Source: Halopseudomonas phragmitis
GTDB taxonomy: Bacteria > Pseudomonadota > Gammaproteobacteria > Pseudomonadales > Pseudomonadaceae
Length of the DNA stretch: 64,000 nt
Reading direction: 5' to 3'
Assembly (NCBI RefSeq): GCF_002056295.1
Contig: NZ_CP020100.1
Span: 1,635,501 to 1,699,500, forward strand
Each line of letters begins with the position of its first letter. Position 1 is the stretch's first letter. A program made the translations under genes and the position numbers. The notes below the pieces were generated by a model. It did no database searches. It saw only the letters and a program-made list of their open reading frames with translations, and was not told the origin of the DNA. Shown here piece by piece: positions 1-64,000 of the stretch.

Positions 1-737
1 TGGCCGGCCTGTTCGGCGTGGGCGGCGGGATAATCATTGTGCCGGTGCTGGTGTACAGCTTTACTCTTCAGGGCTTTGCGCCTGAAGTCATGACCCACAT
101 GGCCGTGGGGACCTCGCTGGCGACCATTGCCTTCACCTCGCTCAACGCCATTCGTACCCATCATCGCAAGGGTGCTGTGCTGTGGCCGGTGTTCGTCTGG
201 ATGACGTTTGGAATTTTGCTGGGTACCGTGCTGGGTGCGCTGACCGCTGCGCTGATCAGTGGCCCGGCATTGCAGAAGATCATTGGCGTATTCGCCATCG
301 TCATGGCCATCCAGATGGGCTTTGAACTCAAGCCCAAGGCCAGTCAGGCCGTGCCGGGGCGGGCTGGACTGACCGGCGTGGGCGGGGTCATCGGCTGGGC
401 CTCGGCGATTTTCGGGATTGGCGGTGGCTCGCTGACCGTGCCTTTCCTGGTCTGGCGCAGCGTGCCGATGCAGCAGGCGGTGGCGACCTCTTCGGCCTGC
501 GGTCTGCCAATCGCCGTTGCAGGTTCGCTGAGCTTCATCTGGACAGGCTGGGCCAAGGCCGGCTTGCCGGATTGGAGTCTGGGCTTCGTGTATCTGCCGG
601 CGCTGGTCGGGATCGCCGCCACCAGCATGTTGTTCGCTGGTTACGGAGCTTTGTTGGCACACAAGTTGTCACAACGTTTGCTCAAGCGTCTGTTTGCCCT
701 TCTGCTATTTTGCGTGGGCATCAACTTTCTCATGTAG
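1..737 (+). CDS. TauE/SafE family membrane permease, 5' end outside window
   Basis: This is a polytopic inner-membrane protein of the TauE/SafE (DUF81) family, whose members are thought to move sulfoacetate, sulfite or related anions. The reading frame is open to base 3, so the beginning lies outside the window; the GTG at 18 is an internal valine and not a start. Glycine-rich repeats typical of the family are visible twice: GLFGVGGGIIIVPVL at the beginning and GWASAIFGIGGGSLTVPFL in the middle, the two-fold pseudo-repeat of this family. The rest is a series of hydrophobic helices. It ends 9 bp before lgt, so the two are probably co-transcribed. The substrate cannot be read from sequence. Confidence 0.9.
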   Translation, partial: AGLFGVGGGIIIVPVLVYSFTLQGFAPEVMTHMAVGTSLATIAFTSLNAIRTHHRKGAVLWPVFVWMTFGILLGTVLGALTAALISGPALQKIIGVFAIVMAIQMGFELKPKASQAVPGRAGLTGVGGVIGWASAIFGIGGGSLTVPFLVWRSVPMQQAVATSSACGLPIAVAGSLSFIWTGWAKAGLPDWSLGFVYLPALVGIAATSMLFAGYGALLAHKLSQRLLKRLFALLLFCVGINFLM

Positions 738-746
738 GGAGCATTC

Positions 747-1541
747 ATGCTGGCTTACCCGCAAATCGACCCGGTGGCTTTGGCTATTGGTCCGTTGCAG
801 ATTCACTGGTACGGTTTGATGTACCTGATCGGTATTGGTGGCGCCTGGTGGCTGGCATCGCGCCGCTGGGCCGATTTTGCCCCGACCTGGAGTCGGGAAA
901 AGCTCTCCGATCTGGTGTTCTGGGTCGCGCTCGGGGTGATTGCCGGTGGGCGTTTGGGCTATGTGCTGTTCTACGATCTGGCGGCCTATATCAATGACCC
1001 GACGCTGATCCTGCAAATCTGGAAAGGCGGTATGTCGTTCCATGGTGGATTGATCGGGGTGTTGCTGGCGGTGGCCTGGTTTGCCCGGCGCAACGGCAAG
1101 CGCTTCTTTGAGGTAATGGACTTTGTTGCTCCGTTGGTGCCGATTGGCCTGGGCGCCGGGCGCATTGGCAACTTCATCAACGCCGAGCTGTGGGGCAAGG
1201 CCTCCGACGTGCCCTGGGCCATGGTGTTCCCGACCGACCCGCTGCAACTGGCGCGGCATCCCTCGCAGCTGTATCAGTTTGCCCTGGAAGGTGTGGCGCT
1301 GTTCGCCATTCTCTGGATCTACTCGCGCAAACCACGCCCGACCATGGCTGTCAGTGGGCTGTTTGGGGTGTGTTACGGGGTGTTCCGTTTTATCGTTGAA
1401 TTTGTCCGAGAGCCGGACGCGCATATCGGCTACCTGGCCTTCGACTGGTTCACCATGGGTCAGTTGCTGTGCATTCCGATGGTCGTCATTGGTGCCGGGA
1501 TGATCTGGTTCGCCTATCGCCGGGAGGCAAAAATCGCATGA
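747..1541 (+). CDS. lgt: Prolipoprotein diacylglyceryl transferase
   Basis: Lgt transfers diacylglycerol from phosphatidylglycerol to the lipobox cysteine of prolipoproteins, the first step of lipoprotein maturation in the inner membrane. The 264-aa product has the family length, about seven hydrophobic segments, the catalytic-histidine region H99GGLIG, the Lgt signature GRIGNFIN at 138-145, HPSQLY from 171, and the arginine-containing [12 protein letters not shown] segment from 213. GGGAGC lies just upstream of the ATG. Its stop overlaps the thyA start (ATGA), implying translational coupling. The lgt-thyA-folA order is conserved in Pseudomonas. Confidence 0.98.
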
Positions 1542-2332
1542 AACAGTATCTGGATCTGATGCGCCGGGTGCGTGAAACCGGCACCTTCAAGAGTGACCGC
1601 ACCGGCACTGGCACCTACAGTGTGTTCGGCCATCAGATGCGTTTTGATCTCAGTGAAGGCTTTCCGCTGGTCACCACCAAGAAGTGCCACCTCAAATCGA
1701 TCATTCATGAGCTGTTGTGGTTTCTCAAGGGCGACACCAACATCGCCTACTTGAAACAGCACGGGGTATCGATCTGGGATGAGTGGGCCGACGACGACGG
1801 CAATCTCGGGCCGGTCTATGGCTACCAGTGGCGTAGCTGGCCGGCGCCCAACGGCGAGGCTATCGACCAGATCAGCAAGCTGTTGCAGATGATCCGCAGC
1901 AATCCGGATTCACGTCGACTAATCGTCTCGGCCTGGAACCCGGCGCTGGTGGACGACATGGCGCTGCCGCCCTGTCATGCACTGTTCCAGTTCTATGTTG
2001 CCGACGGCAAGCTCAGCTGCCAGTTGTACCAGCGCTCAGCCGATATCTTCCTCGGTGTGCCGTTCAATATCGCCAGCTATGCGTTGCTGACGCTGATGAT
2101 TGCTCAGGTCTGCGACCTGCAGCCGGGCGAGTTCATCTGGACCGGCGGTGACTGCCATCTGTACGCCAATCACCTGGAGCAGACCGATCTGCAGTTAAGT
2201 CGCGAGCCGCTGCCGCTGCCGACCATGCGCCTGAATCCCGGGGTGCGCGACCTGTTTACCTTCACCTTCGAGGACTTCACTCTGGAGAACTACCAGTGCC
2301 ATCCGCATATCAAGGCGCCGGTGGCGGTATGA
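1538..2332 (+). CDS. thyA: Thymidylate synthase
   Basis: ThyA methylates dUMP to dTMP using 5,10-methylene-tetrahydrofolate and releases dihydrofolate. I start it at the ATG overlapping the lgt stop; this gives 264 aa, the same length as the E. coli enzyme, and places GGGAGG about 10 nt upstream. An upstream in-frame start at 1469 would sit deep inside lgt and is unlikely. The active-site segment [12 protein letters not shown] carries the catalytic Cys146. The dUMP-binding pair [11 protein letters not shown] and the [17 protein letters not shown] motif are intact. The stop overlaps the folA start, which couples dihydrofolate production to its recycling enzyme. Confidence 0.99.
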
Positions 2333-2844
2333 GTAGTCCACGCATCGCACTGATTGCCGCACTGGCGAGCAACCGGGTGATCGGTATCGACAACCAGTTG
2401 CCCTGGCATCTGCCGGAGGATCTGAAATACTTTCGGGCGCAGACCTGGGGCAAGCCGATCATCATGGGGCGCAAAACCTTTGACTCGCTGGGGCGGCCCT
2501 TGCCGGGACGCACCAACATCGTTGTCAGTCACCAGTCGGCTTTGCAGTTGCCCGGCGCTGTGGTGGTTACCAGCCCGCAGCAGGCGCTTGAGGTGGCGCG
2601 GCGACAGGCCGAGCTGGATGCGGTCGACGAGGTTATGGTGATTGGCGGTGAGATGCTGTATCGCGAGATGCTCGATCTGGCCGACCGGCTGTATCTGACC
2701 CGGGTCGAGCTGAGTCCGCAGGGCGATGCCTGGTTTCCACAGATCCCTGAGGGGGATTGGTCACTGGTTGAGCAGCGGGATGTACCGGCCGGCCCGGACT
2801 ATCCCGCTCACAGCTATCAGGTGCTGGACAGGATCAGCGGCTGA
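2329..2844 (+). CDS. folA: Dihydrofolate reductase
   Basis: FolA reduces dihydrofolate to tetrahydrofolate with NADPH, recycling the product of ThyA encoded immediately upstream. The start is the ATG in the ATGA overlap with thyA (171 aa; E. coli has 159). Visible motifs are [14 protein letters not shown] at the N-terminus, [12 protein letters not shown] with the substrate-binding acidic residue (D31), the NADPH-binding stretch [18 protein letters not shown], and [10 protein letters not shown]. The last 28 bp overlap the 3' end of the convergent GGDEF-EAL gene on the other strand, so the two transcripts are antisense at their ends. Confidence 0.98.
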
Positions 2845-4499
2845 GACTGGTCCAGCACTTCCTCCAGCGGGCGCGGCTTGCCGATCCAGTAACCTTGCAG
2901 ATAGTGCCCGCCCCAGTGTGATAGCTGGTTGGCACACTGGGCGTTTTCCACGAAGTTGGCGGTCACCTGTTTACCCATTCCGCGTGACAAGTTGATGAGA
3001 TTGCGCAGATAGTTGGCGTACTCGCTGTCATTACCGTCCTGCATACTCCGGGTATCCAGCTTGATGCCCTTGATCGGCAGGCGGGCCAGATAGCCGAGTG
3101 CTCCGTATTCCTCACCAAAGTGATCAAGCCAGATATCGACTCCCAGCTCACTGAGTCCCTTGCACAGCTTGCTGGCCTGGCTGGCGTGCTTGAGCAGGGC
3201 CTCTTCGCGTAATTCGAGCTGAACCATTCGCGGGTCGACTTTGCTTTTGGTCAGTAGCTGGCGCAGTTGGTCGGCAAAGCGCGGCTGCTTGAGTTCGCGG
3301 TCGCTCAGGTTGATCGACAGTCGGCAATTGATGCCTGCGTTCTGCCACTGCTGGACAGCCTCCAGCGCCTGGGCGATTACCCAGTGGCCCATCGGCAGAA
3401 TCAGGCCACTGTGTTCGGCCAGCTTAAGGAAGGCGTCCGGCGTCAACAGTCCCAGTTGCGGATGCTGCCAGCGCAGCAGAGCTTCCCAGGCCACGGTGTC
3501 GCCCTGCTGGGTATCGACGATAGGCTGGTAGTGCAGACGGAACTGACCTTCCAGCAGGCCGTGACGCAGCCCCTGCTCGATATCCAGATTGGTCCGGGTA
3601 TGGGCTTCTTCGCTTGGGCAATAGAAGCTGTAGCCGTTGCGGCCATTGGCCTTGGCCCGATACAGCGCCTGGTCGGCATGCTGCAGCAGTTCAGCGGCGG
3701 ACTGGCCGTGTTCGGGATAGGTGGCGATGCCGACGCTGGCGGAAATCAGCAGATGATGGCCGCTCAGGGTGATGGGCTCGCTCAGGGTGTGAATGATCTT
3801 GCTGGCAATCAGCGCTGCGTCGTTGGGGTCATGCAGGTCATGCAGCAACGCGACGAATTCATCACCGCCGATCCGGGCGATCAGGTCATCCTGGCGCATG
3901 CTGCGGCGCAGCCGGTTGGCGATCACCGCCAGCAGCAGGTCACCCAGGCCATGGCCGAAGCTGTCGTTGATCTGTTTGAAGTAATCCAGGTCAATGTACA
4001 GCAGGGCAAAGCCTTCCTGGCTGCGCTTGCTGCGCAGCAACAGACGATCCAGTTCTTCTTCCAGCAGGGCTCGGTTGCCCAGCCCGGTCAGGGGGTCCTG
4101 CTTGGCCTGTTGGGCCAGACGCAGGCCACTGCTGCGGCGTGACTGGGCATGGATCAGGGCGCGCTGCAGAAGTTCGGCGTCCAGACGGGTGCGCTGCAAG
4201 ATATCGTCGGCGCCATCTTCCAGCGCGCTGCTATCACTGTGCGCTGAGCCGCCGTCGCTGATCAGCAGGTACAGGGTGCCCGTGGCCACGCGTCGGGCAT
4301 CGCGCAACAGGCCGAGATCATTGGGTAACAGACAGGCATGAAAGGCACCGCTGGCAAGGCGGTTGATGGCTTCTTTCGGGCGTGTACAGACCTCGACATC
4401 GAACGTCGTGTCGGGCAAATCCCGGCACAAGCTGAGCAGGTGCTCACGCTTGTCCTGATTCGTTTCAACCAGCAACAGCTTGCGGGCAGCGGTTTCCAT
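2817..4499 (-). CDS. GGDEF-EAL protein with degenerate receiver domain
   Basis: A 560-aa cytoplasmic c-di-GMP signalling protein. Residues about 1-120 resemble a receiver domain, but the phospho-acceptor position reads ACLLPNDLG with no clear acceptor Asp. The GGDEF domain (about 130-295) looks active: GGDEF at 211-215 and an I-site RxxD (R202QDD205) at the canonical distance. The EAL domain (about 305-550) keeps EAL (339-341), the INLS asparagine, LELREE and the KLD lysine. However, the metal-binding DDFG is DHFG (459-462) and the later AEGVE motif is ANFVE (514-518). I infer a cyclase whose EAL half no longer hydrolyses c-di-GMP and may sense or bind it. It is monocistronic and converges with folA. 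Confidence 0.93.
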   Translation of the reverse strand: METAARKLLLVETNQDKREHLLSLCRDLPDTTFDVEVCTRPKEAINRLASGAFHACLLPNDLGLLRDARRVATGTLYLLISDGGSAHSDSSALEDGADDILQRTRLDAELLQRALIHAQSRRSSGLRLAQQAKQDPLTGLGNRALLEEELDRLLLRSKRSQEGFALLYIDLDYFKQINDSFGHGLGDLLLAVIANRLRRSMRQDDLIARIGGDEFVALLHDLHDPNDAALIASKIIHTLSEPITLSGHHLLISASVGIATYPEHGQSAAELLQHADQALYRAKANGRNGYSFYCPSEEAHTRTNLDIEQGLRHGLLEGQFRLHYQPIVDTQQGDTVAWEALLRWQHPQLGLLTPDAFLKLAEHSGLILPMGHWVIAQALEAVQQWQNAGINCRLSINLSDRELKQPRFADQLRQLLTKSKVDPRMVQLELREEALLKHASQASKLCKGLSELGVDIWLDHFGEEYGALGYLARLPIKGIKLDTRSMQDGNDSEYANYLRNLINLSRGMGKQVTANFVENAQCANQLSHWGGHYLQGYWIGKPRPLEEVLDQSQPLILSST

Positions 4500-4694
4500 T
4501 GGCTTCCATTTATGGAATTAAAGTGAAGCGTCCATGTAGGCGAGATGACATCATTATGTTAACGCCATCACAACTTGCATTCAGCACAAGCATGACATAA
4601 CTGGCAAGTTTGTCCGACAAATGGTAGGGGAATTTGGGGCGGTTGACGGGGTTTTGACTGCTTTTGGCGAATTTCAGTATCTTGCTGGAAATAT

Positions 4695-4720
4695 GACGCG
4701 GGCGAGGGCTCGCCCGCGTC
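4695..4720. terminator. Perfect 12-bp palindromic hairpin in the 4500-4871 gap
   Basis: The 372-bp gap between the GGDEF-EAL gene start and the ilvD stop holds two structures. This one is a 12-bp perfect stem (4695-4706 with 4709-4720) around a GG centre, very GC-rich but without a T-run on either strand. The MITE-like repeat follows immediately. On the minus strand it lies downstream of ilvD and about 195 bp upstream of the GGDEF-EAL start. It could stop or stabilise the ilvD transcript. The rest of the gap (4500-4694) should hold the promoter of the GGDEF-EAL gene; I see no confident -35/-10. Confidence 0.45.
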
Positions 4721-4730
4721 ATCGCTGGGG

Positions 4731-4874
4731 TAAGGGATCCCTGAAAACGTAGCCGAGGCAGGCAAGACAAGACAAAAACAGCCGAAAAAGCGCAGTTTAC
4801 GTGTTGTAAATGAGCATTTTGAGGCTGTTTTTAACGCAGTATTGCCAACGCAGGTAGTTTTCCGGGGTTCCTTA
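4731..4874 (+). repeat. MITE-like palindromic element, copy 1
   Basis: A 144-bp element, nearly identical to the reverse complement of 43549-43694. Its ends are inverted repeats (TAAGGGATCCCTGAAAA at the left, TTTTCCGGGGTTCCTTA at the right). The interior carries nested inverted segments such as AACAGCC with GGCTGTT and GTTTAC with GTAAAT, so the whole unit can fold into one long hairpin. There is no room for a transposase. The right-hand TTA is the stop codon of ilvD on the minus strand. It resembles a non-autonomous miniature element or a large REP/BIME. Direct flanking duplications are not obvious to me. Confidence 0.85.
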
Positions 4875-6710
4875 ATCTTCGAGCATGGCCTTATTGCGCA
4901 CCGCACCCTTGTCGGCACTGGTGGCCAGCAGGGCGTAGGCCTTGAGCGCAGTAGTCACCTTGCGCGGACGTTGTTCAGCCGGTTTCCAGCCCTTGGCGTC
5001 CTGTTCGGCACGGCGTACGGCCAGTTCCTCATCGCTGACCAGCAGGTTGATGCTGCGCTTCGGGATGTCGATCAGGATTTTGTCGCCGTCACGCACCAGG
5101 CCGATGGCGCCGCCCGCAGCCGCTTCCGGCGAGGCATGACCGATCGACAGGCCCGAGGTGCCGCCCGAGAAGCGCCCATCGGTCAGCAGGGCGCAGTCCT
5201 TGCCCAGGCCTTTGGATTTCAGGTAGCTGGTTGGGTAGAGCATTTCCTGCATGCCCGGGCCGCCCTTGGGGCCTTCGTAGCGGATAATGACAATATCGCC
5301 CGCTTTGACCTCGTCGGCCAGAATACCTTTGACCGCGCTGTCCTGACTTTCATAGATCTTGGCCCGGCCTTCGAATACATGGATGGATTCATCCACGCCG
5401 GCAGTTTTCACTACGCAGCCATCTTCGGCGATGTTGCCGTAGAGTACCGCCAGGCCACCTTCCTGCGAGTAGGCATGGGCAACACTGCGGATGCAGCCGT
5501 TTTCACGGTCATCGTCCAGACTGTCCCAGCGAGTGCTCTGGCTGAACGCTACCTGGGTCGGGATACCGGCCGGACCGGCCTTGAAGAAGGTGTGTACGGT
5601 CTCGTCGTCGGTCTGGGTGATATCCCACTGGGCGATAGCTTCCTCCATGCTCGGGCTATGCACGGTCGGTACATCGGTGTGTAGCAGCCCGCCGCGGGCC
5701 AGCTCACCGAGGATCGAGAAGATCCCGCCGGCGCGGTGCACGTCTTCCATGTGGTACTTCTGAATGTTCGGCGCCACCTTGCACAGTTGCGGCACCTTGC
5801 GCGACAGCCGGTCGATATCACGCAGGTCAAAGGCCAGTTCGGCCTCCTGGGCGGCGGCCAGCAGGTGCAGGATGGTGTTGGTCGAGCCACCCATGGCGAT
5901 ATCCAGGGTCATGGCGTTCTCGAAAGCCCTGAAGCTGGCGATATTGCGCGGCAAGACGTTCTCGTTGCCTTCGGCATAGTACTGACGGCACAGGTCGACG
6001 ATCAGTCGGCCAGCGCGCAGGAACAGTTGCTCGCGATCGCTATGGGTGGCCAGGGTCGAGCCGTTACCCGGCAGTGACAGGCCCAAAGCCTCGGTCAGGC
6101 AATTCATTGAGTTGGCGGTGAACATGCCCGAGCAACTGCCGCAGGTCGGGCAGGCGCTGCGCTCGTACTCGGCGACGGTTTCGTCTGAGCAACTGTCGTC
6201 GGCGGCGGCGACCATGGCATCGACCAGATCCAGGCCGTGGTTGGCCAGTTTGGTTTTGCCGGCTTCCATCGGTCCGCCGGAGACGAACACCACCGGAATG
6301 TTCAGGCGCAGCGCGGCCATCAGCATGCCGGGGGTGATCTTGTCGCAGTTGCTGATGCAGACGATGGCGTCGGCGCAGTGAGCGTTGACCATGTACTCGA
6401 CCGAGTCGGCGATGATCTCGCGCGAGGGCAGCGAATAGAGCATGCCGTCGTGACCCATGGCGATGCCGTCATCTACCGCGATGGTGTTGAATTCCTTGGC
6501 CACGCCGCCGGCTTTTTCGATTTCCCGCGCGACCAGTTGACCCAGATCCTTCAGGTGCACGTGGCCGGGCACGAACTGGGTAAAGGAGTTGGCGATGGCG
6601 ATGATCGGCTTCTTGAAGTCCTCGTCCTTCATCCCGGTGGCACGCCACAGCGCGCGGGCGCCGGCCATGTTGCGGCCGAAGGTGGAGGTTTTCGAGCGGT
6701 AATCAGGCAT
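4872..6710 (-). CDS. ilvD: Dihydroxy-acid dehydratase
   Basis: IlvD dehydrates 2,3-dihydroxy-acids to 2-oxo-acids in valine, isoleucine and leucine synthesis, using an Fe-S cluster. The 612-aa product is full length (E. coli 616). Motifs include [12 protein letters not shown] (Cys122), [19 protein letters not shown] (from Cys187) and the C-terminal [20 protein letters not shown]. The start ATG gives the usual [19 protein letters not shown]. It is monocistronic, and its stop codon is supplied by the end of the MITE-like repeat. The short C-terminal tail ML-E-D is normal for the family, so insertion did not truncate the enzyme visibly. Confidence 0.99.
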
Positions 6711-6809
6711 GACGGTGATCTCGTTGTGTTCCGTAATCTGTCAAGCATACCAATTCGGCGAGTGGCTTGCAGTAGCGGGGAGACGGTGCTATTAGGTCTG
6801 GCTCTTTTT

Positions 6810-6858
6810 ATTTCTATAAAGAATATAAAAATTCCAAAATAGTATTTATGGTTATAAT
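6810..6858 (+). promoter_or_regulatory. AT-rich activator box and promoter of the sulfate operon (CysB-like)
   Basis: An island of A/T in otherwise GC-rich DNA precedes the yezD-sbp operon. It contains GAATATAAAA (6821-6830) followed by ATTCC, and a good -10 TATAAT at 6853-6858; no good -35 lies 17 bp upstream, as expected for an activator-dependent promoter. GAATATAAAA also occurs in the box at 14771-14780 upstream of the RBBP9-like hydrolase. CysB, the LysR-type cysteine regulator, binds AT-rich sites just upstream of sulfate-uptake promoters in this group; naming CysB here is inference. Confidence 0.5.
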
Positions 6859-6926
6859 TGGGCTGATCTAGTATCTGCTCGTCGACACCCGCGTGGTGTT
6901 GTCCATAACGAACTTCGGAGCCAGCC

Positions 6927-7109
6927 ATGACCGCTACCAACACTGTTAATGCGGCGGCGGATGACCAGCGGGTGATAGCGGCGATTGCCGAGGCGTTGAA
7001 GAACATTCAGTTCGGCGCCGTGGAAATCACCCTGCATAACGGTCAGGTGGTACAGATTGAACGCAAGGAAAAGTTTCGCTTTCAATCGCCGCCGACCAGG
7101 ACGTCCTGA
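6927..7109 (+). CDS. YezD-family small protein (DUF2292)
   Basis: A 60-aa protein matching the YezD/DUF2292 pattern: a short amphipathic helix (VIAAIAEALKNIQFG) followed by a beta-rich segment (AVEITLHNGQVVQIERKEKFRF). Family members are repeatedly found beside sulfate and cysteine genes, as here, but their biochemical role is not known to me. CGGAGCCAGCC provides the ribosome-binding site. It is the first gene of the sulfate-uptake operon and sits directly behind the AT-rich promoter box. No signal peptide or membrane segment. Confidence 0.85.
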   Translation: MTATNTVNAAADDQRVIAAIAEALKNIQFGAVEITLHNGQVVQIERKEKFRFQSPPTRTS

Positions 7110-7212
7110 AGCACCCGACCACGGGATATTGTCGCCAGACCCCTAAACAACCCCGCCGACTGGAACACCAGAGGCGTGTGAAGCCAACACGTAACTACTA
7201 TTGGAGCTTCCC

Positions 7213-7278
7213 ATGACCTCGCTCGCTTATGCCGGTCAACGCTGTCGACCCTGTAGCCGCGCTTCTCACCGAATGTGA
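7213..7278 (+). CDS. Putative cysteine-rich leader peptide upstream of sbp
   Basis: A 21-codon ORF with a good ribosome-binding site (TTGGAG, 6-7 nt before ATG) lies between yezD and sbp. Its middle reads QRCRPCSRA, with two cysteine codons among arginines and prolines, and it ends 73 bp before the sbp start. A perfect 7-bp hairpin follows at 7304-7320. Small Cys-containing leaders upstream of sulfur-assimilation genes are known to act as attenuators in other bacteria; a similar job here is an inference from position and composition. It is too short for composition statistics to prove that it is translated. Confidence 0.5.
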   Translation: MTSLAYAGQRCRPCSRASHRM

Positions 7279-7303
7279 TCGCTGAGCGTTCACACCGTAC
7301 CCC

Positions 7304-7320
7304 AGCGCCATCTTGGCGCT
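7304..7320 (+). promoter_or_regulatory. Hairpin between the Cys leader ORF and sbp
   Basis: AGCGCCA and TGGCGCT form a perfect 7-bp stem with a TCT loop, 25 nt after the stop of the leader ORF and 31 nt before the sbp ATG. No T-run follows, so it is not an intrinsic terminator as it stands. It could be one arm of an attenuator or a translation-control structure for sbp, whose own ribosome-binding site is poor. Confidence 0.4.
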
Positions 7321-7351
7321 ACGAGAAATGTATCTGCAGAGTGCACACACC

Positions 7352-8371
7352 ATGAAAAAGTTTTTCCGCAAGACCCTGATTGCTGGCGGCCTGGCCGCTC
7401 TGGTATCCGCTTCGGCCCTTGCCCAGACGGTCAACCTACTCAATGTGTCCTATGACCCTACCCGTGAGTTCTACCGCGAGTACAACACTGCGTTCAGCCA
7501 GTACTGGCAAGAGTCCAAGGGGCAGCGTGTCAACGTGCGTCAGTCGCATGGTGGCTCCGGCTCGCAGGCGCGCTCGGTGATCGACGGGCTGGATGCCGAT
7601 GTGGTGACCCTGGCGCTGGCCTATGACGTGGATGCGCTGCGCCAGAACGGTGAGCTGATTCCCGATGGCTGGCAGGATCGGCTGGAACGCAACAGCTCGC
7701 CCTATACCTCGACCATCGTGCTACTGGTGCGCAAGGGCAACCCGAAGAACATCAAGGACTGGGACGACCTGGTGCGCGATGACGTGCAGGTAATTACTCC
7801 CAACCCGAAAACCTCCGGTGGGGCCCGCTGGAACTACCTGGCGGCCTGGGGCTATGCGCTGAAACAGAACGGCGGTGACCAACAGAAGGCCTACGACTTT
7901 GTTCGTCAGATCTATGCCAACGTCCCGGTGCTGGATCCGGCGGCCCGCGGCGCGACCAACACCTTTGTCCAGCGCGGAATTGGTGATGCCTTTATTGCCT
8001 GGGAAAACGAGGCTTTCCTTGCGGTAGAGCAGCTGGGTCAGGGCCAGTTCGAGATCGTGGTGCCCTCGGTAAGCATTCTGGCCGAGCCGCCGGTCACCGT
8101 GGTGGACAAGAATGTTGATCGCAAGGGCACCCGCGAGGTCGCCGAAGGCTATCTGCAGTACCTGTACAGCGATGAAGCCCAGCGTTTGGCCGGCAAGCAT
8201 TATTACCGTCCAAGTGATCCGAAAATCGCTGCCGAGTTCGCCGATCGCTTCCCTAGCGTCGAGTTCTTTACTGTCGATGAGGTGTTTGGTGGCTGGCAGA
8301 ACGCGCAGGACACTCACTTCAACGATGGTGGCCAGTTCGACAGCATCCTGGAATCGATTTCCCGGCGCTGA
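7352..8371 (+). CDS. sbp: Periplasmic sulfate-binding protein
   Basis: The substrate-binding subunit of the sulfate/thiosulfate ABC importer. I start at the ATG giving MKKFFRKTL, because a Sec signal peptide follows directly (cleavage expected after SASALA) and the upstream in-frame ATG at 7325 would put a polar extension before it. The mature protein carries both family signatures, VSYDPTREFYREYN and NPKTSGGARWNYLAAWG. Length is 339 aa, normal for Sbp. It heads sbp-cysT-cysW-cysA. A GC-rich hairpin after the stop probably makes the binding protein more abundant than the membrane subunits. Confidence 0.97.
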   Translation: MKKFFRKTLIAGGLAALVSASALAQTVNLLNVSYDPTREFYREYNTAFSQYWQESKGQRVNVRQSHGGSGSQARSVIDGLDADVVTLALAYDVDALRQNGELIPDGWQDRLERNSSPYTSTIVLLVRKGNPKNIKDWDDLVRDDVQVITPNPKTSGGARWNYLAAWGYALKQNGGDQQKAYDFVRQIYANVPVLDPAARGATNTFVQRGIGDAFIAWENEAFLAVEQLGQGQFEIVVPSVSILAEPPVTVVDKNVDRKGTREVAEGYLQYLYSDEAQRLAGKHYYRPSDPKIAAEFADRFPSVEFFTVDEVFGGWQNAQDTHFNDGGQFDSILESISRR

Positions 8372-8387
8372 CAACGGCTGAAACCAA

Positions 8388-8413
8388 CCCGGGCGCCATA
8401 CGCCCGGGCTTTT
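8388..8413 (+). terminator. Partial terminator between sbp and cysT
   Basis: CCCGGGCG (8388-8395) pairs with CGCCCGGG (8401-8408) around a 5-nt loop and is followed by CTTTTGT. The U-tract is weak, so readthrough into cysT is expected. Hairpins between a binding-protein gene and its permease commonly protect or terminate most transcripts, giving excess binding protein. Confidence 0.65.
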
Positions 8414-8427
8414 GTCTGAGGTGATCT

Positions 8428-9258
8428 ATGTCCCTGGCTGCAAAGAAGCGCCGCGTCATACCCGGTTTCGGGCTGACCATGGGCTTTACCCTGTTGTACC
8501 TGAGCTTCATCTTTCTCATTCCAGTGGGTGGCCTGCTGCTCTACACCTCGCTGATGAGCTGGGATGACTTCTGGCGCGCTGTCAGCCATCCGCAGGTGGT
8601 GGCTTCCTACAAGCTGTCGTTTGGCGCCTCGTTGATCGGCGCCACCATCAATCTGGTGTTTGGCGCGCTGGTGGCCTGGGTGCTGGTGCGTTACAGCTTC
8701 CCCGGCAAGAAAATCGTTGATGCGCTGGTAGACCTGCCGTTTGCCCTGCCAACCGCAGTGGCCGGGATTGCGCTGGTGACCCTGTATGCCTCCAGCGGCT
8801 GGGTCGGCCAGTACCTGCAGGTGGCCGGGATCAAGGTGGCCTACACCCAGCTTGGTGTGGTGGTGGCGCTCACCTATATCGGCCTGCCCTTTGTGGTGCG
8901 CACCGTGCAACCGGTGCTGGAAGACCTGGAGGCTGAACGCGAAGAGGCCTCGGCCAGTCTGGGCGCCAGCCGCTTTACCACCATCCGCCGGGTGATTCTG
9001 CCGGCACTGTTGCCGGCGCTGCTGACCGGTTATGCCCTGGCTTTTGCCCGCGCGGTGGGTGAGTACGGCTCGGTGGTGTTCATTTCCGGCAACATGCCCT
9101 ACCGCACCGAGATCACACCGCTGCTGATCGTCGCCAAGGCCGAACAGTACGACTACAACGGCGCCGCTGCGATCGGTACGGTGATGTTGCTGGCGGCCTT
9201 TGCCCTGCTACTTCTGATCAATGGTCTGCAATGGTGGACCCAGCGTCGCGGCCTGTGA
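8428..9258 (+). CDS. cysT: Sulfate ABC transporter permease CysT
   Basis: One of the two inner-membrane channel subunits of the sulfate/thiosulfate importer. The 276-aa product has six hydrophobic helices and the EAA loop that contacts CysA (EEASASLGASRFTTIRRVILP). It begins 56 bp after sbp with GAGGTGATCT upstream of the ATG and ends 10 bp before cysW. Length and order match the standard sbp-cysT-cysW-cysA operon. Confidence 0.97.
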   Translation: MSLAAKKRRVIPGFGLTMGFTLLYLSFIFLIPVGGLLLYTSLMSWDDFWRAVSHPQVVASYKLSFGASLIGATINLVFGALVAWVLVRYSFPGKKIVDALVDLPFALPTAVAGIALVTLYASSGWVGQYLQVAGIKVAYTQLGVVVALTYIGLPFVVRTVQPVLEDLEAEREEASASLGASRFTTIRRVILPALLPALLTGYALAFARAVGEYGSVVFISGNMPYRTEITPLLIVAKAEQYDYNGAAAIGTVMLLAAFALLLLINGLQWWTQRRGL

Positions 9259-9268
9259 GGACTCTCCT

Positions 9269-10147
9269 GTGACAACACAAACCTCTACTTATGTAGCCAA
9301 TCCTGAACTGGCCGCACGCTGGCGCCGCGCCACGGAAGAACCGCTGTGGGTGCGCTGGACCCTGATCGGTATAGCCCTGACCTTTCTCGCGCTGTTTTTG
9401 GTACTGCCGCTGGCGGTAGCGCTGTATGGCGCCTTTGAACAGGGGCTGCAGGTCTGGTGGGCAGCGATCAACGAGCCGGATGCGCTAGCCGCCATCCGGC
9501 TGTCGTTGCTGGTGGTATTGATCGTCGTGCCGATCAACATGGTGTTTGGCGTGGCGGCGGCCTGGGCGATTGCCAAGTTCGAGTTCCGTGGCAAGCCGAT
9601 TCTGATATCACTGATCGATATGCCCTTTGCCATCTCGCCGGTGGTGGTCGGGCTGATCTTCGTCATCCTGTTCGGCTCCCAGGGCTGGCTTGGTCCTTGG
9701 CTGGCGGCCCATGACCTGCGGATCATTTTTGCCGTCCCCGGCATCATCATCGTGATCGCCTTCGGCACCTTGCCGTTCATTGCCCGCGAACTGATCCCGC
9801 TGATGCAGCAGCAGGGCAAGGAAGAGGAGGAAGCCTCGCTGACCCTCGGGGCCAGCGGCTGGAAAACTTTCTGGTACGTAACCCTGCCGAATATCAAGTG
9901 GGGCCTGATCTACGGGGTGATCCTGTGTAACGCCCGGGCGCTGGGTGAGTTCGGTGCAGTAGCCGTGGTTTCCGGGCGGATTCGCGGTGAAACCAACACC
10001 ATGCCGCTGCACATTGAGGTGCTTTACAACGAGTACATGTTCACCGCCGCCTTTGCCGTGTCGTCACTGCTGACCGGGCTGGCGCTGGTGACCATTGCAA
10101 TCAAGAGTTTTGTCGAGTGGCTGGATGAGCGTCATGCGCAGGCTTGA
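9269..10147 (+). CDS. cysW: Sulfate ABC transporter permease CysW
   Basis: The second channel subunit of the sulfate importer, paired with CysT. I choose the GTG at 9269 because GAGGA sits 7 nt upstream and the ORF start at 9221 would overlap cysT. This gives 292 aa with six membrane segments and an EAA motif (EEEEASLTLGASGWKTFWYVTLP). The stop is followed not by cysA but by 259 bp containing two tandem palindromic repeats, an unusual interruption of this operon. Confidence 0.96.
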   Translation: MTTQTSTYVANPELAARWRRATEEPLWVRWTLIGIALTFLALFLVLPLAVALYGAFEQGLQVWWAAINEPDALAAIRLSLLVVLIVVPINMVFGVAAAWAIAKFEFRGKPILISLIDMPFAISPVVVGLIFVILFGSQGWLGPWLAAHDLRIIFAVPGIIIVIAFGTLPFIARELIPLMQQQGKEEEEASLTLGASGWKTFWYVTLPNIKWGLIYGVILCNARALGEFGAVAVVSGRIRGETNTMPLHIEVLYNEYMFTAAFAVSSLLTGLALVTIAIKSFVEWLDERHAQA

Positions 10148-10165
10148 GTCGTACCACCAGCATGT

Positions 10166-10265
10166 CGTCATTGCGAGGAGGCGTTTTATGCCGACGCGGC
10201 AACCCATGTCTGGCAGCAATGCGGTGCCTATGGATTGCCACGCCTCTACGAGGCTCGCAATGACG
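10166..10265 (+). repeat. 100-bp palindromic repeat, tandem copy 1
   Basis: The unit begins CGTCATTGCGAGGAGGCG and ends CTCGCAATGACG, so its ends are inverted repeats; the inner GGCAACCC and GGATTGCC are a second inverted pair. It resembles the widespread intergenic palindromes that start GTCATTGCGAG. It has no coding potential and lies between cysW and cysA. Confidence 0.9.
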
Positions 10266-10276
10266 CCCCCTACACA

Positions 10277-10375
10277 CGTCATTGCGAGGAGGCGTTTTTT
10301 GCCGACGCGGCAATCCATGCCTGGCAGCAATGCGGTGCCTAGGATTGCCACGCCTCTACGAGGCTCGCAATGACG
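10277..10375 (+). repeat. 100-bp palindromic repeat, tandem copy 2
   Basis: A direct repeat of the preceding unit after an 11-bp spacer, about 95% identical by eye (99 bp; one base shorter near the centre, a T for an A in the GCGTTTT stretch). It ends 31 bp before the cysA ATG. In the cys mRNA each copy can form a long hairpin, which should affect processing or the supply of ATPase relative to permease. Confidence 0.9.
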
Positions 10376-10406
10376 ATGTCTATTTATTCCCGGGACGAAA
10401 ATCCAA

Positions 10407-11486
10407 ATGAGCATTGAAATCGATCAGGTCAATAAACGCTTCGGCGACTTCGTCGCCGTCGACAACGTCAGCCTCACTCTCAATGACGGCGAGCTGACCG
10501 CATTGCTCGGGCCGTCGGGCTCCGGCAAGACCACCCTGTTGCGGATCATCGCCGGGCTCGAACAGCCAGACAGCGGTCGGATCCGTTTCCACGGTGAAGA
10601 CACCACCGACCTGCACGTCAGTGACCGCGGGGTGGGTTTCGTGTTCCAGCACTATGCGCTGTTCAAGCACATGAGCGTGTTTGAGAACGTGGCCTACGGG
10701 CTGACCGTCAAACCGCGCCGCCAGCGCCCGAGCAAGGAAGAGATTCGCAAGAAGGTCATGCACCTGCTGGAAATGGTGCAACTGGACTGGACCGCCGATC
10801 GCCTGCCATCGCAACTGTCCGGCGGCCAGCGCCAGCGGATTGCCCTGGCCCGCGCCTTGGCGGTCGAGCCAAAGGTTCTGCTGCTGGACGAACCCTTTGG
10901 CGCACTGGACGCCAAGGTGCGCGCCGAGCTGCGCCGCTGGTTGCGTCGGCTGCATGACGAGATTCACGTCACCAGCGTGTTTGTCACCCACGATCAGGAA
11001 GAGGCGCTGGAAGTGTCTGACCGGGTGGTGGTGATGAACAAGGGCAAGGTCGAACAGGACGGTAGCCCGGAGAATGTCTATGACAACCCGGCCAACCCGT
11101 TCGTTTACCAGTTCCTCGGCAACGTCAATCTGTTCCATGCCCGGGTGCATGACGGTATTGCCCGTATCGGTGATGTGCATCTGGACGCACCCGAATATGC
11201 CGGCCAGCGTGAGAGCCAGGCGCTGGCCTATGTGCGCCCGCACGATATCGAAGTGCTGGATGGTCGCAGCGAGGGCGCGCTGCATGCCGAGATTGAGCTG
11301 GTTTCGGTAGTCGGGCCGACCGTGCGTCTGGAACTGCGCACCGACAACAGCGAGCGCGTCGTACACGCCGAACTACCCAAACATCGGTTTCGTGAGCTGG
11401 GGTTGGTACAAGGGGGCGACGCCTGGATCAGGCCGGTGAATACCCGGGTGTTTCTTGAGGATGGTGAACTGAACTCATCTGGCTGA
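10407..11486 (+). CDS. cysA: Sulfate/thiosulfate ABC transporter ATPase
   Basis: CysA hydrolyses ATP to drive sulfate import through CysT/CysW. The 359-aa product carries Walker [13 protein letters not shown] (about residues 35-46), the Q-loop VFQHYALF, signature [15 protein letters not shown], Walker [13 protein letters not shown], and the H-loop [12 protein letters not shown]-terminal regulatory domain (about 240-359, TOBE-like) follows. It is separated from cysW by the tandem repeats but keeps the operon orientation. Because no confident terminator precedes it, I infer co-transcription. Confidence 0.97.
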
Positions 11487-11574
11487 AGAGCAGTAAAAGA
11501 GTGGGGCAGGGCTGGATCAGGGGTGGGGAACCGGCTAGGGTTGTGCTTCTACAGCGATCCACTGTGAGGAAGTC

Positions 11575-12435
11575 ATGAGCAACGGCGTTTACACCCCACC
11601 CCGGGTCTGGACCTGGGACAAGGCCAACGGTGGCCAGTTTGCCAATATCAACCGGCCGGTGGCCGGGCCGACCCACGAGCGCGAGCTGCCGCGTGGCAAG
11701 CACCCGTTGCAGTTGTATTCGCTGGCCACGCCCAACGGGGTCAAGGTTACTATCCTGCTCGAAGAGCTGCTTGAGCTTGGCATCCAGGCGGCGGAATACG
11801 ATGCCTGGCTGATCCGCATCAACGAGGGCGACCAGTTCGGCTCGGGTTTTGTCGAGATCAACCCGAACTCGAAGATTCCGGCACTGCTCGACCAGAGCAT
11901 GGACCCGCCGCTGCGGGTGTTCGAGTCCGGCTCAATCCTGCTGTATCTGGCCGACAAGTTCGGTGCTTTTATTCCCCAGGATCTGGCCGGGCGCACCGAG
12001 TGCCTGAACTGGCTGTTCTGGCAGATGGGCAGCGCGCCGTTTCTTGGCGGTGGCTTTGGCCACTTTTACGCCTATGCCCCGGAGAAGTTCGAATACCCGA
12101 TCAATCGCTACACCATGGAGGTCAAGCGCCAACTGGACGTACTCGACCGGCAACTGGCCGAGCAGCGCTATGTCGCCGGTGACCAGTACAGCATTGCCGA
12201 TATGGCGATCTGGCCCTGGTATGGCGGGGTGGTGACCAATCAGGTGTATGGCGCCGCCGAGTTCCTCGACGCGCAGGGTTACAGCCATGTGCTGCGTTGG
12301 GTCGAGGAGGTTGGCCAGCGACCGGCGGTGCAGCGAGGGCGGATGGTCAATCGGACCTGGGGCGATGCAGACCAGCAGTTGCCGGAACGCCATGCCGCCA
12401 GCGACTTTGCCGGTTTGCGTGGGCAGCAGGGCTAA
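11575..12435 (+). CDS. yghU: YghU-type glutathione transferase/disulfide reductase
   Basis: A cytosolic glutathione S-transferase-fold protein, 286 aa against 288 for E. coli YghU, which binds two glutathiones and reduces organic disulfides. The N-terminal extension before the thioredoxin fold (VYTPPRVWTWDKANGGQFANINRPVAGPT, quoted here only as residues about 5-30), the glutathione-site NPNSKIPALLD and FESGSILLYLADK are visible. A helical GST C-domain with QYSIADMAIWPW follows. GTGAGGAAGTC supplies the ribosome-binding site. It is 5 bp ahead of the amidotransferase gene, likely the same transcript. Confidence 0.93.
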   Translation: MSNGVYTPPRVWTWDKANGGQFANINRPVAGPTHERELPRGKHPLQLYSLATPNGVKVTILLEELLELGIQAAEYDAWLIRINEGDQFGSGFVEINPNSKIPALLDQSMDPPLRVFESGSILLYLADKFGAFIPQDLAGRTECLNWLFWQMGSAPFLGGGFGHFYAYAPEKFEYPINRYTMEVKRQLDVLDRQLAEQRYVAGDQYSIADMAIWPWYGGVVTNQVYGAAEFLDAQGYSHVLRWVEEVGQRPAVQRGRMVNRTWGDADQQLPERHAASDFAGLRGQQG

Positions 12436-12440
12436 CGGCC

Positions 12441-13223
12441 ATGTGCGAGCTGCTGGGCATGAGCGCCAATGTTCCCACCGATATCTGCTTCAGCTTTTCC
12501 GGGCTGATGCAGCGCGGTGGGCGCACCGGGCCGCATTGCGATGGCTGGGGTGTGGCGTTTTATGAGGGCCGTGGTGTTCGCTGTTTTCATGACCCGGCGC
12601 CATGCCACAGCTCGGGGATTGCCAGGCTGATCGAAAGCTATCCGATCAAGTCCGAGAATGTCATCTGCCATATTCGTCAGGCCAATGTCGGGCGAGTCAG
12701 TCTGGCCAATACCCATCCATTTACCCGCGAGCTGTGGGGGCAGTACTGGAGCTTTGCCCACAATGGCCAGCTCGAGGGTTTCGTTGCCCAGCCCGGCCCG
12801 TTCCAGGCCGTTGGCGACACCGACAGCGAAGCCCTGTTCTGTGATCTGCTCAACCGCCTGCGCAGCCAGTTCAGTCAGTTGCCCGAACAGGCGGCACTGA
12901 TGCAGGCCATCACCCGCGCCTGTACCGACTATGCCAGCCAGGGTGTCTGCAACCTGCTGCTGAGCAATGGCGACTGGCTGTTCACCCTGTGTACCAGCAA
13001 GCTGGCCTGGATTACCCGGCGGGCGCCTTTTGGTGCCGCGCAACTGAGTGATCTGGAGCTGGTGGTCGATTTTGGCGAGCACACCACGCCCAACGATGTC
13101 GTCACGGTGATTGCCACCGAGCCATTGACCAGCAACGAGCAGTGGACGTTGTACCAGCAAGGTGAGTGGCGGCTTTGGCACGGCGGAGAAACGCTGGCGT
13201 CGGGGCAGCTTGAGCTGGTTTGA
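12441..13223 (+). CDS. Class II glutamine amidotransferase (YafJ-like)
   Basis: A stand-alone Ntn-type glutaminase domain, 260 aa. The start ATG is fixed by the required catalytic Cys as residue 2 (MCELLGMSAN), exposed after Met removal; a longer frame from 12297 would bury it. Family motifs include GGRTGPHCDGWGVAFY, HIRQANVG and THPFTRELWG followed by FAHNGQL. E. coli YafJ and DUG3-like proteins are relatives; the acceptor of the released ammonia, if any, is unknown. It directly follows yghU, which hints at a role in glutathione or gamma-glutamyl metabolism, but this is only context. Confidence 0.92.
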   Translation: MCELLGMSANVPTDICFSFSGLMQRGGRTGPHCDGWGVAFYEGRGVRCFHDPAPCHSSGIARLIESYPIKSENVICHIRQANVGRVSLANTHPFTRELWGQYWSFAHNGQLEGFVAQPGPFQAVGDTDSEALFCDLLNRLRSQFSQLPEQAALMQAITRACTDYASQGVCNLLLSNGDWLFTLCTSKLAWITRRAPFGAAQLSDLELVVDFGEHTTPNDVVTVIATEPLTSNEQWTLYQQGEWRLWHGGETLASGQLELV

Positions 13224-13287
13224 TTCCGGTATTGCTCATGCGCGAGAACTTAGCCTTGAACTTGTTTGGGGCAATTATGCCGGCGAC

Positions 13288-14112
13288 CTATTGGTCGTCG
13301 GGCAGGTTGAGATCACCAGCCCGGATCAGGCCGTCGCGGCTGACCAGCAAGGCGAAATGCACGACGTTCTCCAGCTCCCGAGTGTTGCCAGGCCAGGTAT
13401 GCGCCTGCAGGCGTTTAGCTGCGTGGTCATCGAACAAAGGGACAGGCAGTTCCAGACGCTGGGCATACATGGCGAGAAAGTATTCGGCCAGCGGAAGAAT
13501 GTCGGCAACCCGCTGGCGTAGTGGCGGCAGCGCCAGGAAGCCTTCGTTCAGATATTCGTACAGATGCGCGTTGAATGTTCCGGCTTCAACGGCTCGCTCC
13601 AGATCAATGCTGGTGGCCACAACCAAGCGGACATCCACGGGGGTTGCGTTGCTGGCGCCTACCCGCAGAATTTCACGTGTTTGCAGGGCGGTCAGTAGCT
13701 TGCGCTGCAGGTGTTTGGGCAGATCGCCAATCTCATCCAGATACAGGGTGCCGCCGTTGGCAGACCCGTACCAACCGGTACGGCCGGCCTGACTGCGGAC
13801 AGGGTGGCTGGGAACATAACCGAACAGTTCAGCTTCAGCCTGGTTGCCGATCAGGGCGCCGCAATTCACCGCCACAAATAGGCCTTGGCGCGCACTGGAG
13901 CGATGGATCTGGCGGGCCAGCAGTTCCTTGCCGGAGCCGGTTTCGCCCTGGATCAGAATAGGCAGCCCGGAAGGAGACAATCGTTCAAGTTCGCGGTGCA
14001 ACTGCTGCGAGCGCGGGTCGACGAAGACCAGGGCCTTGGCGCGGATGCTCAGCGGGCTTCGGTCAGCGTCGGTAAAGGTCAGCAGGGCGCCTTCAGGGCC
14101 GGGAGATGGCAT
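13288..14112 (-). CDS. Sigma54-activator-type AAA+ protein lacking GAFTGA and HTH
   Basis: A 274-aa protein consisting almost entirely of a bacterial enhancer-binding-type AAA+ domain: Walker A G56ETGSGKE, AVNCGAL, ELFGYV (95-100), Walker B GGTLYLDEIGDLP (120-132), and the WPGNTRELENVV segment near 240. Two parts that every orthodox activator needs are missing. The GAFTGA loop after ELFG is replaced by PSHPVRSQAGRTGW, and the chain ends soon after the AAA+ domain with no Fis-type helix-turn-helix. It also lacks an N-terminal sensor domain. It lies 14 bp after the hydrolase gene on the same strand, so it is probably co-expressed. It may be a regulator that does not remodel sigma54, or a decaying gene. 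Confidence 0.85.
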   Translation of the reverse strand: MPSPGPEGALLTFTDADRSPLSIRAKALVFVDPRSQQLHRELERLSPSGLPILIQGETGSGKELLARQIHRSSARQGLFVAVNCGALIGNQAEAELFGYVPSHPVRSQAGRTGWYGSANGGTLYLDEIGDLPKHLQRKLLTALQTREILRVGASNATPVDVRLVVATSIDLERAVEAGTFNAHLYEYLNEGFLALPPLRQRVADILPLAEYFLAMYAQRLELPVPLFDDHAAKRLQAHTWPGNTRELENVVHFALLVSRDGLIRAGDLNLPDDQ

Positions 14113-14126
14113 GGTGAGTCACTCCG

Positions 14127-14708
14127 TCAGGCCCGTTGCCGGGCCTGCTGTTCAATAAAATGCTGTAGTTGGTACAAATACCGGAAGCCGCCACTCCAGT
14201 GGGTAAAGCCGGCGCTGACATTGATATGGCCGGCCTGCTCGAGAATCACGCTGTGGCTGGCCCAGGACTGACTCAGTTCAATGGCGCGTTGCGGGCTGGC
14301 TGCCGGGTCATTGCTGGAGCCAACCAGCAGGCTAGGGAACGGCAACGGCTGCTGCGGAATCGGAGCGAAACCCTGAAGGGCTGGCGGGCAGTTCTCGCGC
14401 TCGACATCGGCCGGGGCAACCAGCAGGGCACCGCGAACCTGGGCCAAGGAACGGGCTTTGCTGCGACTGGCCCAGTGTGCGACGGTAATGCAGCCCAGGC
14501 TATGAGCAATCAGGATCACCGGTGTTGGTTCGGCCGTGATGGCGTGCTCCAGCCGGTCAATCCAGGCGTGAGGGTCGGGGTGTTGCCAGTCCGCTTGTTC
14601 CACGCGAGTAGTGTTGGGTAGTACCTGTTGCCAGTGGGTCTGCCAATGCTCGGGGCCGGAGCCCTGCCAGCCAGGCAGGATCAGATAGCGGGTAAGGGAG
14701 CTGGTCAT
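14127..14708 (-). CDS. RBBP9/YdeN-type serine hydrolase
   Basis: A small alpha/beta-hydrolase, 193 aa, of the RBBP9/YdeN family. The N-terminal LILPGWQGSGPEHWQTHW, the nucleophile elbow LIAHSLGC, SSNDPAAS, and EQAGHINVSAGF with the catalytic His are all visible. Two ATGs six bases apart are possible. The second (14708) has AAAGG 8 nt upstream, whereas for the first (14714) the spacing would be 2 nt, so I prefer 14708. The natural substrate is unknown. Its promoter carries the AT-rich box shared with the adjacent OprD porin and, in part, the sulfate operon, suggesting use during sulfur limitation. Confidence 0.9.
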   Translation of the reverse strand: MTSSLTRYLILPGWQGSGPEHWQTHWQQVLPNTTRVEQADWQHPDPHAWIDRLEHAITAEPTPVILIAHSLGCITVAHWASRSKARSLAQVRGALLVAPADVERENCPPALQGFAPIPQQPLPFPSLLVGSSNDPAASPQRAIELSQSWASHSVILEQAGHINVSAGFTHWSGGFRYLYQLQHFIEQQARQRA

Positions 14709-14740
14709 GGTCATAACCTTTGCTATTTCAGAATGGCTCC

Positions 14741-14806
14741 AGTGTACGGTTTTTGGGGTCTAACAATAAGGAATATAAAATTATTTGCTTATTCTCATTT
14801 TGGAAT
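14741..14806 (-). promoter_or_regulatory. AT-rich activator box and promoter of the hydrolase gene (CysB-like)
   Basis: Read on the minus strand, a -10 TACACT (14741-14746) and -35 TTATTG (14764-14769) are 17 bp apart. Immediately upstream is an AT-rich block including TATTCC and GAATAAGCAAAT (14783-14794). The same 12-mer occurs at 16297-16308 upstream of the OprD gene in the same position relative to its promoter, and GAATATAAAA (14771-14780) recurs upstream of yezD. I infer one LysR-type regulator, most likely CysB. Confidence 0.55.
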
Positions 14807-14835
14807 AAAAAAGGCTCCAATAACGGAGCCTTTTT
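14807..14835 (-). terminator. Bidirectional Rho-independent terminator of the OprD gene
   Basis: GGCTCC (14813-14818) pairs with GGAGCC (14825-14830) around AATAAC, flanked by A6 on the left and T5 on the right, so it works in either direction. It lies 15 bp after the OprD stop on the minus strand and insulates the hydrolase promoter next to it. Confidence 0.88.
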
Positions 14836-14849
14836 CGTTGCCAGGGAAG

Positions 14850-16157
14850 TTACAGCAATACGATGTTGTAGCTGATGATGGCCCTGACTTCGTCGATATC
14901 ACGTTGCCCGGTGACATTGCTGCGCAGGCTGGCATGACGCAGCGACAGGCCAACATTCTTGAACAGGCCATCCTGGATGGTGTAGTCCAGGCGCAGGTCG
15001 CGCTCCCACTCGTTGTTGGCCCCGGAGACGTTGCTCTTGACGTTGCTGCCGCGCAGGTAGGTGGCGTTGGCGCGCAGGCCAGGTATGCCGGCCTGGGCGA
15101 AGTCGTAGCCATACCGGCCCAGCCAGGTGCGCTCGCCGGCACGCTGGAACTTGCCGATTTGCGAGTCGGTGATCAGGTAGGCAGTGGCGCCGTCGCCGTT
15201 GTTGATGAACGGGAAGTCGCTGTTGCCGCTCAGGTGCTGGTAGCCCAGCCCCAGGCTGTGGCCGCTCAGGCTGTAGGTGAACAGCGCGCTGGCGGCGCGG
15301 TTGTCGACCTTGCCGTTGTTGTTGACACCGCGTGCAGCGTAGCCCGCTTCCTGGCGCTTGTTGGCGCCATGGGCGTTGCTGTCGAAGTAGCGCAGATCGG
15401 TGCTGAGCTTGCCGGCACCGAGCCCTGTGTTGTGGACTGCACCGAGGTAATGCTGGCGGTAGTAGTCCTGCAGCTCTGCAAAGAAGTAGCTGGTGGTCAG
15501 GTTGCTGGTCAGCCTGTAGTCGCCACCGGCATAGCGGAACTGGTTGACCCGCTGGCTGCCGCCGGCAATGGTCAGGTTCTCATAGTCGCTGGAGGCCCGA
15601 CCGCTGGCGCGCTCGATCTGACCCAGGTGCAGGGTCAGGTTGTCGATGTCGTTGGAGGTCAACTGGCCGCCGCGAAAGGTTTGCGGCAGCAGGCGGCCGT
15701 CATTCAGGCTCAGAACCGGCAGGCGTGGCAGCAGGGCGCCAATCTTCAGCTCGGTTTCGGCGACCTTAAGCTTGCCGGTCAGGTCCAGGCGGCTGAAGTT
15801 GCTGACCGCGCTGTTATCGCTTTTGAGCGGGAATACCGTACCGGGGTTGCGGCTGCGCCCGGCTTTGTCGGTGCGCCCGCCAGAGTCCAGGCGCAGACCC
15901 AGTTGCCCCAGTGCGTCGAGCCCGAGGCCGATGGTGCCCAGGGTATAGCCGGACTGGAAGTTGAGCAAAAAGCCTTGTCCCCACTCTTCGGCTTTGGAGG
16001 GCGCAGCGCTGCCGCTGCGGTTGTCCTGGTTGATGTAGAAATTGCGCAGGCCAAGGCTGGCCTTGCTGTCTTCGATGAAACCGCCCTCGGCCAGGGCGCT
16101 GGACGTAATGGTCAACAGGCCAGCGGCCACGGCGCTGGCGATCAGAGTTCTTTTCAT
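14850..16157 (-). CDS. OprD-family outer-membrane porin
   Basis: An outer-membrane beta-barrel of the OprD family, which imports amino acids, aromatic acids and other small anions selectively. The start at 16157 places a clear Sec signal peptide first (MKRTLIASAVAAGLLTITSSALA, cut before EGGF). The mature part has the family opening FIEDSKASLGLRNFYIN and alternating beta-strands to the end. 435 aa is normal. The protein ends in IVLL rather than the usual terminal Phe, which is slightly atypical for Bam recognition. Monocistronic between its own promoter and terminator. The AT-rich box points to sulfur regulation, so an organosulfur substrate is plausible but unproven. Confidence 0.92.
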   Translation of the reverse strand: MKRTLIASAVAAGLLTITSSALAEGGFIEDSKASLGLRNFYINQDNRSGSAAPSKAEEWGQGFLLNFQSGYTLGTIGLGLDALGQLGLRLDSGGRTDKAGRSRNPGTVFPLKSDNSAVSNFSRLDLTGKLKVAETELKIGALLPRLPVLSLNDGRLLPQTFRGGQLTSNDIDNLTLHLGQIERASGRASSDYENLTIAGGSQRVNQFRYAGGDYRLTSNLTTSYFFAELQDYYRQHYLGAVHNTGLGAGKLSTDLRYFDSNAHGANKRQEAGYAARGVNNNGKVDNRAASALFTYSLSGHSLGLGYQHLSGNSDFPFINNGDGATAYLITDSQIGKFQRAGERTWLGRYGYDFAQAGIPGLRANATYLRGSNVKSNVSGANNEWERDLRLDYTIQDGLFKNVGLSLRHASLRSNVTGQRDIDEVRAIISYNIVLL

Positions 16158-16227
16158 GGTGTGCTCCAGACAAACGAAATTGGCAGAATGGCGCGGCAGT
16201 GAGGTTCGTGGTCGAGTGCGTGACTGG

Positions 16228-16308
16228 CCGGCATCAACACAGGTTGATGCCGGTAACATAAATGAAATGCTAAAAAGCCAAAAAGAATAAAAAGTAATTT
16301 GCTTATTC
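16228..16308 (-). promoter_or_regulatory. OprD gene promoter with AT-rich box and 5'-terminal hairpin
   Basis: On the minus strand: box AGAATAAGCAAAT (16297-16308 core), TATTC, then TTTTTG as -35 and TTATGT (16256-16261) as -10 with a 17-bp spacer, the same arrangement as in the hydrolase promoter. The predicted transcript would start near 16249, so the 11-bp perfect stem at 16228-16238/16243-16253 (loop ACAG on the plus strand) would sit at the very 5' end of the mRNA. Such hairpins usually protect RNA from RppH/RNase E. The box touches the argA stop codon. Confidence 0.55.
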
Positions 16309-16309
16309 T

Positions 16310-17602
16310 TTATGAGATCGACTTTTCAAACACTTTGGAATTGCGCTGGTAGTTGTACAGCGAGGCACGCTTGGCTGGCAGGCGCTCCACTGAACTGGGG
16401 ACGAAGCCGCGCTCGCGGAACCAGTGCGCGGTGCGGGTGGTGAGCACGAACAGGGTATCCAGGCCGAGCTTGCGGGCCTGAGCCTCAACGCTGGCCAGCA
16501 ACTGGTCGCCGCGCCCACCGTGGCGGTAATCCGGATCGATGGCGACGCAGGCCAGTTCGCCGCTGCGCGAATCATCCAGCGGGTAGAGGGCTGCGCAGCC
16601 GATGATCATGCTGTCGCGCTCGATCAGGGTGAACTGGCCGATCTCGGTTTCCAGCACTTCGCGCGAGCGGCGCACCAGAATCCCGGCCTCTTCGAGCGGG
16701 CGCAGCAGTTCGAGCAGACCGGCCACATCGTCGATGGTGGCCGGACGGATCTGCTCGAAGGCTTCCTGGCTGACCATGGTGCCGCCGCCATCGCGGGTAA
16801 ACAGCTCGGTCAGTACCGCGCCGTCCTCGGCGAAGCTGACGATATGACTGCGCCGCACTCCGCCGTCGCAGGCTTTGCAGGCAGCCTTGAGCAGACTGCC
16901 GGGCAAGCTGTTGCCCAGCGCCTTGAGCAGCGCTGTGGCCCGCGTTGGCTTGAGTTCGCGCAGCAATTGGCCGTCGGCATCGAAAATCCCGGTATCGGGG
17001 CCGAGCAGAATCAGTTTGTCGGCGTTCAGCGCGGCGGCGGCGCTGGTGGCGACATCTTCGCAGGCCAGGTTGAAAACCTCTCCGGTCGGCGAGTAACCGA
17101 TGGACGACAGCAACACGATCGACTGTTCATCCAGGTGCTGACTGATCGCCTTGCGGTCGATCCGGCGTACTTCACCGGTATGGTGGAAGTCGACCCCGTC
17201 GACCACGCCAATCGGCTTGGCGGTGACGAAGTTGCCACTGACTACCCGTAGCCGCGAGCGCTGGCCCGAAGGCGCGGTGCACAGCCGCGCCTCGATGGCG
17301 ATGCGCAGACTGCCGACCGCATCCATCACGCAGGCCAGGGTATCCAGATCGGTGATGCGCAGGTCATTGTGATAACGCGAATCCAGGCCGCGGGCCTTGA
17401 GCCGCTCCTCGATTTGCGGGCGCGAGCCATGCACCAGCACCAGACGCACGCCGAGACTGTTGAGCAGCATTACATCGTGGATGATATTGATGAAGTTCGG
17501 ATGCGCCATGGCCTCACCCGGCAGCAGCACGACGAAGGTGCAGTCCCTGTGGGTGTTGATGTAAGGCGTCGAGTGGCGGAACCAGTTGACGTAGTCGTGC
17601 AT
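16310..17602 (-). CDS. argA: N-acetylglutamate synthase
   Basis: ArgA acetylates glutamate, the first step of arginine synthesis. The product has an N-terminal amino-acid-kinase-like domain (about 1-290; LVLVHGSRPQIEERL, VLLSSIGYSPTGEVFNL) that binds arginine, and a C-terminal GNAT acetyltransferase domain (about 295-430; ACVAIDPDYRHGGRGDQLL). The start at 17602 gives MHDYVNWFRHSTPYIN, the known N-terminus in pseudomonads, and 430 aa; a start at 17701 would add a 33-residue unrelated extension and overlap the amn start. It is divergent from amn, with a 97-bp shared promoter region. Confidence 0.97.
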   Translation of the reverse strand: MHDYVNWFRHSTPYINTHRDCTFVVLLPGEAMAHPNFINIIHDVMLLNSLGVRLVLVHGSRPQIEERLKARGLDSRYHNDLRITDLDTLACVMDAVGSLRIAIEARLCTAPSGQRSRLRVVSGNFVTAKPIGVVDGVDFHHTGEVRRIDRKAISQHLDEQSIVLLSSIGYSPTGEVFNLACEDVATSAAAALNADKLILLGPDTGIFDADGQLLRELKPTRATALLKALGNSLPGSLLKAACKACDGGVRRSHIVSFAEDGAVLTELFTRDGGGTMVSQEAFEQIRPATIDDVAGLLELLRPLEEAGILVRRSREVLETEIGQFTLIERDSMIIGCAALYPLDDSRSGELACVAIDPDYRHGGRGDQLLASVEAQARKLGLDTLFVLTTRTAHWFRERGFVPSSVERLPAKRASLYNYQRNSKVFEKSIS

Positions 17603-17699
17603 GCGTGGTGTTCCGGGCAAAACGCCAGTGTAGGGAGTTTGGCTGCTTGCCATCAAGTGTATCATTGGCTCCATGGCCCTTCGAACAGGAGCGTTCAAC

Positions 17700-19169
17700 A
17701 TGCCGCAATCGACCCCGGACTATGTCGTTGTCAACACCGCTTCAGCTGCGGTAGACCGCCTGGCTGCACTTTACCGACAGGCAACCAAGGCTTTGGGCCA
17801 GGCCTTGCATATGTATCTGCATGAACGGCGGCAGCCGAGTGCCGAGCAATTACGCCAGTTCTGCTACCCGGCGCTGCGTCTGACCTATGCCGCACACAGC
17901 GACCCCCCGGCCACAGTACGGGCCTTTGCCCGAGTACAGATTCCCGGGACCTATGCGGTGACCGTTACCCATCCAGAGGCCTTTCGCAGTTACCTGCTGG
18001 AGCAGTTGGAACCGCTGCTGAAGGACTTCGAGGTACGTCTGGAGGTTGGGCTCAGTGATCAGCCGATTCCTTACCCCTATGTGCTGGCCTATGACGAACT
18101 GTCGCGCTCCGGGGTTGCCGCAGGCGAGCTGGCGCGGGTGTTTCCCGGAACCGATCTGTCGGCGATCAGCGACAATGCCGCCGACGGGCTGGATGACTGG
18201 ACCCAGATGGACCCCTTGCCGCTGGCGCTGTTCGATGGGGCGCGGGTGGATTTTTCATTGCGCCGGCTGGTGCACTACACCGGCAGCGACTGGCAGCACG
18301 TGCAGCCCTGGATCCTGTTGACCAACTATCATCGCTACGTCGACCAGTTCATCCGTTACGGAATGGACATGCTGCTCAGCGAGTCGCGCTTCACCACGCT
18401 GGTACTGCCGGGCAACGTGCTGATCGAGCGCGGCATGGCCGAGGATGACATGCAGGCTGTGGTCGACAGCGTGGCCTGGCACCGCTTTCAGATGCCGGCC
18501 TACCACCTGCTGGCCAGCGATGGCGATGGCATCACTCTGGTCAATATCGGCGTCGGGCCGTCCAATGCCAAGAACATCACCGACCACCTGGCGGTGCTGC
18601 GTCCGCATTGCTGGCTGATGATCGGCCACTGTGGCGGGTTGCGCCAATCCCAGGCGATTGGCGACTACGTGCTGGCCCATGCCTATATGCGTCGTGACGG
18701 CATCCTCGATCGGCTATTGCCGCCACATATTCCGTTGCCGGCCCTGGCCGAAGTGCAGCAGGCCCTGCAGGCGGCAGCGGCACTGGTCACCGGTGATCAG
18801 GGCGACGCCCTCAAGCGCAGGCTACGTACCGGCACGGTACTGACCTACGATGATCGCAACTGGGAACTGCGCTGGGCTCAGGAGCGATCGCTGATCAATC
18901 AGGCCCGGGCCGTGGCGGTGGATATGGAAAGCGGCACCATCGCCGCCCAGGGCTATCGCCTGCGGGTGCCCTACGGCACCTTGCTGTGCGTGTCCGACAA
19001 GCCGCTGCACAGCGAGATCAAGTTGCCGGGCGCGGCTGGGGCCTTCTATCAACGGGCGGTCAGCCAGCACCTGCATATCGGCATCGCGGCACTGGATCTG
19101 CTGCGCAGCCAGGTCAACTCACTGCATTCGCGCAAGCTGCGTAGCTTTGATGAACCGCCGTTCCGCTGA
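17700..19169 (+). CDS. amn: AMP nucleosidase
   Basis: Amn cleaves AMP to adenine and ribose 5-phosphate. The 489-aa product (E. coli 484) has the family N-terminal domain (about 1-180) and a nucleoside-phosphorylase-fold catalytic domain: NIGVGPSNAKNITDHLAVLRP, LMIGHCGGLRQSQAIGDYVLAHAYMR and VDMESGTIAAQGYRLRVPYGTLLCVSDKPLHSEIKLPG (quoted parts each within the 200-480 region). AGGAG lies 8-12 nt before the ATG at 17700, which I prefer over the ATG at 17673 inside the argA leader. Convergent with argE, 7 bp apart. Confidence 0.96.
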   Translation: MPQSTPDYVVVNTASAAVDRLAALYRQATKALGQALHMYLHERRQPSAEQLRQFCYPALRLTYAAHSDPPATVRAFARVQIPGTYAVTVTHPEAFRSYLLEQLEPLLKDFEVRLEVGLSDQPIPYPYVLAYDELSRSGVAAGELARVFPGTDLSAISDNAADGLDDWTQMDPLPLALFDGARVDFSLRRLVHYTGSDWQHVQPWILLTNYHRYVDQFIRYGMDMLLSESRFTTLVLPGNVLIERGMAEDDMQAVVDSVAWHRFQMPAYHLLASDGDGITLVNIGVGPSNAKNITDHLAVLRPHCWLMIGHCGGLRQSQAIGDYVLAHAYMRRDGILDRLLPPHIPLPALAEVQQALQAAAALVTGDQGDALKRRLRTGTVLTYDDRNWELRWAQERSLINQARAVAVDMESGTIAAQGYRLRVPYGTLLCVSDKPLHSEIKLPGAAGAFYQRAVSQHLHIGIAALDLLRSQVNSLHSRKLRSFDEPPFR

Positions 19170-19176
19170 GGGCGGT

Positions 19177-20337
19177 TCAGGGGCGGGTGGGTTGCAAACA
19201 GAACTGCTCGATCAGCCCGCGCAGAATTCGCACCGTCGGTTCGATCCGATCCAGGGCCAGAAACTCGTCCGGCTGGTGGGCCTGGTCGATGTCGCCGGGG
19301 CCGAGAATCAGGGTCTGCATGCCGAGCTGATTGAGGTAGGGGCCTTCGGTGGCGAAGGCCACGCTGCCGGCGCTGTGTCCGGTCAGTCGCTCGCAGGCCG
19401 CAACGATCGGTGCATCGGCGGCGGTTTCAAAGGCCGGGACGCCCGGGAACAGTGGCTGATAGTCGATCTGGACCTGGCGTTCGGCGGCAATCGGTGCGAG
19501 CCGGGCGTGGATCGCTGCGCGCAGCTCGTCGCCGTCCATGCCCGGTAGTGGACGGATATCGAACTCCAGCGCGCACTTGGCACAGATCCGGTTGGGGTTG
19601 TCACCGCCGTGGATGCAGCCCAGGTTCATGGTCGGGGTCGGTACGCTGAACAGTGGGTTGTTCCAGCGTTTCTGCCAGGCGCTGCGCAGCTCCAGCAGAT
19701 CACTGATCACCACATGCATGGCTTCAATGGCATTGCGCCCGAGGCTGGGGTCGGAGGAGTGGCCGGCCTGGCCGATAATGTCGATCCGCTCCATCATGAT
19801 GCCCTTGTGCACGCGGATTGGCCTGAGCCCGGTGGGCTCGCCGATCACCGCATGCCGGGCCTTGGGCTGGCCGCTGGCAGCCAGTGCCCGGGCACCGCTC
19901 ATGGAGCTTTCCTCATCGGCGGTGGCGAGTACGATCAACGGCTGCTGAAAGGGTTGGTCGGCATAATCCTTGACTGCTTCGATGATCAGCGGGAAAAAGC
20001 CTTTCATGTCACAACTGCCCAGGCCATACCAGCGATTGTCGGCCTCGGTCAGAGCGAATGGCTCGTAGCTCCAGCGCTCGGGGTTGCACGGTACGGTATC
20101 GGTATGGCCGGCCAGTACCAGTCCGCCGGGGCCGGAGCCCAGGGTGGCGATCAGATTGGCCTTGCCAGGTTGGCCGGCGATTGGCTGGATATCACAGGCA
20201 AAGCCCAGTTGGCCGAGCCAGTCGGCGAGCAGATGAATGACGCCCAGATTGGACTGATCAAGGTCGGCCTGGGTACAACTGATCGAGGGGGCGGCGAGCA
20301 AAGCAGCGAATTGCTGCTTGAGGCTGGGCAATGACAT
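19177..20337 (-). CDS. argE: Acetylornithine deacetylase
   Basis: ArgE removes the acetyl group from N2-acetylornithine to give ornithine. The 386-aa product is an M20-family dizinc hydrolase with the metal ligands visible in AGHTDTVPC, GLGSCDMKGF, ATADEESSMSG and VIGEPT, plus a central dimerisation domain. It follows the Pit phosphate permease on the same strand after an 18-bp stem-loop whose 3' arm contains the AGGG that should act as ribosome-binding site. The argA/argE/Pit neighbourhood is typical of Pseudomonas. Confidence 0.96.
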   Translation of the reverse strand: MSLPSLKQQFAALLAAPSISCTQADLDQSNLGVIHLLADWLGQLGFACDIQPIAGQPGKANLIATLGSGPGGLVLAGHTDTVPCNPERWSYEPFALTEADNRWYGLGSCDMKGFFPLIIEAVKDYADQPFQQPLIVLATADEESSMSGARALAASGQPKARHAVIGEPTGLRPIRVHKGIMMERIDIIGQAGHSSDPSLGRNAIEAMHVVISDLLELRSAWQKRWNNPLFSVPTPTMNLGCIHGGDNPNRICAKCALEFDIRPLPGMDGDELRAAIHARLAPIAAERQVQIDYQPLFPGVPAFETAADAPIVAACERLTGHSAGSVAFATEGPYLNQLGMQTLILGPGDIDQAHQPDEFLALDRIEPTVRILRGLIEQFCLQPTRP

Positions 20338-20344
20338 GGTGGAT

Positions 20345-20385
20345 CCCTGACGGCGTAAGCTGGCTTTCAGCTTACGCCGTCAGGG
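20345..20385 (-). promoter_or_regulatory. 18-bp perfect hairpin overlapping the argE ribosome-binding site
   Basis: 20345-20362 and 20368-20385 are exact reverse complements, with a 5-nt loop. There is no U-tract on either side. On the minus strand it begins 8 nt after the Pit stop, and its final CAGGG ends 7 nt before the argE ATG, so folding would hide the only plausible Shine-Dalgarno. It could be a processing or termination structure after pit, or a translational brake on argE. Confidence 0.7.
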
Positions 20386-20393
20386 CCTCAGCG

Positions 20394-21650
20394 TCAGCCG
20401 AAAATCCCGCTGAGGACGAAGAAGTACAGAATCGACAGACCAGCACCAGCCGGCAGGGTGATGACCCAGGAACTGAAGATGGTGCCGACCACCCGCAGGT
20501 TCAGTGCAGCGATGCCGCGCGCCATACCAACACCCAGAACCGCACCGACCAGCGTGTGGGTGGTGGAGATCGGCAGCCCCAGGCCCGAGGCGCCAACCAC
20601 GGTGGTGGCGGTGGCCAGTTCGGCGGCAAAACCGCGGCTCGGGGTCAGTTCGGTGATGTGGCGGCCGATGGTGGCGATTACGCGATAGCCATAGGTAGCC
20701 AGACCGACCACGATACCGGCGGCGCCGAGCAGCAGCACCCAGCCGGGCACCAGAGAACGGGCCGCGATTTCACCAGTCTGCAGAACGCCGACAATGGCAG
20801 CCAGCGGACCAACGGCGTTGGCCACGTCGTTGGAGCCGTGGGCGAAGGCCATGGCACAGGCGGTGAAGATCATCAGTACCGCAAAGACCTTTTCCACGCT
20901 GGCGAAATGGAAGTCCTTGTCGGCCTCCGGGTCGGCCTTGATCCGGGTCAGCAGAGCCACGCCCAGTGCGGTGATCAGCAGCCCGACCAGTACCGCCAGA
21001 CCAAAGCTCTGCCAGTTGTTCAGGTCCAGACCCACATGCTTGAGGCCTTTGGTCACGGTCATCAGGGTGACGATGAAGCCGACGGCGAACATGTAGTAGG
21101 GCACGTAGCGCTTGGCGTTACGGAACGGCTCCTCGGTATCGAGGATCAGCTTGTGCACGCTCATGAAGATCAGGAAGGCGACCACCCCGGACAGGGTTGG
21201 CGAAATCACCCAGCTGGCAACAATCGGTACCACGCCGGACCAGTTGACCGCTTCCATGGAGACGCCAACGGCGCCGAAGCCGATGACCGCGCCAACAATG
21301 GAGTGGGTGGTGGAGACCGGCCAGCCCTTGATCGAGGCGATCAGCAGCCAGGTGCCGGCTGCCAGCAACGCCGCCAGCATGCCGAAGATCATCTGCTCCG
21401 GGCTGATCATGCTGGAATCGAGAATGCCGCTACGAATGGTTTGGGTAACCGAGCCGCCGGCCAGGTAGGCGCCGAGGAACTCGAAGACCATGGCGATGAT
21501 GATCGCCTGCTTGATGGTCAATGCCCGGGAGCCGACCGAGGTGCCCATGGCATTGGCGACGTCGTTTGCGCCTACCCCCCAGGCCATGAAGAAACCGAAG
21601 AGGCAGGCCAGGATGAGCAGGGTAGTGCCGTATTCTGCGATAAGAGTCAT
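20394..21650 (-). CDS. pit: PiT-family low-affinity phosphate transporter
   Basis: A 418-aa inner-membrane symporter of inorganic phosphate (with metal and proton) of the PiT family. The two family repeats GANDVANAMGTSVGSRALT (near the N-terminus) and GSNDVANAVGPLAA (near the middle) are intact, and about ten hydrophobic helices surround a central hydrophilic loop. It directly follows the DUF47 gene (28-bp gap), the usual pairing of PiT permease and its presumed PhoU-like regulator. argE lies downstream on the same strand. Confidence 0.96.
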   Translation of the reverse strand: MTLIAEYGTTLLILACLFGFFMAWGVGANDVANAMGTSVGSRALTIKQAIIIAMVFEFLGAYLAGGSVTQTIRSGILDSSMISPEQMIFGMLAALLAAGTWLLIASIKGWPVSTTHSIVGAVIGFGAVGVSMEAVNWSGVVPIVASWVISPTLSGVVAFLIFMSVHKLILDTEEPFRNAKRYVPYYMFAVGFIVTLMTVTKGLKHVGLDLNNWQSFGLAVLVGLLITALGVALLTRIKADPEADKDFHFASVEKVFAVLMIFTACAMAFAHGSNDVANAVGPLAAIVGVLQTGEIAARSLVPGWVLLLGAAGIVVGLATYGYRVIATIGRHITELTPSRGFAAELATATTVVGASGLGLPISTTHTLVGAVLGVGMARGIAALNLRVVGTIFSSWVITLPAGAGLSILYFFVLSGIFG

Positions 21651-21678
21651 AGTGAAAATCTCTGCGCGGTAGCGGGAC

Positions 21679-22356
21679 TCAGCGAGCCATTAGCAGTTCC
21701 AGGCGGTTACCGACGCGCTCGGCGCGGTCGGCGACATCACCGATCCATTCGATGATCTGATAGAGGAACATCACATCGACGGGAGGCATGTCTTTTTCCA
21801 GTTTGAACAGCTCGGCGCGCAGTTTGACCTGCATACGGTCGGTGTCGCGCTCGATGTCTTCGAGCTCGATAACCAGTTTTTCCACCAGAGTGACTTCACG
21901 GCCGGCAAAGCCGGTTTCCAGCAGCTCGTCCAGCTCGTTCATGGCCTTGAGCGCTTGGGCTGCGGCATCGACTGAACGTTGAACGAAGACCAGAAAGGCT
22001 GGTTGCAGAGTGGCCGGGATAGTCATGTTGCGGCCCAGCATCAGGCCGGCGATATCCTTGGCGCGGTTGGCCACTTTGTCCTGTACACTGAGCAGCTCCA
22101 GCAGGTCCGAGCGCGGCACTGGCAGGAACAGGCTTTTGGGCAGATGAATCCGCACATCCTTTTTCAGTTTGTCGGCTTCGTGTTCCAGTTGCACGATCCT
22201 TTGCTGAACCTGTTCAGCCGCTTGCCAGTCGTCGGCAAATACCGCTTCGATGAAGGGCACGAGCTGCGCGGCGCATTCATGAGCCTTGGCAATATGCTGC
22301 TGCATCGGACCGATCGGTGAGCGACCGAACAGTTTGATGAAAGGATTGTTGGGCAT
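21679..22356 (-). CDS. DUF47/PhoU-like protein (TIGR00153 family)
   Basis: A 225-aa all-helical cytosolic protein related to PhoU, almost always encoded next to PiT transporters and thought to control their activity, possibly by binding metal phosphates. It opens MPNNPFIKLFGRSPIGPMQQHI and contains repeated E/D-rich helices (QRIVQLEHEADKLKKDVR and ELEDIERDTDRM). The start at 22356 is preceded by GGAGGCGCC, a clear ribosome-binding site; the longer frame to 22416 lacks one. First gene of the DUF47-pit(-argE) unit. Confidence 0.94.
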   Translation of the reverse strand: MPNNPFIKLFGRSPIGPMQQHIAKAHECAAQLVPFIEAVFADDWQAAEQVQQRIVQLEHEADKLKKDVRIHLPKSLFLPVPRSDLLELLSVQDKVANRAKDIAGLMLGRNMTIPATLQPAFLVFVQRSVDAAAQALKAMNELDELLETGFAGREVTLVEKLVIELEDIERDTDRMQVKLRAELFKLEKDMPPVDVMFLYQIIEWIGDVADRAERVGNRLELLMAR

Positions 22357-22493
22357 GGCGCCTCCTGGGTTAGTGAGGCGCAAAATTATAGGTGCTGAGA
22401 CCGCCAACGTCATCAAAATGCCGTGGATTGGTCATTTCTATGTCATTTTTTGCCGCGCTAACCGATGAGTGGCAAGGCTTTTTAGAGAGTCAC

Positions 22494-23897
22494 ATGGTTA
22501 AAGAAACCGAAATCAAGCTGCGCGTCAGCCGGCAAACTCTGGACGCCCTGCGCGAGCATCCGCTGCTCAATGCCCGGCGTCAGGGCGACTGGCAGACCAG
22601 TACCCTGTACAACCAGTATTACGACAGTGCCGAGCGGGCCCTGTCCACGGCTCGGGTTGCCCTGCGCCTGCGGCGTGATGGCGAGCAGTTCATCCAGACC
22701 CTGAAAAGCCGTGGCCAGAGTGTTGCTGGCTTGTCCGAGCGCAATGAATGGGACTGGTACCTGAGTCAGCCGGCGCTGGATCTGAACCTGCTGGATGACC
22801 AGTGCTGGCCCCAGGCATTGGCCGAGCTGGACAAGACGCAACTGCAGCCGGTGTTCACCACTGATTTTCAGCGGACCCGGGCAATGCTGTGCTGGGAACG
22901 GGACGGCGAATCGGTTGAGGTCGAGGCCGCGCTGGATCTGGGCAAGGTTCTGGCCGGTGAGCGTGAGGAGCCGATCTGCGAGCTGGAGCTGGAAATTCGC
23001 CAGGGCCCAGCCGAGGCCTTGCTGGAACTGGCCGAGGCGCTGGCTGCCGACCTGCCGCTGATGCCTTGTGATATCAGCAAGGCCGAGCGTGGCTACCGGC
23101 TGTTCGACCCAGCCAGTTACGAGCTGCGTCCGGCGTCGCCGGACTGGCAGTCAACCACAGCAGTGGATGAGGTGATCCATAATGGCGGCTGGCAGTTGTT
23201 GGGCCAGACCCAACGCCTGGCCGAACAGTATCGGCATACCCGGCAGTGGAAGCTGTTTCGTGAACTGAGCCAGCAACTGGCCGAGCTGCGAGCCTATTTC
23301 GGCGTGTTTGACCTGGGCATGCCACGCTCGGCGGCGGCGCCCTTTATCGCGCCCCTGGATGCGCTGTTGCAGCGTTTCCGACCGCTGGTGCTGGCCGGTT
23401 GGGCCGATGATCAGGACGGTCAGGCCGCCCGTGATGCGGCGCCAGAGGTGTTCGATCAGGCCATCGCCGAGCCGGCTTGGGGCCAGTTGTTCATTGGCCT
23501 GGCGTTGTGGTTGCAGCGGCGCCAATGGTGCCAGGGCCGACCGCCACGCGGTGACAAGGTCGGCCAACTGGAACTGGCGCGCTGGCTGCTGGCAGCCTGT
23601 GCCAAGGAAATTCAGGAACTGCGGGTGCCGCATGCCAATGACCCTGATGGCATGGCCAGCGAGTGGGTGGACCAGTTGCCTCGGCTCGGGCGTCTGCACT
23701 TTTTGCTGGTCAACTTCCGCCGATGGCTGGAGGTGCCCGAGGCCGACCGGCTGTACGGTGAACTCAACAAACTGCAGGCGCTGCTTGAGCAGTACCCGCT
23801 GGTTGAGGCCGAACAGCACCCGGCGCTGCTCGCCGCCTTGCGCAAACAGGGCCAGCGTGTACGCCGGCTGGATGCCTGGCGCGAACTGAATAATTAA
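22494..23897 (+). CDS. CYTH-CHAD inorganic triphosphatase (YgiF-like)
   Basis: Residues about 1-205 form a CYTH domain with the diagnostic ExExK (ETEIKL at 4-9) and alternating charged beta-strands of the triphosphate tunnel (RVALRLRRDG, EVEAALDLG, ELELEI). Residues about 215-467 form a helical CHAD domain, which binds polyphosphate. E. coli YgiF with the same layout hydrolyses inorganic triphosphate. I start at the ATG at 22494 (467 aa), since the longer frame adds an unrelated leader. The divergent DUF47-pit unit next to it fits a phosphate/polyphosphate theme. Confidence 0.93.
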   Translation: MVKETEIKLRVSRQTLDALREHPLLNARRQGDWQTSTLYNQYYDSAERALSTARVALRLRRDGEQFIQTLKSRGQSVAGLSERNEWDWYLSQPALDLNLLDDQCWPQALAELDKTQLQPVFTTDFQRTRAMLCWERDGESVEVEAALDLGKVLAGEREEPICELELEIRQGPAEALLELAEALAADLPLMPCDISKAERGYRLFDPASYELRPASPDWQSTTAVDEVIHNGGWQLLGQTQRLAEQYRHTRQWKLFRELSQQLAELRAYFGVFDLGMPRSAAAPFIAPLDALLQRFRPLVLAGWADDQDGQAARDAAPEVFDQAIAEPAWGQLFIGLALWLQRRQWCQGRPPRGDKVGQLELARWLLAACAKEIQELRVPHANDPDGMASEWVDQLPRLGRLHFLLVNFRRWLEVPEADRLYGELNKLQALLEQYPLVEAEQHPALLAALRKQGQRVRRLDAWRELNN

Positions 23898-23961
23898 GAC
23901 TCTGGCGGTTAGCCGATCGCAAGCCGGCAATTGATCTGGAACATAAGGATAAGGGGTGTGC

Positions 23962-25761
23962 ATGAACAGTCTGGCTGACCTGTACCTGCCTGGCCAGGAG
24001 CGGCCACTGGATCTGGCCGATATCCTCAAATTGCTGGTGGCCCAGGGCCGGCTGGATCTTGAAAGTGCCGAGCAGCTCAGCGCGCTGCGCCGCTCGGCCA
24101 CCGGCGATACTGCCAAACTGCATCCGCTGGAGTTCATTGCCAGCCAGAATCCGGCTGATCTGGCTCGGCCGGATCGGACGCTGGATCTGGAAACCCTGAG
24201 CCGCTGGCTGGCCGAGGAAGCCGGCCAGCCGTTCTATCGGATCGACCCGCTGAAAATCAACGTCGCGGCTATCACCCCGCTGATGTCCTTCGCCTTTGCC
24301 CAGCGGCACAAGATTCTGGCTGTCGAGGTCAACGAACGCGAAGTCACCATCGCCAGCGCCCAGCCGTTTGTCACCAGTTGGGAGCCGAACCTGCACCATG
24401 TGCTCAAGCGCGAGATTCGCCGTGTGGTGGCCAGCCCAGCGGATATCCAGCGCTATTCGGTCGAATTCTACCGGCTGGCGCGCTCGGTTAGCGGTGCCAA
24501 TGCCAGCGATCAAAAGCTCAGCGCGGTCGGCAACTTCGAGCAGCTTTTGAACCTGGGCAGCATGAGCCAGGAACCGGACGCCAACGACGCTCACGTAGTA
24601 AATATTGTTGACTGGCTGTTTCAGTACGCCTTCGAGCAGCGTGCCAGCGATATCCACATCGAGCCGCGGCGCGATACCGGTAGCGTCCGGCTGCGCATCG
24701 ACGGGGTATTGCACACGGTCTATCAGTTCCCGTTGCAGGTCGCGGTGGCGGTGGTCAGCCGGCTGAAAACCCTGGGCCGGATGAATGTGGCCGAGAAGCG
24801 CAAGCCGCAGGATGGTCGGGTCAAGACCAAGTCGCCCCAGGGCAACGAGATCGAACTGCGCTTGTCGACCCTGCCGACCGCCTTCGGCGAGAAGATGGTG
24901 ATGCGGATCTTCGACCCCGATGTACTGCTGCGCAGCTTCGATCAGCTTGGCTTCTCGGCGGAAGATCAGCGCCGCTGGCAGGGCATGGTGACCCAGCCCA
25001 ACGGTATTGTGCTGGTCACCGGTCCGACCGGGTCGGGCAAGACCACCACCCTGTATACCACGCTCAAGCAACTGGCGACCCCTGAGGTCAACGTCTGCAC
25101 CATCGAAGATCCGATCGAGATGGTTGAGGACAGTTTCAACCAGATGCAGGTCCAGCACAATATCGAGCTGACCTTCGCCAGCGGGGTCCGGGCCCTGATG
25201 CGGCAGGATCCGGACATCATCATGATCGGCGAGATCCGCGATCTGGAAACCGCCGAGATGGCGATTCAGGCGGCGCTGACCGGTCATCTGGTGCTGTCGA
25301 CCCTGCATACCAACGATGCGCCCAGCGCGATCAGTCGACTGATCGAGCTGGGGGTGCCAGCCTACCTGTTGCGCGCCACTATCCTCGGGGTCATGGCCCA
25401 GCGCCTGGTGCGCACCCTGTGCCCGCATTGCAAGGCTCCGACCGAGGTCGACGCCGATGCCTGGAGTGAGCTGACCAAGCCCTGGAATGCACCATTGCCA
25501 AGCCAGGCACACAAGCCGGTAGGTTGTCCGCAATGCCGGGAAACCGGCTACCGCGGGCGCGCCGGGGTGTACGAGCTGATGCCGCTGAGTGATGGCCTGC
25601 GGGCGCTGATCCAGACCGACACCGATCTTAGTGCGCTGCGTCGTCAGTCCTACAAGGAAGGGATGCACAGCCTGCGCTTGTCCGGTGCGCAGAAGGTTGC
25701 CGCCGGGTTGACCACCATTGAGGAGGTGTTACGGGTGACGCCGACCAGCCAGCAACGTTAG
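23962..25761 (+). CDS. GspE/PilB-family ATPase, orphan
   Basis: A 599-aa type II secretion/type IV pilus-type ATPase. It has an N-terminal MshEN-like domain (about 60-170), a GspE N2 domain, Walker A GPTGSGKTTT (about 354-363), the Asp box TIEDPIE, Walker B RQDPDIIMIGEIRD, the His box LSTLHTNDA, and a zinc-binding CPHC...CPQC pair near the C-terminus. ATG 23962 is preceded by AAGGGG; the GTG at 23956 is possible. No secretin, pseudopilin or inner-membrane platform gene is nearby, so its partner machine must be elsewhere. A homologue occupies the same place beside CYTH-CHAD in Pseudomonas. Confidence 0.93.
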   Translation: MNSLADLYLPGQERPLDLADILKLLVAQGRLDLESAEQLSALRRSATGDTAKLHPLEFIASQNPADLARPDRTLDLETLSRWLAEEAGQPFYRIDPLKINVAAITPLMSFAFAQRHKILAVEVNEREVTIASAQPFVTSWEPNLHHVLKREIRRVVASPADIQRYSVEFYRLARSVSGANASDQKLSAVGNFEQLLNLGSMSQEPDANDAHVVNIVDWLFQYAFEQRASDIHIEPRRDTGSVRLRIDGVLHTVYQFPLQVAVAVVSRLKTLGRMNVAEKRKPQDGRVKTKSPQGNEIELRLSTLPTAFGEKMVMRIFDPDVLLRSFDQLGFSAEDQRRWQGMVTQPNGIVLVTGPTGSGKTTTLYTTLKQLATPEVNVCTIEDPIEMVEDSFNQMQVQHNIELTFASGVRALMRQDPDIIMIGEIRDLETAEMAIQAALTGHLVLSTLHTNDAPSAISRLIELGVPAYLLRATILGVMAQRLVRTLCPHCKAPTEVDADAWSELTKPWNAPLPSQAHKPVGCPQCRETGYRGRAGVYELMPLSDGLRALIQTDTDLSALRRQSYKEGMHSLRLSGAQKVAAGLTTIEEVLRVTPTSQQR

Positions 25762-25802
25762 AGGGGTTCGGGTAGAATGGCGCCGATCAACCGGAGCCTG
25801 CC

Positions 25803-26645
25803 ATGAACTACCGTCACAGCTATCACGCCGGCAACCATGCCGATGTCCTCAAGCACGCCATCCTGCTGCGCATGCTGCAACTGTTGCAGCGCAAGGAGGC
25901 GCCACTGTGTTATCTGGACAGCCATGCTGGCACCGCGCTGTATGACCTGAGCGGCGAGCAGGCCGGTAAGACCGGCGAGTATCGGGACGGGATTGGCCGG
26001 TTGTGGTCGCGTGAAGACTTGCCGGCCCTGCTGGCCGGCTACCGCGAGGCAGTGGCTCGACATAACCCCGATGGTCAACTGCGCCTGTATCCGGGCTCAC
26101 CGCAACTGCTGGCCGATCATCTGCGCGAGCAGGATCGGATGATCCTCAGTGAACTGCATCCCGAAGATGCCGCGACCCTGAAACAGCATTTTGCCGCTCA
26201 AGCGCACATCGCCGTGCATCAGCGCGACGGCTATGAACTGCCCAAGGCTTTCCTGCCGGTGGCGGAAAAGCGGGCGCTGTGGCTGCTCGACCCGCCCTTC
26301 GAGAAAGGTGATGACCTGCAGCGCTGCGTTCAGGCTATTCAGACCGGTATCCAGCGCATGCGTCAGACCGTGGTCGCCTTGTGGTATCCGATCAAGGATG
26401 AACGTCAGCTCAAGGCGTTCTACCAGCATATGGCCGAGGCTGGTTTGCCCAAGGTGTTGCGGGTGGAACTGAGTGTGCGGCCGACCGACACCAGTCTGGG
26501 GCTCAATGGTTCGGGGCTGATGCTGGTCAACCCGCCCTGGCCGCTGTGGGAAGAACTGGAGCAGGTGTTGCCGTGGCTGAGCGAGACACTGGCGCAGTCC
26601 GGTCCCGGTAGTTGGCGGATGGACTGGCTGGCCGGCGAACCCTGA
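25803..26645 (+). CDS. rlmJ: 23S rRNA (adenine2030-N6)-methyltransferase
   Basis: RlmJ methylates A2030 of 23S rRNA. The 280-aa product (E. coli 280) opens with the family N-terminus MNYRHSYHAGNHADVLKHAI, followed by the SAM-binding LDSHAGTALYDL and the catalytic LLDPPFEKGDD (NPPY-type motif as DPPF). CCGGAGCCTGCC precedes the ATG. It follows the GspE-like gene by 41 bp and may be read from the same transcript. Confidence 0.97.
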   Translation: MNYRHSYHAGNHADVLKHAILLRMLQLLQRKEAPLCYLDSHAGTALYDLSGEQAGKTGEYRDGIGRLWSREDLPALLAGYREAVARHNPDGQLRLYPGSPQLLADHLREQDRMILSELHPEDAATLKQHFAAQAHIAVHQRDGYELPKAFLPVAEKRALWLLDPPFEKGDDLQRCVQAIQTGIQRMRQTVVALWYPIKDERQLKAFYQHMAEAGLPKVLRVELSVRPTDTSLGLNGSGLMLVNPPWPLWEELEQVLPWLSETLAQSGPGSWRMDWLAGEP

Positions 26646-26673
26646 CGGTTCACCGTACCAGCCCGCGCCGGCG

Positions 26674-26690
26674 TTTTCAGGGGTCCTTCA
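26674..26690. repeat. Solo end of the MITE-like element (remnant)
   Basis: TTTTCAGGGGTCCTTCA matches the right-hand end of the MITE-like repeat (TTTTCAGGGGTTCCTTA) with small changes, and, as in the full copies, the last three bases are the stop codon (TCA, i.e. TGA) of the neighbouring minus-strand gene. The rest of the element is absent. It is either a decay product or a chance match; the position at a stop codon favours a relationship. Confidence 0.4.
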
Positions 26691-27866
26691 GCTCTCCAAC
26701 TGGAACTTCAGCCCGGCATGTTCCTGCAGACGCTTGATCAATTTGTCGCCCAACGCCGGGGCGGTGGTCCAGATCCCGCCGGGCGTGTCTAGGGCATCGC
26801 GCACCAGGCACAACGCGCTTTCGGCAATCATCCGTGAGGTTGAACCATAGCCTGGGTCACGCTGGCCGCTGACGCTGGCCTTGAGCGTGCGCCCGTCGGC
26901 GCTTTCGCCGATGAACAGTACATCGTAGAAGCCATTTTCCCGCTCTTCCTTGCTCGGCCCTTCGCCGGGCTTGGGAGCCTTGTCGCTGGCCAGCGAGCGG
27001 TCGCCAGCAACAGCCTCGGCAATTTTCTGTCCCTGCTCGCCTGGGCCAGTGAGGATCATTTCGTCGTAGACGAAGTCCTGGCCGTAGGCATGCTTGAGCA
27101 GAAAGTTGGAGCGGTGCACATTGCGAGTATTGATCGCCGCCATGACAAAGGGCGCAGCCCAACTGCCCAGCGTTTCATCATATTCCGGCTGGCTTGCTGG
27201 TGGCTGGGCCGGGCCACTGAAGCCGGGAGCCAGGGCGAAGGGGTTGGTCAGCAGGGCGCGGACCTCGGGGTTTTCCTTGGCGGCAACCAGGGTTGCCTTG
27301 AGGCTGGCGGCGGTGCCGCCGGAAAAGGTGCCTTTCATCTTGCGTACCCGGCCCTTGATCCGCGGCAGCGGTGCGCCGAGCTGCTGGCGCGCATGCTGCT
27401 GCAGGAACCAGACCCCCAGGTCGAAGGGAATTGAGTCGAAACCGCAGGAAAAAACGATGCGTGCCCCGGATTGCCGGGCGGTGGCTTCATGGGCGTCGAT
27501 CATCTGGCGCATCCAGGCCGGCTCGCCGCACAGGTCGACGTAGTCAGTACCCTGGGCGGCGCAGGCGGCGACCAGCTCCGAGCCGTAGAGCTGATAGGGG
27601 CCAACCGTGGTCAGCACTACCCGGGTACGGCTGACCATGGCTTTGAGGCTGGCCGGGTCGCTGGTGTCGGCCTGGATCAGAGGGATGTCTGCGGGTGCGG
27701 CGATTTCGTCACGCACGGCGGCGAGCTTGTCCAGGTTGCGTCCGGCCATGGCCCAGCGTAGCTGGCTGTCGCCGGCATATTCCTGACTCAGGTATTCGGC
27801 TACCAGACGGCCGGTATAACCGCTGGCGCCATAGACGATGACATCGAATTCACGAGTGCTTTGCAT
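26688..27866 (-). CDS. Saccharopine dehydrogenase-fold NAD(P)-binding protein
   Basis: A 392-aa oxidoreductase of the saccharopine dehydrogenase/trans-acting enoyl reductase family. The Rossmann start VIVYGASGYTGRLVAEYL, the NMAGR-like WAMAGRNLDKL, VLTTVGPYQLYG and VDLCGEPAWMRQMIDAHE are the family pattern. Bacterial members of this type are poorly characterised; lysine catabolism is not implied. It is monocistronic and convergent with rlmJ. Its stop codon coincides with the solo repeat end. Confidence 0.88.
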   Translation of the reverse strand: MQSTREFDVIVYGASGYTGRLVAEYLSQEYAGDSQLRWAMAGRNLDKLAAVRDEIAAPADIPLIQADTSDPASLKAMVSRTRVVLTTVGPYQLYGSELVAACAAQGTDYVDLCGEPAWMRQMIDAHEATARQSGARIVFSCGFDSIPFDLGVWFLQQHARQQLGAPLPRIKGRVRKMKGTFSGGTAASLKATLVAAKENPEVRALLTNPFALAPGFSGPAQPPASQPEYDETLGSWAAPFVMAAINTRNVHRSNFLLKHAYGQDFVYDEMILTGPGEQGQKIAEAVAGDRSLASDKAPKPGEGPSKEERENGFYDVLFIGESADGRTLKASVSGQRDPGYGSTSRMIAESALCLVRDALDTPGGIWTTAPALGDKLIKRLQEHAGLKFQLES

Positions 27867-28118
27867 CTGGGAGATCCTCGACGAATGGAGCAGTTGTCAC
27901 AGTCTGGCACAGTCGGGCCAACCGTGTATGAATACCCAAGAGTGGATGATTTGGGCGTGGCAGAGAAGTATCTGGTGCGGGTTTCGCCACGGCGAATGCG
28001 CTGGCATAACCGGCTTGCATACCGGCAGTCGGCGCTAGGGAACTGATGTGGAATGGCGACAGTCCAGAGTCTGTATTAGTCTGAAACAGACACGGACAGC
28101 CCCGCAAAGGAGGACCCC

Positions 28119-28415
28119 ATGGCTGATGCAAAGAAAGAAGCGAACGGCAAGGAGCAGGAACTGGAGGCCAGCAAGGAGGCTTTGATGGCGGCCTATCGGG
28201 ATTTGATGGAAGCCAAGGAGCATTTTACCCGCGCTGCCGAAGCAGCCGGACTGGACCTGAAGCATGAAGCCACCGAGCAATTGCTCAAGGGCAAGCACAA
28301 AGCTGAAGAGCTTGGCCAGGAAGCCAGTCGTTATTTGCAGGAAAAACCCCTGGCGAGTGTGGGTATCGCCTTTATTGCCGGGTTTATCTTTTCCCAGCTG
28401 TTTTCCCGTCGATGA
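28119..28415 (+). CDS. DUF883 (ElaB/YqjD-type) membrane-anchored protein
   Basis: A 98-aa protein with a long charged helix (about 1-70, rich in Lys, Glu and Ala) and a single C-terminal membrane segment (ASVGIAFIAGFIFSQLF), the layout of ElaB/YqjD, tail-anchored proteins that bind ribosomes in stationary phase in E. coli. AAGGAGG is an excellent ribosome-binding site. First gene of a tight three-gene operon; its stop overlaps the next start (ATGA). The 252-bp gap before it should hold the promoter; I cannot name one. Confidence 0.88.
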   Translation: MADAKKEANGKEQELEASKEALMAAYRDLMEAKEHFTRAAEAAGLDLKHEATEQLLKGKHKAEELGQEASRYLQEKPLASVGIAFIAGFIFSQLFSRR

Positions 28416-28849
28416 GTGCTCAAGACCCGGTACAGGAGCCGGCCGGCAATGCTGCCGGCCCGGCTGATGCGAACGAGCTGCAGGCCTGGCTCGACTGGGC
28501 ACGGCAGGCATTGGCAGCCGGTGACACTCTGGGAAGGTTGTTTCAGGCCGAACTGCGGCTGGCGCTGGCCGATGCCCGCCGGCTGTTGCTGATTGCCCTG
28601 GCGCTGCTGCCGCTGCTGCTGATGAGTTGGCTGGGGCTGTCGGTATTGTTCGGCTGGCTGGTTTACCACTACAGCGCTTCGATGCCCTGGGCCATTACCG
28701 GTTTTATTGCTCTGCAGTTGCTGTGCATCCTGGCTTTGCTGGGGGTGGCGCAGAGCTATCGGCGGCATTTGCGCCTGCCGGCTACCCGTCGCCATGTGCA
28801 GGCCTTTCTGGAGGGTGCCCGGCATGTCCCGCAAGCAACTGACCATTGA
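28412..28849 (+). CDS. YqjE-type phage-holin-family membrane protein
   Basis: A 145-aa protein with two adjacent hydrophobic segments (about 50-70 and 85-110: LLLIALALLPLLLMSWLGL and ITGFIALQLLCILALLGV), matching the YqjE/Actinobacterial holin X (DUF1469) family. Despite the family name there is no sign of lysis function or prophage. It overlaps both neighbours (4 bp with the DUF883 gene, 26 bp with the next), so translation is coupled. Confidence 0.85.
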   Translation: MSAQDPVQEPAGNAAGPADANELQAWLDWARQALAAGDTLGRLFQAELRLALADARRLLLIALALLPLLLMSWLGLSVLFGWLVYHYSASMPWAITGFIALQLLCILALLGVAQSYRRHLRLPATRRHVQAFLEGARHVPQATDH

Positions 28850-29102
28850 GCTGCAAGGCCTTGAACAGGAACTGGCGCAATGCCGTGGCCGGCTGTTGCT
28901 GGCATCACGCCAGCGCCTGGCGGCGCTGGAGCGGGTGCCTGTGCCAGTTCGTCTGGGCGCCGCGGTGCTGACGGGCTGGCTGGTCGGGCGCCTGGCCCAG
29001 GCCAGTCAGGTTGGTGTCTATCGAGCCTATCTCGGCGGCCGGCGGCTTTGGCGCCTGGGCGGGCTACTGGTGCCGGTACTGGGCTTGCGACTGCGCGAGT
29101 GA
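28824..29102 (+). CDS. YqjK-like small membrane protein
   Basis: A 92-aa protein with an N-terminal coiled stretch (residues 5-40, alternating Glu/Gln/Arg) and one or two short hydrophobic stretches (RLGAAVLTGWLVGRLAQ; LGGLLVPVLGLRL). Position as third gene of yqjD-yqjE-yqjK-like operons supports the call. The start ATG lies 26 bp inside the preceding gene. Function unknown; membrane-stress or stationary-phase scaffolding is the usual guess. Confidence 0.72.
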   Translation: MSRKQLTIELQGLEQELAQCRGRLLLASRQRLAALERVPVPVRLGAAVLTGWLVGRLAQASQVGVYRAYLGGRRLWRLGGLLVPVLGLRLRE

Positions 29103-29120
29103 AGCGCTCGGCAGTCTGGT

Positions 29121-29990
29121 TCAGGCTGGCTGTTCGGGTGCCCGACGCCCCAGGATCAGGGCGCTGATGATCAGCACGCCACCCAGCAACATGCGCAGGG
29201 TTGGCTGTTCGGCGAACAGCATCCAGGCGAACAGAATGCCGTAGACCGGCTCCAGCGCAAAGAACAGTGAGGCGACGCGGGCCTTGAGGACACTGAGGCT
29301 GGCGACGAACAGGCCGTGTGCCAGGCCGGTGCACAGCAGCCCCAGCAGCGCGACCCACAACCAGTCCAGCGCCGGCATGCTGATCAGTTCGACACTGGCC
29401 AGCGGAAGCAGACACAGCAGAATGACCAGATTTTGCCAGCCCGCGACCTGCACGGCATGCAGCTTGCCGGCGGTCAGTCGGTTACCGACCGACACGGCGG
29501 CGAAGCAGAACCCCGACAGCACGGCCCAGAGCAGCCCGGTGGTGGCCTGATCACCAAGGGTGAAGCTGGGCGTGACCAGAATCAGGCCGCAGCACACCAG
29601 TGCCACCTTGAATAGCTCCAGGCGGCTGGGGTGTTCACGCCAGAATATTGCCTCAAGGATCACCACAAAGGCCGGGAAGCTGGCAAAGCCCAGGGTGGCG
29701 ATGCCGACGCCAGCGATCTTGACCGCATGAAAAAAGGTTAGCCAGTGAATCCCGAGCAATACCCCGCACAGCGCCAGTTGCAGAAAACGTCGGGGATTGA
29801 TGCCGCGCACGATCGGCAACCGTAGCAGCCGGGCAAACAGCAGCAGGGCCAGCACTGCGAACAGGGCGCGGCCAAGCACGATGGCCTGCGGTCCGGCCTG
29901 GGTCAGTTTGCCGAAAATCCCGGTCAGGCCGAACATCAGGGCTGCAACGTGCATGCTGAGCAGCGCACGGCCGTGGGTCATCTGGGGCAT
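29121..29990 (-). CDS. EamA/DMT-superfamily transporter
   Basis: A 289-aa inner-membrane permease with about ten hydrophobic helices arranged as two EamA repeats (ALMFGLTGIFGKL in the first; GLLWAVLSGFCFAAVSVGNRL in the second). DMT transporters export metabolites such as amino acids; the substrate is not deducible. I start at 29990 with AAGGATGTAACC upstream; the frame to 30110 adds 40 basic residues ahead of the first helix and is unlikely. Convergent with the YqjK-like gene. Confidence 0.9.
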   Translation of the reverse strand: MPQMTHGRALLSMHVAALMFGLTGIFGKLTQAGPQAIVLGRALFAVLALLLFARLLRLPIVRGINPRRFLQLALCGVLLGIHWLTFFHAVKIAGVGIATLGFASFPAFVVILEAIFWREHPSRLELFKVALVCCGLILVTPSFTLGDQATTGLLWAVLSGFCFAAVSVGNRLTAGKLHAVQVAGWQNLVILLCLLPLASVELISMPALDWLWVALLGLLCTGLAHGLFVASLSVLKARVASLFFALEPVYGILFAWMLFAEQPTLRMLLGGVLIISALILGRRAPEQPA

Positions 29991-30233
29991 GGTTACATCC
30001 TTGCTGCGGGTGATCAGACGGCGAGTGTCGCGTGTGGGCGGTAGGCGAGCGATGGTGTACGGTGGTCGTCTGCCAGGCCGGCGGCTGCCAATCAAACGCC
30101 GAGCCGGCAAGTCTAGCGGCTCTGCAGGTCCATGGCTATGTTCGGGAGTTGCTGACTGGCTCTCAGTGCCAGCTAGTTTCTGATGTTATATTGATTTCAG
30201 ACAATAAGCGTATGGGCATCCAGAGGTGGTCGA

Positions 30234-31712
30234 TTGACTGACGAAATCAAGGGCCTGCACCAGTGGATGGAGCGTTTTAGTGAGGCGGAACTGCCAGCCA
30301 TGGCAGTGGTGGTACATGATCTGCTGCGGGTTTCCCAGCAGGAAAACGCATCGGTCAAACAGTTGGCGGATATCCTGTTGCGTGATGCAGCATTGACCTC
30401 CAAGGTCCTGCGGGTCAGCAACAGTGTGTACTGTAATCCGGGACGCGAAGTTGTACGGACCATTTCCCGGGCGGTGGTGGTGCTCGGGTTCGAGCAGGTG
30501 CGGATGATCGGCTTGTCGATCAGCTTGCTCGACACCTTGGGCAAGGGGGCTGCCAGTCAGCAACTTCAGAGCCTGCTGGCGCGCTCCTTCCATGGCGCGG
30601 TGCAGGCCCGCAATCTGGCCCAGTACGTAGCGCTGGCGCACAAGGAGGAAGTCTTCATCGCCGGCTTGTTGCAGCATCTGGGTGAGTTGGCGTTCTGGAG
30701 CCTGGCTGGCGAATCGGCTGAGCAGTTGGCCGAAGCTCTGGCCGTGCCGGATATTGATCGCGACAAGGCGGTGCGCCGGGTATTGGGCTTCAGCTTTGAG
30801 CAGTTGACCCAGGGTCTGCTGCGCAGCTGGAATCTGGGTGATATTGGTCATCTGATCCAGTCCGGCCGTGACGCCCGAACTCCAGCGGCGCGGGCCCTGG
30901 CCATGGGTAGTCGGGTGGCCGAGCAAGCGCAGGGCGGCTGGCACTCGGAAGGTTTTCAGGCATTGATCAAGCCATTGGCCGGACTGATTGGCAGCAGTCC
31001 GGACGAAGCTCTGCAGCAGGTGCTGGCCAGTGCCCACGAAGCGGCGGACATCGCCGCCGGTTGCGGAGCCCATGAACTGCAGGCCTTGATTCCCAGTACC
31101 GAGGGTGTGCCGCTGGATCTGGCCGGCTTGCTTGAGCAGGAGGCGGTGGGCGTGGCCGCCAGGGCGACCATCAGCGAGCCGCTGCTACAGGGCAATGTCG
31201 ATCTGCTCAAACTGTCGATGCAAAACATGGCGCTGATGGTCAAAAGCCCGATCAATGTCGAAGCTATTTTGTCGACGCTGATGAACGGGCTGCATCTGGG
31301 TGCCGGGCTGGAACGGGTGATGCTGGCGGTGTTGGCTGACAACCAGAGTCGGTTCAAGGCCAAACGGGTGGTCGGCAAGGGAACTCAAGCCTGGTTGAGC
31401 GGCTTTGATCTGTCGTGCAGTCGAGCGCATGAGCATATTTTTGGCTATGCCCTGCGTCAGCGTGAAGTGCTGTGGATGGGTACTCCTGCCACCTGCAGCC
31501 TTGAGGATCTGAGTGACCAGCGGATCCGCGAATATTTTGGCGACGGCATGTTCTTTATCGCCCCTATCCTGGCCGGTAACCGTGAGATCGGGGTGCTGTA
31601 TGCCGATATGCGGGTATCTGGCCGCGAGCCCAGTGAAGCCCAGTTCGCAGCGTTCAAGCGCTTTACCGAGCTGACCGGGCACTGTCTTCAGGCCCTGGGG
31701 CGGCGCGGCTGA
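30234..31712 (+). CDS. HDOD-GAF domain regulatory protein
   Basis: A 492-aa cytosolic protein: HDOD domain at about 10-210 (LPAMAVVVHDLLRVSQQENASVKQLADILLRDAALTSKVLRVSNS, quoted as position 20-65 only in part here) and a GAF-like domain at about 335-480 (GLERVMLAVL, FFIAPILAGNREIGVLYAD). HDOD proteins lack HD hydrolase residues and act as scaffolds in signalling. The start appears to be TTG at 30234, with AGAGGTGG 5-6 nt upstream; the first internal Met is residue 12. The 243-bp gap before it holds no other gene. Convergent and directly abutting msrA. Confidence 0.9.
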   Translation: MTDEIKGLHQWMERFSEAELPAMAVVVHDLLRVSQQENASVKQLADILLRDAALTSKVLRVSNSVYCNPGREVVRTISRAVVVLGFEQVRMIGLSISLLDTLGKGAASQQLQSLLARSFHGAVQARNLAQYVALAHKEEVFIAGLLQHLGELAFWSLAGESAEQLAEALAVPDIDRDKAVRRVLGFSFEQLTQGLLRSWNLGDIGHLIQSGRDARTPAARALAMGSRVAEQAQGGWHSEGFQALIKPLAGLIGSSPDEALQQVLASAHEAADIAAGCGAHELQALIPSTEGVPLDLAGLLEQEAVGVAARATISEPLLQGNVDLLKLSMQNMALMVKSPINVEAILSTLMNGLHLGAGLERVMLAVLADNQSRFKAKRVVGKGTQAWLSGFDLSCSRAHEHIFGYALRQREVLWMGTPATCSLEDLSDQRIREYFGDGMFFIAPILAGNREIGVLYADMRVSGREPSEAQFAAFKRFTELTGHCLQALGRRG

Positions 31713-32360
31713 TCAGCCCGGCGGCAGGCAGACCCCGGTGCCACCCAGGCCACAGTAGCCGCCGGGGTTCTTGTCCAGGTACTGCTGATGGTAGTCCTCG
31801 GCATAATAAAAAGTAGTGGCTGGCAGTATCTCGGTGGTGACCGGGCCTTTGCCAGCCTGGCCCAGTGCATCAGCAAAGCGGGCCTTGCTGGCCTCGGCTA
31901 CAGCACGTTGATAGGGGTTGAAGACGTAAATGCCGGAGCGGTACTGGGTGCCGATATCGTTGCCCTGGCGCATGCCTTGGGTCGGGTCGTGGGATTCCCA
32001 GAACACCTTCAGCAGCTCATCCAGACTCAACTGCTCCGGGTCGAACACCACCAAAACCACTTCATTGTGTCCGGTCAGACCCGAGCAGACTTCCTCGTAG
32101 GTTGGGTTGGGCGTCAGTCCAGCGCAATAGCCAACGGCGGTGGTGTAAACCCCGTGTAATTGCCAGAAGCGACGTTCGGCGCCCCAGAAGCAACCCATGC
32201 CGACAATGATCTGCTGTAACCCTTCGGGAAACGGCGGCTTGAGCTGTGTGCCGAGAACCGTATGGGTGTCACTGGTCGGGATTGGCTGATTGCGTCCCGG
32301 CAATGCCTCCTCTTCACTGGGCATGCGCAGTTTGTGTTCCGGTATTTGCCGGTGAAACAT
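31713..32360 (-). CDS. msrA: Peptide-methionine (S)-S-oxide reductase
   Basis: MsrA reduces methionine-S-sulfoxide in damaged proteins. The 215-aa product has the catalytic [11 protein letters not shown] with its nucleophilic Cys, [17 protein letters not shown], and the C-terminal [24 protein letters not shown], which supplies the resolving cysteines. The N-terminal extension of about 50 residues is normal for this group. Its stop codon abuts the stop of the HDOD gene. Reverse promoter lies in the 136-bp gap shared with the thioesterase gene. Confidence 0.98.
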
Positions 32361-32496
32361 GATGCTGATCCCCTGTAGTCAATGTTCCGGAGTCATGATG
32401 CGCCTGGGGTATTGGGCTGTCCAGCCTGGGACCCGACGTGACCGTTGCAAGGTATGATGACGTCAGAGCCTTGTCTCGCTGTGAGGAGGTTGTCTT

Positions 32497-32946
32497 ATGT
32501 CTGATACTGTTCATCCGCTGCAGCCGTTGTTGCATGACGAAATCCCTCTGACCCGTGCCCTGGGGCTCGAAGTGGTGAGCTATCAGGCCGGCACGTTGAC
32601 GCTCAAGGCGCCGCTGGCGCCCAATGCCAATCACAAGGGTACGGCGTTTGGCGGCAGCTTGTACTGCATGGCGCTGGTCGCGGGCTGGGGCTGGTTGCAT
32701 CTGGCCCTGCGCGAAGCCGGTATTGATGACGGCCATGTGGTGATCCATGAGGCCCAGGTCAAATACCAGGCGCCGGTTGAAGGTGAGTTGGTGGCGGTTT
32801 GTGCGCCACCGCCAGTCGAAGCCTGGGAGCGCTTCGTGGCAATGTATCAGCGCCGGGGCCGGGCCCGCATCAGTCTGGATGCCCGAGTGCTGGGGGAGGG
32901 TGGAGATGCGCTGCGTTTCAGTGGCCAGTTCGTATTGCAGCGCTAG
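32497..32946 (+). CDS. YiiD C-terminal-type thioesterase
   Basis: A 149-aa hotdog-fold protein of the putative-thioesterase family found at the C-terminus of E. coli YiiD (FabY-like region). Visible family elements: LTRALGLEVVSYQAGTLTLKAPL, NHKGTAFGGSLYCMA, VIHEAQVKYQAPV. The substrate is unknown. GAGGAGGTTGTCTT precedes the ATG. The gene converges with nudE with a 4-bp gap. Confidence 0.86.
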   Translation: MSDTVHPLQPLLHDEIPLTRALGLEVVSYQAGTLTLKAPLAPNANHKGTAFGGSLYCMALVAGWGWLHLALREAGIDDGHVVIHEAQVKYQAPVEGELVAVCAPPPVEAWERFVAMYQRRGRARISLDARVLGEGGDALRFSGQFVLQR

Positions 32947-32950
32947 AACC

Positions 32951-33517
32951 TCAACGACTCAGTTCGCCACGTTGCTCCAGCAAGTCGCGGACCAAGTAGA
33001 GAGCGGCCAGGGCGCGGCCCTCGCTGAAGGTGTCGCGCTCGGTCAATTCCGCCAGAGCGTATAGATCGACGCTGTCGACCCGAATCGGCTCGGGCTCATC
33101 GCCGGGCAGGCGCTTTTCGTACAGGTCACGGGCCAGCACCACGGCAATTCGCTGACTCATATAGCCGGGTGAGAGTGACAGGTGGGTGAGGTATTCCAGG
33201 CGCTCGGCGCCGTATCCAGCTTCTTCCATCAGTTCCCGGTTGGCCGCATCCAGTACGTCCTCACCGGGCTCGACCAGTCCTTTGGGTAGCGACAGTTGGT
33301 AGTCATCGGTGCCGCCGCAATACTCTTCGATCAACAACGCAGTACGCGGATCCTTGAGTGCCACTACCATCACCGCACCATAGCCCTGACCTTTGTTCAC
33401 CAGCCGCTCATAAGTGCGTTCGACGCCATTGCTGAAGCGCAACTGGACCTGCTCCACGGTGAACAGGCGGCTTTTGGCGACGATCTTGGCTTCCAGTGTT
33501 TCGGGCTTCTGCGGCAT
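32951..33517 (-). CDS. nudE: ADP-compounds Nudix hydrolase
   Basis: NudE hydrolyses ADP-ribose, NADH and Ap3A. The 188-aa product (E. coli 186) has a complete Nudix box, GLVEPGEDVLDAANRELMEEAG (22 residues from about 91; key residues G, E, R-E, E-E-x-G). The start at 33517 gives MPQKPETLEAKIVAKSRLF, the family N-terminus. It is divergent from yrfG with about 70 bp between them; nudE-yrfG-hslR-hslO-pckA is a conserved gammaproteobacterial neighbourhood. Confidence 0.95.
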   Translation of the reverse strand: MPQKPETLEAKIVAKSRLFTVEQVQLRFSNGVERTYERLVNKGQGYGAVMVVALKDPRTALLIEEYCGGTDDYQLSLPKGLVEPGEDVLDAANRELMEEAGYGAERLEYLTHLSLSPGYMSQRIAVVLARDLYEKRLPGDEPEPIRVDSVDLYALAELTERDTFSEGRALAALYLVRDLLEQRGELSR

Positions 33518-33587
33518 AAGGGCTCCGTGGTGGTCGGCGGCAGGCTCACGTATCATAGCCGCTCATTCACGGCAAACCCAACCGCTC

Positions 33588-34262
33588 ATGCTTAATTGGA
33601 ACACCATTGACACCGTATTGCTGGATATGGACGGTACCCTGCTCGATCTGCACTTCGACAACCACTTCTGGCTCGAGTACCTGCCGCAGCGTTACGCCGA
33701 CCATCATGGTCAGTCGTTGGCCTGGGCCAAGGCCGAGATCTATCCCCTGATGCAGGCCAAGCAGGGGCAACTGGACTGGTACTGTCTGGATTTCTGGAGT
33801 CGTGAACTGAGCTTGCCAATCACCGCGCTCAAGCGTGAAGTGGCGCACCTGATCAGTTTGCGTCCGGATGCCGATCTGTTTTTGCAGGCCCTGCAGCGAG
33901 CCGGCAAGCAGGTGATCCTGATTACCAATGCGCACCGCGAATCGTTGTCACTGAAAATGGAACGGGTCGAACTGATGACCTATTTCCAGCGTCTGATCAG
34001 CTCCCACGACTTCGGCTTTCCCAAAGAGGCCCAGGCCTTCTGGCAGGCGTTGCAACATGAAGTCCCATTCGATCCCGAGCGCACCCTGTTTATCGATGAC
34101 AGCCTGCCGATCCTGCGTGCGGCGCGTGAGTACGGCATCGCGCAGCTGCTGGCGGTGCGCCAGCCGGACAGCCGGGGCGCACTACGTGATACCGAGGAGT
34201 TTGATGCGGTAGAGGAGTATGCCCAGTTGGCGGGGCCGCTGTTGAGCACACCCGCCGCCTGA
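33588..34262 (+). CDS. yrfG: GMP/IMP nucleotidase (HAD family)
   Basis: A HAD-superfamily 5'-nucleotidase, 224 aa (E. coli YrfG 222), acting on GMP and IMP. HAD motif I is LLDMDGTLLDL near residue 12, motif II LITNAHRES, motif III lysine in FGFPKE, and motif IV LFIDDSLPIL. I start at 33588 (MLNWNTIDTV); the longer frame to 33414 overlaps nudE antisense and lacks support. Its stop is 1 bp from the convergent rimK stop. Confidence 0.93.
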   Translation: MLNWNTIDTVLLDMDGTLLDLHFDNHFWLEYLPQRYADHHGQSLAWAKAEIYPLMQAKQGQLDWYCLDFWSRELSLPITALKREVAHLISLRPDADLFLQALQRAGKQVILITNAHRESLSLKMERVELMTYFQRLISSHDFGFPKEAQAFWQALQHEVPFDPERTLFIDDSLPILRAAREYGIAQLLAVRQPDSRGALRDTEEFDAVEEYAQLAGPLLSTPAA

Positions 34263-34263
34263 G

Positions 34264-35169
34264 TTAGCCCTTGCCCCGGGTGCGGGTCTGATTCGGCCGG
34301 GCGTTCTTTTCGATGTACTGGATGATCAGTCCGGCGATATCCTTGCCGGTGGTGGTTTCGATGCCTTCCAGGCCGGGTGAAGAGTTGACCTCCATGACCA
34401 CCGGGCCATGGTTGGAACGCAGAATGTCGACCCCGGCCACACTCAGACCCATGACCTTGGCCGCACGCACGGCGGTCATGCGTTCTTCCGGGGTGATCTT
34501 GATCAGGCTGGCACTGCCGCCGCGGTGCAGGTTGGAGCGGAATTCGCCGGCCTTGGCCTGACGTTTCATCGCCGCGATCACCTTGTCGCCGACCACGAAA
34601 CAGCGGATGTCGGCGCCGCCGGCTTCCTTGATGTATTCCTGGACCATGATGTTGGCCTTCAGGCCCATGAAGGCCTCAAGCACCGACTCGGCCGCCTGCT
34701 CGGTCTCGCACAGCACCACGCCAATCCCCTGGGTACCTTCGAGCAGCTTGATCACCAGGGGTGCGCCGCCGACCATGCTGATCAGGTCGGGGATGTCATC
34801 GGGTGAGTGGGCGAAGCCGGTAACTGGCAGACCAACGCCCTTGCGGGCCAGCAGTTGCAGCGAGCGCAATTTGTCGCGTGAGCGGCTGATCGCCACCGAT
34901 TCGTTGAGCGGGAACACCCCCATCATCTCGAACTGACGCAGTACCGCGGCGCCGTAGAAGGTAATAGAGGCACCAATGCGCGGAATCACCGCGTCGAACC
35001 CGGTCAGCTCCTGCCCCTTGTAGTGGATCGAGGGCTTGTGACTGGTGATGTTCATGTAGGCCCGCAAGGTGTCGATCACCTGCATTTCATGGCCGCGCGC
35101 CAGCCCGGCTTCGACCAGCCGCCGGGTGGAGTAGAGATTACGGTTGCGCGACAGCACCGCGATTTTCAT
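34264..35169 (-). CDS. rimK: Ribosomal protein S6 glutamate ligase
   Basis: RimK adds glutamates to the C-terminus of ribosomal protein S6, changing the ribosome and translation pattern. The 301-aa ATP-grasp protein has [18 protein letters not shown] at the start, ATP-site [13 protein letters not shown], and the metal-binding [14 protein letters not shown] near the end. It is the second gene of a rimB-rimK operon (11-bp gap). In pseudomonads RimK responds to c-di-GMP and is balanced by RimB. Confidence 0.97.
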
Positions 35170-35180
35170 GGAAATGTCCT

Positions 35181-35648
35181 TCAGCCTTCAATAAACAATG
35201 AGGTTTGCGGCTTATCCTGGACAAAGCGTAGTCCGGGATTGATCACCAGTTGGCCATCGAGCATGGCGGTACAGCCGAGCAGAACCCGGTAACGCATGGC
35301 TTTGCGGCAGGTCAGGGTGAAGTCGACCCACCAGCAGCGATCACCCAGTACCAGTGGCGTGCGGATCACATGGCGCTCCTGAAGCTGACCGTTGGAGCTT
35401 TTGACCCGCTTGAAATCCACCAGTTGCGCCTCACAATACTGTTTGCGCTGCTTATTGCGGCTGCCGATGTGGGCGTTGAAGCGCACCCAGGGCTGACCAT
35501 CGCGCTCGAACGTCACGATGTCGCTGGCGTGCAGAGCCGAGGTTTTGGCTCCGCTGTCGACCTTGGCCATGACCTGGTCGATCCCCAGCCCCGGCAGCCC
35601 GATCCATTCACGCAGGCCTATCACATTCAGATGGTCGAAGGTTTTCAT
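35181..35648 (-). CDS. rimB: RimB, retropepsin-like protease partner of RimK
   Basis: A 155-aa protein of the putative ATP-dependent zinc protease family (retropepsin-like aspartic fold). The active-site triplet appears in [15 protein letters not shown] (DSG), and the second conserved block is [20 protein letters not shown]. In P. fluorescens RimB removes or limits the poly-glutamate tail that RimK puts on S6. The start at 35648 ([15 protein letters not shown]) is preferred to the longer frame at 35732. It is the promoter-proximal gene; the 183-bp gap to hslR is the divergent promoter region. Confidence 0.9.
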
Positions 35649-35831
35649 CGGCTGTCTCCCTGTGCCGAAACAGCCTGGGTGGCAGCCGGCAATACCGCCT
35701 GTCGGCGGCTGGGTGCGGGTACCCCGCTCCAATGGCGCGCATCATGGGCCAAGACGCAGCGTTCGACAAGTCTGCCGGCGGCCCTGTTACACTCGTGTGA
35801 AGCCTGTTAGCGAGATAGCAGCGAGACAACT

Positions 35832-36248
35832 ATGGCAGAGGATGACAAGGTTCGCCTGGACAAGTGGCTCTGGGCGGCGCGTTTTTTCAAGACCCGGGCG
35901 CTGGCCAAGGCCGCGATTGAGGGTGGCAAGGTGCAGTGTGGGGGTGAGCGCTGCAAGCCTTCCAGAGAGCCACGGGTAGGCGACCAGCTACAGATTCGCC
36001 AGGGGTTCGACAACCGAACGGTGATTGTCCGGGCGCTCAGCGTTCAGCGTCGGGGGGCTCCCGAAGCCCAGTTGCTGTACGAGGAAACCGCCGACAGTAT
36101 TCGCCTGCGCGAGGCGGCGGCTGCTCAGCGCAAGGCCATGGGCGCCGGGCTGATGATCAGCGAGCAGCGTCCGAGCAAGAAACAGCGGCGGCAGATTCAC
36201 CGTTTTCGCGACGAGCGCAATGCCGACAACGGCGATGGCTTGATATAA
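35832..36248 (+). CDS. hslR: Hsp15 heat-shock ribosome-associated protein
   Basis: HslR binds 50S subunits that carry a stranded peptidyl-tRNA and helps recycle them. The 138-aa product has an N-terminal S4 RNA-binding domain (VRLDKWLWAARFFKTRALA from residue 7) and a basic, charged C-terminal tail (KKQRRQIHRFRDERN). It lies 31 bp before hslO, and the two form the classic heat-shock pair. Confidence 0.96.
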   Translation: MAEDDKVRLDKWLWAARFFKTRALAKAAIEGGKVQCGGERCKPSREPRVGDQLQIRQGFDNRTVIVRALSVQRRGAPEAQLLYEETADSIRLREAAAAQRKAMGAGLMISEQRPSKKQRRQIHRFRDERNADNGDGLI

Positions 36249-36279
36249 TCGCTTCTTTTTCGCAATGAGCTGATTCTTG

Positions 36280-37161
36280 ATGCAGTCCCTGGATACCACC
36301 CAACGCTTTCTCTTCGAACATGCCGATGTGCGCGGCGAGATGACCGCGCTTGATCAAAGCTATCGGGAGATTCTGGCCAAGCACGATTACCCTGAGCCGG
36401 TGCGAGCGCTGCTGGGCGAGATGCTGGCTGCTGCCGTATTACTGTCGACCACCATCAAGTTCGATGGCCTGCTGGTGTTGCAAGCACGCTCCAATGGCCC
36501 GCTGTCGACTCTGATGGTCGAATGTTCGAGCAGTCAGCAGGTGCGCGGCATTGCGCGTTACGCCGATGATCTGGAAGGTGACTGCCTGGCTGAACTGATG
36601 CCTGACGGTGTACTGGCGATTACCATCGACCCCGAACAGGGCCAGCGCTATCAGGGGATCGTGTCTCTGGAAGGCGGCTCGCTGGCTGAGGCGCTGAACA
36701 GCTATTTCGAGAACTCCGAGCAGTTGCCGACCCGTTTCCGGTTGCTGGCTGATGGGCGTCTGGCACGCGGCTTCCTGCTTCAGGCCCTGCCGGCTGACCG
36801 GCAGAAGGACCCCGAGCAACGGGCGCTGACCTGGGAGCACCTCAATGTTCTGGCCGATACCCTGACCCCGGAAGAGTTGCTGGCGTTGGACAATGCCGTA
36901 TTACTGCACCGGCTGTTCCACGAAGAGGATCTGCGGCTGTTCGATACCCGCCCGGTGAGTTTCCACTGCAGTTGCTCAAGCGAGCGCTCGGGGCAGGCAC
37001 TGGTCAGTCTGGGCCGCCACGACGCCTTTCAATTGCTTGAGGAGCAGGGCGGTAGTGTTGAGGTGGACTGCCAGTTCTGTAACAACCGCTATCGGTTCGG
37101 GTCTGCTGAGCTGGAGGCGCTGTTCAGCGATAGCGAAGAACACGCCCGGAGCCTGAACTAG
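36280..37161 (+). CDS. hslO: Redox-regulated chaperone Hsp33
   Basis: Hsp33 is a holdase switched on by oxidation of a zinc-bound cysteine cluster. The 293-aa product ends with the switch: FHCSCSSERS (CxC) followed by VDCQFCNNRYRF (CxxC). The N-terminal domain is normal. Translation probably starts at the ATG at 36280; a TTG one codon upstream is the alternative. Co-transcribed with hslR. Confidence 0.96.
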   Translation: MQSLDTTQRFLFEHADVRGEMTALDQSYREILAKHDYPEPVRALLGEMLAAAVLLSTTIKFDGLLVLQARSNGPLSTLMVECSSSQQVRGIARYADDLEGDCLAELMPDGVLAITIDPEQGQRYQGIVSLEGGSLAEALNSYFENSEQLPTRFRLLADGRLARGFLLQALPADRQKDPEQRALTWEHLNVLADTLTPEELLALDNAVLLHRLFHEEDLRLFDTRPVSFHCSCSSERSGQALVSLGRHDAFQLLEEQGGSVEVDCQFCNNRYRFGSAELEALFSDSEEHARSLN

Positions 37162-37363
37162 AGCGATAGCGAACCTCTATTGGACCGATTGATGTCGGTC
37201 TGGAGCTGGGCTTAGCGCACTTGACTTTTTTTTGGCATAATGGCGCGCCTGCGCGCTGACCCAGCGCTGATTTGTGAGCTGTATAAACCTTTGATCTCCC
37301 GTGCTGAGGCCGTCTACCGGTCTTGAAGTAGAGTTCGGTCAAAGCCGAAGAGGATGATGTTTG

Positions 37364-38908
37364 ATGACGCAAGCTACCAACACCGTTTATACCGATCTGA
37401 GCATCGCTCACCTGGTCGAGTTGGCGATCCAGCGCAATGAGGGTCAGTTGGCCGATACCGGCGCCCTGGTGGTAAAGACCGGTGCCCGCACCGGCCGCTC
37501 GCCGATGGATCGGTTCATTGTCGAAGAGCCGAGCACCCAGAACGCCATCGCCTGGGGACCGATCAACCGCCCGTTCCCGGCCGACAAGTTCGACGCACTG
37601 TGGGCTCGCGTGGCGCAGTACCTGTCGAGCAGCGAAAGCTTCGTATCGCATGTGCATGTTGGTGCCGACCCGGAGCACTACCTGCCGGTAGTGATGACCA
37701 CCGAGACCGCCTGGCACAACCTGTTCGGCCGTACTCTGTTCATCAATCCGGCCCAGTTCAACCCGGCCGGCAAGGACAACTGGCAAATTCTCAACGCCCC
37801 GCATTTCGTTTGCGAGCCCGAGCGTGACGGTACCAACAGCGATGGCTGCGTGATCATCAACTTCGCCCAGCGCAAGGTGCTGCTGGCTGGCATGCAGTAC
37901 GCCGGGGAAATGAAGAAGGCGATGTTCTCGGTACAGAACTTCCTGTTGCCGGCCAAGGATGTATTGCCGATGCACTGTGCCGCCAACGTTGGTGACGACG
38001 GTGATACCACCCTGTTCTTCGGTCTGTCCGGTACCGGCAAGACCACCCTGTCGGCCGACCCGGCGCGTAACCTGATTGGCGATGACGAACACGGCTGGGC
38101 CGAAGGCAGTGTGTTCAACATCGAAGGCGGCTGCTACGCCAAGTGTATCGATCTGTCGGAAAAGAACGAGCCGGTGATCTGGAAAGCGATCAAGTTTGGT
38201 TCGATCATCGAGAACGTGATCATCAACCCGGAAACCCGTATTGCCGATTATGCCGACGTCAGCCTGACCCAGAATACCCGCGTTGCCTATCCGCTGGAGC
38301 ATGTCGAGAAGCGAGTGATCGCCAACCGTGCTGGTGAGCCGAATGCGATCATTTTCCTGACCTGCGACCTGACCGGGGTGCTGCCGCCGGTGTCGATCCT
38401 CAACAACGAGCAGGCTGCCTATCACTTCCTGTCCGGTTACACCGCACTGGTCGGCTCTACCGAAATGGGTTCTGGCGGCGGCATCAAGTCGACCTTCTCT
38501 ACCTGCTTCGGCGCACCGTTCTTCCCGCGTCCTGCCGGCGAGTACGCCGAGCTGCTGATCAAGCGGATCAACGCCTTCGGCAGCAAGGTCTATCTGGTCA
38601 ACACTGGCTGGACTGGCGGCCCCTACGGCACTGGCCAACGCTTCAGCATTCCGACTACCCGGGCGATCATCGCTGCGGTGCAGTCGGGTGCGCTGATCGG
38701 CACCGAGACCGAGCACCTGCCGCTGATCAACCTGGATGTGCCCAAGGCGGTCCCGGGTGTCGACACCCAACTGCTGAATCCGCGCAATACCTGGTCCGAT
38801 CCAGCGGCCTATGACGCTGCCGCCCGTGAGCTGGCCGCCAAGTTCATCGAAAACTTCAAGAAGTTCGAGGTGTCCGAGGCCATCGTTCAGGCTGGTCCGC
38901 AGCTGTAA
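37364..38908 (+). CDS. pckA: Phosphoenolpyruvate carboxykinase (ATP)
   Basis: PckA makes phosphoenolpyruvate from oxaloacetate and ATP, the entry to gluconeogenesis. The 514-aa product carries [10 protein letters not shown], the P-loop [11 protein letters not shown] (kinase-1a), DDEHGW (kinase-2) and the substrate-site [18 protein letters not shown]. The ATG at 37364 follows AGAGGA by 9 nt; a TTG one codon earlier is possible. It ends at a strong terminator. The 202-bp gap upstream is probably its promoter region. Confidence 0.98.
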
Positions 38909-38930
38909 TCAGCCGCTTCGGCTGGAAAGA

Positions 38931-38960
38931 AAAACCCGCCTTTGTGCGGGTTTTTCGTTT
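38931..38960 (+). terminator. Rho-independent terminator after pckA
   Basis: AAAACCCGC (38931-38939) pairs with GCGGGTTTTT (38946-38955) around CTTTGT and is followed by CGTTT. It is 22 bp after the pckA stop and insulates the tRNA promoter downstream. Confidence 0.92.
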
Positions 38961-38996
38961 TTGCCAAGTCATTGTGCCGGATCGGAAATTTTGGGG

Positions 38997-39024
38997 TTGA
39001 CAGGCGCTCTCTGGACGGTAAAAT
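38997..39024 (+). promoter_or_regulatory. Sigma70 promoter of the tRNA cluster
   Basis: TTGACA (38997-39002) and TAAAAT (39019-39024) are separated by 16 bp, with a GC-rich discriminator (GGCGCGCC) right after the -10, as usual for stringently controlled stable-RNA promoters. The first tRNA starts 65 bp downstream. Confidence 0.82.
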
Positions 39025-39088
39025 GGCGCGCCTCAGCAGGGGGAATGTGACACCAACCGCAGTCTCCTCTGAGGGTTCTCAAGGTAAT

Positions 39089-39164
39089 TCCGCGATAGCT
39101 CAGTCGGTAGAGCAAATGACTGTTAATCATTGGGTCCCTGGTTCGAGTCCAGGTCGCGGAGCCA
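39089..39164 (+). tRNA. tRNA-Asn(GTT)
   Basis: 76 nt with encoded CCA. Acceptor arms TCCGCGA and TCGCGGA pair, the D-arm has AGCTCAGTCGGTAGAGC, the anticodon stem AATGA/TCATT encloses CTGTTAA (anticodon GTT at 39122-39124), and the T-arm has GGTTCGAGTCC. First of three tandem tRNAs. Confidence 0.97.
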
Positions 39165-39177
39165 ACTTGCTGAATAT

Positions 39178-39254
39178 CGGGGTATAGCGCAGCCTGGTAG
39201 CGCGCCTGCTTTGGGAGCAGGATGTCGGGAGTTCGAATCCCCCTACCCCGACCA
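39178..39254 (+). tRNA. tRNA-Pro(TGG)
   Basis: 77 nt with encoded CCA. Acceptor arms CGGGGTA/TACCCCG, anticodon stem CCTGC/GCAGG around TTTGGGA (anticodon TGG at 39212-39214), T-loop GTTCGAATCC. It lies 13 bp after tRNA-Asn and is presumably processed from one precursor. Confidence 0.97.
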
Positions 39255-39267
39255 TTTTTCAGAATAT

Positions 39268-39343
39268 GGGTCGTTAGCTCAGTTGGTAGAGCAGTTGGCT
39301 TTTAACCAATTGGTCGTAGGTTCGAATCCTACACGACCCACCA
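39268..39343 (+). tRNA. tRNA-Lys(TTT)
   Basis: 76 nt with encoded CCA. Acceptor arms GGGTCGT/ACGACCC, anticodon stem GTTGG/CCAAT-type pairing around CTTTTAA (anticodon TTT at 39301-39303), T-loop GTTCGAATCC. Third gene of the cluster; T-rich sequence follows from 39345 and may end the transcript. Confidence 0.97.
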
Positions 39344-39464
39344 TTTTCTCCCCCTGTTTTCTCTTTCTCTTCATTTCTCTGTTTGCCTTACTTGAAAGCA
39401 TCGCCCACTCGGGCCGGCGAATCCATGGGCGTTGATCAAACAGGTCGATCTTGGTTGTAGCCGC

Positions 39465-40688
39465 TCAAGCTGTCTGAATACTGTCCTCGCTGTCGGCTCC
39501 GCTAGATAAATGCTGCACTCGCCTGGCCCACAGAAACAGTCCCAGTCCGGCCAGAGCGGTCAGCGCACCGATATAACCGGTCACAGTCCAACCCATGCCA
39601 GCACTGATCGCCAGCCCGCCGAGCCAGGGACCCAGGGCGTTGGCGATGTTGAACGCGGCATGGTTGGAGGCGGCGGCCAGAGTCTGGGCGCCCTCGGCAA
39701 TATCCATCAGGTGTGTTTGCAGCGCCGGCCCCAGGGCGATCATGGTGCCGACTGCAAAGATCGCCAGCAGGGCGCTCCAGGGCTGCTGTGCGGCCAGCGG
39801 AAAAACCAGCAGTACCAGCGCGCTCCAGATCAGGATCCAGGCCACCGCGCGAAAGCGCAGGCGGTCGAACAGCCGGCCGCCGAGGTTGTTGCCGACGATG
39901 CAGCCGGCACCGAATACGGCCATGGCCAGCGGAATCCAGCCCTTGCTGAGGCCTGTCACCTCCAGCAGGGTCGGAGCAACATAGCTGAATACGCAGAACA
40001 TGCCGGCGAAACCGATGGCGCCAATTGCCAGTGCCAGCCAGATCGGAGCCCGGTTGAAGGCCCGTAGCTCCTCGCTGGGGTGGTTGCGTGGCTCGTTGCG
40101 GTCCAGTGGCAGAAACAGCGCCACCATCAGCACCGTGATCAGGGCAATCAGGCCGACCAGCACGAAAGCCAGGCGCCAGCTCAGGGTTTGCCCCAGCCAG
40201 GTGGCCAGAGGGTTGCCAATCAGAATGGCTACAGTCAGGCCAGCCAGTACCCGGCTGACCGCCTTGGCTCGCTGGCTGGGCGGCGCCAGCGATGCGGCCA
40301 CCAGCATGGCGATACCGAAGTAGGCCCCGTGCGGCAATCCGGCCAGAAAGCGGAACAGCAGCAGACTGGGGTAGTCCGCCGCCAATGCGCTGGCAAAGTT
40401 GCCCAGCGCAAAGCAGCCCATCAACAGCAGCAACAGATGGCGGCGAAACAGCCTGGCCCCGAGCAGGGCCAGAGCAGGAGCGCCGATCACCACGCCCAGA
40501 GCGTAGGCGCTGATGACATGGCCGACCTGAGGTTCGCTGATGCCCAGATCCTCGGCAATGGTGGGCATCAGGCCCATGATGGTGAATTCGCCAGTACCAA
40601 TGGCGAAGCCGCCCAGCGCCAGGGCGAGCTGAATCAGAATAACGGTACCGCGCGCAAGAGCGAGCGGTGTTTGGGCATGACTGGGCAT
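39465..40688 (-). CDS. MFS efflux transporter (DHA1, AraJ/YdhP-like)
   Basis: A 407-aa major-facilitator permease with twelve hydrophobic helices. The DHA1 pattern is visible: GTGEFTIMGLMPTIAEDLG at the start, ISAYALGVVIGAPALALLGAR (motif near helix 2-3), and GNPLATWLGQTLSWRLAFVLVG (helix 5 motif C region). Relatives export sugars, purines or drugs; the substrate is open. It is monocistronic on the minus strand. Confidence 0.9.
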   Translation of the reverse strand: MPSHAQTPLALARGTVILIQLALALGGFAIGTGEFTIMGLMPTIAEDLGISEPQVGHVISAYALGVVIGAPALALLGARLFRRHLLLLLMGCFALGNFASALAADYPSLLLFRFLAGLPHGAYFGIAMLVAASLAPPSQRAKAVSRVLAGLTVAILIGNPLATWLGQTLSWRLAFVLVGLIALITVLMVALFLPLDRNEPRNHPSEELRAFNRAPIWLALAIGAIGFAGMFCVFSYVAPTLLEVTGLSKGWIPLAMAVFGAGCIVGNNLGGRLFDRLRFRAVAWILIWSALVLLVFPLAAQQPWSALLAIFAVGTMIALGPALQTHLMDIAEGAQTLAAASNHAAFNIANALGPWLGGLAISAGMGWTVTGYIGALTALAGLGLFLWARRVQHLSSGADSEDSIQTA

Positions 40689-40795
40689 GACTCAACCTTG
40701 TGAGTGAGTGGATCAAGCGGGTGCTGAGTTGTTATTGGCGTGGACCGCCGCTGCGCTGAGCGGCGGTTGGCGGCGGCCCGGTCGGGCCTCCAGGT

Positions 40796-42121
40796 TCAGT
40801 GCAGTTTGAGGCGTGGTTCGGTACTGCGCCCGATCCGGTCGCTGAGCATCAGCAGCAGGGTGCGGGCAACGCCGTACAACGCCATCTGGTGCAGGCGGTA
40901 GAGCGAAATGTAGAACATTCGCGCCAGCTTGCCTTCGAGCATCACGCTGCCGGTAAGGTTCCCCATCAGGTTGCCTACCGCGCTGAAACTCGACAGTGAG
41001 ATCAGTGAGCCGTAGTCGCGATAGCTATATTGCTGCAGGGGCTTGCCGTCCAGCAGTCGGCGCAGGTTGGCAGCCAGCAGGCTGGCCTGCTGGTGAGCGG
41101 CCTGAGCCCGCGGCGGCACCAGTTTGCCGTCCTCGTCGGTGGGGCAGGCGGCGCAGTCACCAAAGGCGAAAATGCGCTCATCCAGGGTGGTCTGCAGGGT
41201 GCGCTGCACCAGCAACTGATTGATCCGGTTGGTTTCCAGTCCGAGTCCGGCGAGAAACTGCGGGGCGCGAATGCCGGCGGCCCAGACCTTGAGCGAGGCC
41301 GGCACCTGTTCGCCGTTGGCCAGCAGCAGATGGTCGGCGGCCACTTCCTTGACCGGAGAGCCGGTCAGCAGCTTGACTCCCAGGTCGCCTAGGACTTTGG
41401 TTACCGGGCCACTGATGCGTTCCGGCAGGGCCGGCAGCACCCGCTGGCTGGCCTCGATCAGGGTGATGTTGAGGTCTTCCGGGCGAATCCGGTCCAGGCC
41501 GTAGGCGCGCAGCAGCCGAGCTGCATGGTGCAGTTCGGCGGCCAGCTCGACGCCAGTGGCTCCGGCGCCGATGATCGCCAGATTGATCGGCTCGTTGGTG
41601 GTGCTCAGTCCTTCATTAGCCTGGGCTTTCATGTACTGGTTGAGCAGTAGGCGGTGGAAGCGCTCGGCCTGGTCTCGGGTATCGAGGAACAGGCAGTGCT
41701 CGGCCGCACCGGGGGTATTGAAGTCGTTAGTGGTACTGCCGACGGCGATCACCAGATAGTCGTAACCCAGCGTGCGTTGAGCGATCAGCTCGTCACCTTT
41801 GTCGTCGGCAATAGCCGCCAGGGTGATTTCCCGGCGTTCGCGGTCCAGCCCGCACATACGCCCGAGCTGAAAATGGAAGTGGTTCCATTTGGCCTGGGCG
41901 ACATAATTGAGTTCGTCTTCGGTGGAGTTCAGCGAGCCGGCGGCGACTTCATGCAGCAGCGGCTTCCAGATGTGGGTCATGTTGGCGTCGACCAGGGTGA
42001 TCCTGGCGCGCTTTTTCTTCCCCAGTTTGCGTCCCAGCCGGGTGGCCAGTTCAAGACCACCGGCGCCGCCACCGACCACCAATATACGCGGTAGGGCTTG
42101 ATCCATTTGTGCGTTCGACAT
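40796..42121 (-). CDS. ndh: Type II NADH dehydrogenase
   Basis: Ndh-2 oxidises NADH and reduces quinone without pumping protons. The 441-aa product has two dinucleotide-binding motifs (VVGGGAGGLELATRLG near residue 14; AIIGAGATGVELAAEL near 178) and the FAD/quinone-side FAFGDCAACP. The C-terminus carries amphipathic segments that attach it to the membrane. I start at the ATG at 42121 (MSNAQMDQ); an in-frame TTG two codons upstream is less likely. It follows the DUF3094 gene by 64 bp on the same strand, as in P. aeruginosa. Confidence 0.96.
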   Translation of the reverse strand: MSNAQMDQALPRILVVGGGAGGLELATRLGRKLGKKKRARITLVDANMTHIWKPLLHEVAAGSLNSTEDELNYVAQAKWNHFHFQLGRMCGLDRERREITLAAIADDKGDELIAQRTLGYDYLVIAVGSTTNDFNTPGAAEHCLFLDTRDQAERFHRLLLNQYMKAQANEGLSTTNEPINLAIIGAGATGVELAAELHHAARLLRAYGLDRIRPEDLNITLIEASQRVLPALPERISGPVTKVLGDLGVKLLTGSPVKEVAADHLLLANGEQVPASLKVWAAGIRAPQFLAGLGLETNRINQLLVQRTLQTTLDERIFAFGDCAACPTDEDGKLVPPRAQAAHQQASLLAANLRRLLDGKPLQQYSYRDYGSLISLSSFSAVGNLMGNLTGSVMLEGKLARMFYISLYRLHQMALYGVARTLLLMLSDRIGRSTEPRLKLH

Positions 42122-42185
42122 GTGCAAGACTCTTGAAATGAGTGAATCTGGCGTCAGTCGAAGCGAGCAGACTCGGGCTCGGGGG

Positions 42186-42362
42186 TCACCCCAGAACCAG
42201 AGTGGACAGGTAACGCGCGAGCAGGCCCATGGCGACTACCGCACCGAGAATGACGGCCAGCAGCAGCCAGACATTGAACGGCTTGCGTTCAACCTGGTGA
42301 TGCGGGGCGCTCAGGTATTCATCGACCCGTTTTTGATCTTCGGGATACAGACGGCTGGGCAT
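42186..42362 (-). CDS. DUF3094 small membrane protein
   Basis: A 58-aa protein: charged N-terminus (MPSRLYPEDQKRVDEYL), then one membrane helix (VWLLLAVILGAVVAMGLLARYL). The YPEDQKRVDEYL block followed by a single transmembrane segment matches the DUF3094 family of pseudomonads. The gene is immediately upstream of ndh on the same strand, so a role near the respiratory chain is conceivable but unproven. Promoter expected in the 198-bp gap (42363-42560) shared with the divergent CbiM-like gene. Confidence 0.82.
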   Translation of the reverse strand: MPSRLYPEDQKRVDEYLSAPHHQVERKPFNVWLLLAVILGAVVAMGLLARYLSTLVLG

Positions 42363-42560
42363 GGCATAACCTTTTTGTTCTTGGCGCAGTTGGGGGCCGC
42401 GCGGACAGGCTTGGACTGACTATGCCGGCAGTGTAGCCCCTTGTGACAAAGATTTCATCCGCCAAAAGTACTCACTTGGGAGCGGGTCCTTGGTCGGCTG
42501 TGGCTGATTGGCCGGGTTTGGACTGTTATCATCAGGCTCTGACCACCACCGGGACTCGTC

Positions 42561-43244
42561 ATGCTCGCTGCCCACCTGCTCAGCACCAGTCAGATCGTCA
42601 TCACTCTGTTGCTCTATGGTCTTGCCCTGTTGTGGGCGCTGGCGCGGGTGTCCTGGGTTGAGCTGCTGGCCGATAGTCGGCGTCAGCATCTGTTCTACGG
42701 TAGCGTGTTTGTGCTGGCCGTGCTGTGGCTGGTACGCCGTGAGTTCGATAGTGGGCTGACCTTTCATTTCATCGGCCTGACCGCCGTCACCTTGCTGCTC
42801 GACTGGCAACTGGCAATTCTGGCCGGTGCGCTGGCGCAGCTGGCGCTGATCGCTCTGGGCGTGGATGACGCGGCGGCGATGGGCGCCAATGGACTGCTGC
42901 GAATCCTGTTGCCAGTGCTGGTCACGGTATTGATCCTGCGTGGCCTGGAGCGCTTTCGGCCGACCAATTTGTTCCTGTATATCTTCATCAGCGGCTTTTT
43001 CGCCGCAGCACTGTCGGCCGCGGCGGTGGTGCTGGTTGGCATGGGGTTGTTGAGCTGGGGCGGCCAGCTCAGCGTGCCGGATACGGCGCTGGAGTTTTTC
43101 GGCTATCTGTTGCTGGTGATGTTTCCCGAAGCCTTTATCAACGGCACGGCAGTCACTGGGCTGGTGGTGTTCTACCCGCAATGGGTGGAAACCTTTGACA
43201 GTGATCGTTATTTGCAAGAGCCGTATGATTCAGGTGATCAATAG
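42561..43244 (+). CDS. CbiM-like ECF-type membrane protein, orphan
   Basis: A 227-aa protein with about seven hydrophobic helices, resembling the CbiM/ECF permease family (GLTFHFIGLTAVTLLLDWQLAILAGALAQ and FPEAFINGTAVTGLVVFYP regions). No CbiN, CbiQ or ECF ATPase gene is nearby, and the N-terminal His typical of nickel/cobalt CbiM (MHI/MH) is absent (MLAAHLL). Orphan members beside ndh occur across Pseudomonas. The function is unknown. Confidence 0.72.
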   Translation: MLAAHLLSTSQIVITLLLYGLALLWALARVSWVELLADSRRQHLFYGSVFVLAVLWLVRREFDSGLTFHFIGLTAVTLLLDWQLAILAGALAQLALIALGVDDAAAMGANGLLRILLPVLVTVLILRGLERFRPTNLFLYIFISGFFAAALSAAAVVLVGMGLLSWGGQLSVPDTALEFFGYLLLVMFPEAFINGTAVTGLVVFYPQWVETFDSDRYLQEPYDSGDQ

Positions 43245-43257
43245 TGATCTGTATCAA
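43244..43257 (+). promoter_or_regulatory. FNR/ANR-type box upstream of the small gene
   Basis: GTGATCTGTATCAA differs from the FNR/ANR consensus TTGAT-N4-ATCAA only at its first base. Its centre (43250.5) is about 41.5 bp upstream of a start point near 43292, and TGAAAT at 43281-43286 sits where a -10 would be. This is the standard class II arrangement for oxygen-controlled activation. Confidence 0.6.
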
Positions 43258-43335
43258 TGTTAATGTTTTTATGATTGTGCTGAAATGACGGTGTGTCTGG
43301 TAACAGTCTGAAATCCAGCAGTGGAGGTAGTCAGC

Positions 43336-43551
43336 ATGTCAGTATATGCATTGGCCAAGACGGTAGTAGAGCAGGGTGTCGAACAGGCCCGGGAAGCCGG
43401 CTACGGTGAGCAGGATCTGGCCCGGGCGTTGATGAACGAGGTGATCGCCATCTACAAACGCGAACGCAGTCTGGCGGATATCGCCCATGAACTGCAGTTC
43501 CTCGCCGAGAATCTCGACGAGGATCAGGATTATGCCTTTATGCGTCCCTAA
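43336..43551 (+). CDS. Small helical protein of unknown function
   Basis: A 71-aa acidic, probably all-helical protein (MSVYALAKTVVEQGVEQARE at the start, ERSLADIAHELQFLAENLDE near the end). I do not recognise the family. GTGGAGGTAG provides the ribosome-binding site for the ATG at 43336, preferred to the GTG at 43321. It lies behind an ANR-type box, suggesting expression at low oxygen. Its TAA stop is the first three bases of the MITE-like repeat copy 2. Confidence 0.75.
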   Translation: MSVYALAKTVVEQGVEQAREAGYGEQDLARALMNEVIAIYKRERSLADIAHELQFLAENLDEDQDYAFMRP

Positions 43552-43694
43552 GGAACCCCTGAAAAACTACCTGCGTTGGCAATACTGCGTTAAAAACAGC
43601 CTCAAAATGCTCATTTACACCACGTAAACTGCGCTTTTTCGGCTGTTTTTTCCTTGTCTTGCCTGCCTCGCCTACGCTTTTCAGGGGTTCCTTA
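43549..43694 (-). repeat. MITE-like palindromic element, copy 2
   Basis: 146 bp, the reverse complement of copy 1 with only scattered differences (by eye about 90% identity or better). Ends are TAAGGAACCCCTGAAAA and TTTTCAGGGGTTCCTTA, perfect inverted repeats of 17 bp. The leading TAA ends the small gene on the plus strand, and the trailing TTA is the stop of the SIMPL gene on the minus strand, so the element exactly fills the space between two convergent genes and would serve both as a terminator-like hairpin. Confidence 0.88.
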
Positions 43695-44393
43695 AGGCAG
43701 GTTGACCTCAATCACCCCATCGGCACTGACGGTAACATCGGCCTGGCCGCCTTCCACGCTTGGCGAGGCCATTTCCGCGTCGGCCATCATGGCCATCTTC
43801 GGGGCGCTGCGCAGTAGAATCGGCGGCATGAACTGGGTGTTCAGGTTCAGGTTGACGATCTTGTAACCGTTACCGCCCAGGCTCTGGCTGGCAATCTCGG
43901 CCCGGGCCTTGAACGCCTCGATGGCTTCACGAATCAGCTCATCCTCGGTAGCCCGGCGGCTGGAGGGCGACAGGCTGAACTGCATGTCGCCCAGGCTCAG
44001 GTCGCTGAGCAGCCGGCCAGTCAGGCTGGACAGAGCGGTGAAGTCGCTGCCTTCCAGAATGATCTCGCCGCGCTCGCGCCAAGCTACGATACGTGAGCGT
44101 TTTTCGTCGTAGACAGGTTGGCTACGGCGGTTGCCGCTACTGACCCTGATGCCTTCTACCTGACGCGCGTTGTCCAGACCCTGATTCAGCTTCTGGGTGA
44201 TGCGGTTGGCCAGGCGGGCTGGGTCGCTGTCCTGGTCTTCGGCGAACAGAGTGACCCGCAAGGTGTCATGATTGACCGACTGCTGAACCTCGGCCCGTAG
44301 CGCGACCTGGTTATAGCGAGGGCTGTCGGCCAGCGCATGAGTGCCGGCCAGAGTCAGGGTTAATAGCAGGGGTAGGGCAATAAGCTGACGCAT
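43692..44393 (-). CDS. SIMPL-domain (DUF541) periplasmic protein
   Basis: A 233-aa secreted protein of the SIMPL/DUF541 family (YggE-like). A signal peptide (MRQLIALPLLLTLTLAGTHALA) leads the chain; the start at 44393 has AAGGAGTTCCC before it and is preferred to the frame at 44417. The conserved NLNLNTQFMPPILL region and paired beta/alpha repeats are visible. Relatives protect against oxidative stress or assemble into rings; the job here is unknown. Its stop codon lies in the MITE-like repeat. It is divergent from the RegB gene. Confidence 0.88.
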   Translation of the reverse strand: MRQLIALPLLLTLTLAGTHALADSPRYNQVALRAEVQQSVNHDTLRVTLFAEDQDSDPARLANRITQKLNQGLDNARQVEGIRVSSGNRRSQPVYDEKRSRIVAWRERGEIILEGSDFTALSSLTGRLLSDLSLGDMQFSLSPSSRRATEDELIREAIEAFKARAEIASQSLGGNGYKIVNLNLNTQFMPPILLRSAPKMAMMADAEMASPSVEGGQADVTVSADGVIEVNLP

Positions 44394-44572
44394 GGGAACT
44401 CCTTGTTCAGTGGTCATGGCTCAGACTGATGCGCAGGCCTCAGGTTCCGTGACCGCCCGTTTTTGACGACTTTGCAGGTACGCTGTGGGCTTGCTTTATG
44501 CGACTCTGTGTCGCACAAGTCTGCATTGGATCAACTCTATACTGGAGTCCTTCTGTGTCACAGCGGTTTCTC

Positions 44573-45844
44573 ATGAGTCCCAACGCCCTGGCGCTTTCAC
44601 CTTCCCGGCAGAATCTCTGGCGGTTGATCCTGATTCGTCTGCTGGTGCTGTTGGCGCAAAGCCTGTCGGTGGCCGGCGCCTATGTCAGCGGCTGGTTTCC
44701 GCTGCCCTGGACGGCGCTGCTGGTAACTCTGGGAGTGTCCAGTCTGGTCAGCATCCTGACCTTGTTGCGGCTGTCACAGCGCTGGCCTGTGACCGACTTC
44801 GAATACAGCCTGCAACTGCTGTTCGACATGATGATTCATAGCATTCTGCTGTACTACTCGGGTGGGCCGACTAACCCCTTCGTCTCCTACTATCTGGTGC
44901 CGCTGACCATCGCTGCGGCCACCTTGCCCTGGTTCTATACCGGATTTCTGGCCTGTGTGGCGGTGACCGCCTACAGCGTACTGCTGGTCTGGTACAAGCC
45001 GCTGGAAGCCTTCGAGCTGCCGGTCATGGCTGGGGTGGTCAACCTGCATGTGATCGGCATGTGGCTCAACTTTGCCATGAGCGCAGGGCTGATCAGTTTG
45101 TTCGTGGTACGCATGGCCGACGCTCTGCGCCAGCATGCCGAGCGCCTGGCCGAGCGCCGCGAACAGAGCATGCGCGATGCCCAGCTACTGGGGATCGCCA
45201 GCGTTGCCGCCGGAGCTGCGCATGAGCTGTCGACGCCGCTGTCGACCATGAGCGTTCTGCTTAAGGACATGCACAGTGATTGCCGCGATCCGCAGACCCG
45301 GGAAGACCTGGCCCTGCTTCAGGAGCAGGTGAAACTGTGCAAGGACAGCCTGCAACATATGGTCCGCAGTGCTGAAGACAATCGCCGCCAGCCGCAACGT
45401 CTGGAGCCGGTCGACCAGTGGTTGCGCAATCTGCTGACGCGCTGGCAGTTGATGCGCCCGGAAGCCTCTTGGCAATGGCTGCCGGTGCCGACCAGCTCGG
45501 CGCCGCAGGTGCAGGCCAGCCCGGAGCTGGGCCAGGCAGTGCTCAACCTGCTCAATAACGCTGCTGATGCCTGCGCCGAAGGAATTGAAATCACCTTGGA
45601 CTGGGACCCGCAGCGGGTATGTTTGCACATCCGTGACCACGGCCCTGGAGTACCGCTGGATATTGCCGAACAGTTGGGAACCGCGTTTCTCACTACCAAG
45701 GGCAAGAAAGGATTTGGTCTGGGACTGTTTCTCAGCCTGGCCGCCGTGGAGCGAATTGGTGGCAGCGTACGGCTGTTCAATCAGGAAGGCGGTGGTACCC
45801 TGACCGAAGTGCTGCTGCCGATAGCAACCGAGGTGAAATCATGA
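44573..45844 (+). CDS. roxS: RegB/RoxS/PrrB-type redox sensor kinase
   Basis: A 423-aa inner-membrane histidine kinase. Six hydrophobic helices (about 15-190) include the quinone-site motif YYSGGPTNPFVSYYLVP. The H-box is GAAHELSTPLSTMSVLL, the redox-active Cys position is kept in QVKLCKDSLQHM, and the ATP domain has LNNAADAC, DHGPGVP and GKKGFGLGLFLS. RegB-type kinases read the quinone pool and control respiratory genes. The start at 44573 (MSPNALALSP) is preferred to an ATG at 44498. It overlaps regA by 4 bp. Confidence 0.94.
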   Translation: MSPNALALSPSRQNLWRLILIRLLVLLAQSLSVAGAYVSGWFPLPWTALLVTLGVSSLVSILTLLRLSQRWPVTDFEYSLQLLFDMMIHSILLYYSGGPTNPFVSYYLVPLTIAAATLPWFYTGFLACVAVTAYSVLLVWYKPLEAFELPVMAGVVNLHVIGMWLNFAMSAGLISLFVVRMADALRQHAERLAERREQSMRDAQLLGIASVAAGAAHELSTPLSTMSVLLKDMHSDCRDPQTREDLALLQEQVKLCKDSLQHMVRSAEDNRRQPQRLEPVDQWLRNLLTRWQLMRPEASWQWLPVPTSSAPQVQASPELGQAVLNLLNNAADACAEGIEITLDWDPQRVCLHIRDHGPGVPLDIAEQLGTAFLTTKGKKGFGLGLFLSLAAVERIGGSVRLFNQEGGGTLTEVLLPIATEVKS

Positions 45845-46395
45845 GCGAAACGCTTGAGTTGGACGAACAGCCGTTGCTGTTACTGGTCGATGATGACCCG
45901 ACCTTTACCCGGGTCATGGCACGGGCCCTGATCCGGCGTGGGTTGCGGGTCGAGACAGCGGCCAATGCCGAAGAGGCGATGCAGCTGGCTCAGGCCAACC
46001 GGCCTGACTATGCCGTGCTTGACCTTAAGATGGAAGGCGATTCGGGGCTGGTTTTGCTGCCCCGGCTGCTGGATCTTTATCCGGAATTGAAAGTGGTGAT
46101 CCTAACCGGCTATTCCAGCATCGCCACTGCTGTCGAGGCGATCAAGCGCGGGGCGACCCACTATCTGTGCAAACCGGCCGATGCCGATGATGTGCTGACT
46201 GCGCTGCTGTCCGAACAGGCTGACCCGGAAACTCTGGTGCCTGAGCATCCGATGTCGGTGGATAGGTTGCAATGGGAACACATTCAGCGGGTTTTGGCCG
46301 AGCACGAAGGCAATATTTCCGCCACCGCCCGGGCCTTGGGCATGCACCGGCGGACGTTGCAGCGTAAGTTGCAGAAGCGTCCGGTAAGACGTTAA
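45841..46395 (+). CDS. roxR: RegA/RoxR/PrrA-type response regulator
   Basis: A 184-aa response regulator, partner of the preceding kinase (ATGA overlap). The receiver has the acidic pair LLVDDDPTFTRV and the phospho-Asp in YAVLDLKMEGDSG. The C-terminal Fis-like helix-turn-helix is GNISATARALGMHRRTLQRKLQ, which is nearly invariant in RegA proteins. It likely controls terminal oxidases and other redox genes. Confidence 0.95.
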   Translation: MSETLELDEQPLLLLVDDDPTFTRVMARALIRRGLRVETAANAEEAMQLAQANRPDYAVLDLKMEGDSGLVLLPRLLDLYPELKVVILTGYSSIATAVEAIKRGATHYLCKPADADDVLTALLSEQADPETLVPEHPMSVDRLQWEHIQRVLAEHEGNISATARALGMHRRTLQRKLQKRPVRR

Positions 46396-46404
46396 GCGCC
46401 TATT

Positions 46405-46431
46405 GGAGGCTGGAGCATAACCCCAGCCTCC
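46405..46431. terminator. Hairpin between convergent roxR and Tim44-like genes
   Basis: GGAGGCTGG (46405-46413) and CCAGCCTCC (46423-46431) form a perfect 9-bp stem with a 9-nt loop, 9 bp after the roxR stop and 9 bp before the stop of the convergent gene. No T-run, so efficiency is uncertain. Confidence 0.55.
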
Positions 46432-46440
46432 GGCTCGGTA

Positions 46441-47289
46441 TCAGCGGTTCTGACGAATCCCGACAATGATCCACGGCTGGCCGTCGCCGTCGATCCGCTC
46501 CAGTCCCCAGCTTTCATCAAACCACTGGCCGCTGTCTTCCACGCTGTCGCGATCCAGACCGTTGAAGCTCACGGTCACCAGGGTCCGACCATCCCGCTGT
46601 TCAACGCCGTCCAGGCGTACGCTGAGCTGCTCGACGAAGCCATTGGCGGTCGGTGGCTGTTCGGCCCGGGCCTGGATCAGCGCTTGCAGCAGTTCCGGGC
46701 TCATGTACTCGGCCATCCCGGCTACTTCATTGTCGCGCCAGTGCCGCTGCAGAGTGTAGAAGTGCTCTTCGGCGCCTTGCAAAAAACTCTGGGCATCGAA
46801 CCAGGCCGGTGCGGCATGCAGTGTGCCAGGAGCAACGGTATCCGAACCGGTCGCCGGTTCAAAGGCGTTTGCTGGTTGGCGAAACATCGCGCCAGGGCCG
46901 GCTCCGGCGGCCTGTGGCTGCAACGCCGGCTGAGCGCGGCGGCTGAACAGTTTGAACAGCATGAAGGCGATCAGGCCGAGAATCAGAATGTCGAACAGCT
47001 GAATGCCGTTGAAGCCGTCACCAAACAGCATGGCGGCCAGCAAACCACCAGCGGCGATGCCGGCCAGTGGGCCGAGCCAGCGGCTGGCACCGCTGGCGGC
47101 GGGTGCGCCGGACTGCTGCCGGGGCGCGGCCTGTTGCTCGCGCGGCGCCTGTTGGCGCTGGGCCGGCTGGCTTTGATGGGCCGGCGCATTGCCGAAGCTC
47201 TTGCCGCCTCCCAGGCGACGGGCTTCGGCATCGGGAATGCTGACGCCAACCATCAGCAGTACGGTGAAAAAGGGCAGTAACCAGCGCAT
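46441..47289 (-). CDS. Tim44-like domain membrane protein
   Basis: A 282-aa protein: signal/anchor MRWLLPFFTVLLMVGVSIP, a proline/glutamine-rich low-complexity stretch (about 40-80), a second membrane segment (IQLFDILILGLIAFMLFKLF), and a C-terminal Tim44-like domain (about 150-282; EHFYTLQRHWRDNEVAGMAEYMSPELL in that region). Bacterial members are membrane-attached and of unknown role. Start at 47289 with GGAG nine bases upstream. Monocistronic and convergent with roxR. Confidence 0.88.
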   Translation of the reverse strand: MRWLLPFFTVLLMVGVSIPDAEARRLGGGKSFGNAPAHQSQPAQRQQAPREQQAAPRQQSGAPAASGASRWLGPLAGIAAGGLLAAMLFGDGFNGIQLFDILILGLIAFMLFKLFSRRAQPALQPQAAGAGPGAMFRQPANAFEPATGSDTVAPGTLHAAPAWFDAQSFLQGAEEHFYTLQRHWRDNEVAGMAEYMSPELLQALIQARAEQPPTANGFVEQLSVRLDGVEQRDGRTLVTVSFNGLDRDSVEDSGQWFDESWGLERIDGDGQPWIIVGIRQNR

Positions 47290-47401
47290 GTCATTATTCT
47301 CCAGAGTCAGGCGCGGCAAGTTTGCCAAACCGAAGTGGGCAATGACCAGAATTAGTGTGTATGGTTATTTCAGGCATCTCGTAAAAGCAGGAGAGCACCT
47401 C

Positions 47402-48421
47402 ATGTTTGCAGCCATGCGATCGGAACGAATGGAAGCCCTGCACTTCTTCACCGATGCAGCGACTGGCCTGGAGGCCATCATTGCGATTCACAATACCCGC
47501 CTTGGCCCGGCGCTGGGGGGCTGTCGCTACCAGCCCTATGCCAGCCTGGACGAGGCCGTGGCTGACGCCATGCGGCTGGCTCGGGGTATGAGTTACAAGG
47601 CCGCACTGGCGGGGCTGGAGCAAGGTGGTGGCAAGTCGGTGATCATCCGCCCGCCGCATGTCGAGGATCGCGCCGCACTGTTCGAGGCCTTCGGTCGTTG
47701 CATCGAGTCCTTGCGCGGGGGCTATATCACCGCCGTCGACAGTGGTACCAGTCCGGCCGACATGGACTGCATCGCTCAGCAAACCCAGCATGTCACCAGC
47801 ACCACCAGGGCCGGCGATCCTTCGCCGCAGACTGCGCTCGGGGTGTTGGCTGGCATTCGTGCCGCAGCCCGGGCCCGGCTTGGCCAGGATGACCTCAATG
47901 GTGTGCGGATTATGCTTCAGGGGCTGGGTAATGTCGGCCATGCGCTGGCTGAGCTACTGGTTGCCGAAGGGGTGGAGTTGCTGGTCGCCGATCTGGATGC
48001 TGGCAAGGTTCGCCTGGTGGTGGACGAACTGGGCGCCCAGCCGGTGGCGCTGGATGCAGTTTTTGAAGCCCCTTGCGATATTTTTACTCCCTGTGGCCTG
48101 GGCGGGGTGCTCAATACCATGAGTATCGGCCAGTTGCGCTGTGCCGCTGTGGCCGGCGCTGCCAACAATCAGCTCGCCGATGCCGATGCCGCTGATCTAC
48201 TGGATGCCCGGGGTATCCTGTATACCCCGGATTATGTGATCAACGCCGGTGGACTGCTGTATGTGGCGCTCACCCACAAAGGCATGAGCAAGGGGGAAAT
48301 CGCGCTGCGCATCCGCCAGATTGGCGATAGGCTCGACAGTATCTTTGCCCAGAGCCAGGCCGAGGGCCGCTCGCCGGCTGAGATTGCTGACCGGCAGGCG
48401 GAGGGAATTCTCTACGGTTGA
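47402..48421 (+). CDS. Leucine/phenylalanine/valine dehydrogenase
   Basis: A 339-aa Glu/Leu/Phe/Val dehydrogenase that interconverts branched-chain or aromatic amino acids and their 2-oxo acids with NAD. The substrate-binding LGGCRYQPYASL, catalytic-lysine MSYKAALAGLEQGGGKSV, and Rossmann GLGNVGHALAELL are clear. Short length and the TRLGPALGGCR motif favour the leucine/valine type over glutamate dehydrogenase. CAGGAGAGC precedes the ATG at 47402; the longer frame from 47189 runs antisense through the Tim44-like gene. Confidence 0.92.
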   Translation: MFAAMRSERMEALHFFTDAATGLEAIIAIHNTRLGPALGGCRYQPYASLDEAVADAMRLARGMSYKAALAGLEQGGGKSVIIRPPHVEDRAALFEAFGRCIESLRGGYITAVDSGTSPADMDCIAQQTQHVTSTTRAGDPSPQTALGVLAGIRAAARARLGQDDLNGVRIMLQGLGNVGHALAELLVAEGVELLVADLDAGKVRLVVDELGAQPVALDAVFEAPCDIFTPCGLGGVLNTMSIGQLRCAAVAGAANNQLADADAADLLDARGILYTPDYVINAGGLLYVALTHKGMSKGEIALRIRQIGDRLDSIFAQSQAEGRSPAEIADRQAEGILYG

Positions 48422-48441
48422 GGGTCTGAACGCCTCACGGC

Positions 48442-49272
48442 TCAGCTGGCGCTGTTGTCCAGGCCGAAGCGCTTGCGCAACTGTTTGTCGAGAATCGAGG
48501 TTGGTAGCCAGCGCTTCATCCGGACCATGCTGCGGCTGCTGGTGCCGATCAGCGCGACTTCCGGGCGCAGCGGATTCTTGATATAGCTCATCAGTTCTCG
48601 GGAGAAATCCAGCGCCGAGGTCGAGGTTGACTTCTGCGAAGCCTTGGCCCGTGCCTGCACGGCCTTCTCCCAGGGTTTGAACCAGGAGCTTTCGTCCATG
48701 GTGATGGCGGCTGTGGCGTTATTGCCGAAGTCCGAGGCGATTGCCCCTGGCTGCACGGTCAACACCTTGATACCGAACGGGTGCAGTTCCAGGCGCAGGG
48801 CGTCAGACAGCGCATGCAGCGCGGCCTTGGACGCACAGTAGACCCCAGAGAACGGGGTGGTGGTTACCCCTGAGACGCTGCCGATGTTGACGATCAGGCC
48901 CTTGGCCTCGCGCAGTAGGTCAGCAGTGGCCCGTACCAACTGGATCGGGGCGAAGACATTGGTATCGAACTGCTTGAGCAAGGTGTCGCGGTCGGCATCC
49001 AGAACCGGCCCCATGGCACCATAACCGGCATTGTTGATCAGCAGGTCCAGACGTCCGGCCTGCTGGCGCAGGCGTTCGGCGCAGGCGTTAATCTGGCTGG
49101 CGTCATTGACATCAAGTTCGACGACAATCGCGCCGCGCTCGACCAGTGGCGCCAGAGTTTCCGGGCGGCGAGCGGTGGCCCAGACCTGATAGCCTTCATC
49201 GAGGCAGACATTGGCCAGGGCCTGGCCAATGCCGGTGGAGCAGCCGGTGATCAATGCAACGGGTTGGCTCAT
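48442..49272 (-). CDS. Short-chain dehydrogenase/reductase
   Basis: A 276-aa classical SDR: nucleotide site TGCSTGIGQALA near the N-terminus, NNAGYGAMGP, and the catalytic YCASKAAL with Ser upstream (NIGSVSGV). The C-terminal extension after the Rossmann domain ends with basic residues. Substrate unknown. Converges with the leucine dehydrogenase gene (20-bp gap) and follows the membrane-protein gene's divergent orientation closely. Confidence 0.9.
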   Translation of the reverse strand: MSQPVALITGCSTGIGQALANVCLDEGYQVWATARRPETLAPLVERGAIVVELDVNDASQINACAERLRQQAGRLDLLINNAGYGAMGPVLDADRDTLLKQFDTNVFAPIQLVRATADLLREAKGLIVNIGSVSGVTTTPFSGVYCASKAALHALSDALRLELHPFGIKVLTVQPGAIASDFGNNATAAITMDESSWFKPWEKAVQARAKASQKSTSTSALDFSRELMSYIKNPLRPEVALIGTSSRSMVRMKRWLPTSILDKQLRKRFGLDNSAS

Positions 49273-49308
49273 ACGGTTTTCCTTATTGTTCTTGGTGTAA
49301 TTTGTAGA

Positions 49309-49773
49309 TTAACGTCGGAATTCGGCGCGGACCCGGTCAGCGCGGTACTCCAGATCGGGTGCGCGATAGCCGCTGCGCAGCCGCGGGACCGCATAGCAGC
49401 GCTGCCAGCTTTCCCCGGAGGCCAGCGGCTGGTCGATCTGGTAACTAGTCGCGGTCACTGCAACATCCAGCAGGTTGCTGCTGTAGCCCGGCTGAGTTGC
49501 CAGCAGTTGCCAACTGATTCTGCTGGCGGTGCGCTCGCCCCGGTTTTCGATGTGCACCTGTAGCGGACGGCCAAAATCGCAGGCCTCGGGCAGGTACTCA
49601 ATGCGAATCTCCAGTTGCGCTGCGCTACGACCGTCGAACCACTGCTTGAGTCCGACTCCAGCCGCCAGCAGCAGAGCCAGGGCCACCAGTACGCCGCTGG
49701 CCGGGACCATGACACGGGGAAAACGGATCAGCAAAATCAGCCAGATCAGTAACAGGGCAATCCCCAGGATCAT
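49309..49773 (-). CDS. Conserved membrane protein of unknown function
   Basis: A 154-aa protein with two N-terminal membrane helices (ILGIALLLIWLILLIRF; VLVALALLLAAGVGLKQWF) and a soluble, probably periplasmic beta-rich domain (about 55-154) with two Cys residues that might form a disulfide. I do not recognise the family. It lies between the TatD gene and the SDR on the same strand. Confidence 0.75.
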   Translation of the reverse strand: MILGIALLLIWLILLIRFPRVMVPASGVLVALALLLAAGVGLKQWFDGRSAAQLEIRIEYLPEACDFGRPLQVHIENRGERTASRISWQLLATQPGYSSNLLDVAVTATSYQIDQPLASGESWQRCYAVPRLRSGYRAPDLEYRADRVRAEFRR

Positions 49774-49822
49774 AGGTGTCCTCCCAACTCAGTTTTCCTC
49801 ATCTCCAGACTCTACCAGAGCT

Positions 49823-50623
49823 TTAGCCTGAGGGCATTGGCGTGGCCGGCCAGCCGAATAATTCACAACTGTTATGCAGGCAGGCGTTGGCGAACTCTTC
49901 TGCTGATTCGCCGCGCAGTTCGGCCAACTGTCGGGCGATTTCGGGCAGCCACTGCGGGCTGTTGCGTTGATGGGCCTGAAAGCTGGGAGCCATGTCCGGG
50001 GCATCGGTCTCCAGTACCAGCGCCTCGCGCGGTAATTCGGTAACGACCCGGCGCAGCCGCTGGGCCTGGGGCCAGGTAGCGGCGCCGCCCAGGCCGAGCT
50101 TGAAGCCAAGCTTGATATATTCACGCGCTTCCTCGCGGCTGCCGGCAAAGGCGTGGATGATGCCAGCACGCTTGAGTCGCCAGCGCTTGAGAGTAGCGAT
50201 GGTCGCGGCATGGGCCCGGCGCACATGCAGCAGTACCGGTAACTCGAACTCGGCGGCCAGTTGCAGTTGGGCTTCGAACAGCTCTTGCTGGCGCTCGCGG
50301 TCCAGCTCGCTGATGAAGTAGTCGAGCCCGATTTCACCGACGGCGCAACACTTGGGGTGCCCGCTCAGGCGCTCCAGCCAGGTACGCAGCTCCTTCAGAT
50401 GCTCGGGGCGGTGCTGCTCCAGATAGATCGGATGCAGGCCGAAGGCGGCATATAGCTGCGGGTGCGCTTGCACCAGCGTCCACAAGCGCTCCCAGTTGTC
50501 GCGATAGACCCCCATCACCAGCAAGCGCCGCACCCCCAGGCGCCGGCTATCGGCCAGCACCTGCTCGCGATCCGGATCGAAGTCGGGGAAGTCCAGATGA
50601 GTGTGAGTGTCGATGTAGTTCAT
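49823..50623 (-). CDS. TatD-family metal-dependent DNase
   Basis: A 266-aa TIM-barrel hydrolase of the TatD family. The metal-binding IDTHTHLDF at 3-11, GEIGLDYF with the bridging Glu, HVRRAH, HAFAGSREE and the C-terminal ETDAPDMAP are in order. The start at 50623 (MNYIDTHTHLDF) is fixed by homology; the frame to 50740 adds unrelated residues. TatD proteins act as 3'-5' exonucleases or D-Tyr-tRNA-like deacylases; this one's exact paralogue group is not certain. Confidence 0.92.
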   Translation of the reverse strand: MNYIDTHTHLDFPDFDPDREQVLADSRRLGVRRLLVMGVYRDNWERLWTLVQAHPQLYAAFGLHPIYLEQHRPEHLKELRTWLERLSGHPKCCAVGEIGLDYFISELDRERQQELFEAQLQLAAEFELPVLLHVRRAHAATIATLKRWRLKRAGIIHAFAGSREEAREYIKLGFKLGLGGAATWPQAQRLRRVVTELPREALVLETDAPDMAPSFQAHQRNSPQWLPEIARQLAELRGESAEEFANACLHNSCELFGWPATPMPSG

Positions 50624-50822
50624 GGGGGTAGCTTCGCGCCTGTGGGTGGTGACTGCAAGATTTTGATGCCCATCAAGGTGAAGCTCATCAGGCTTGTTGA
50701 TCATCGCAGTGCACCAGAACGGGTGCCGGACTGCCCGCACTGCGCGCTGGCGGAGCGCTCCGGCCCTTGAGTTCGATTAAGCCAGGAAGACTTCGGCTTG
50801 AAAAACATGACGTTATTGTTAC

Positions 50823-50838
50823 TGGCACGGGCTTTGCT
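50823..50838 (+). promoter_or_regulatory. Sigma54 (-24/-12) promoter of the porin gene
   Basis: TGGCACGGGCTTTGCT matches the sigma54 consensus TGGCAC-N5-TTGC exactly, with GG (50824-50825) and GC (50836-50837) ten bases apart. The RNA would start near 50849, about 40 nt before the attenuator hairpin. An NtrC-like but wrongly spaced dyad (TGCACC...GGTGCC) lies near 50710. The 360-bp gap 50624-50983 therefore holds a sigma54 promoter plus a regulatory leader. Confidence 0.85.
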
Positions 50839-50886
50839 GCGGCAGCAGCGGCCAGCGGCGATGCTTCTGGCCAAACCAATATTTCT

Positions 50887-50945
50887 GGGCAAAGGCGTCC
50901 ACACAACTGCTCCTTCGGGAAGCAATTGGGTGGACGCTTTTTTTT
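50887..50945 (+). promoter_or_regulatory. Attenuator-type terminator in the porin leader
   Basis: GGGCAAAGGCGTCCAC opens an outer stem (AGGCGTCCAC against GTGGACGCTT at 50930-50939). The inner arm TGCTCC-TTCG-GG-A-AGCA adds a UUCG-capped hairpin, and T8 follows (50938-50945). It ends 38 nt before the porin ATG, so as drawn it would stop transcription before the gene. The opening 16-mer is identical in the nrt leader at 55390-55405. I infer a signal-controlled antiterminator, most likely NasT-type. Confidence 0.8.
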
Positions 50946-50983
50946 GTGCGCGTTTTTTGCCATCACCTGGGGGAGAAACCACG

Positions 50984-52204
50984 ATGAGCATCTATTTTCA
51001 AACACCACGCAAAACCCTCTTGAGCCTGGCCGTGCTGCTGGCCGGTGCCAGTTCGGCAGCTCACGCTGACAGTCCGTCGCTGTGGGAGGCGCTGACCGAG
51101 GGCAAGGCCGGGCTGGATCTGCGCTATCGCTATGAGCGGGTCGATCAGGACAATTTTGATCGTAACGCCCATGCCTCGACTTTGCGTACCCGGCTCAACT
51201 ACGCCACCGGCACCTGGCAGGGGCTGGGAGCCTTTGTCGAGTTCGATAATGTCAGTGTGCTGGGTGAGCAGCGCTACAACGATGCGAGCCTGCGTCCGAG
51301 CGCCAAGACCCAGTACCCGGTGGTTGCTGACCCCAAGGGCACCGAGGTTAATCAGGCCTTTCTCAGCTATGCCGGGCTGAGCGATACGCTGTTCAAGTAC
51401 GGTCGCCAGCGGATTATCTATGACAATGCCCGGTTCATTGGCAACGTTGGCTGGCGCCAGAACGAGCAGACCTTCGACGCCTTTACCGTGGTCAACCGTT
51501 CGCTGTCCGACACCACGCTGTCCTACGCCTATCTCGACAAGGTGCACCGGATCTTCGGCAAGGACTCGCCGCGTGGTGAGATCGACATGAAGTCCCACCT
51601 GCTCAATGCTTCCTACAGCGGGTTTGGGCTGGGCACCCTGACCGCCTACGGTTACTTCCTGGAAGATCAGGATACGCCAGCCAGTTCCAGCGCTACCAAG
51701 GGCCTGCGTTTCACCGGTGGCTACCAGCTCGCCGAGAGCAGCAAGCTGCTCTATACCCTGGAGTGGGCGCGTCAGGACGACTATCAGGACAGTCAGGATA
51801 TCAATGCCCGCTACAAGTTTGCCGAGCTGGGGTTGCAGTATGCCGGGGTCACTGGACGGGCCGGTTATGAGGTCCTGGGCGTCAAGGACAGTGCCTTCAG
51901 CACCCCGCTGGCCACTGCCCACGCCTTCAATGGCTGGGCGGACGTGTTCCTGGTCACACCGGCCAACGGCCTGCGCGACCGCCATGTGAAACTGGCCGGT
52001 TCAGTCTACGGCGTGGGGCTGATGGCGGCCTATCATGACTTCAAGTCCGATCGCGGCAGCATCGACTACGGCAGCGAGGTCAACCTGCAGGCGAGCAAGG
52101 CCATCGGCAAGGTCAATCTGACCGCCAAGTATGCGCGCTATTCGGCGGATGACTTCTTTGTCGATACCGAGAAGTTCTGGTTGATGGGGCAGGTGGCGTT
52201 CTAG
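50984..52204 (+). CDS. Alginate-export-family outer-membrane porin
   Basis: A 406-aa outer-membrane beta-barrel of the alginate-export (AlgE-like) porin family; members outside alginate clusters often accompany nitrate or other anion uptake. The start at 50984 precedes a signal peptide (cut expected after SSAAHA), and GGGGGAG is upstream. Family blocks FVEFDNVSVLGEQRYND, YPVVADPKGTEVNQAFLSY, GRQRIIYDNARFIGNVGWRQ, and a C-terminal Phe (GQVAF) for Bam recognition are visible. Control by the same promoter/leader design as the nrtA-like operon suggests it admits nitrate or a related nitrogen compound. Confidence 0.9.
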   Translation: MSIYFQTPRKTLLSLAVLLAGASSAAHADSPSLWEALTEGKAGLDLRYRYERVDQDNFDRNAHASTLRTRLNYATGTWQGLGAFVEFDNVSVLGEQRYNDASLRPSAKTQYPVVADPKGTEVNQAFLSYAGLSDTLFKYGRQRIIYDNARFIGNVGWRQNEQTFDAFTVVNRSLSDTTLSYAYLDKVHRIFGKDSPRGEIDMKSHLLNASYSGFGLGTLTAYGYFLEDQDTPASSSATKGLRFTGGYQLAESSKLLYTLEWARQDDYQDSQDINARYKFAELGLQYAGVTGRAGYEVLGVKDSAFSTPLATAHAFNGWADVFLVTPANGLRDRHVKLAGSVYGVGLMAAYHDFKSDRGSIDYGSEVNLQASKAIGKVNLTAKYARYSADDFFVDTEKFWLMGQVAF

Positions 52205-52234
52205 TGTAAACGCTGATCAAATGGGATCAGCGTA

Positions 52235-52347
52235 GGCTCAGTTGACGCTCCCCCTGTTTTGGACACGCCGTGAACCCGTCCTTGGGGGCTCGTAGATGCC
52301 ATCCCTGGCATCTAACGGTCCAAAACAGGGGGAGCGTCAATTGAGCC
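52235..52347. repeat. 30-bp inverted repeat between porin and prfC
   Basis: 52235-52264 and 52318-52347 are reverse complements with a single mismatch (29 of 30). The 53-bp interior has its own small hairpin (AGATGCCA with TGGCATCT). It lies between two convergent genes and cannot code. A smaller stem (CGCTGATC/GATCAGCG, 52211-52232) precedes it. It may be a bidirectional terminator or a mobile palindrome of the MITE/REP class. Confidence 0.9.
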
Positions 52348-52386
52348 ACCAGACTTTGGCGTGGTTGCTCAGCGTTTTCTGATGCC

Positions 52387-53973
52387 TCAGTGATGCTCGC
52401 GAGTAGCGCGGAAGCGGATGTCCGGCCAGCGTTCTTCGGTCAGGCTCAGGTTGACCCGGGTCGGGGCCAGGTAGGTCAGGTGACCGCCGCCATCCACTGC
52501 CAGGTTCTCAACCGCCTTGTTGCGAAACTCCTCAAGTTTCTTCTTGTCGTCCGACTCGATCCAGCGTGCTGACCAGACGTTGATCGGCTCGTACAGACAC
52601 TCGACCTTGTACTCTTCCTTCAGCCGGCTGGCGACCACATCGAACTGCAGAACCCCGACCGCGCCGAGAATGATGTCGTTGTTGCGCTCGGGGAAGAACA
52701 CCTGGGTCGCACCTTCCTCGGCCAGTTCCTGCAGCCCCTGACGCAACTGCTTGGATTTCAGCGGGTCTTTCAGCCGTACCCGGCGGAACAGCTCCGGGGC
52801 GAAGTGCGGGATGCCGGTGAAACCGAGCTTTTCACCCTCGGTGAAGGTGTCGCCGATCTGGATGGTGCCGTGGTTGTGCAGGCCGATGATATCGCCGGCC
52901 CAGGCCTCTTCAAGATGCTCGCGCTCGGCCGCGAAGAAGGTCAGGGCGTCGGCAATCCGGACATCCTTACCGGTGCGTACCTGGTGCAGCTTCATGCCCT
53001 TTTCGTAGTGGCCGGAACAGATGCGCATGAAGGCAATCCGGTCGCGGTGCTTGGGATCCATGTTGGCCTGGATCTTGAAGATAAAGCCGGTGAATGGGGC
53101 CTCGGTGGCTTCCACCTGGCGCTCGTTGGCCGGCCGCGGCAGCGGCGCCGGCGCCCAGTCGACAACCGCGTCCAGCACCTGATCGACACCGAAGTTGCCC
53201 AGTGCGGTACCGAAGAATACCGGGGTCATCTCGCCCTTGAGAAAGGCCTCGGGCTCGAAACTGTGGCAGGCGCCCTGCACCAGCTCCAGTTCTTCAACGA
53301 AGTTGTCGTAGTCATCGCCCAGATAGTCGCGAGCCTCGGCCGAGTCCAACCCCTGAATCCGCTGCTGCTCGGTACGCTCATGGCCGTGGCCAGGCTGGTA
53401 GACGATGATGTAGTCGCCCTGCAGGTGATAGACACCCTTGAAATCCCTGTAGCAGCCGATTGGCCAGGTGATCGGTGCGGCCTTGATGTTGAGTACCGCC
53501 TCGATCTCGTCGAGCAGTTCGATAGGGTCGCGGATATCGCGGTCGAGCTTGTTGACGAAGCTGACGATCGGGGTGTCGCGCAGTCGGCAGACTTCCATCA
53601 GGGCGATGGTCCGTGGCTCGACCCCTTTACCGCCGTCGAGCACCATCAACGCCGAGTCGACCGCAGTCAGGGTACGGTAGGTGTCTTCCGAAAAGTCCTC
53701 GTGACCGGGGGTGTCGAGCAGGTTGATCATGCACTCGCGGTAGGGGAACTGCATCACCGAGGTGCTGACCGAGATACCGCGCTGCTTCTCCATCGCCATC
53801 CAGTCGGAAGTGGCATGGCGGTCGGATTTGCGCGCCTTGACCGTACCGGCGACGTTGATCGCCTGGCCCATCAGCAGCAGCCGTTCGGTGATGGTGGTTT
53901 TACCCGCATCCGGGTGCGAGATGATGGCGAAGGTACGGCGCTTGGCGACTTCTTTGGCGATGGCGTTGGACAT
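52387..53973 (-). CDS. prfC: Peptide chain release factor 3
   Basis: RF3 is the GTPase that removes RF1/RF2 from the ribosome after termination. The 528-aa product (E. coli 529) has G1 [13 protein letters not shown]2 [13 protein letters not shown]3 [12 protein letters not shown], and G4 NKLD, followed by the RF3-specific C-domain. The start at 53973 gives [17 protein letters not shown]. Downstream are the inverted repeat and the porin gene. Confidence 0.98.
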
Positions 53974-54108
53974 GTGCTGTTCGGTTCGTGCTGAGGCAGG
54001 GAGCCACGGCACATCAGCGCCAGCCGGCTCCAGGCGGAGGTAAAGGACAATCGGCGCGTATTGTGGCCGATTGTCGTGGTCAAGACAAAGGGTATCGCTG
54101 CCCGCCGG

Positions 54109-55386
<1,278 letters not shown>

Positions 55387-55389
55387 TCA

Positions 55390-55449
55390 GGGCAAAGGCG
55401 TCCACCGACACGACCGTGAACAGGGTTGTGAACGTGGACGCCTTTTTTT
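55390..55449 (+). promoter_or_regulatory. Attenuator-type terminator in the nrt leader
   Basis: GGGCAAAGGCGTCCAC (55390-55405) begins an outer stem AAAGGCGTCCAC against GTGGACGCCTTT (55434-55445). Inside, CACGACC pairs with GGTTGTG around GTGAACAG. T7 follows (55443-55449). It ends 68 nt before the ATG of the binding-protein gene. The architecture and opening 16-mer match the porin leader although the inner loops differ. Confidence 0.82.
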
Positions 55450-55517
55450 GTGCCTGCATCGAGGGGTCCGGCCTGCGTCCTGATCGGCGAACCAACACTT
55501 TATCGAGGAGCTATTCC

Positions 55518-56912
55518 ATGTCACATGCAGGTAATCGGGCACACCCGGGGTTGGCGACCATTGGTCGGCGACTGGCGACGGCGTTGCTGGGGGTCGGACT
55601 GTTGAGCAGCGCACTGGCCCAGGCTGCCGGGCCGCTGGAGAAAGAAGATCTGAAGTTCGGCTTTATCAAGCTGACCGATATGGCGCCGCTGGCGATTGCC
55701 TACGAGCGCGGATATTTCGAGGATGAAGGGCTGTTCGTAACCCTCGAGGCTCAGGCCAACTGGAAGGTGTTGCTCGACCGAGTGATCGATGGCGAACTGG
55801 ACGGTGCGCACATGTTGGCCGGCCAGCCGATTGGCGCAACCATTGGCTTTGGTACCGAGGCCCATGTGGTTACCGCCTTTTCCATGGATCTCAACGGTAA
55901 TGCGATCACTGTTTCCAACGAAGTCTGGGAGGCGATGAAACCGCATATTCCGCACGAGAACGGCAAGCCGGTACATCCGATCAAGGCTGACTACCTCAAG
56001 CCGGTAGTCGAGGGTTTCCGCGATCGCGGGCAGCGCTTCCAGATGGGCATGGTGTTCCCGGTCTCGACCCACAACTACGAGCTGCGTTATTGGCTGGCTG
56101 CTGGCGGTATTCATCCCGGCTATTACGCCCCGCACAAAGGTGATACTTCCGGCCAGCTGGATGCCGAGGTGCTGCTCTCGGTTACCCCGCCGCCGCAGAT
56201 GCCGGCCACGCTTCAGGCCGGCACTATTCATGGCTACTGCGTTGGTGAGCCGTGGAACCAGCAAGCGGTGTTCATGGGCATCGGGGTGCCGGTGATCACC
56301 AACTACGAGATCTGGCGCAACAACCCGGAGAAGGTGTTCGGGGTCAGCAACAGCTGGGCCGAACAGCATCCCAACACCCACATTGCCGTGGTCAAGGCGC
56401 TGATCCGGGCCGCCCACTGGTTGGATGCCGACAATAACGCCAACCGCGCCGAGGCGGTGAAGATCCTGGCCCAGCCGCACTATGTCGGCGCGGACGAGGC
56501 GGTAATCGCCAACTCGATGACCGGCACCTTCGAATACGAGAAGGGTGATAAGCGCGAGGTGCCGGACTTCAACGTGTTCTTCCGTCACCACGCGACCTAT
56601 CCCTATTACTCCGATGCCATCTGGTTCCTGACCCAGATGCGCCGTTGGGGCCAGATCCCCGAGCACAAGCCTGACAGCTGGTATCTGGACATGGCCAAGA
56701 AAGTCTATCGCCCGGAAGTCTACCGCCAGGCCGCCGAGGCGTTGATCGCCGAAGGCAAGCTGCCGGCCTCGGTGTTCCCTGACTTCGCCACGGAAGACGG
56801 CATGCGGGCGCCGCAGAGCGAGTTTATCGACGGTGTGGTGTTCGATGGCCGAACCCCCAACGACTACCTCAACAGCCTGACGATCGGACTCAAGGGCGAG
56901 CAGAAACTCTGA
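55518..56912 (+). CDS. nrtA: NrtA/CmpA-family nitrate-type ABC substrate-binding protein
   Basis: A 464-aa periplasmic binding protein of the NrtA/CmpA family (nitrate, nitrite or bicarbonate). Signal peptide to SSALAQAA; mature start [18 protein letters not shown]. Family hallmarks are [30 protein letters not shown] and [25 protein letters not shown] precedes the ATG at 55518. The sigma54/attenuator leader supports a nitrogen source such as nitrate over bicarbonate. First gene of the nrtA-nrtB-nrtD operon; a 20-bp hairpin follows it. Confidence 0.9.
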
Positions 56913-56920
56913 AACGCCTT

Positions 56921-56940
56921 GGCCCCGCGGCTGCGGGGCC
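56921..56940 (+). terminator. Hairpin between nrtA- and nrtB-like genes
   Basis: GGCCCCGC and GCGGGGCC form an 8-bp GC-only stem with a GGCT loop, without a T-run. It lies 8 bp after the binding-protein stop and 12 bp before the permease ATG. Probably an mRNA-stabilising structure giving more binding protein than permease. Confidence 0.6.
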
Positions 56941-56952
56941 GGGCTGAGGTGC

Positions 56953-57978
56953 ATGAACATGACCAATCGACTGATTCACTACCTTGAAATGACCGGCTTC
57001 ACCTGGATGGTGCCGGTGGTGCGCCTGGTGCGCGGCGAGAACCTGCGCGAACAGCTCGGTGAGCTGTTCAACCGGGTCGGTCTGCCGCTGCTGGCGATCG
57101 CAATCTTCCTGCTGCTGTGGTCGGCGCTGGCGGCCCAGGTGAAGACCAGCCTGGGCGACTTGCCTGGCCCCGTTCAGGTCTGGGAGCAGGCCGGCAACCT
57201 GTATGCCGAGCATCAGGCCGAGCGCGGGCGTGAGCGGGCCTTTCTCGAGCGTCAGGTCGAACGCAACGCCCGGCTACTGGAAGCCGACCCCAACGCTGAA
57301 GTGCGCTGGCGCAGCTACACCGGCAAGCCGACCTTTGTCGATCAGATTTTCACCAGTCTGAAGACCGTCTTCGCCGGTTTCGTCCTGGCCAGCCTGATAG
57401 CAATCCCGATTGGCGTAGCCTGTGGCCTGAGTCCGCGTCTATATGGGGCGATCAGCCCGCTGGTGCAGGTGCTTAAACCAGTGTCGCCACTGGCCTGGCT
57501 GCCGATTGTGACCATGGTGGTCAGCGCCGTGTACGTCTCCGACGACCCCTGGTTCCAACGCTCGTTCGTCACCTCGGCGATCACCGTGATGCTCTGCTCA
57601 CTATGGCCGACGCTGATTAACACGGCAGTGGCGGTGGCTTCGATCGATCGCGACTGGATCAATGTCGGTCGGGTGATCCGCCTGCCGCTGGCCACCCGGA
57701 TTTTCAAGATCGCCATTCCCGCGGCTCTGCCGATGATGTTCACCGGTCTGCGGATCTCGCTGGGGATCGGCTGGATGGTCCTGATCGCCGCCGAAATGCT
57801 GGCGCAGAACCCGGGCCTGGGCAAGTTCATCTGGGACGAGTTCCAGAACGGCAGCTCCAACTCGCTGGGACGGATCATGGTGGCGGTGCTGGCGATCGGC
57901 ATCATCGGCTTTCTGCTCGACTGGCTGATGGTCACTCTGCAGAAATGCCTGTCCCACGACAAAACCGCGGCCCAATGA
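56953..57978 (+). CDS. nrtB: NrtB-type nitrate ABC transporter permease
   Basis: A 341-aa inner-membrane channel subunit with about six hydrophobic helices, the ntrB-type permease family. The EAA-like loop is in DWINVGRVIRLPLATRIFKIAIPAALP. A periplasmic insert with an amphipathic coiled stretch (about 75-115) is longer than in CmpB. Two ATGs compete: at 56953, GAGG is only 3 nt away, while ATG 56959 has 9-nt spacing; 56959 (339 aa) may be the true start. 40 bp separate it from nrtA. Confidence 0.88.
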   Translation: MNMTNRLIHYLEMTGFTWMVPVVRLVRGENLREQLGELFNRVGLPLLAIAIFLLLWSALAAQVKTSLGDLPGPVQVWEQAGNLYAEHQAERGRERAFLERQVERNARLLEADPNAEVRWRSYTGKPTFVDQIFTSLKTVFAGFVLASLIAIPIGVACGLSPRLYGAISPLVQVLKPVSPLAWLPIVTMVVSAVYVSDDPWFQRSFVTSAITVMLCSLWPTLINTAVAVASIDRDWINVGRVIRLPLATRIFKIAIPAALPMMFTGLRISLGIGWMVLIAAEMLAQNPGLGKFIWDEFQNGSSNSLGRIMVAVLAIGIIGFLLDWLMVTLQKCLSHDKTAAQ

Positions 57979-58006
57979 GTAGCGAATAAGTACAGGAGAG
58001 CACAAC

Positions 58007-58873
58007 ATGTCAGTCCTTCACGCTATCAAGGATCTTGTCAGCGAGCCGCAGCAGGCGGCCCAGACCGAGCCAGCGACAATCCGCTCCTTCCTTGACCTGA
58101 GCGGAGTATCCATCGACTTCCCGGTACGCGGCGGCAGCTTCCGCGCGCTGGACCGGGTCAACCTGAAAATCGCCAAGGGCGAGTACGTATCGATCATCGG
58201 CCACTCCGGCTGCGGCAAATCGACCGTACTGAACATCGTCGCCGGCCTGCTGCAGGCTACCGAGGGTGGCGCCATTCTGGAAGGGCGGGAAGTGACCCAG
58301 CCGGGGCCGGACCGGGCGGTGGTGTTCCAGAACCACGCTTTGTTGCCCTGGCTGACCTGCTACCAGAATGTCGAGCTGGCGGTGAAGGCGATCTTCAAGG
58401 GACGCAAGAGCCGCAAGGAAATGCGCGAATGGATCGAGCACAACCTTAAGCTGGTGCACATGGACCATGCGATGCACAAATACCCGGCGGAAATCTCCGG
58501 GGGCATGAAGCAGCGGGTCGGGATTGCCCGGGCGTTGGCGATGGAGCCTACAGTGCTGCTGATGGATGAGCCGTTCGGCGCGCTCGACGCGCTGACCCGC
58601 GCCCACCTGCAGGACTCGGTGATGGCGATCCAGGCCGAGCTGAACAACACCGTGCTGATGGTGACCCACGATGTCGACGAGGCCGTGCTGTTGTCGGACA
58701 AGATCGTGATGATGACCAATGGCCCGGCGGCCAAGGTCGGTGAGGTCTTGAGTATCGACCTGGAGCGCCCGCGTGATCGTCTGGCGCTGGCCAGCGATGC
58801 CCGCTACAACCAGTACCGCTCCGAAGTGCTGCGCTTTCTCTACGAGCGTCAGCGCCGGCCAGATGAACATTGA
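58007..58873 (+). CDS. nrtD: NrtD-type nitrate ABC transporter ATPase
   Basis: A 288-aa ATPase of the ntrCD family: Walker A GHSGCGKSTVLNIV, Q-loop VFQNHALLPWLT, signature EISGGMKQRVGIARAL, Walker [16 protein letters not shown], and H-loop MVTHDVDEA. It has no NrtC-like C-terminal binding domain, so it is the D-type half; with a homodimer it would complete NrtA-NrtB. Preceded by AGGAGAGCACAAC. Confidence 0.93.
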   Translation: MSVLHAIKDLVSEPQQAAQTEPATIRSFLDLSGVSIDFPVRGGSFRALDRVNLKIAKGEYVSIIGHSGCGKSTVLNIVAGLLQATEGGAILEGREVTQPGPDRAVVFQNHALLPWLTCYQNVELAVKAIFKGRKSRKEMREWIEHNLKLVHMDHAMHKYPAEISGGMKQRVGIARALAMEPTVLLMDEPFGALDALTRAHLQDSVMAIQAELNNTVLMVTHDVDEAVLLSDKIVMMTNGPAAKVGEVLSIDLERPRDRLALASDARYNQYRSEVLRFLYERQRRPDEH

Positions 58874-58926
58874 GGGTAACAGGTCGAGTGCCCGTGCCCT
58901 GCTGCGGCCGGGCTGGGCCTTCGGTC

Positions 58927-60279
58927 TTAGTCGCGGAACTGGGCCTTGTCCAGACCGTGGCGCTTCATCTTCTCGTACAGGGTCTTGCGGGCGATACCCA
59001 GGCGCAGCATGGTGGCCTTGAGGCTGCCCTGGCAGGCCTGCAGGGTGGTGATCAGCAGTGAGCGCTCGTAGCCGTCCATCAGCTCGGCCAGACTCTGGCC
59101 GGCCGGCAGTTCATCGCTGAAGCTGGCGTCGCCCGGCTCCAGCGCCAGTGGTCCCATCAGTACGTAGCGCTCGGCCAGATTGCGCAGCTCGCGGACGTTG
59201 CCGGGCCAGTCGTGCTGCATCAGCCGGGCAGCCTGGGCCGTATCCAGTGGCACGCTGTCGCGGTCGTAGCGGGCAGCGGCGATCAGGGCGAAGTGGTGAA
59301 ACAGCAGTGGGATATCTTCCTTGCGTGCGCGCAGCGGCGGAATGTCGATTTGTACCACGTTGAGCCGGTAGTAAAGGTCGGCCCGAAATTCGCCGGCATC
59401 ACTGAGTTGCTTGAGATCGCTCTTGGTGGCGGCGATTACCCGCACATCGACCGTTTGCAACTGGTTGCTGCCCAGGCGTTCGACCTTGCGTTCCTCCAAC
59501 ACCCGCAACAGCTTGACCTGCAACGCCAGCGGCATGCTTTCCAGCTCGTCGAGAAACAGGGTGCCCTGGTGGGCGTGTTCGAACTTGCCGATGCGTTTGC
59601 CTTCGGCGCCGGTAAAGGCGCCAGCCTCATGGCCGAACAGTTCGCTCTCGATCAGGTTCTCCGGAATTGCACCGCAGTTGATGGCGACGAAGTTGTGTTC
59701 GCGACGTGGACTGTTCTCGTGGATATAGCGAGCCAGGGCATCCTTGCCGGAGCCGGTTTCGCCGCGCAGGAGAATGTCGGCGTTGGTATCGAGCAGCGGA
59801 TCGATCATTGCCAGCACCCGGCGCATGGCGGGTGAGTCGCCGCGCAGGCGCGGGCCAGGCATTGCCAGGCTGCGCAGTTGCTGCTTGAGCTGGCGGTTCT
59901 CAAGCGCCAGTTGGCGCTTTTCCAGTGCGCGCTTGAGGATTTCCAGCAGGCCGTCCTGGTGGAACGGCTTCTCGATAAAGTCGTAAGCGCCTTCACGCAT
60001 GGCCGCCACCGCTGTGCTGATGTCGCCCTGGCCGGTGAGGATGATCAGCGGAATGCTGTCGTCGATCCGCTTCAGCGCCTGCAGCACTGCCAGACCATCC
60101 ATGCCGGGCATGTGGTAGTCACACAGCACTACACCGGGAAAGTTGGCATCCAGGCGCGTCAGCGCCGCAGCGCCGTCGGCAAAGCACTCGACCGGCAGTT
60201 CCTCCAGGGCCAGGGTTTGGGCCATGACCTGGCGAATGGCGGCATCGTCGTCGATGAAAATGACCCGGGTTTCATTCAT
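58927..60279 (-). CDS. dctD: DctD-type sigma54 response regulator
   Basis: A 450-aa NtrC-family activator. Receiver with phospho-Asp54 (VVLCDYHMPGMDG), AAA+ domain with GETGSGKD, intact ELFGHEAGAFTGA, Walker B GTLFLDELESMP, and a Fis-type HTH at the C-terminus (LKATMLRLGIARKTLYEKMK). DctD activates sigma54 promoters of C4-dicarboxylate uptake genes. It is translated right after the kinase gene (ATGA overlap). The intact GAFTGA contrasts with the protein at 13288-14112. Confidence 0.94.
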   Translation of the reverse strand: MNETRVIFIDDDAAIRQVMAQTLALEELPVECFADGAAALTRLDANFPGVVLCDYHMPGMDGLAVLQALKRIDDSIPLIILTGQGDISTAVAAMREGAYDFIEKPFHQDGLLEILKRALEKRQLALENRQLKQQLRSLAMPGPRLRGDSPAMRRVLAMIDPLLDTNADILLRGETGSGKDALARYIHENSPRREHNFVAINCGAIPENLIESELFGHEAGAFTGAEGKRIGKFEHAHQGTLFLDELESMPLALQVKLLRVLEERKVERLGSNQLQTVDVRVIAATKSDLKQLSDAGEFRADLYYRLNVVQIDIPPLRARKEDIPLLFHHFALIAAARYDRDSVPLDTAQAARLMQHDWPGNVRELRNLAERYVLMGPLALEPGDASFSDELPAGQSLAELMDGYERSLLITTLQACQGSLKATMLRLGIARKTLYEKMKRHGLDKAQFRD

Positions 60280-62096
60280 GCTGGGTTCTCGTTGGCCTGG
60301 CGTCGGCGCAGGGTCATGATGAATTCGGCACCACCTTCGGCGCGGTTCTGGCCGACCAGACTACCACCGAGCGCCTCGGAGATCTGCCGCGAGATTGACA
60401 GTCCCAACCCCAGCCCCTGTTTCAGCGGCTTGGTGGTGAAGAACGGCTCGAACACCTGCTCGCTATTGGCCGGCAGGCCCGGGCCGTTGTCGCGTACCCG
60501 GCATTCGACCTGGTCATCATACAGGTGCAGATCGATGTCGATGCGTGGTTGGGCACTGCCATCCACTGCCTGCACGGCGTTGCTCAGCAGATTGACCATG
60601 ACCTGTTCGATGCGGATCAGGTCACCGTGTACCATCACCGGTTGTTCTGGGCGCTGCCAGTGAATCTCGGGCGTCGCACCGTCATTGCGGCTGAACAGCA
60701 ACTTCAGTGCAGCGTCGATTGGTAGGCGCAGGTCGACCTGACTCGGCAGCCCTTCTGACTTGCGGGCGAACACCTTGAACTGGCGAATCAGCTCGGCCAT
60801 TTTCTCGCACAGGGCAAGGATTTCGCCCAGGTTGGCTTCGACCATCGCCGTATCGCCACGTTGCAGGAACCGCCGGCTGTTGCTGGCGTAGCCTTGCAGG
60901 GCGGTCAGCGGCTGATTGAGTTCGTGATTGAGGCCCGCCGACATCTGCCCCAATACCGCCAGCTTGGCGGCCTGGATCAGCTCCTGCTGGGTGGCCTTGA
61001 GCTCGTGTTCAGCACGCTGGCGTTCGGCAATTTCAGCGCGCAACTGCTGGTTGCTGGTCTTGAGATCAGCGGTTCGCTCGGCAACCCGTTGCTCCAGCTG
61101 CACGCCACGTTCGGCCAGTTCGGCTTCACGCCGGTAGCGCTCGCGCAGGTACAGGCCGATGCTCAGCACGCCGGTCAGCAGCACCAGCGCACCTAGCACA
61201 AAGCGCAGCCGCACCCAGCGTACCGGTGTTGTCTCAACCAGTACATTCAGGCTCCAGCCCTGCTCGGCCACCTCATGACGTACCCGCAGATACTCGCGCC
61301 AGCTGCCGTTTTCGTCGATTTGCAGTCGCTCACTCAGCGCTGTGCTGCCCAGCGGCTGACCAAGCCGGCGCAGTGGCAGCACTGGCAGTGGTTGGTCAGC
61401 GTAACGGCGCTCACTGGCCAGTCGCTCGCGTTGGGCCTTGGTCAGTGGCTCGAAGGCCTGATACAGCCATTCGGGGCGGCTGGCCAGAAAGCTGATGCCG
61501 TAGTTGTCGAGTACCAGCATCTCTGTGGCCGGGCTGGCCGAAGGGCGGCGCCACTGGGCTTCCAGTTCATCGACCTGGACTTTCATGGCGATCACCCCGA
61601 TCGCCTGCTGGTCCGCCAGGATCGGATAGGCGAAATACAACCCGCGCACGGCCGAGGTGGTGCCCAAGGCAAAATAGAACTGGCCCTGGTGCTGGGCCAG
61701 GGCGTCGATGAAATAGGGCCGGTAACTGAGATCCTGGGCAATGAAACTGTCTTGCTGCTGGTAATTGCTGGCGGCGATCACCAGACCTTGCGGGTCGAGC
61801 AGATACACATCGGAACTGGCGACGATGGTCGCCATCAGTTGCATGATCAGGTTGGCCTCGAGGATCAGCGGCGCATCGTCTGGACGACGCAGGGTTTCAG
61901 CCAGCAGTGGATGCTGAGCCGCCAGAGCGACGATCGGTTCATAGCGTTTGATCTCGTTGCCGAGCAACTGACCGTAGCGGAAGGCATCCTCGCGGCTTTC
62001 CCGTTCCAGTTGCCGGTAGCCGAACAGCCCGCCGAGCTGCCAGGCCAGCAGGCTGCTTAGCAGGATGCTCAGGGGTAGCCAGATGCGGTAGTTCAT
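60276..62096 (-). CDS. dctB: DctB-type sensor histidine kinase
   Basis: A 606-aa inner-membrane kinase: N-terminal anchor, a periplasmic double-PAS/Cache sensor (about 35-285; SSDVYLLDPQGLVIAASNY, SYRPYFIDALAQHQGQFYF), a second helix (LGALVLLTGVLSIGLYL), a coiled segment, and H-box AGLNHELNQPLTALQGY, then NLLSNAVQA, DNGPGLP and GLGLGLSIS in the ATPase domain. It senses C4-dicarboxylates in relatives. The pair sits next to a TRAP transporter, the usual target of DctBD. Confidence 0.94.
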   Translation of the reverse strand: MNYRIWLPLSILLSSLLAWQLGGLFGYRQLERESREDAFRYGQLLGNEIKRYEPIVALAAQHPLLAETLRRPDDAPLILEANLIMQLMATIVASSDVYLLDPQGLVIAASNYQQQDSFIAQDLSYRPYFIDALAQHQGQFYFALGTTSAVRGLYFAYPILADQQAIGVIAMKVQVDELEAQWRRPSASPATEMLVLDNYGISFLASRPEWLYQAFEPLTKAQRERLASERRYADQPLPVLPLRRLGQPLGSTALSERLQIDENGSWREYLRVRHEVAEQGWSLNVLVETTPVRWVRLRFVLGALVLLTGVLSIGLYLRERYRREAELAERGVQLEQRVAERTADLKTSNQQLRAEIAERQRAEHELKATQQELIQAAKLAVLGQMSAGLNHELNQPLTALQGYASNSRRFLQRGDTAMVEANLGEILALCEKMAELIRQFKVFARKSEGLPSQVDLRLPIDAALKLLFSRNDGATPEIHWQRPEQPVMVHGDLIRIEQVMVNLLSNAVQAVDGSAQPRIDIDLHLYDDQVECRVRDNGPGLPANSEQVFEPFFTTKPLKQGLGLGLSISRQISEALGGSLVGQNRAEGGAEFIMTLRRRQANENPA

Positions 62097-62186
62097 GGTT
62101 GTGTTGCCAAAGGGGTATGGACCTCAGAGTAGCGGTCCGGGAGGGTGGGAACAACCCGCCGACGCAGGGCCGGCGGGTGCTCGGGT

Positions 62187-64000
62187 TCAGGCCTGAGGCA
62201 ATGGTGCCGGGCGGCTGAACTGACGCTGCAGCACAAAGGCAGCAATGGCGGTGCCTATTCCCAGCAGATCGGTGACCAGTCCGCCGGCGATCATCAGGAA
62301 GGCGGCGCCGATCAGCAGCGCGCGCACCGGCCAGTTGGCCGCCTGACGCAGGAACCAGGCCTGGACGCCGGCCGACAGCAGGTAGACACCGATGCTGGCG
62401 GTGACCAGCGCCTGGGCAATCGCCAGATAGCTGGCGTTCATCAGCAGGGCGCCGTTGTAGAAGAACATGAACGGTACGATGAAGGCCGCCAGGCCAATCT
62501 TGAACGAAGCCATCGAAGTCTGCATCGGATTGGCTCCGGAAATCCCGGCGGCGGCGAACGATGCCAGAGCCACCGGCGGGGTAATGGCCGAGACCACCGC
62601 GAAGTAGAACACGAAGAAGTGCGCGGTCAGCGGGTCGATACCGAGCTGGATCAGCCCCGGCGCCACCACCGATGCAGCTACCGCATAGGCGGCAGTGGTT
62701 GGCATGCCCATGCCGAGAATGATTGAGATCAGCATGGCGAACACCAGCGCCAGCAACTGGCTGGCATCGGCCAGGCCCAGCAGCAGCGAGGAGAACCGCG
62801 CACCGACCCCGGTCAGGGCGATGACGCCGACGATCACCCCGGCACAGGCGCAGACCACGATGATCTGGATCGACATGATGCCGGCCAGCTCCAATGCTCG
62901 CAGAATGCCGCGCAGCCCCATCTTGTTCGGTGACAGCCAACTGACGACCGCCGCCGCGACCGTGGCCAGGGTACCGGCGCGGATCACCGAGTAGCCGAGA
63001 AACAGCGCCACGATCAGAATCAGGATCGGCACGAACAGATACACCTGGCGCAGCAGTTTGGACAGCACTGGCAACTCGTCCTTGCGCATGCCGCGCATGC
63101 CGGTCTTGGCTGCCTCCAGATCAACCATGAAGTACACCGAGGCGAAATACAGGATCGCCGGAATCACCGCCGCAATGGCGATCTCGGTATAGGGAATACC
63201 GGTGATCTCGGCCATGATGAAGGCCCCGGCACCCATGATCGGCGGCATGATCTGCCCCCCGGTGGAAGCTGCCGCTTCGACCGCGCCAGCGGTCTTTTTG
63301 TTGTAGCCAACCTTCTTCATCAGCGGGATGGTCAGCGAGCCGGTGGACACCACATTGCCGGCGCTGGTGCCGTTGATCATGCCCATCAGACCGGAGGCGA
63401 AGATCGAGACCTTGGCCGGCCCGCCGCGCGAACGTCCGGCGACCGCGAAGGCGAAGTTGACGAAGTAATCACCGACCTTGGAGGCCTGCAGGAAGGCGGC
63501 GAAGATGATGAACAGGATGATGTAGGTCGAGGAGACCGCTGTGGTCGGGCCAAGCACGCCGATGTCGGTATAGACCTGGCTGAAGAAGCGCTGCAGGCTC
63601 AGGCCCGGATAGCCAAGAAAGCTCGGCAGGTGTGGGCCGGCAAACACATAGCCAACGAACAGCAGGGCAATGATCACCAGAGCCAGGCCGGCGACCCGGC
63701 GGGTCAGTTCCATGATCAGCGCGGTGCCGGCCACGGCGGCGAAGGTCATGCCAACCGGAGCAAATGGCGTGCCGGTACTCATACGCATCGGCGAGTTGAA
63801 CACCACCAGAAAATAGCCGGCGCTGGCCAGCGCGCAGACGATCAACACCAGATCCGGCAGGCTGAAGCGGCTGCGGCGCTGGCATTGCAGCCAGCCGAGC
63901 ACGATGCCCACGGCGCTGGCGGCCAGCAGCGGCCAACCGTAATGCCAGACCTCGATCTCGACCGGCACCCGCATGGCGCCGTCCTGCAGCAGCAGGTACA
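62187..64000 (-). CDS. TRAP transporter fused permease (4TM-12TM), 5' end outside window
   Basis: A fused small-plus-large TRAP permease (TIGR02123-type). The frame remains open to base 64000 with residues YLLLQDGA before the ATG at 63974, so the gene starts outside the window. DctM-like blocks are present: ASGLMGMINGTSAGNVVSTG, AAASTGGQIMPPIMGAGAF, and LGMGMPTTAAYAVAASV. About 20 helices in all. It imports small carboxylates with a periplasmic binding protein that should lie just beyond the window end. Located 90 bp from the dctB start on the same strand. Confidence 0.93.
   Translation of the reverse strand, partial: YLLLQDGAMRVPVEIEVWHYGWPLLAASAVGIVLGWLQCQRRSRFSLPDLVLIVCALASAGYFLVVFNSPMRMSTGTPFAPVGMTFAAVAGTALIMELTRRVAGLALVIIALLFVGYVFAGPHLPSFLGYPGLSLQRFFSQVYTDIGVLGPTTAVSSTYIILFIIFAAFLQASKVGDYFVNFAFAVAGRSRGGPAKVSIFASGLMGMINGTSAGNVVSTGSLTIPLMKKVGYNKKTAGAVEAAASTGGQIMPPIMGAGAFIMAEITGIPYTEIAIAAVIPAILYFASVYFMVDLEAAKTGMRGMRKDELPVLSKLLRQVYLFVPILILIVALFLGYSVIRAGTLATVAAAVVSWLSPNKMGLRGILRALELAGIMSIQIIVVCACAGVIVGVIALTGVGARFSSLLLGLADASQLLALVFAMLISIILGMGMPTTAAYAVAASVVAPGLIQLGIDPLTAHFFVFYFAVVSAITPPVALASFAAAGISGANPMQTSMASFKIGLAAFIVPFMFFYNGALLMNASYLAIAQALVTASIGVYLLSAGVQAWFLRQAANWPVRALLIGAAFLMIAGGLVTDLLGIGTAIAAFVLQRQFSRPAPLPQA

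Follow-up and report, generated by a model that had tools for sequence, protein, structure and literature searches.

The stretch of Halopseudomonas phragmitis DNA analysed here (64,000 nucleotides, referred to as the window) carries on its plus strand a porin gene (50984..52204) and an nrtABC gene cluster. The porin belongs to the Alginate_exp family (PF13372; Pfam E 8e-9) and is proposed to be a nitrate porin, nitrate being a predicted substrate. The cluster encodes an NrtA-type substrate-binding protein of the NMT1_2 family (55518..56912, plus strand; PF13379, Pfam E 3e-96), an NrtB-type permease with a BPD_transp_1 domain (56953..57978, plus strand; best NCBIfam match ntrB with 153.5 bits, below the cut-off of 209) and an NrtC/D-type nitrate ABC transporter ATPase (58007..58873, plus strand; TIGR01184 with 338.9 bits, above the cut-off of 291.8). 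The two units are 3.3 kb apart and each has a leader of its own; the genes between them lie on the minus strand and encode, by our own reading of the translations, release factor 3 and adenosine deaminase. The leaders would serve two halves of one function, i.e. an outer-membrane channel and an inner-membrane transporter. A spacer flanked by an inverted repeat of some 20 bases, resembling an intergenic repeat element, is found behind the porin gene (52242-52340), and genes for a sigma-54-type response regulator and a histidine kinase (58927-62096, minus strand) lie beside nrtC, convergent with it.

A hexaloop hairpin overlapping the terminator

The original prediction held that one 16-mer opens a terminator-like hairpin at both sites, with coding starts 38-68 nt downstream, and on both points it was correct. 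The 16-mer GGGCAAAGGCGTCCAC occurs exactly at 50887-50902 and 55390-55405. The intrinsic terminator of the porin leader (50894..50945, plus strand) folds with -25.2 kcal/mol and ends in a run of 8 T (50938-50945), 38 nt before the ATG at 50984, while that of the nrt leader (55397..55449, plus strand) folds with -29.9 kcal/mol and ends in 7 T (55443-55449), 68 nt before the ATG at 55518. Open frames crossing the leaders, from TTG 50798 in frame with the porin gene and from GTG 55416 in frame with nrtA, were taken as chance extensions. An interpretation of the hairpins as simple terminators of upstream genes was rejected, since at either site the nearest upstream gene points the other way, on the minus strand (with starts that we place near 50623 and 55131; longest frames from 50740 and 55326), and only transcripts initiated in the gaps should therefore meet either terminator.

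The shared 16-mer alone is unremarkable. A window search for GGGCAAAGGCGTCCAC allowing up to three mismatches gave three matches, the third at 9190 with 3 mismatches, against 1.04 expected; three were also reached by 6 of 100 shuffles, and about 20 16-mer segments are repeated in the window (among them 4754-4820 with 43604-43670, and 10166-10360). The repeat by itself was therefore rejected as significant, and what is beyond chance is the arrangement of the two sites. Across the whole genome, a single additional copy, GGGCAACGGCGTCCAC, differs at one position, and nine places differ at two.

Judged from its sequence, the 16-mer is a putative ANTAR-type hexaloop hairpin, GGGC-AAAGGC-GTCC, with a C:G closing pair and with A and G at loop positions 1 and 4. 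These are the features of the NasR recognition element determined by SELEX, a hexaloop with a terminal C:G pair, A1 and G4 (PMC7496416; papers given by PMC number are cited here and below from excerpts), and loop positions 1 and 4 are likewise reported as part of the recognition element of EutV (PMC3369931). The hairpin, termed P2, could be identified in the porin leader (TGGGC-AAAGGC-GTCCA, 50886..50901, plus strand) as a putative antiterminator, and in the nrt leader (55390..55403, plus strand). In both, A1, G4 and the closing C:G pair are combined with an overlap with the terminator: the 3' half of P2, GGCGTCC(AC), doubles as the terminator 5' arm, so that the two hairpins are mutually exclusive. 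The earlier statement that there is no clear ANTAR hexaloop hairpin in front was mistaken, as the 16-mer itself fits such a hexaloop; likewise, the claimed conservation of outer stem and 5' flank stands as conservation, but the "flank" is the competing hairpin.

Canonical leaders of this kind carry two hexaloops, the first being P1. No AnnGnn hexaloop with at least three pairs could be identified between promoter and P2 in either window leader, which bears out the suggestion that a variant was possible. Where P1 would be expected, at the predicted start of the transcript, the porin leader has a 5' hairpin (GGCCAG/CTGGCC, 50850..50872, plus strand) lacking such a hexaloop. The window leaders thus appear to be P2-only variants of nitrate ANTAR attenuators, a mechanism that we infer.

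Sigma-54 type promoter sequences are found in both leaders, TGGCACGGGCTTTGCT at 50823..50838 and TGGTACAGCCATTGCT at 55315..55330 (both plus strand), predicting transcript starts near 50849 and 55341. The strict motif TGGYRY-N6-TGC was searched upstream of P2 and found at 70 of 79 leader sites of the genus versus 0-2 of 79 in each of ten shuffles; besides both window leaders, these include the nasR-linked, narK and nirB leaders found here. No such motif was identified at the nasST leader and chemoreceptor site of this genome, at six of 11 nasD leaders and at the nasS leader of one relative. In the wider nrtA set described below, 19 of 30 script-picked leaders have the motif (0-1 in shuffles). 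Such motifs are consistent with control of the leaders by nitrogen limitation, presumably through NtrC.

Related leaders in this genome and in other bacteria

A covariance model (R1) containing five leaders of this genome matched seven places in the genome at E<0.01, plus one antisense match: the two window leaders and those of nirB, narK, nasST, a chemotaxis receptor gene and a second nrtA linked to nasR. The search for the 16-mer plus hairpin across the genome that had been recommended thus revealed further leaders of this kind before nasST, narK, nirB and the nasR-linked nrtA, so that the predicted sharing of a leader by two operons holds for both sites, while the kind extends beyond them. 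The last-named leader lies directly behind nasR (locus L011, 8338-9627; NIT and ANTAR domains by Pfam) and has a similar P2; the permease and ATPase genes of its nrtA were read from translations. The same locus contains a cobalamin riboswitch (4700-4943, minus strand, 88.7 bits). The chemoreceptor site (L157; G000:C1:3242750-3242802, minus strand, in the stretch G000:C1:3240150-3243102) shows the P2/terminator arrangement with 36.0 bits before the gene of an MCP-domain protein (E 3.8e-34), which is followed by that of a second protein, this one carrying a nitrate-sensing NIT domain (E 2.9e-10); nitrate chemotaxis may possibly be under the same kind of switch.

Comparison with known leader families, which had also been recommended, identified kin of the window leaders in this genome, but the window leaders themselves score below the Rfam gathering scores. 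P11 (RF00625), which by its position we take to be NalA, calls the nirB leader with 96.9 bits, and narK RNA (RF03032) calls the nasST and narK leaders with 53.2 and 50.5 bits. In a 381-base search, P11 (gathering score 70) matched the nrt leader with 23.9 bits at 55303-55442 (E 0.0023), the porin leader being absent from its matches; narK RNA (gathering score 43.2) reached 16.7 bits at 50824-50901 and 12.4 bits at 55316-55404. The called narK RNA regions (L012, 1458-1524 and 3429-3496) and P11 region (L013, 671-808) coincide with ANTAR-type two-hexaloop leaders of nasST, narK and nirB, which suggests that the Rfam families narK RNA and sRNA P11 are ANTAR leaders. The nirB leader has a third hairpin between P1 and P2, TCCTG-ACCGAT-CAGGA, with A1 and G4 but a G:C closing pair.

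As P11 is catalogued in Rfam as a small RNA and matches the nirB leader and, weakly, the nrt leader, the short terminated RNAs could be stand-alone trans-acting small RNAs like P11 or NfiR of P. stutzeri. NfiR is a 54-nt regulatory RNA upstream of nasA; its authors regard P11 as homologous, describe effects on nitrogenase genes and state that deletion of NfiR did not significantly alter the flanking genes (PMC6606865). A trans role could coexist with a leader role, and NfiR may itself represent what is left when transcription of such a leader terminates. Near AAAGGCG, the 11-nt pairing sequence given for NfiR (PMC6606865) was found in none of 398 genomes; before a T-run it gave sequence matches in three of 56. 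In the window, same-strand genes start 38 and 68 nt after the terminators, and NalA is described as a leader (PMC12830290, PMC3973561), which makes the small-RNA interpretation most improbable.

To look beyond the genus, the best 80 loci encoding relatives of the window NrtA were collected by protein and not by leader; one of these, L014, is from the same species as the source. Our scan identified a P2/terminator overlap within 420 bases upstream of nrtA in 47 of the 80 loci, versus 0-1 of 80 in each of ten dinucleotide shuffles, and found no such leader within that distance in the other 33. A homologue of NasT (37 loci) or NasR (three loci) is encoded in 40 of them.

For covariation, 33 leaders (five of this genome and 28 foreign) were aligned from 52 candidate sequences, after dropping L014, two doubtful sequences (L046 and L083) and 16 whose loops differ, in most cases GGC-AACGAA-GCC as in Alteromonas. 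The full set of 52 candidates had been selected for loop, closing pair and terminator, so that pairing is partly given by selection and the invariance of A1, G4 and the closing pair is uninformative. With figures that lean upward because the rows were chosen for both hairpins and the loop, the P2 helix shows changes on both sides in three of four pairs and 93.9% of cells paired, and the terminator helix in seven of nine pairs and 90.4%; slid controls reached at most 53.8% and 61.7%. The terminator helix exceeds all 500 column shuffles on all five measures, and the P2 helix on three of five, the exceptions being double-change pairs (as high in 107 of 500) and further pair types (500 of 500). 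The absence of co-varying stems among homologous leaders would have spoken against the original prediction; paired variation is present in these selected leaders.

A leave-out covariance model, built from the 28 foreign leaders alone and hence free of sequences from this genome, had the two sites as its top two matches both in the window (E 8.7e-9 and 1.1e-8) and genome-wide (E 5.5e-7 and 6.9e-7). The nirB leader and the chemoreceptor site followed at E 3e-5 to 4e-5, the narK and nasR-linked leaders were at E 0.02 to 0.03, values shared by two sites outside these leader classes, and the nasST leader was absent from the matches of this model in the genome.

Within the genus, an ANTAR match was found in 22 of 37 genomes searched. 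All 22 have an R1 leader match at E<1e-4, versus one of the 15 others (G024, 75% complete). Weaker R1 matches (E 3.7e-4 to 0.0092) occur in five more of these 15 genomes; the three that were read (L195, L205 and L211) look like ordinary sequence or terminators. From the R1 match list of the genus 80 stretches were fetched, 79 of relatives and one of this genome, leaving aside nine antisense rows, all remaining rows of this genome and nine more whose E ranged from 0.004 to 0.0093. The gene behind the leader or our own reading allowed 76 of the 80 to be classed, the rest being ordinary sequence or unclear; the nasD class, whose protein has 852 aa and resembles nitrite reductase, owes its name to the translation only.

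Fourteen genomes of the genus have a porin leader, and in ten of these a single leader is followed by the porin gene and directly by nrtA. nrtA was not seen in the fetched stretch of two others (L144, at a contig end, and L168), which leaves this genome and another that is almost identical to it. The joined arrangement could have arisen in the genus by fusion of two units, or the separate one in this lineage by splitting of one operon. Leaders precede both porin and nrtA genes in the distant loci L015 and L068, possibly also in L046, so that the ten joined relatives do not settle the direction.

NasR, NasT and the first hairpin

The genome encodes two nitrate ANTAR proteins, NasR (NIT E 3.3e-53, plus ANTAR) and NasT (behind NasS), as expected for ANTAR attenuators, and a leader of the same kind lies next to nasR, as expected for a NasR regulon. 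Porin leaders occur in seven genomes with both proteins, in six with NasR only and in the incomplete G024 without an ANTAR match, and in none of the four with NasT only. In relatives, NasR and NasT were assigned by open-frame length (298-469 versus 193-244 aa), a Pfam check of identity covering the two proteins of this genome; the NasR frame of G026, a genome 81% complete, has 298 aa. Since porin leaders are found in genomes with NasR and in none of those with NasT only, NasR appears the likelier reader of the window leaders, with the non-independence of related genomes as a caveat. The NasT/NasS-type nitrate antitermination proposed originally thus stands as a class of mechanism, supported by the overlap of hexaloop and terminator, the co-occurrence with ANTAR proteins and the P11 and narK RNA leaders of the genome. 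As regards NasT/NasS as the regulator, it was not upheld, given the nasR gene with a leader behind it and the distribution of porin leaders.

We propose, with fair confidence, that each leader is a nitrate-responsive transcription attenuator, read most likely by NasR. Under nitrogen limitation, NtrC and sigma-54 would start transcription about 40-50 nt before the 16-mer, as the promoter sequences suggest. Without nitrate, GGCGTCCAC would pair with the downstream GTGGACGC(C) to form the terminator, and transcription would stop before the porin gene or nrtABC. With nitrate, an ANTAR protein, most probably NasR with its NIT sensor and ANTAR domain, would bind the AAAGGC hexaloop of the emerging P2; the common GGCGTCC segment would then be kept in P2, the terminator could not form and the polymerase would read through. 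This mechanism is supported by the agreement of P2 with the NasR SELEX features, the leaders upstream of nrtA in other genera, the paired variation, the leave-out ranking and the ANTAR co-occurrence, and NasR is preferred because a P2 leader directly follows nasR and because of the genomes in which porin leaders are found. Against it stand the 33 nrtA loci in which the scan found no such leader, the predominance of NasT over NasR among the ANTAR genes beside nrtA in other genera and the lack of a second canonical hexaloop. Changes to either hairpin lowered induction by EutV (PMC3369931), and NasR bound a single hairpin about twelve-fold more weakly than two, at about 12 versus 1 uM (PMC7496416). 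A single hexaloop is described as the minimal motif for ANTAR binding, while prevention of termination is said to require contact with each hexaloop (PMC8934654).

The missing P1 and the reported need of EutV for both hairpins (PMC3369931) would also fit attenuators under another factor, or fixed partial terminators descended from ANTAR leaders after loss of P1. We regard this as very unlikely: the overlap of P2 hexaloop and terminator is kept before the 47 nrtA genes found by protein and in 14 of 14 porin leaders of the genus (found with a loop-scoring model, and hence partly by selection), and the leaders co-occur with ANTAR proteins.

Alternatively, the reader of this attenuator could be NasT, which NasS would hold back until nitrate is bound, or NasR and NasT could both read it. 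The genome encodes NasS and NasT, the ANTAR genes beside nrtA in other genera are mostly of the NasT type (37 versus 3), the window P2 resembles that of the nirB, narK and nasST leaders, and binding of NasT to NalA is described in a review (PMC12830290). The six genomes with a porin leader and NasR but no NasT match, together with the lack of porin leaders in the four NasT-only genomes, make a NasT-read switch unlikely, and P1 points in the same direction. In this genome, canonical P1 hairpins are found in the narK (GGTAACC-AACGGC-GGTTGCC), nirB (CCTGTC-AACGGC-GACAGG) and nasST (GGGCATC-AATGGC-GATGCCC) leaders, whereas the two window leaders and the nasR-linked leader have none. Among genomes with both regulators, canonical P1 is present in narK 7/7, nirB 10/10, nasST 2/3 and nasD 2/2 leaders, versus porin 0/7, nasR-linked 0/7, nrt 0/2 and, for the chemoreceptor site, 1/2.

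Genomes with a single regulator extend this picture. Those with NasT only have canonical P1 in narK 2/2, nirB 4/4 and nasD 3/3 leaders, and those with NasR only in narK 2/5, nirB 1/8, nasD 1/6, nasR-linked 0/3 and porin 5/6; the three canonical narK and nirB P1 hairpins of the latter all have loops other than AAnGGC. Taken together, narK and nirB leaders have canonical P1 in 23/23 cases in NasT-bearing and 3/13 in NasR-only genomes (Fisher p 1.1e-6, related genomes not being independent). In a tree of NirB N-terminal sequences, accounting for the presence of NasT takes four changes (3-4 in the bootstrap; at least two are required by well-supported branches). The 5' helix of nasR-linked leaders seems, by eye, to show compensating variation; MAFFT misaligned its 3' arm.

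On the basis of the P1 distribution and the four changes in the tree, we tentatively suggest, as a possibility and not as the expected outcome, that P1 would act as an address label in bacteria with two regulators: leaders of NasT would keep the canonical P1, while those of NasR, including both window leaders, would share P2 with P1 lost or replaced, so that there would be no cross-talk and NasR would antiterminate from a single hexaloop. Several observations speak against it. Leaders were found by scan in six of 11 NasR loci outside the genus (R1 found one more, L254, outside this count), and five of the six NasR-adjacent leaders have canonical P1, so that NasR is not known to do without it. 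These leaders and the porin leaders of NasR-only genomes (5/6) led us to reject a strict rule that canonical P1 means NasT, and the related genomes are not independent. At nrtA loci outside the genus, canonical P1 is found in 16/23 NasT-linked and 0/2 NasR-linked leaders and in 8/22 with no regulator in the locus, an underpowered comparison.

Relation to known systems

One of the closest known systems is the P11/NalA leader of nirBD (RF00625), NalA being described as driven by sigma-54 and NtrC and bound by NasT (PMC12830290, PMC3973561). It shares with the window leaders a sigma-54 motif, a short leader, a P2 with an AAAGGC loop, a terminator overlapping P2 and nitrogen-oxide genes behind. 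In contrast, the nirB leader found here carries a canonical P1 together with an additional hairpin; the window leaders, which precede porin and nrtABC genes, lack a canonical P1 and do not reach the RF00625 gathering score. With narK RNA (RF03032) they share a position upstream of nitrate genes; the nasST and narK leaders of this genome match that family and have two hexaloops, whereas the window leaders have the second only and fall short of 43.2 bits. The Klebsiella oxytoca nasF leader, read by NasR, likewise has a P2 hexaloop with closing C:G, A1 and G4, and a NasR-type regulator is encoded here too, but nasF has a two-hairpin motif (PMC7496416) and the window leaders one hexaloop, the porin leader having in addition a 5' hairpin with a different loop. 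In the eut leaders of Enterococcus, read by EutV, the second hairpin also overlaps the terminator; there, both hexaloops matter, and regulator and genes are different. A narrow search of titles and abstract starts of open-licence PMC papers found no ANTAR-controlled nitrate porin and no report of P1 separating NasR from NasT.

The arrangement brings both an outer-membrane porin and the nitrate ABC transporter under the control of an apparent nitrate antitermination switch, and indicates that leaders of this kind exist that the Rfam models do not call at their gathering scores. One-hexaloop leaders beside two-hexaloop sisters in the same cell form a natural set, with which it becomes testable whether one hexaloop is enough for ANTAR antitermination and how two ANTAR regulators that respond to the same signal stay apart.
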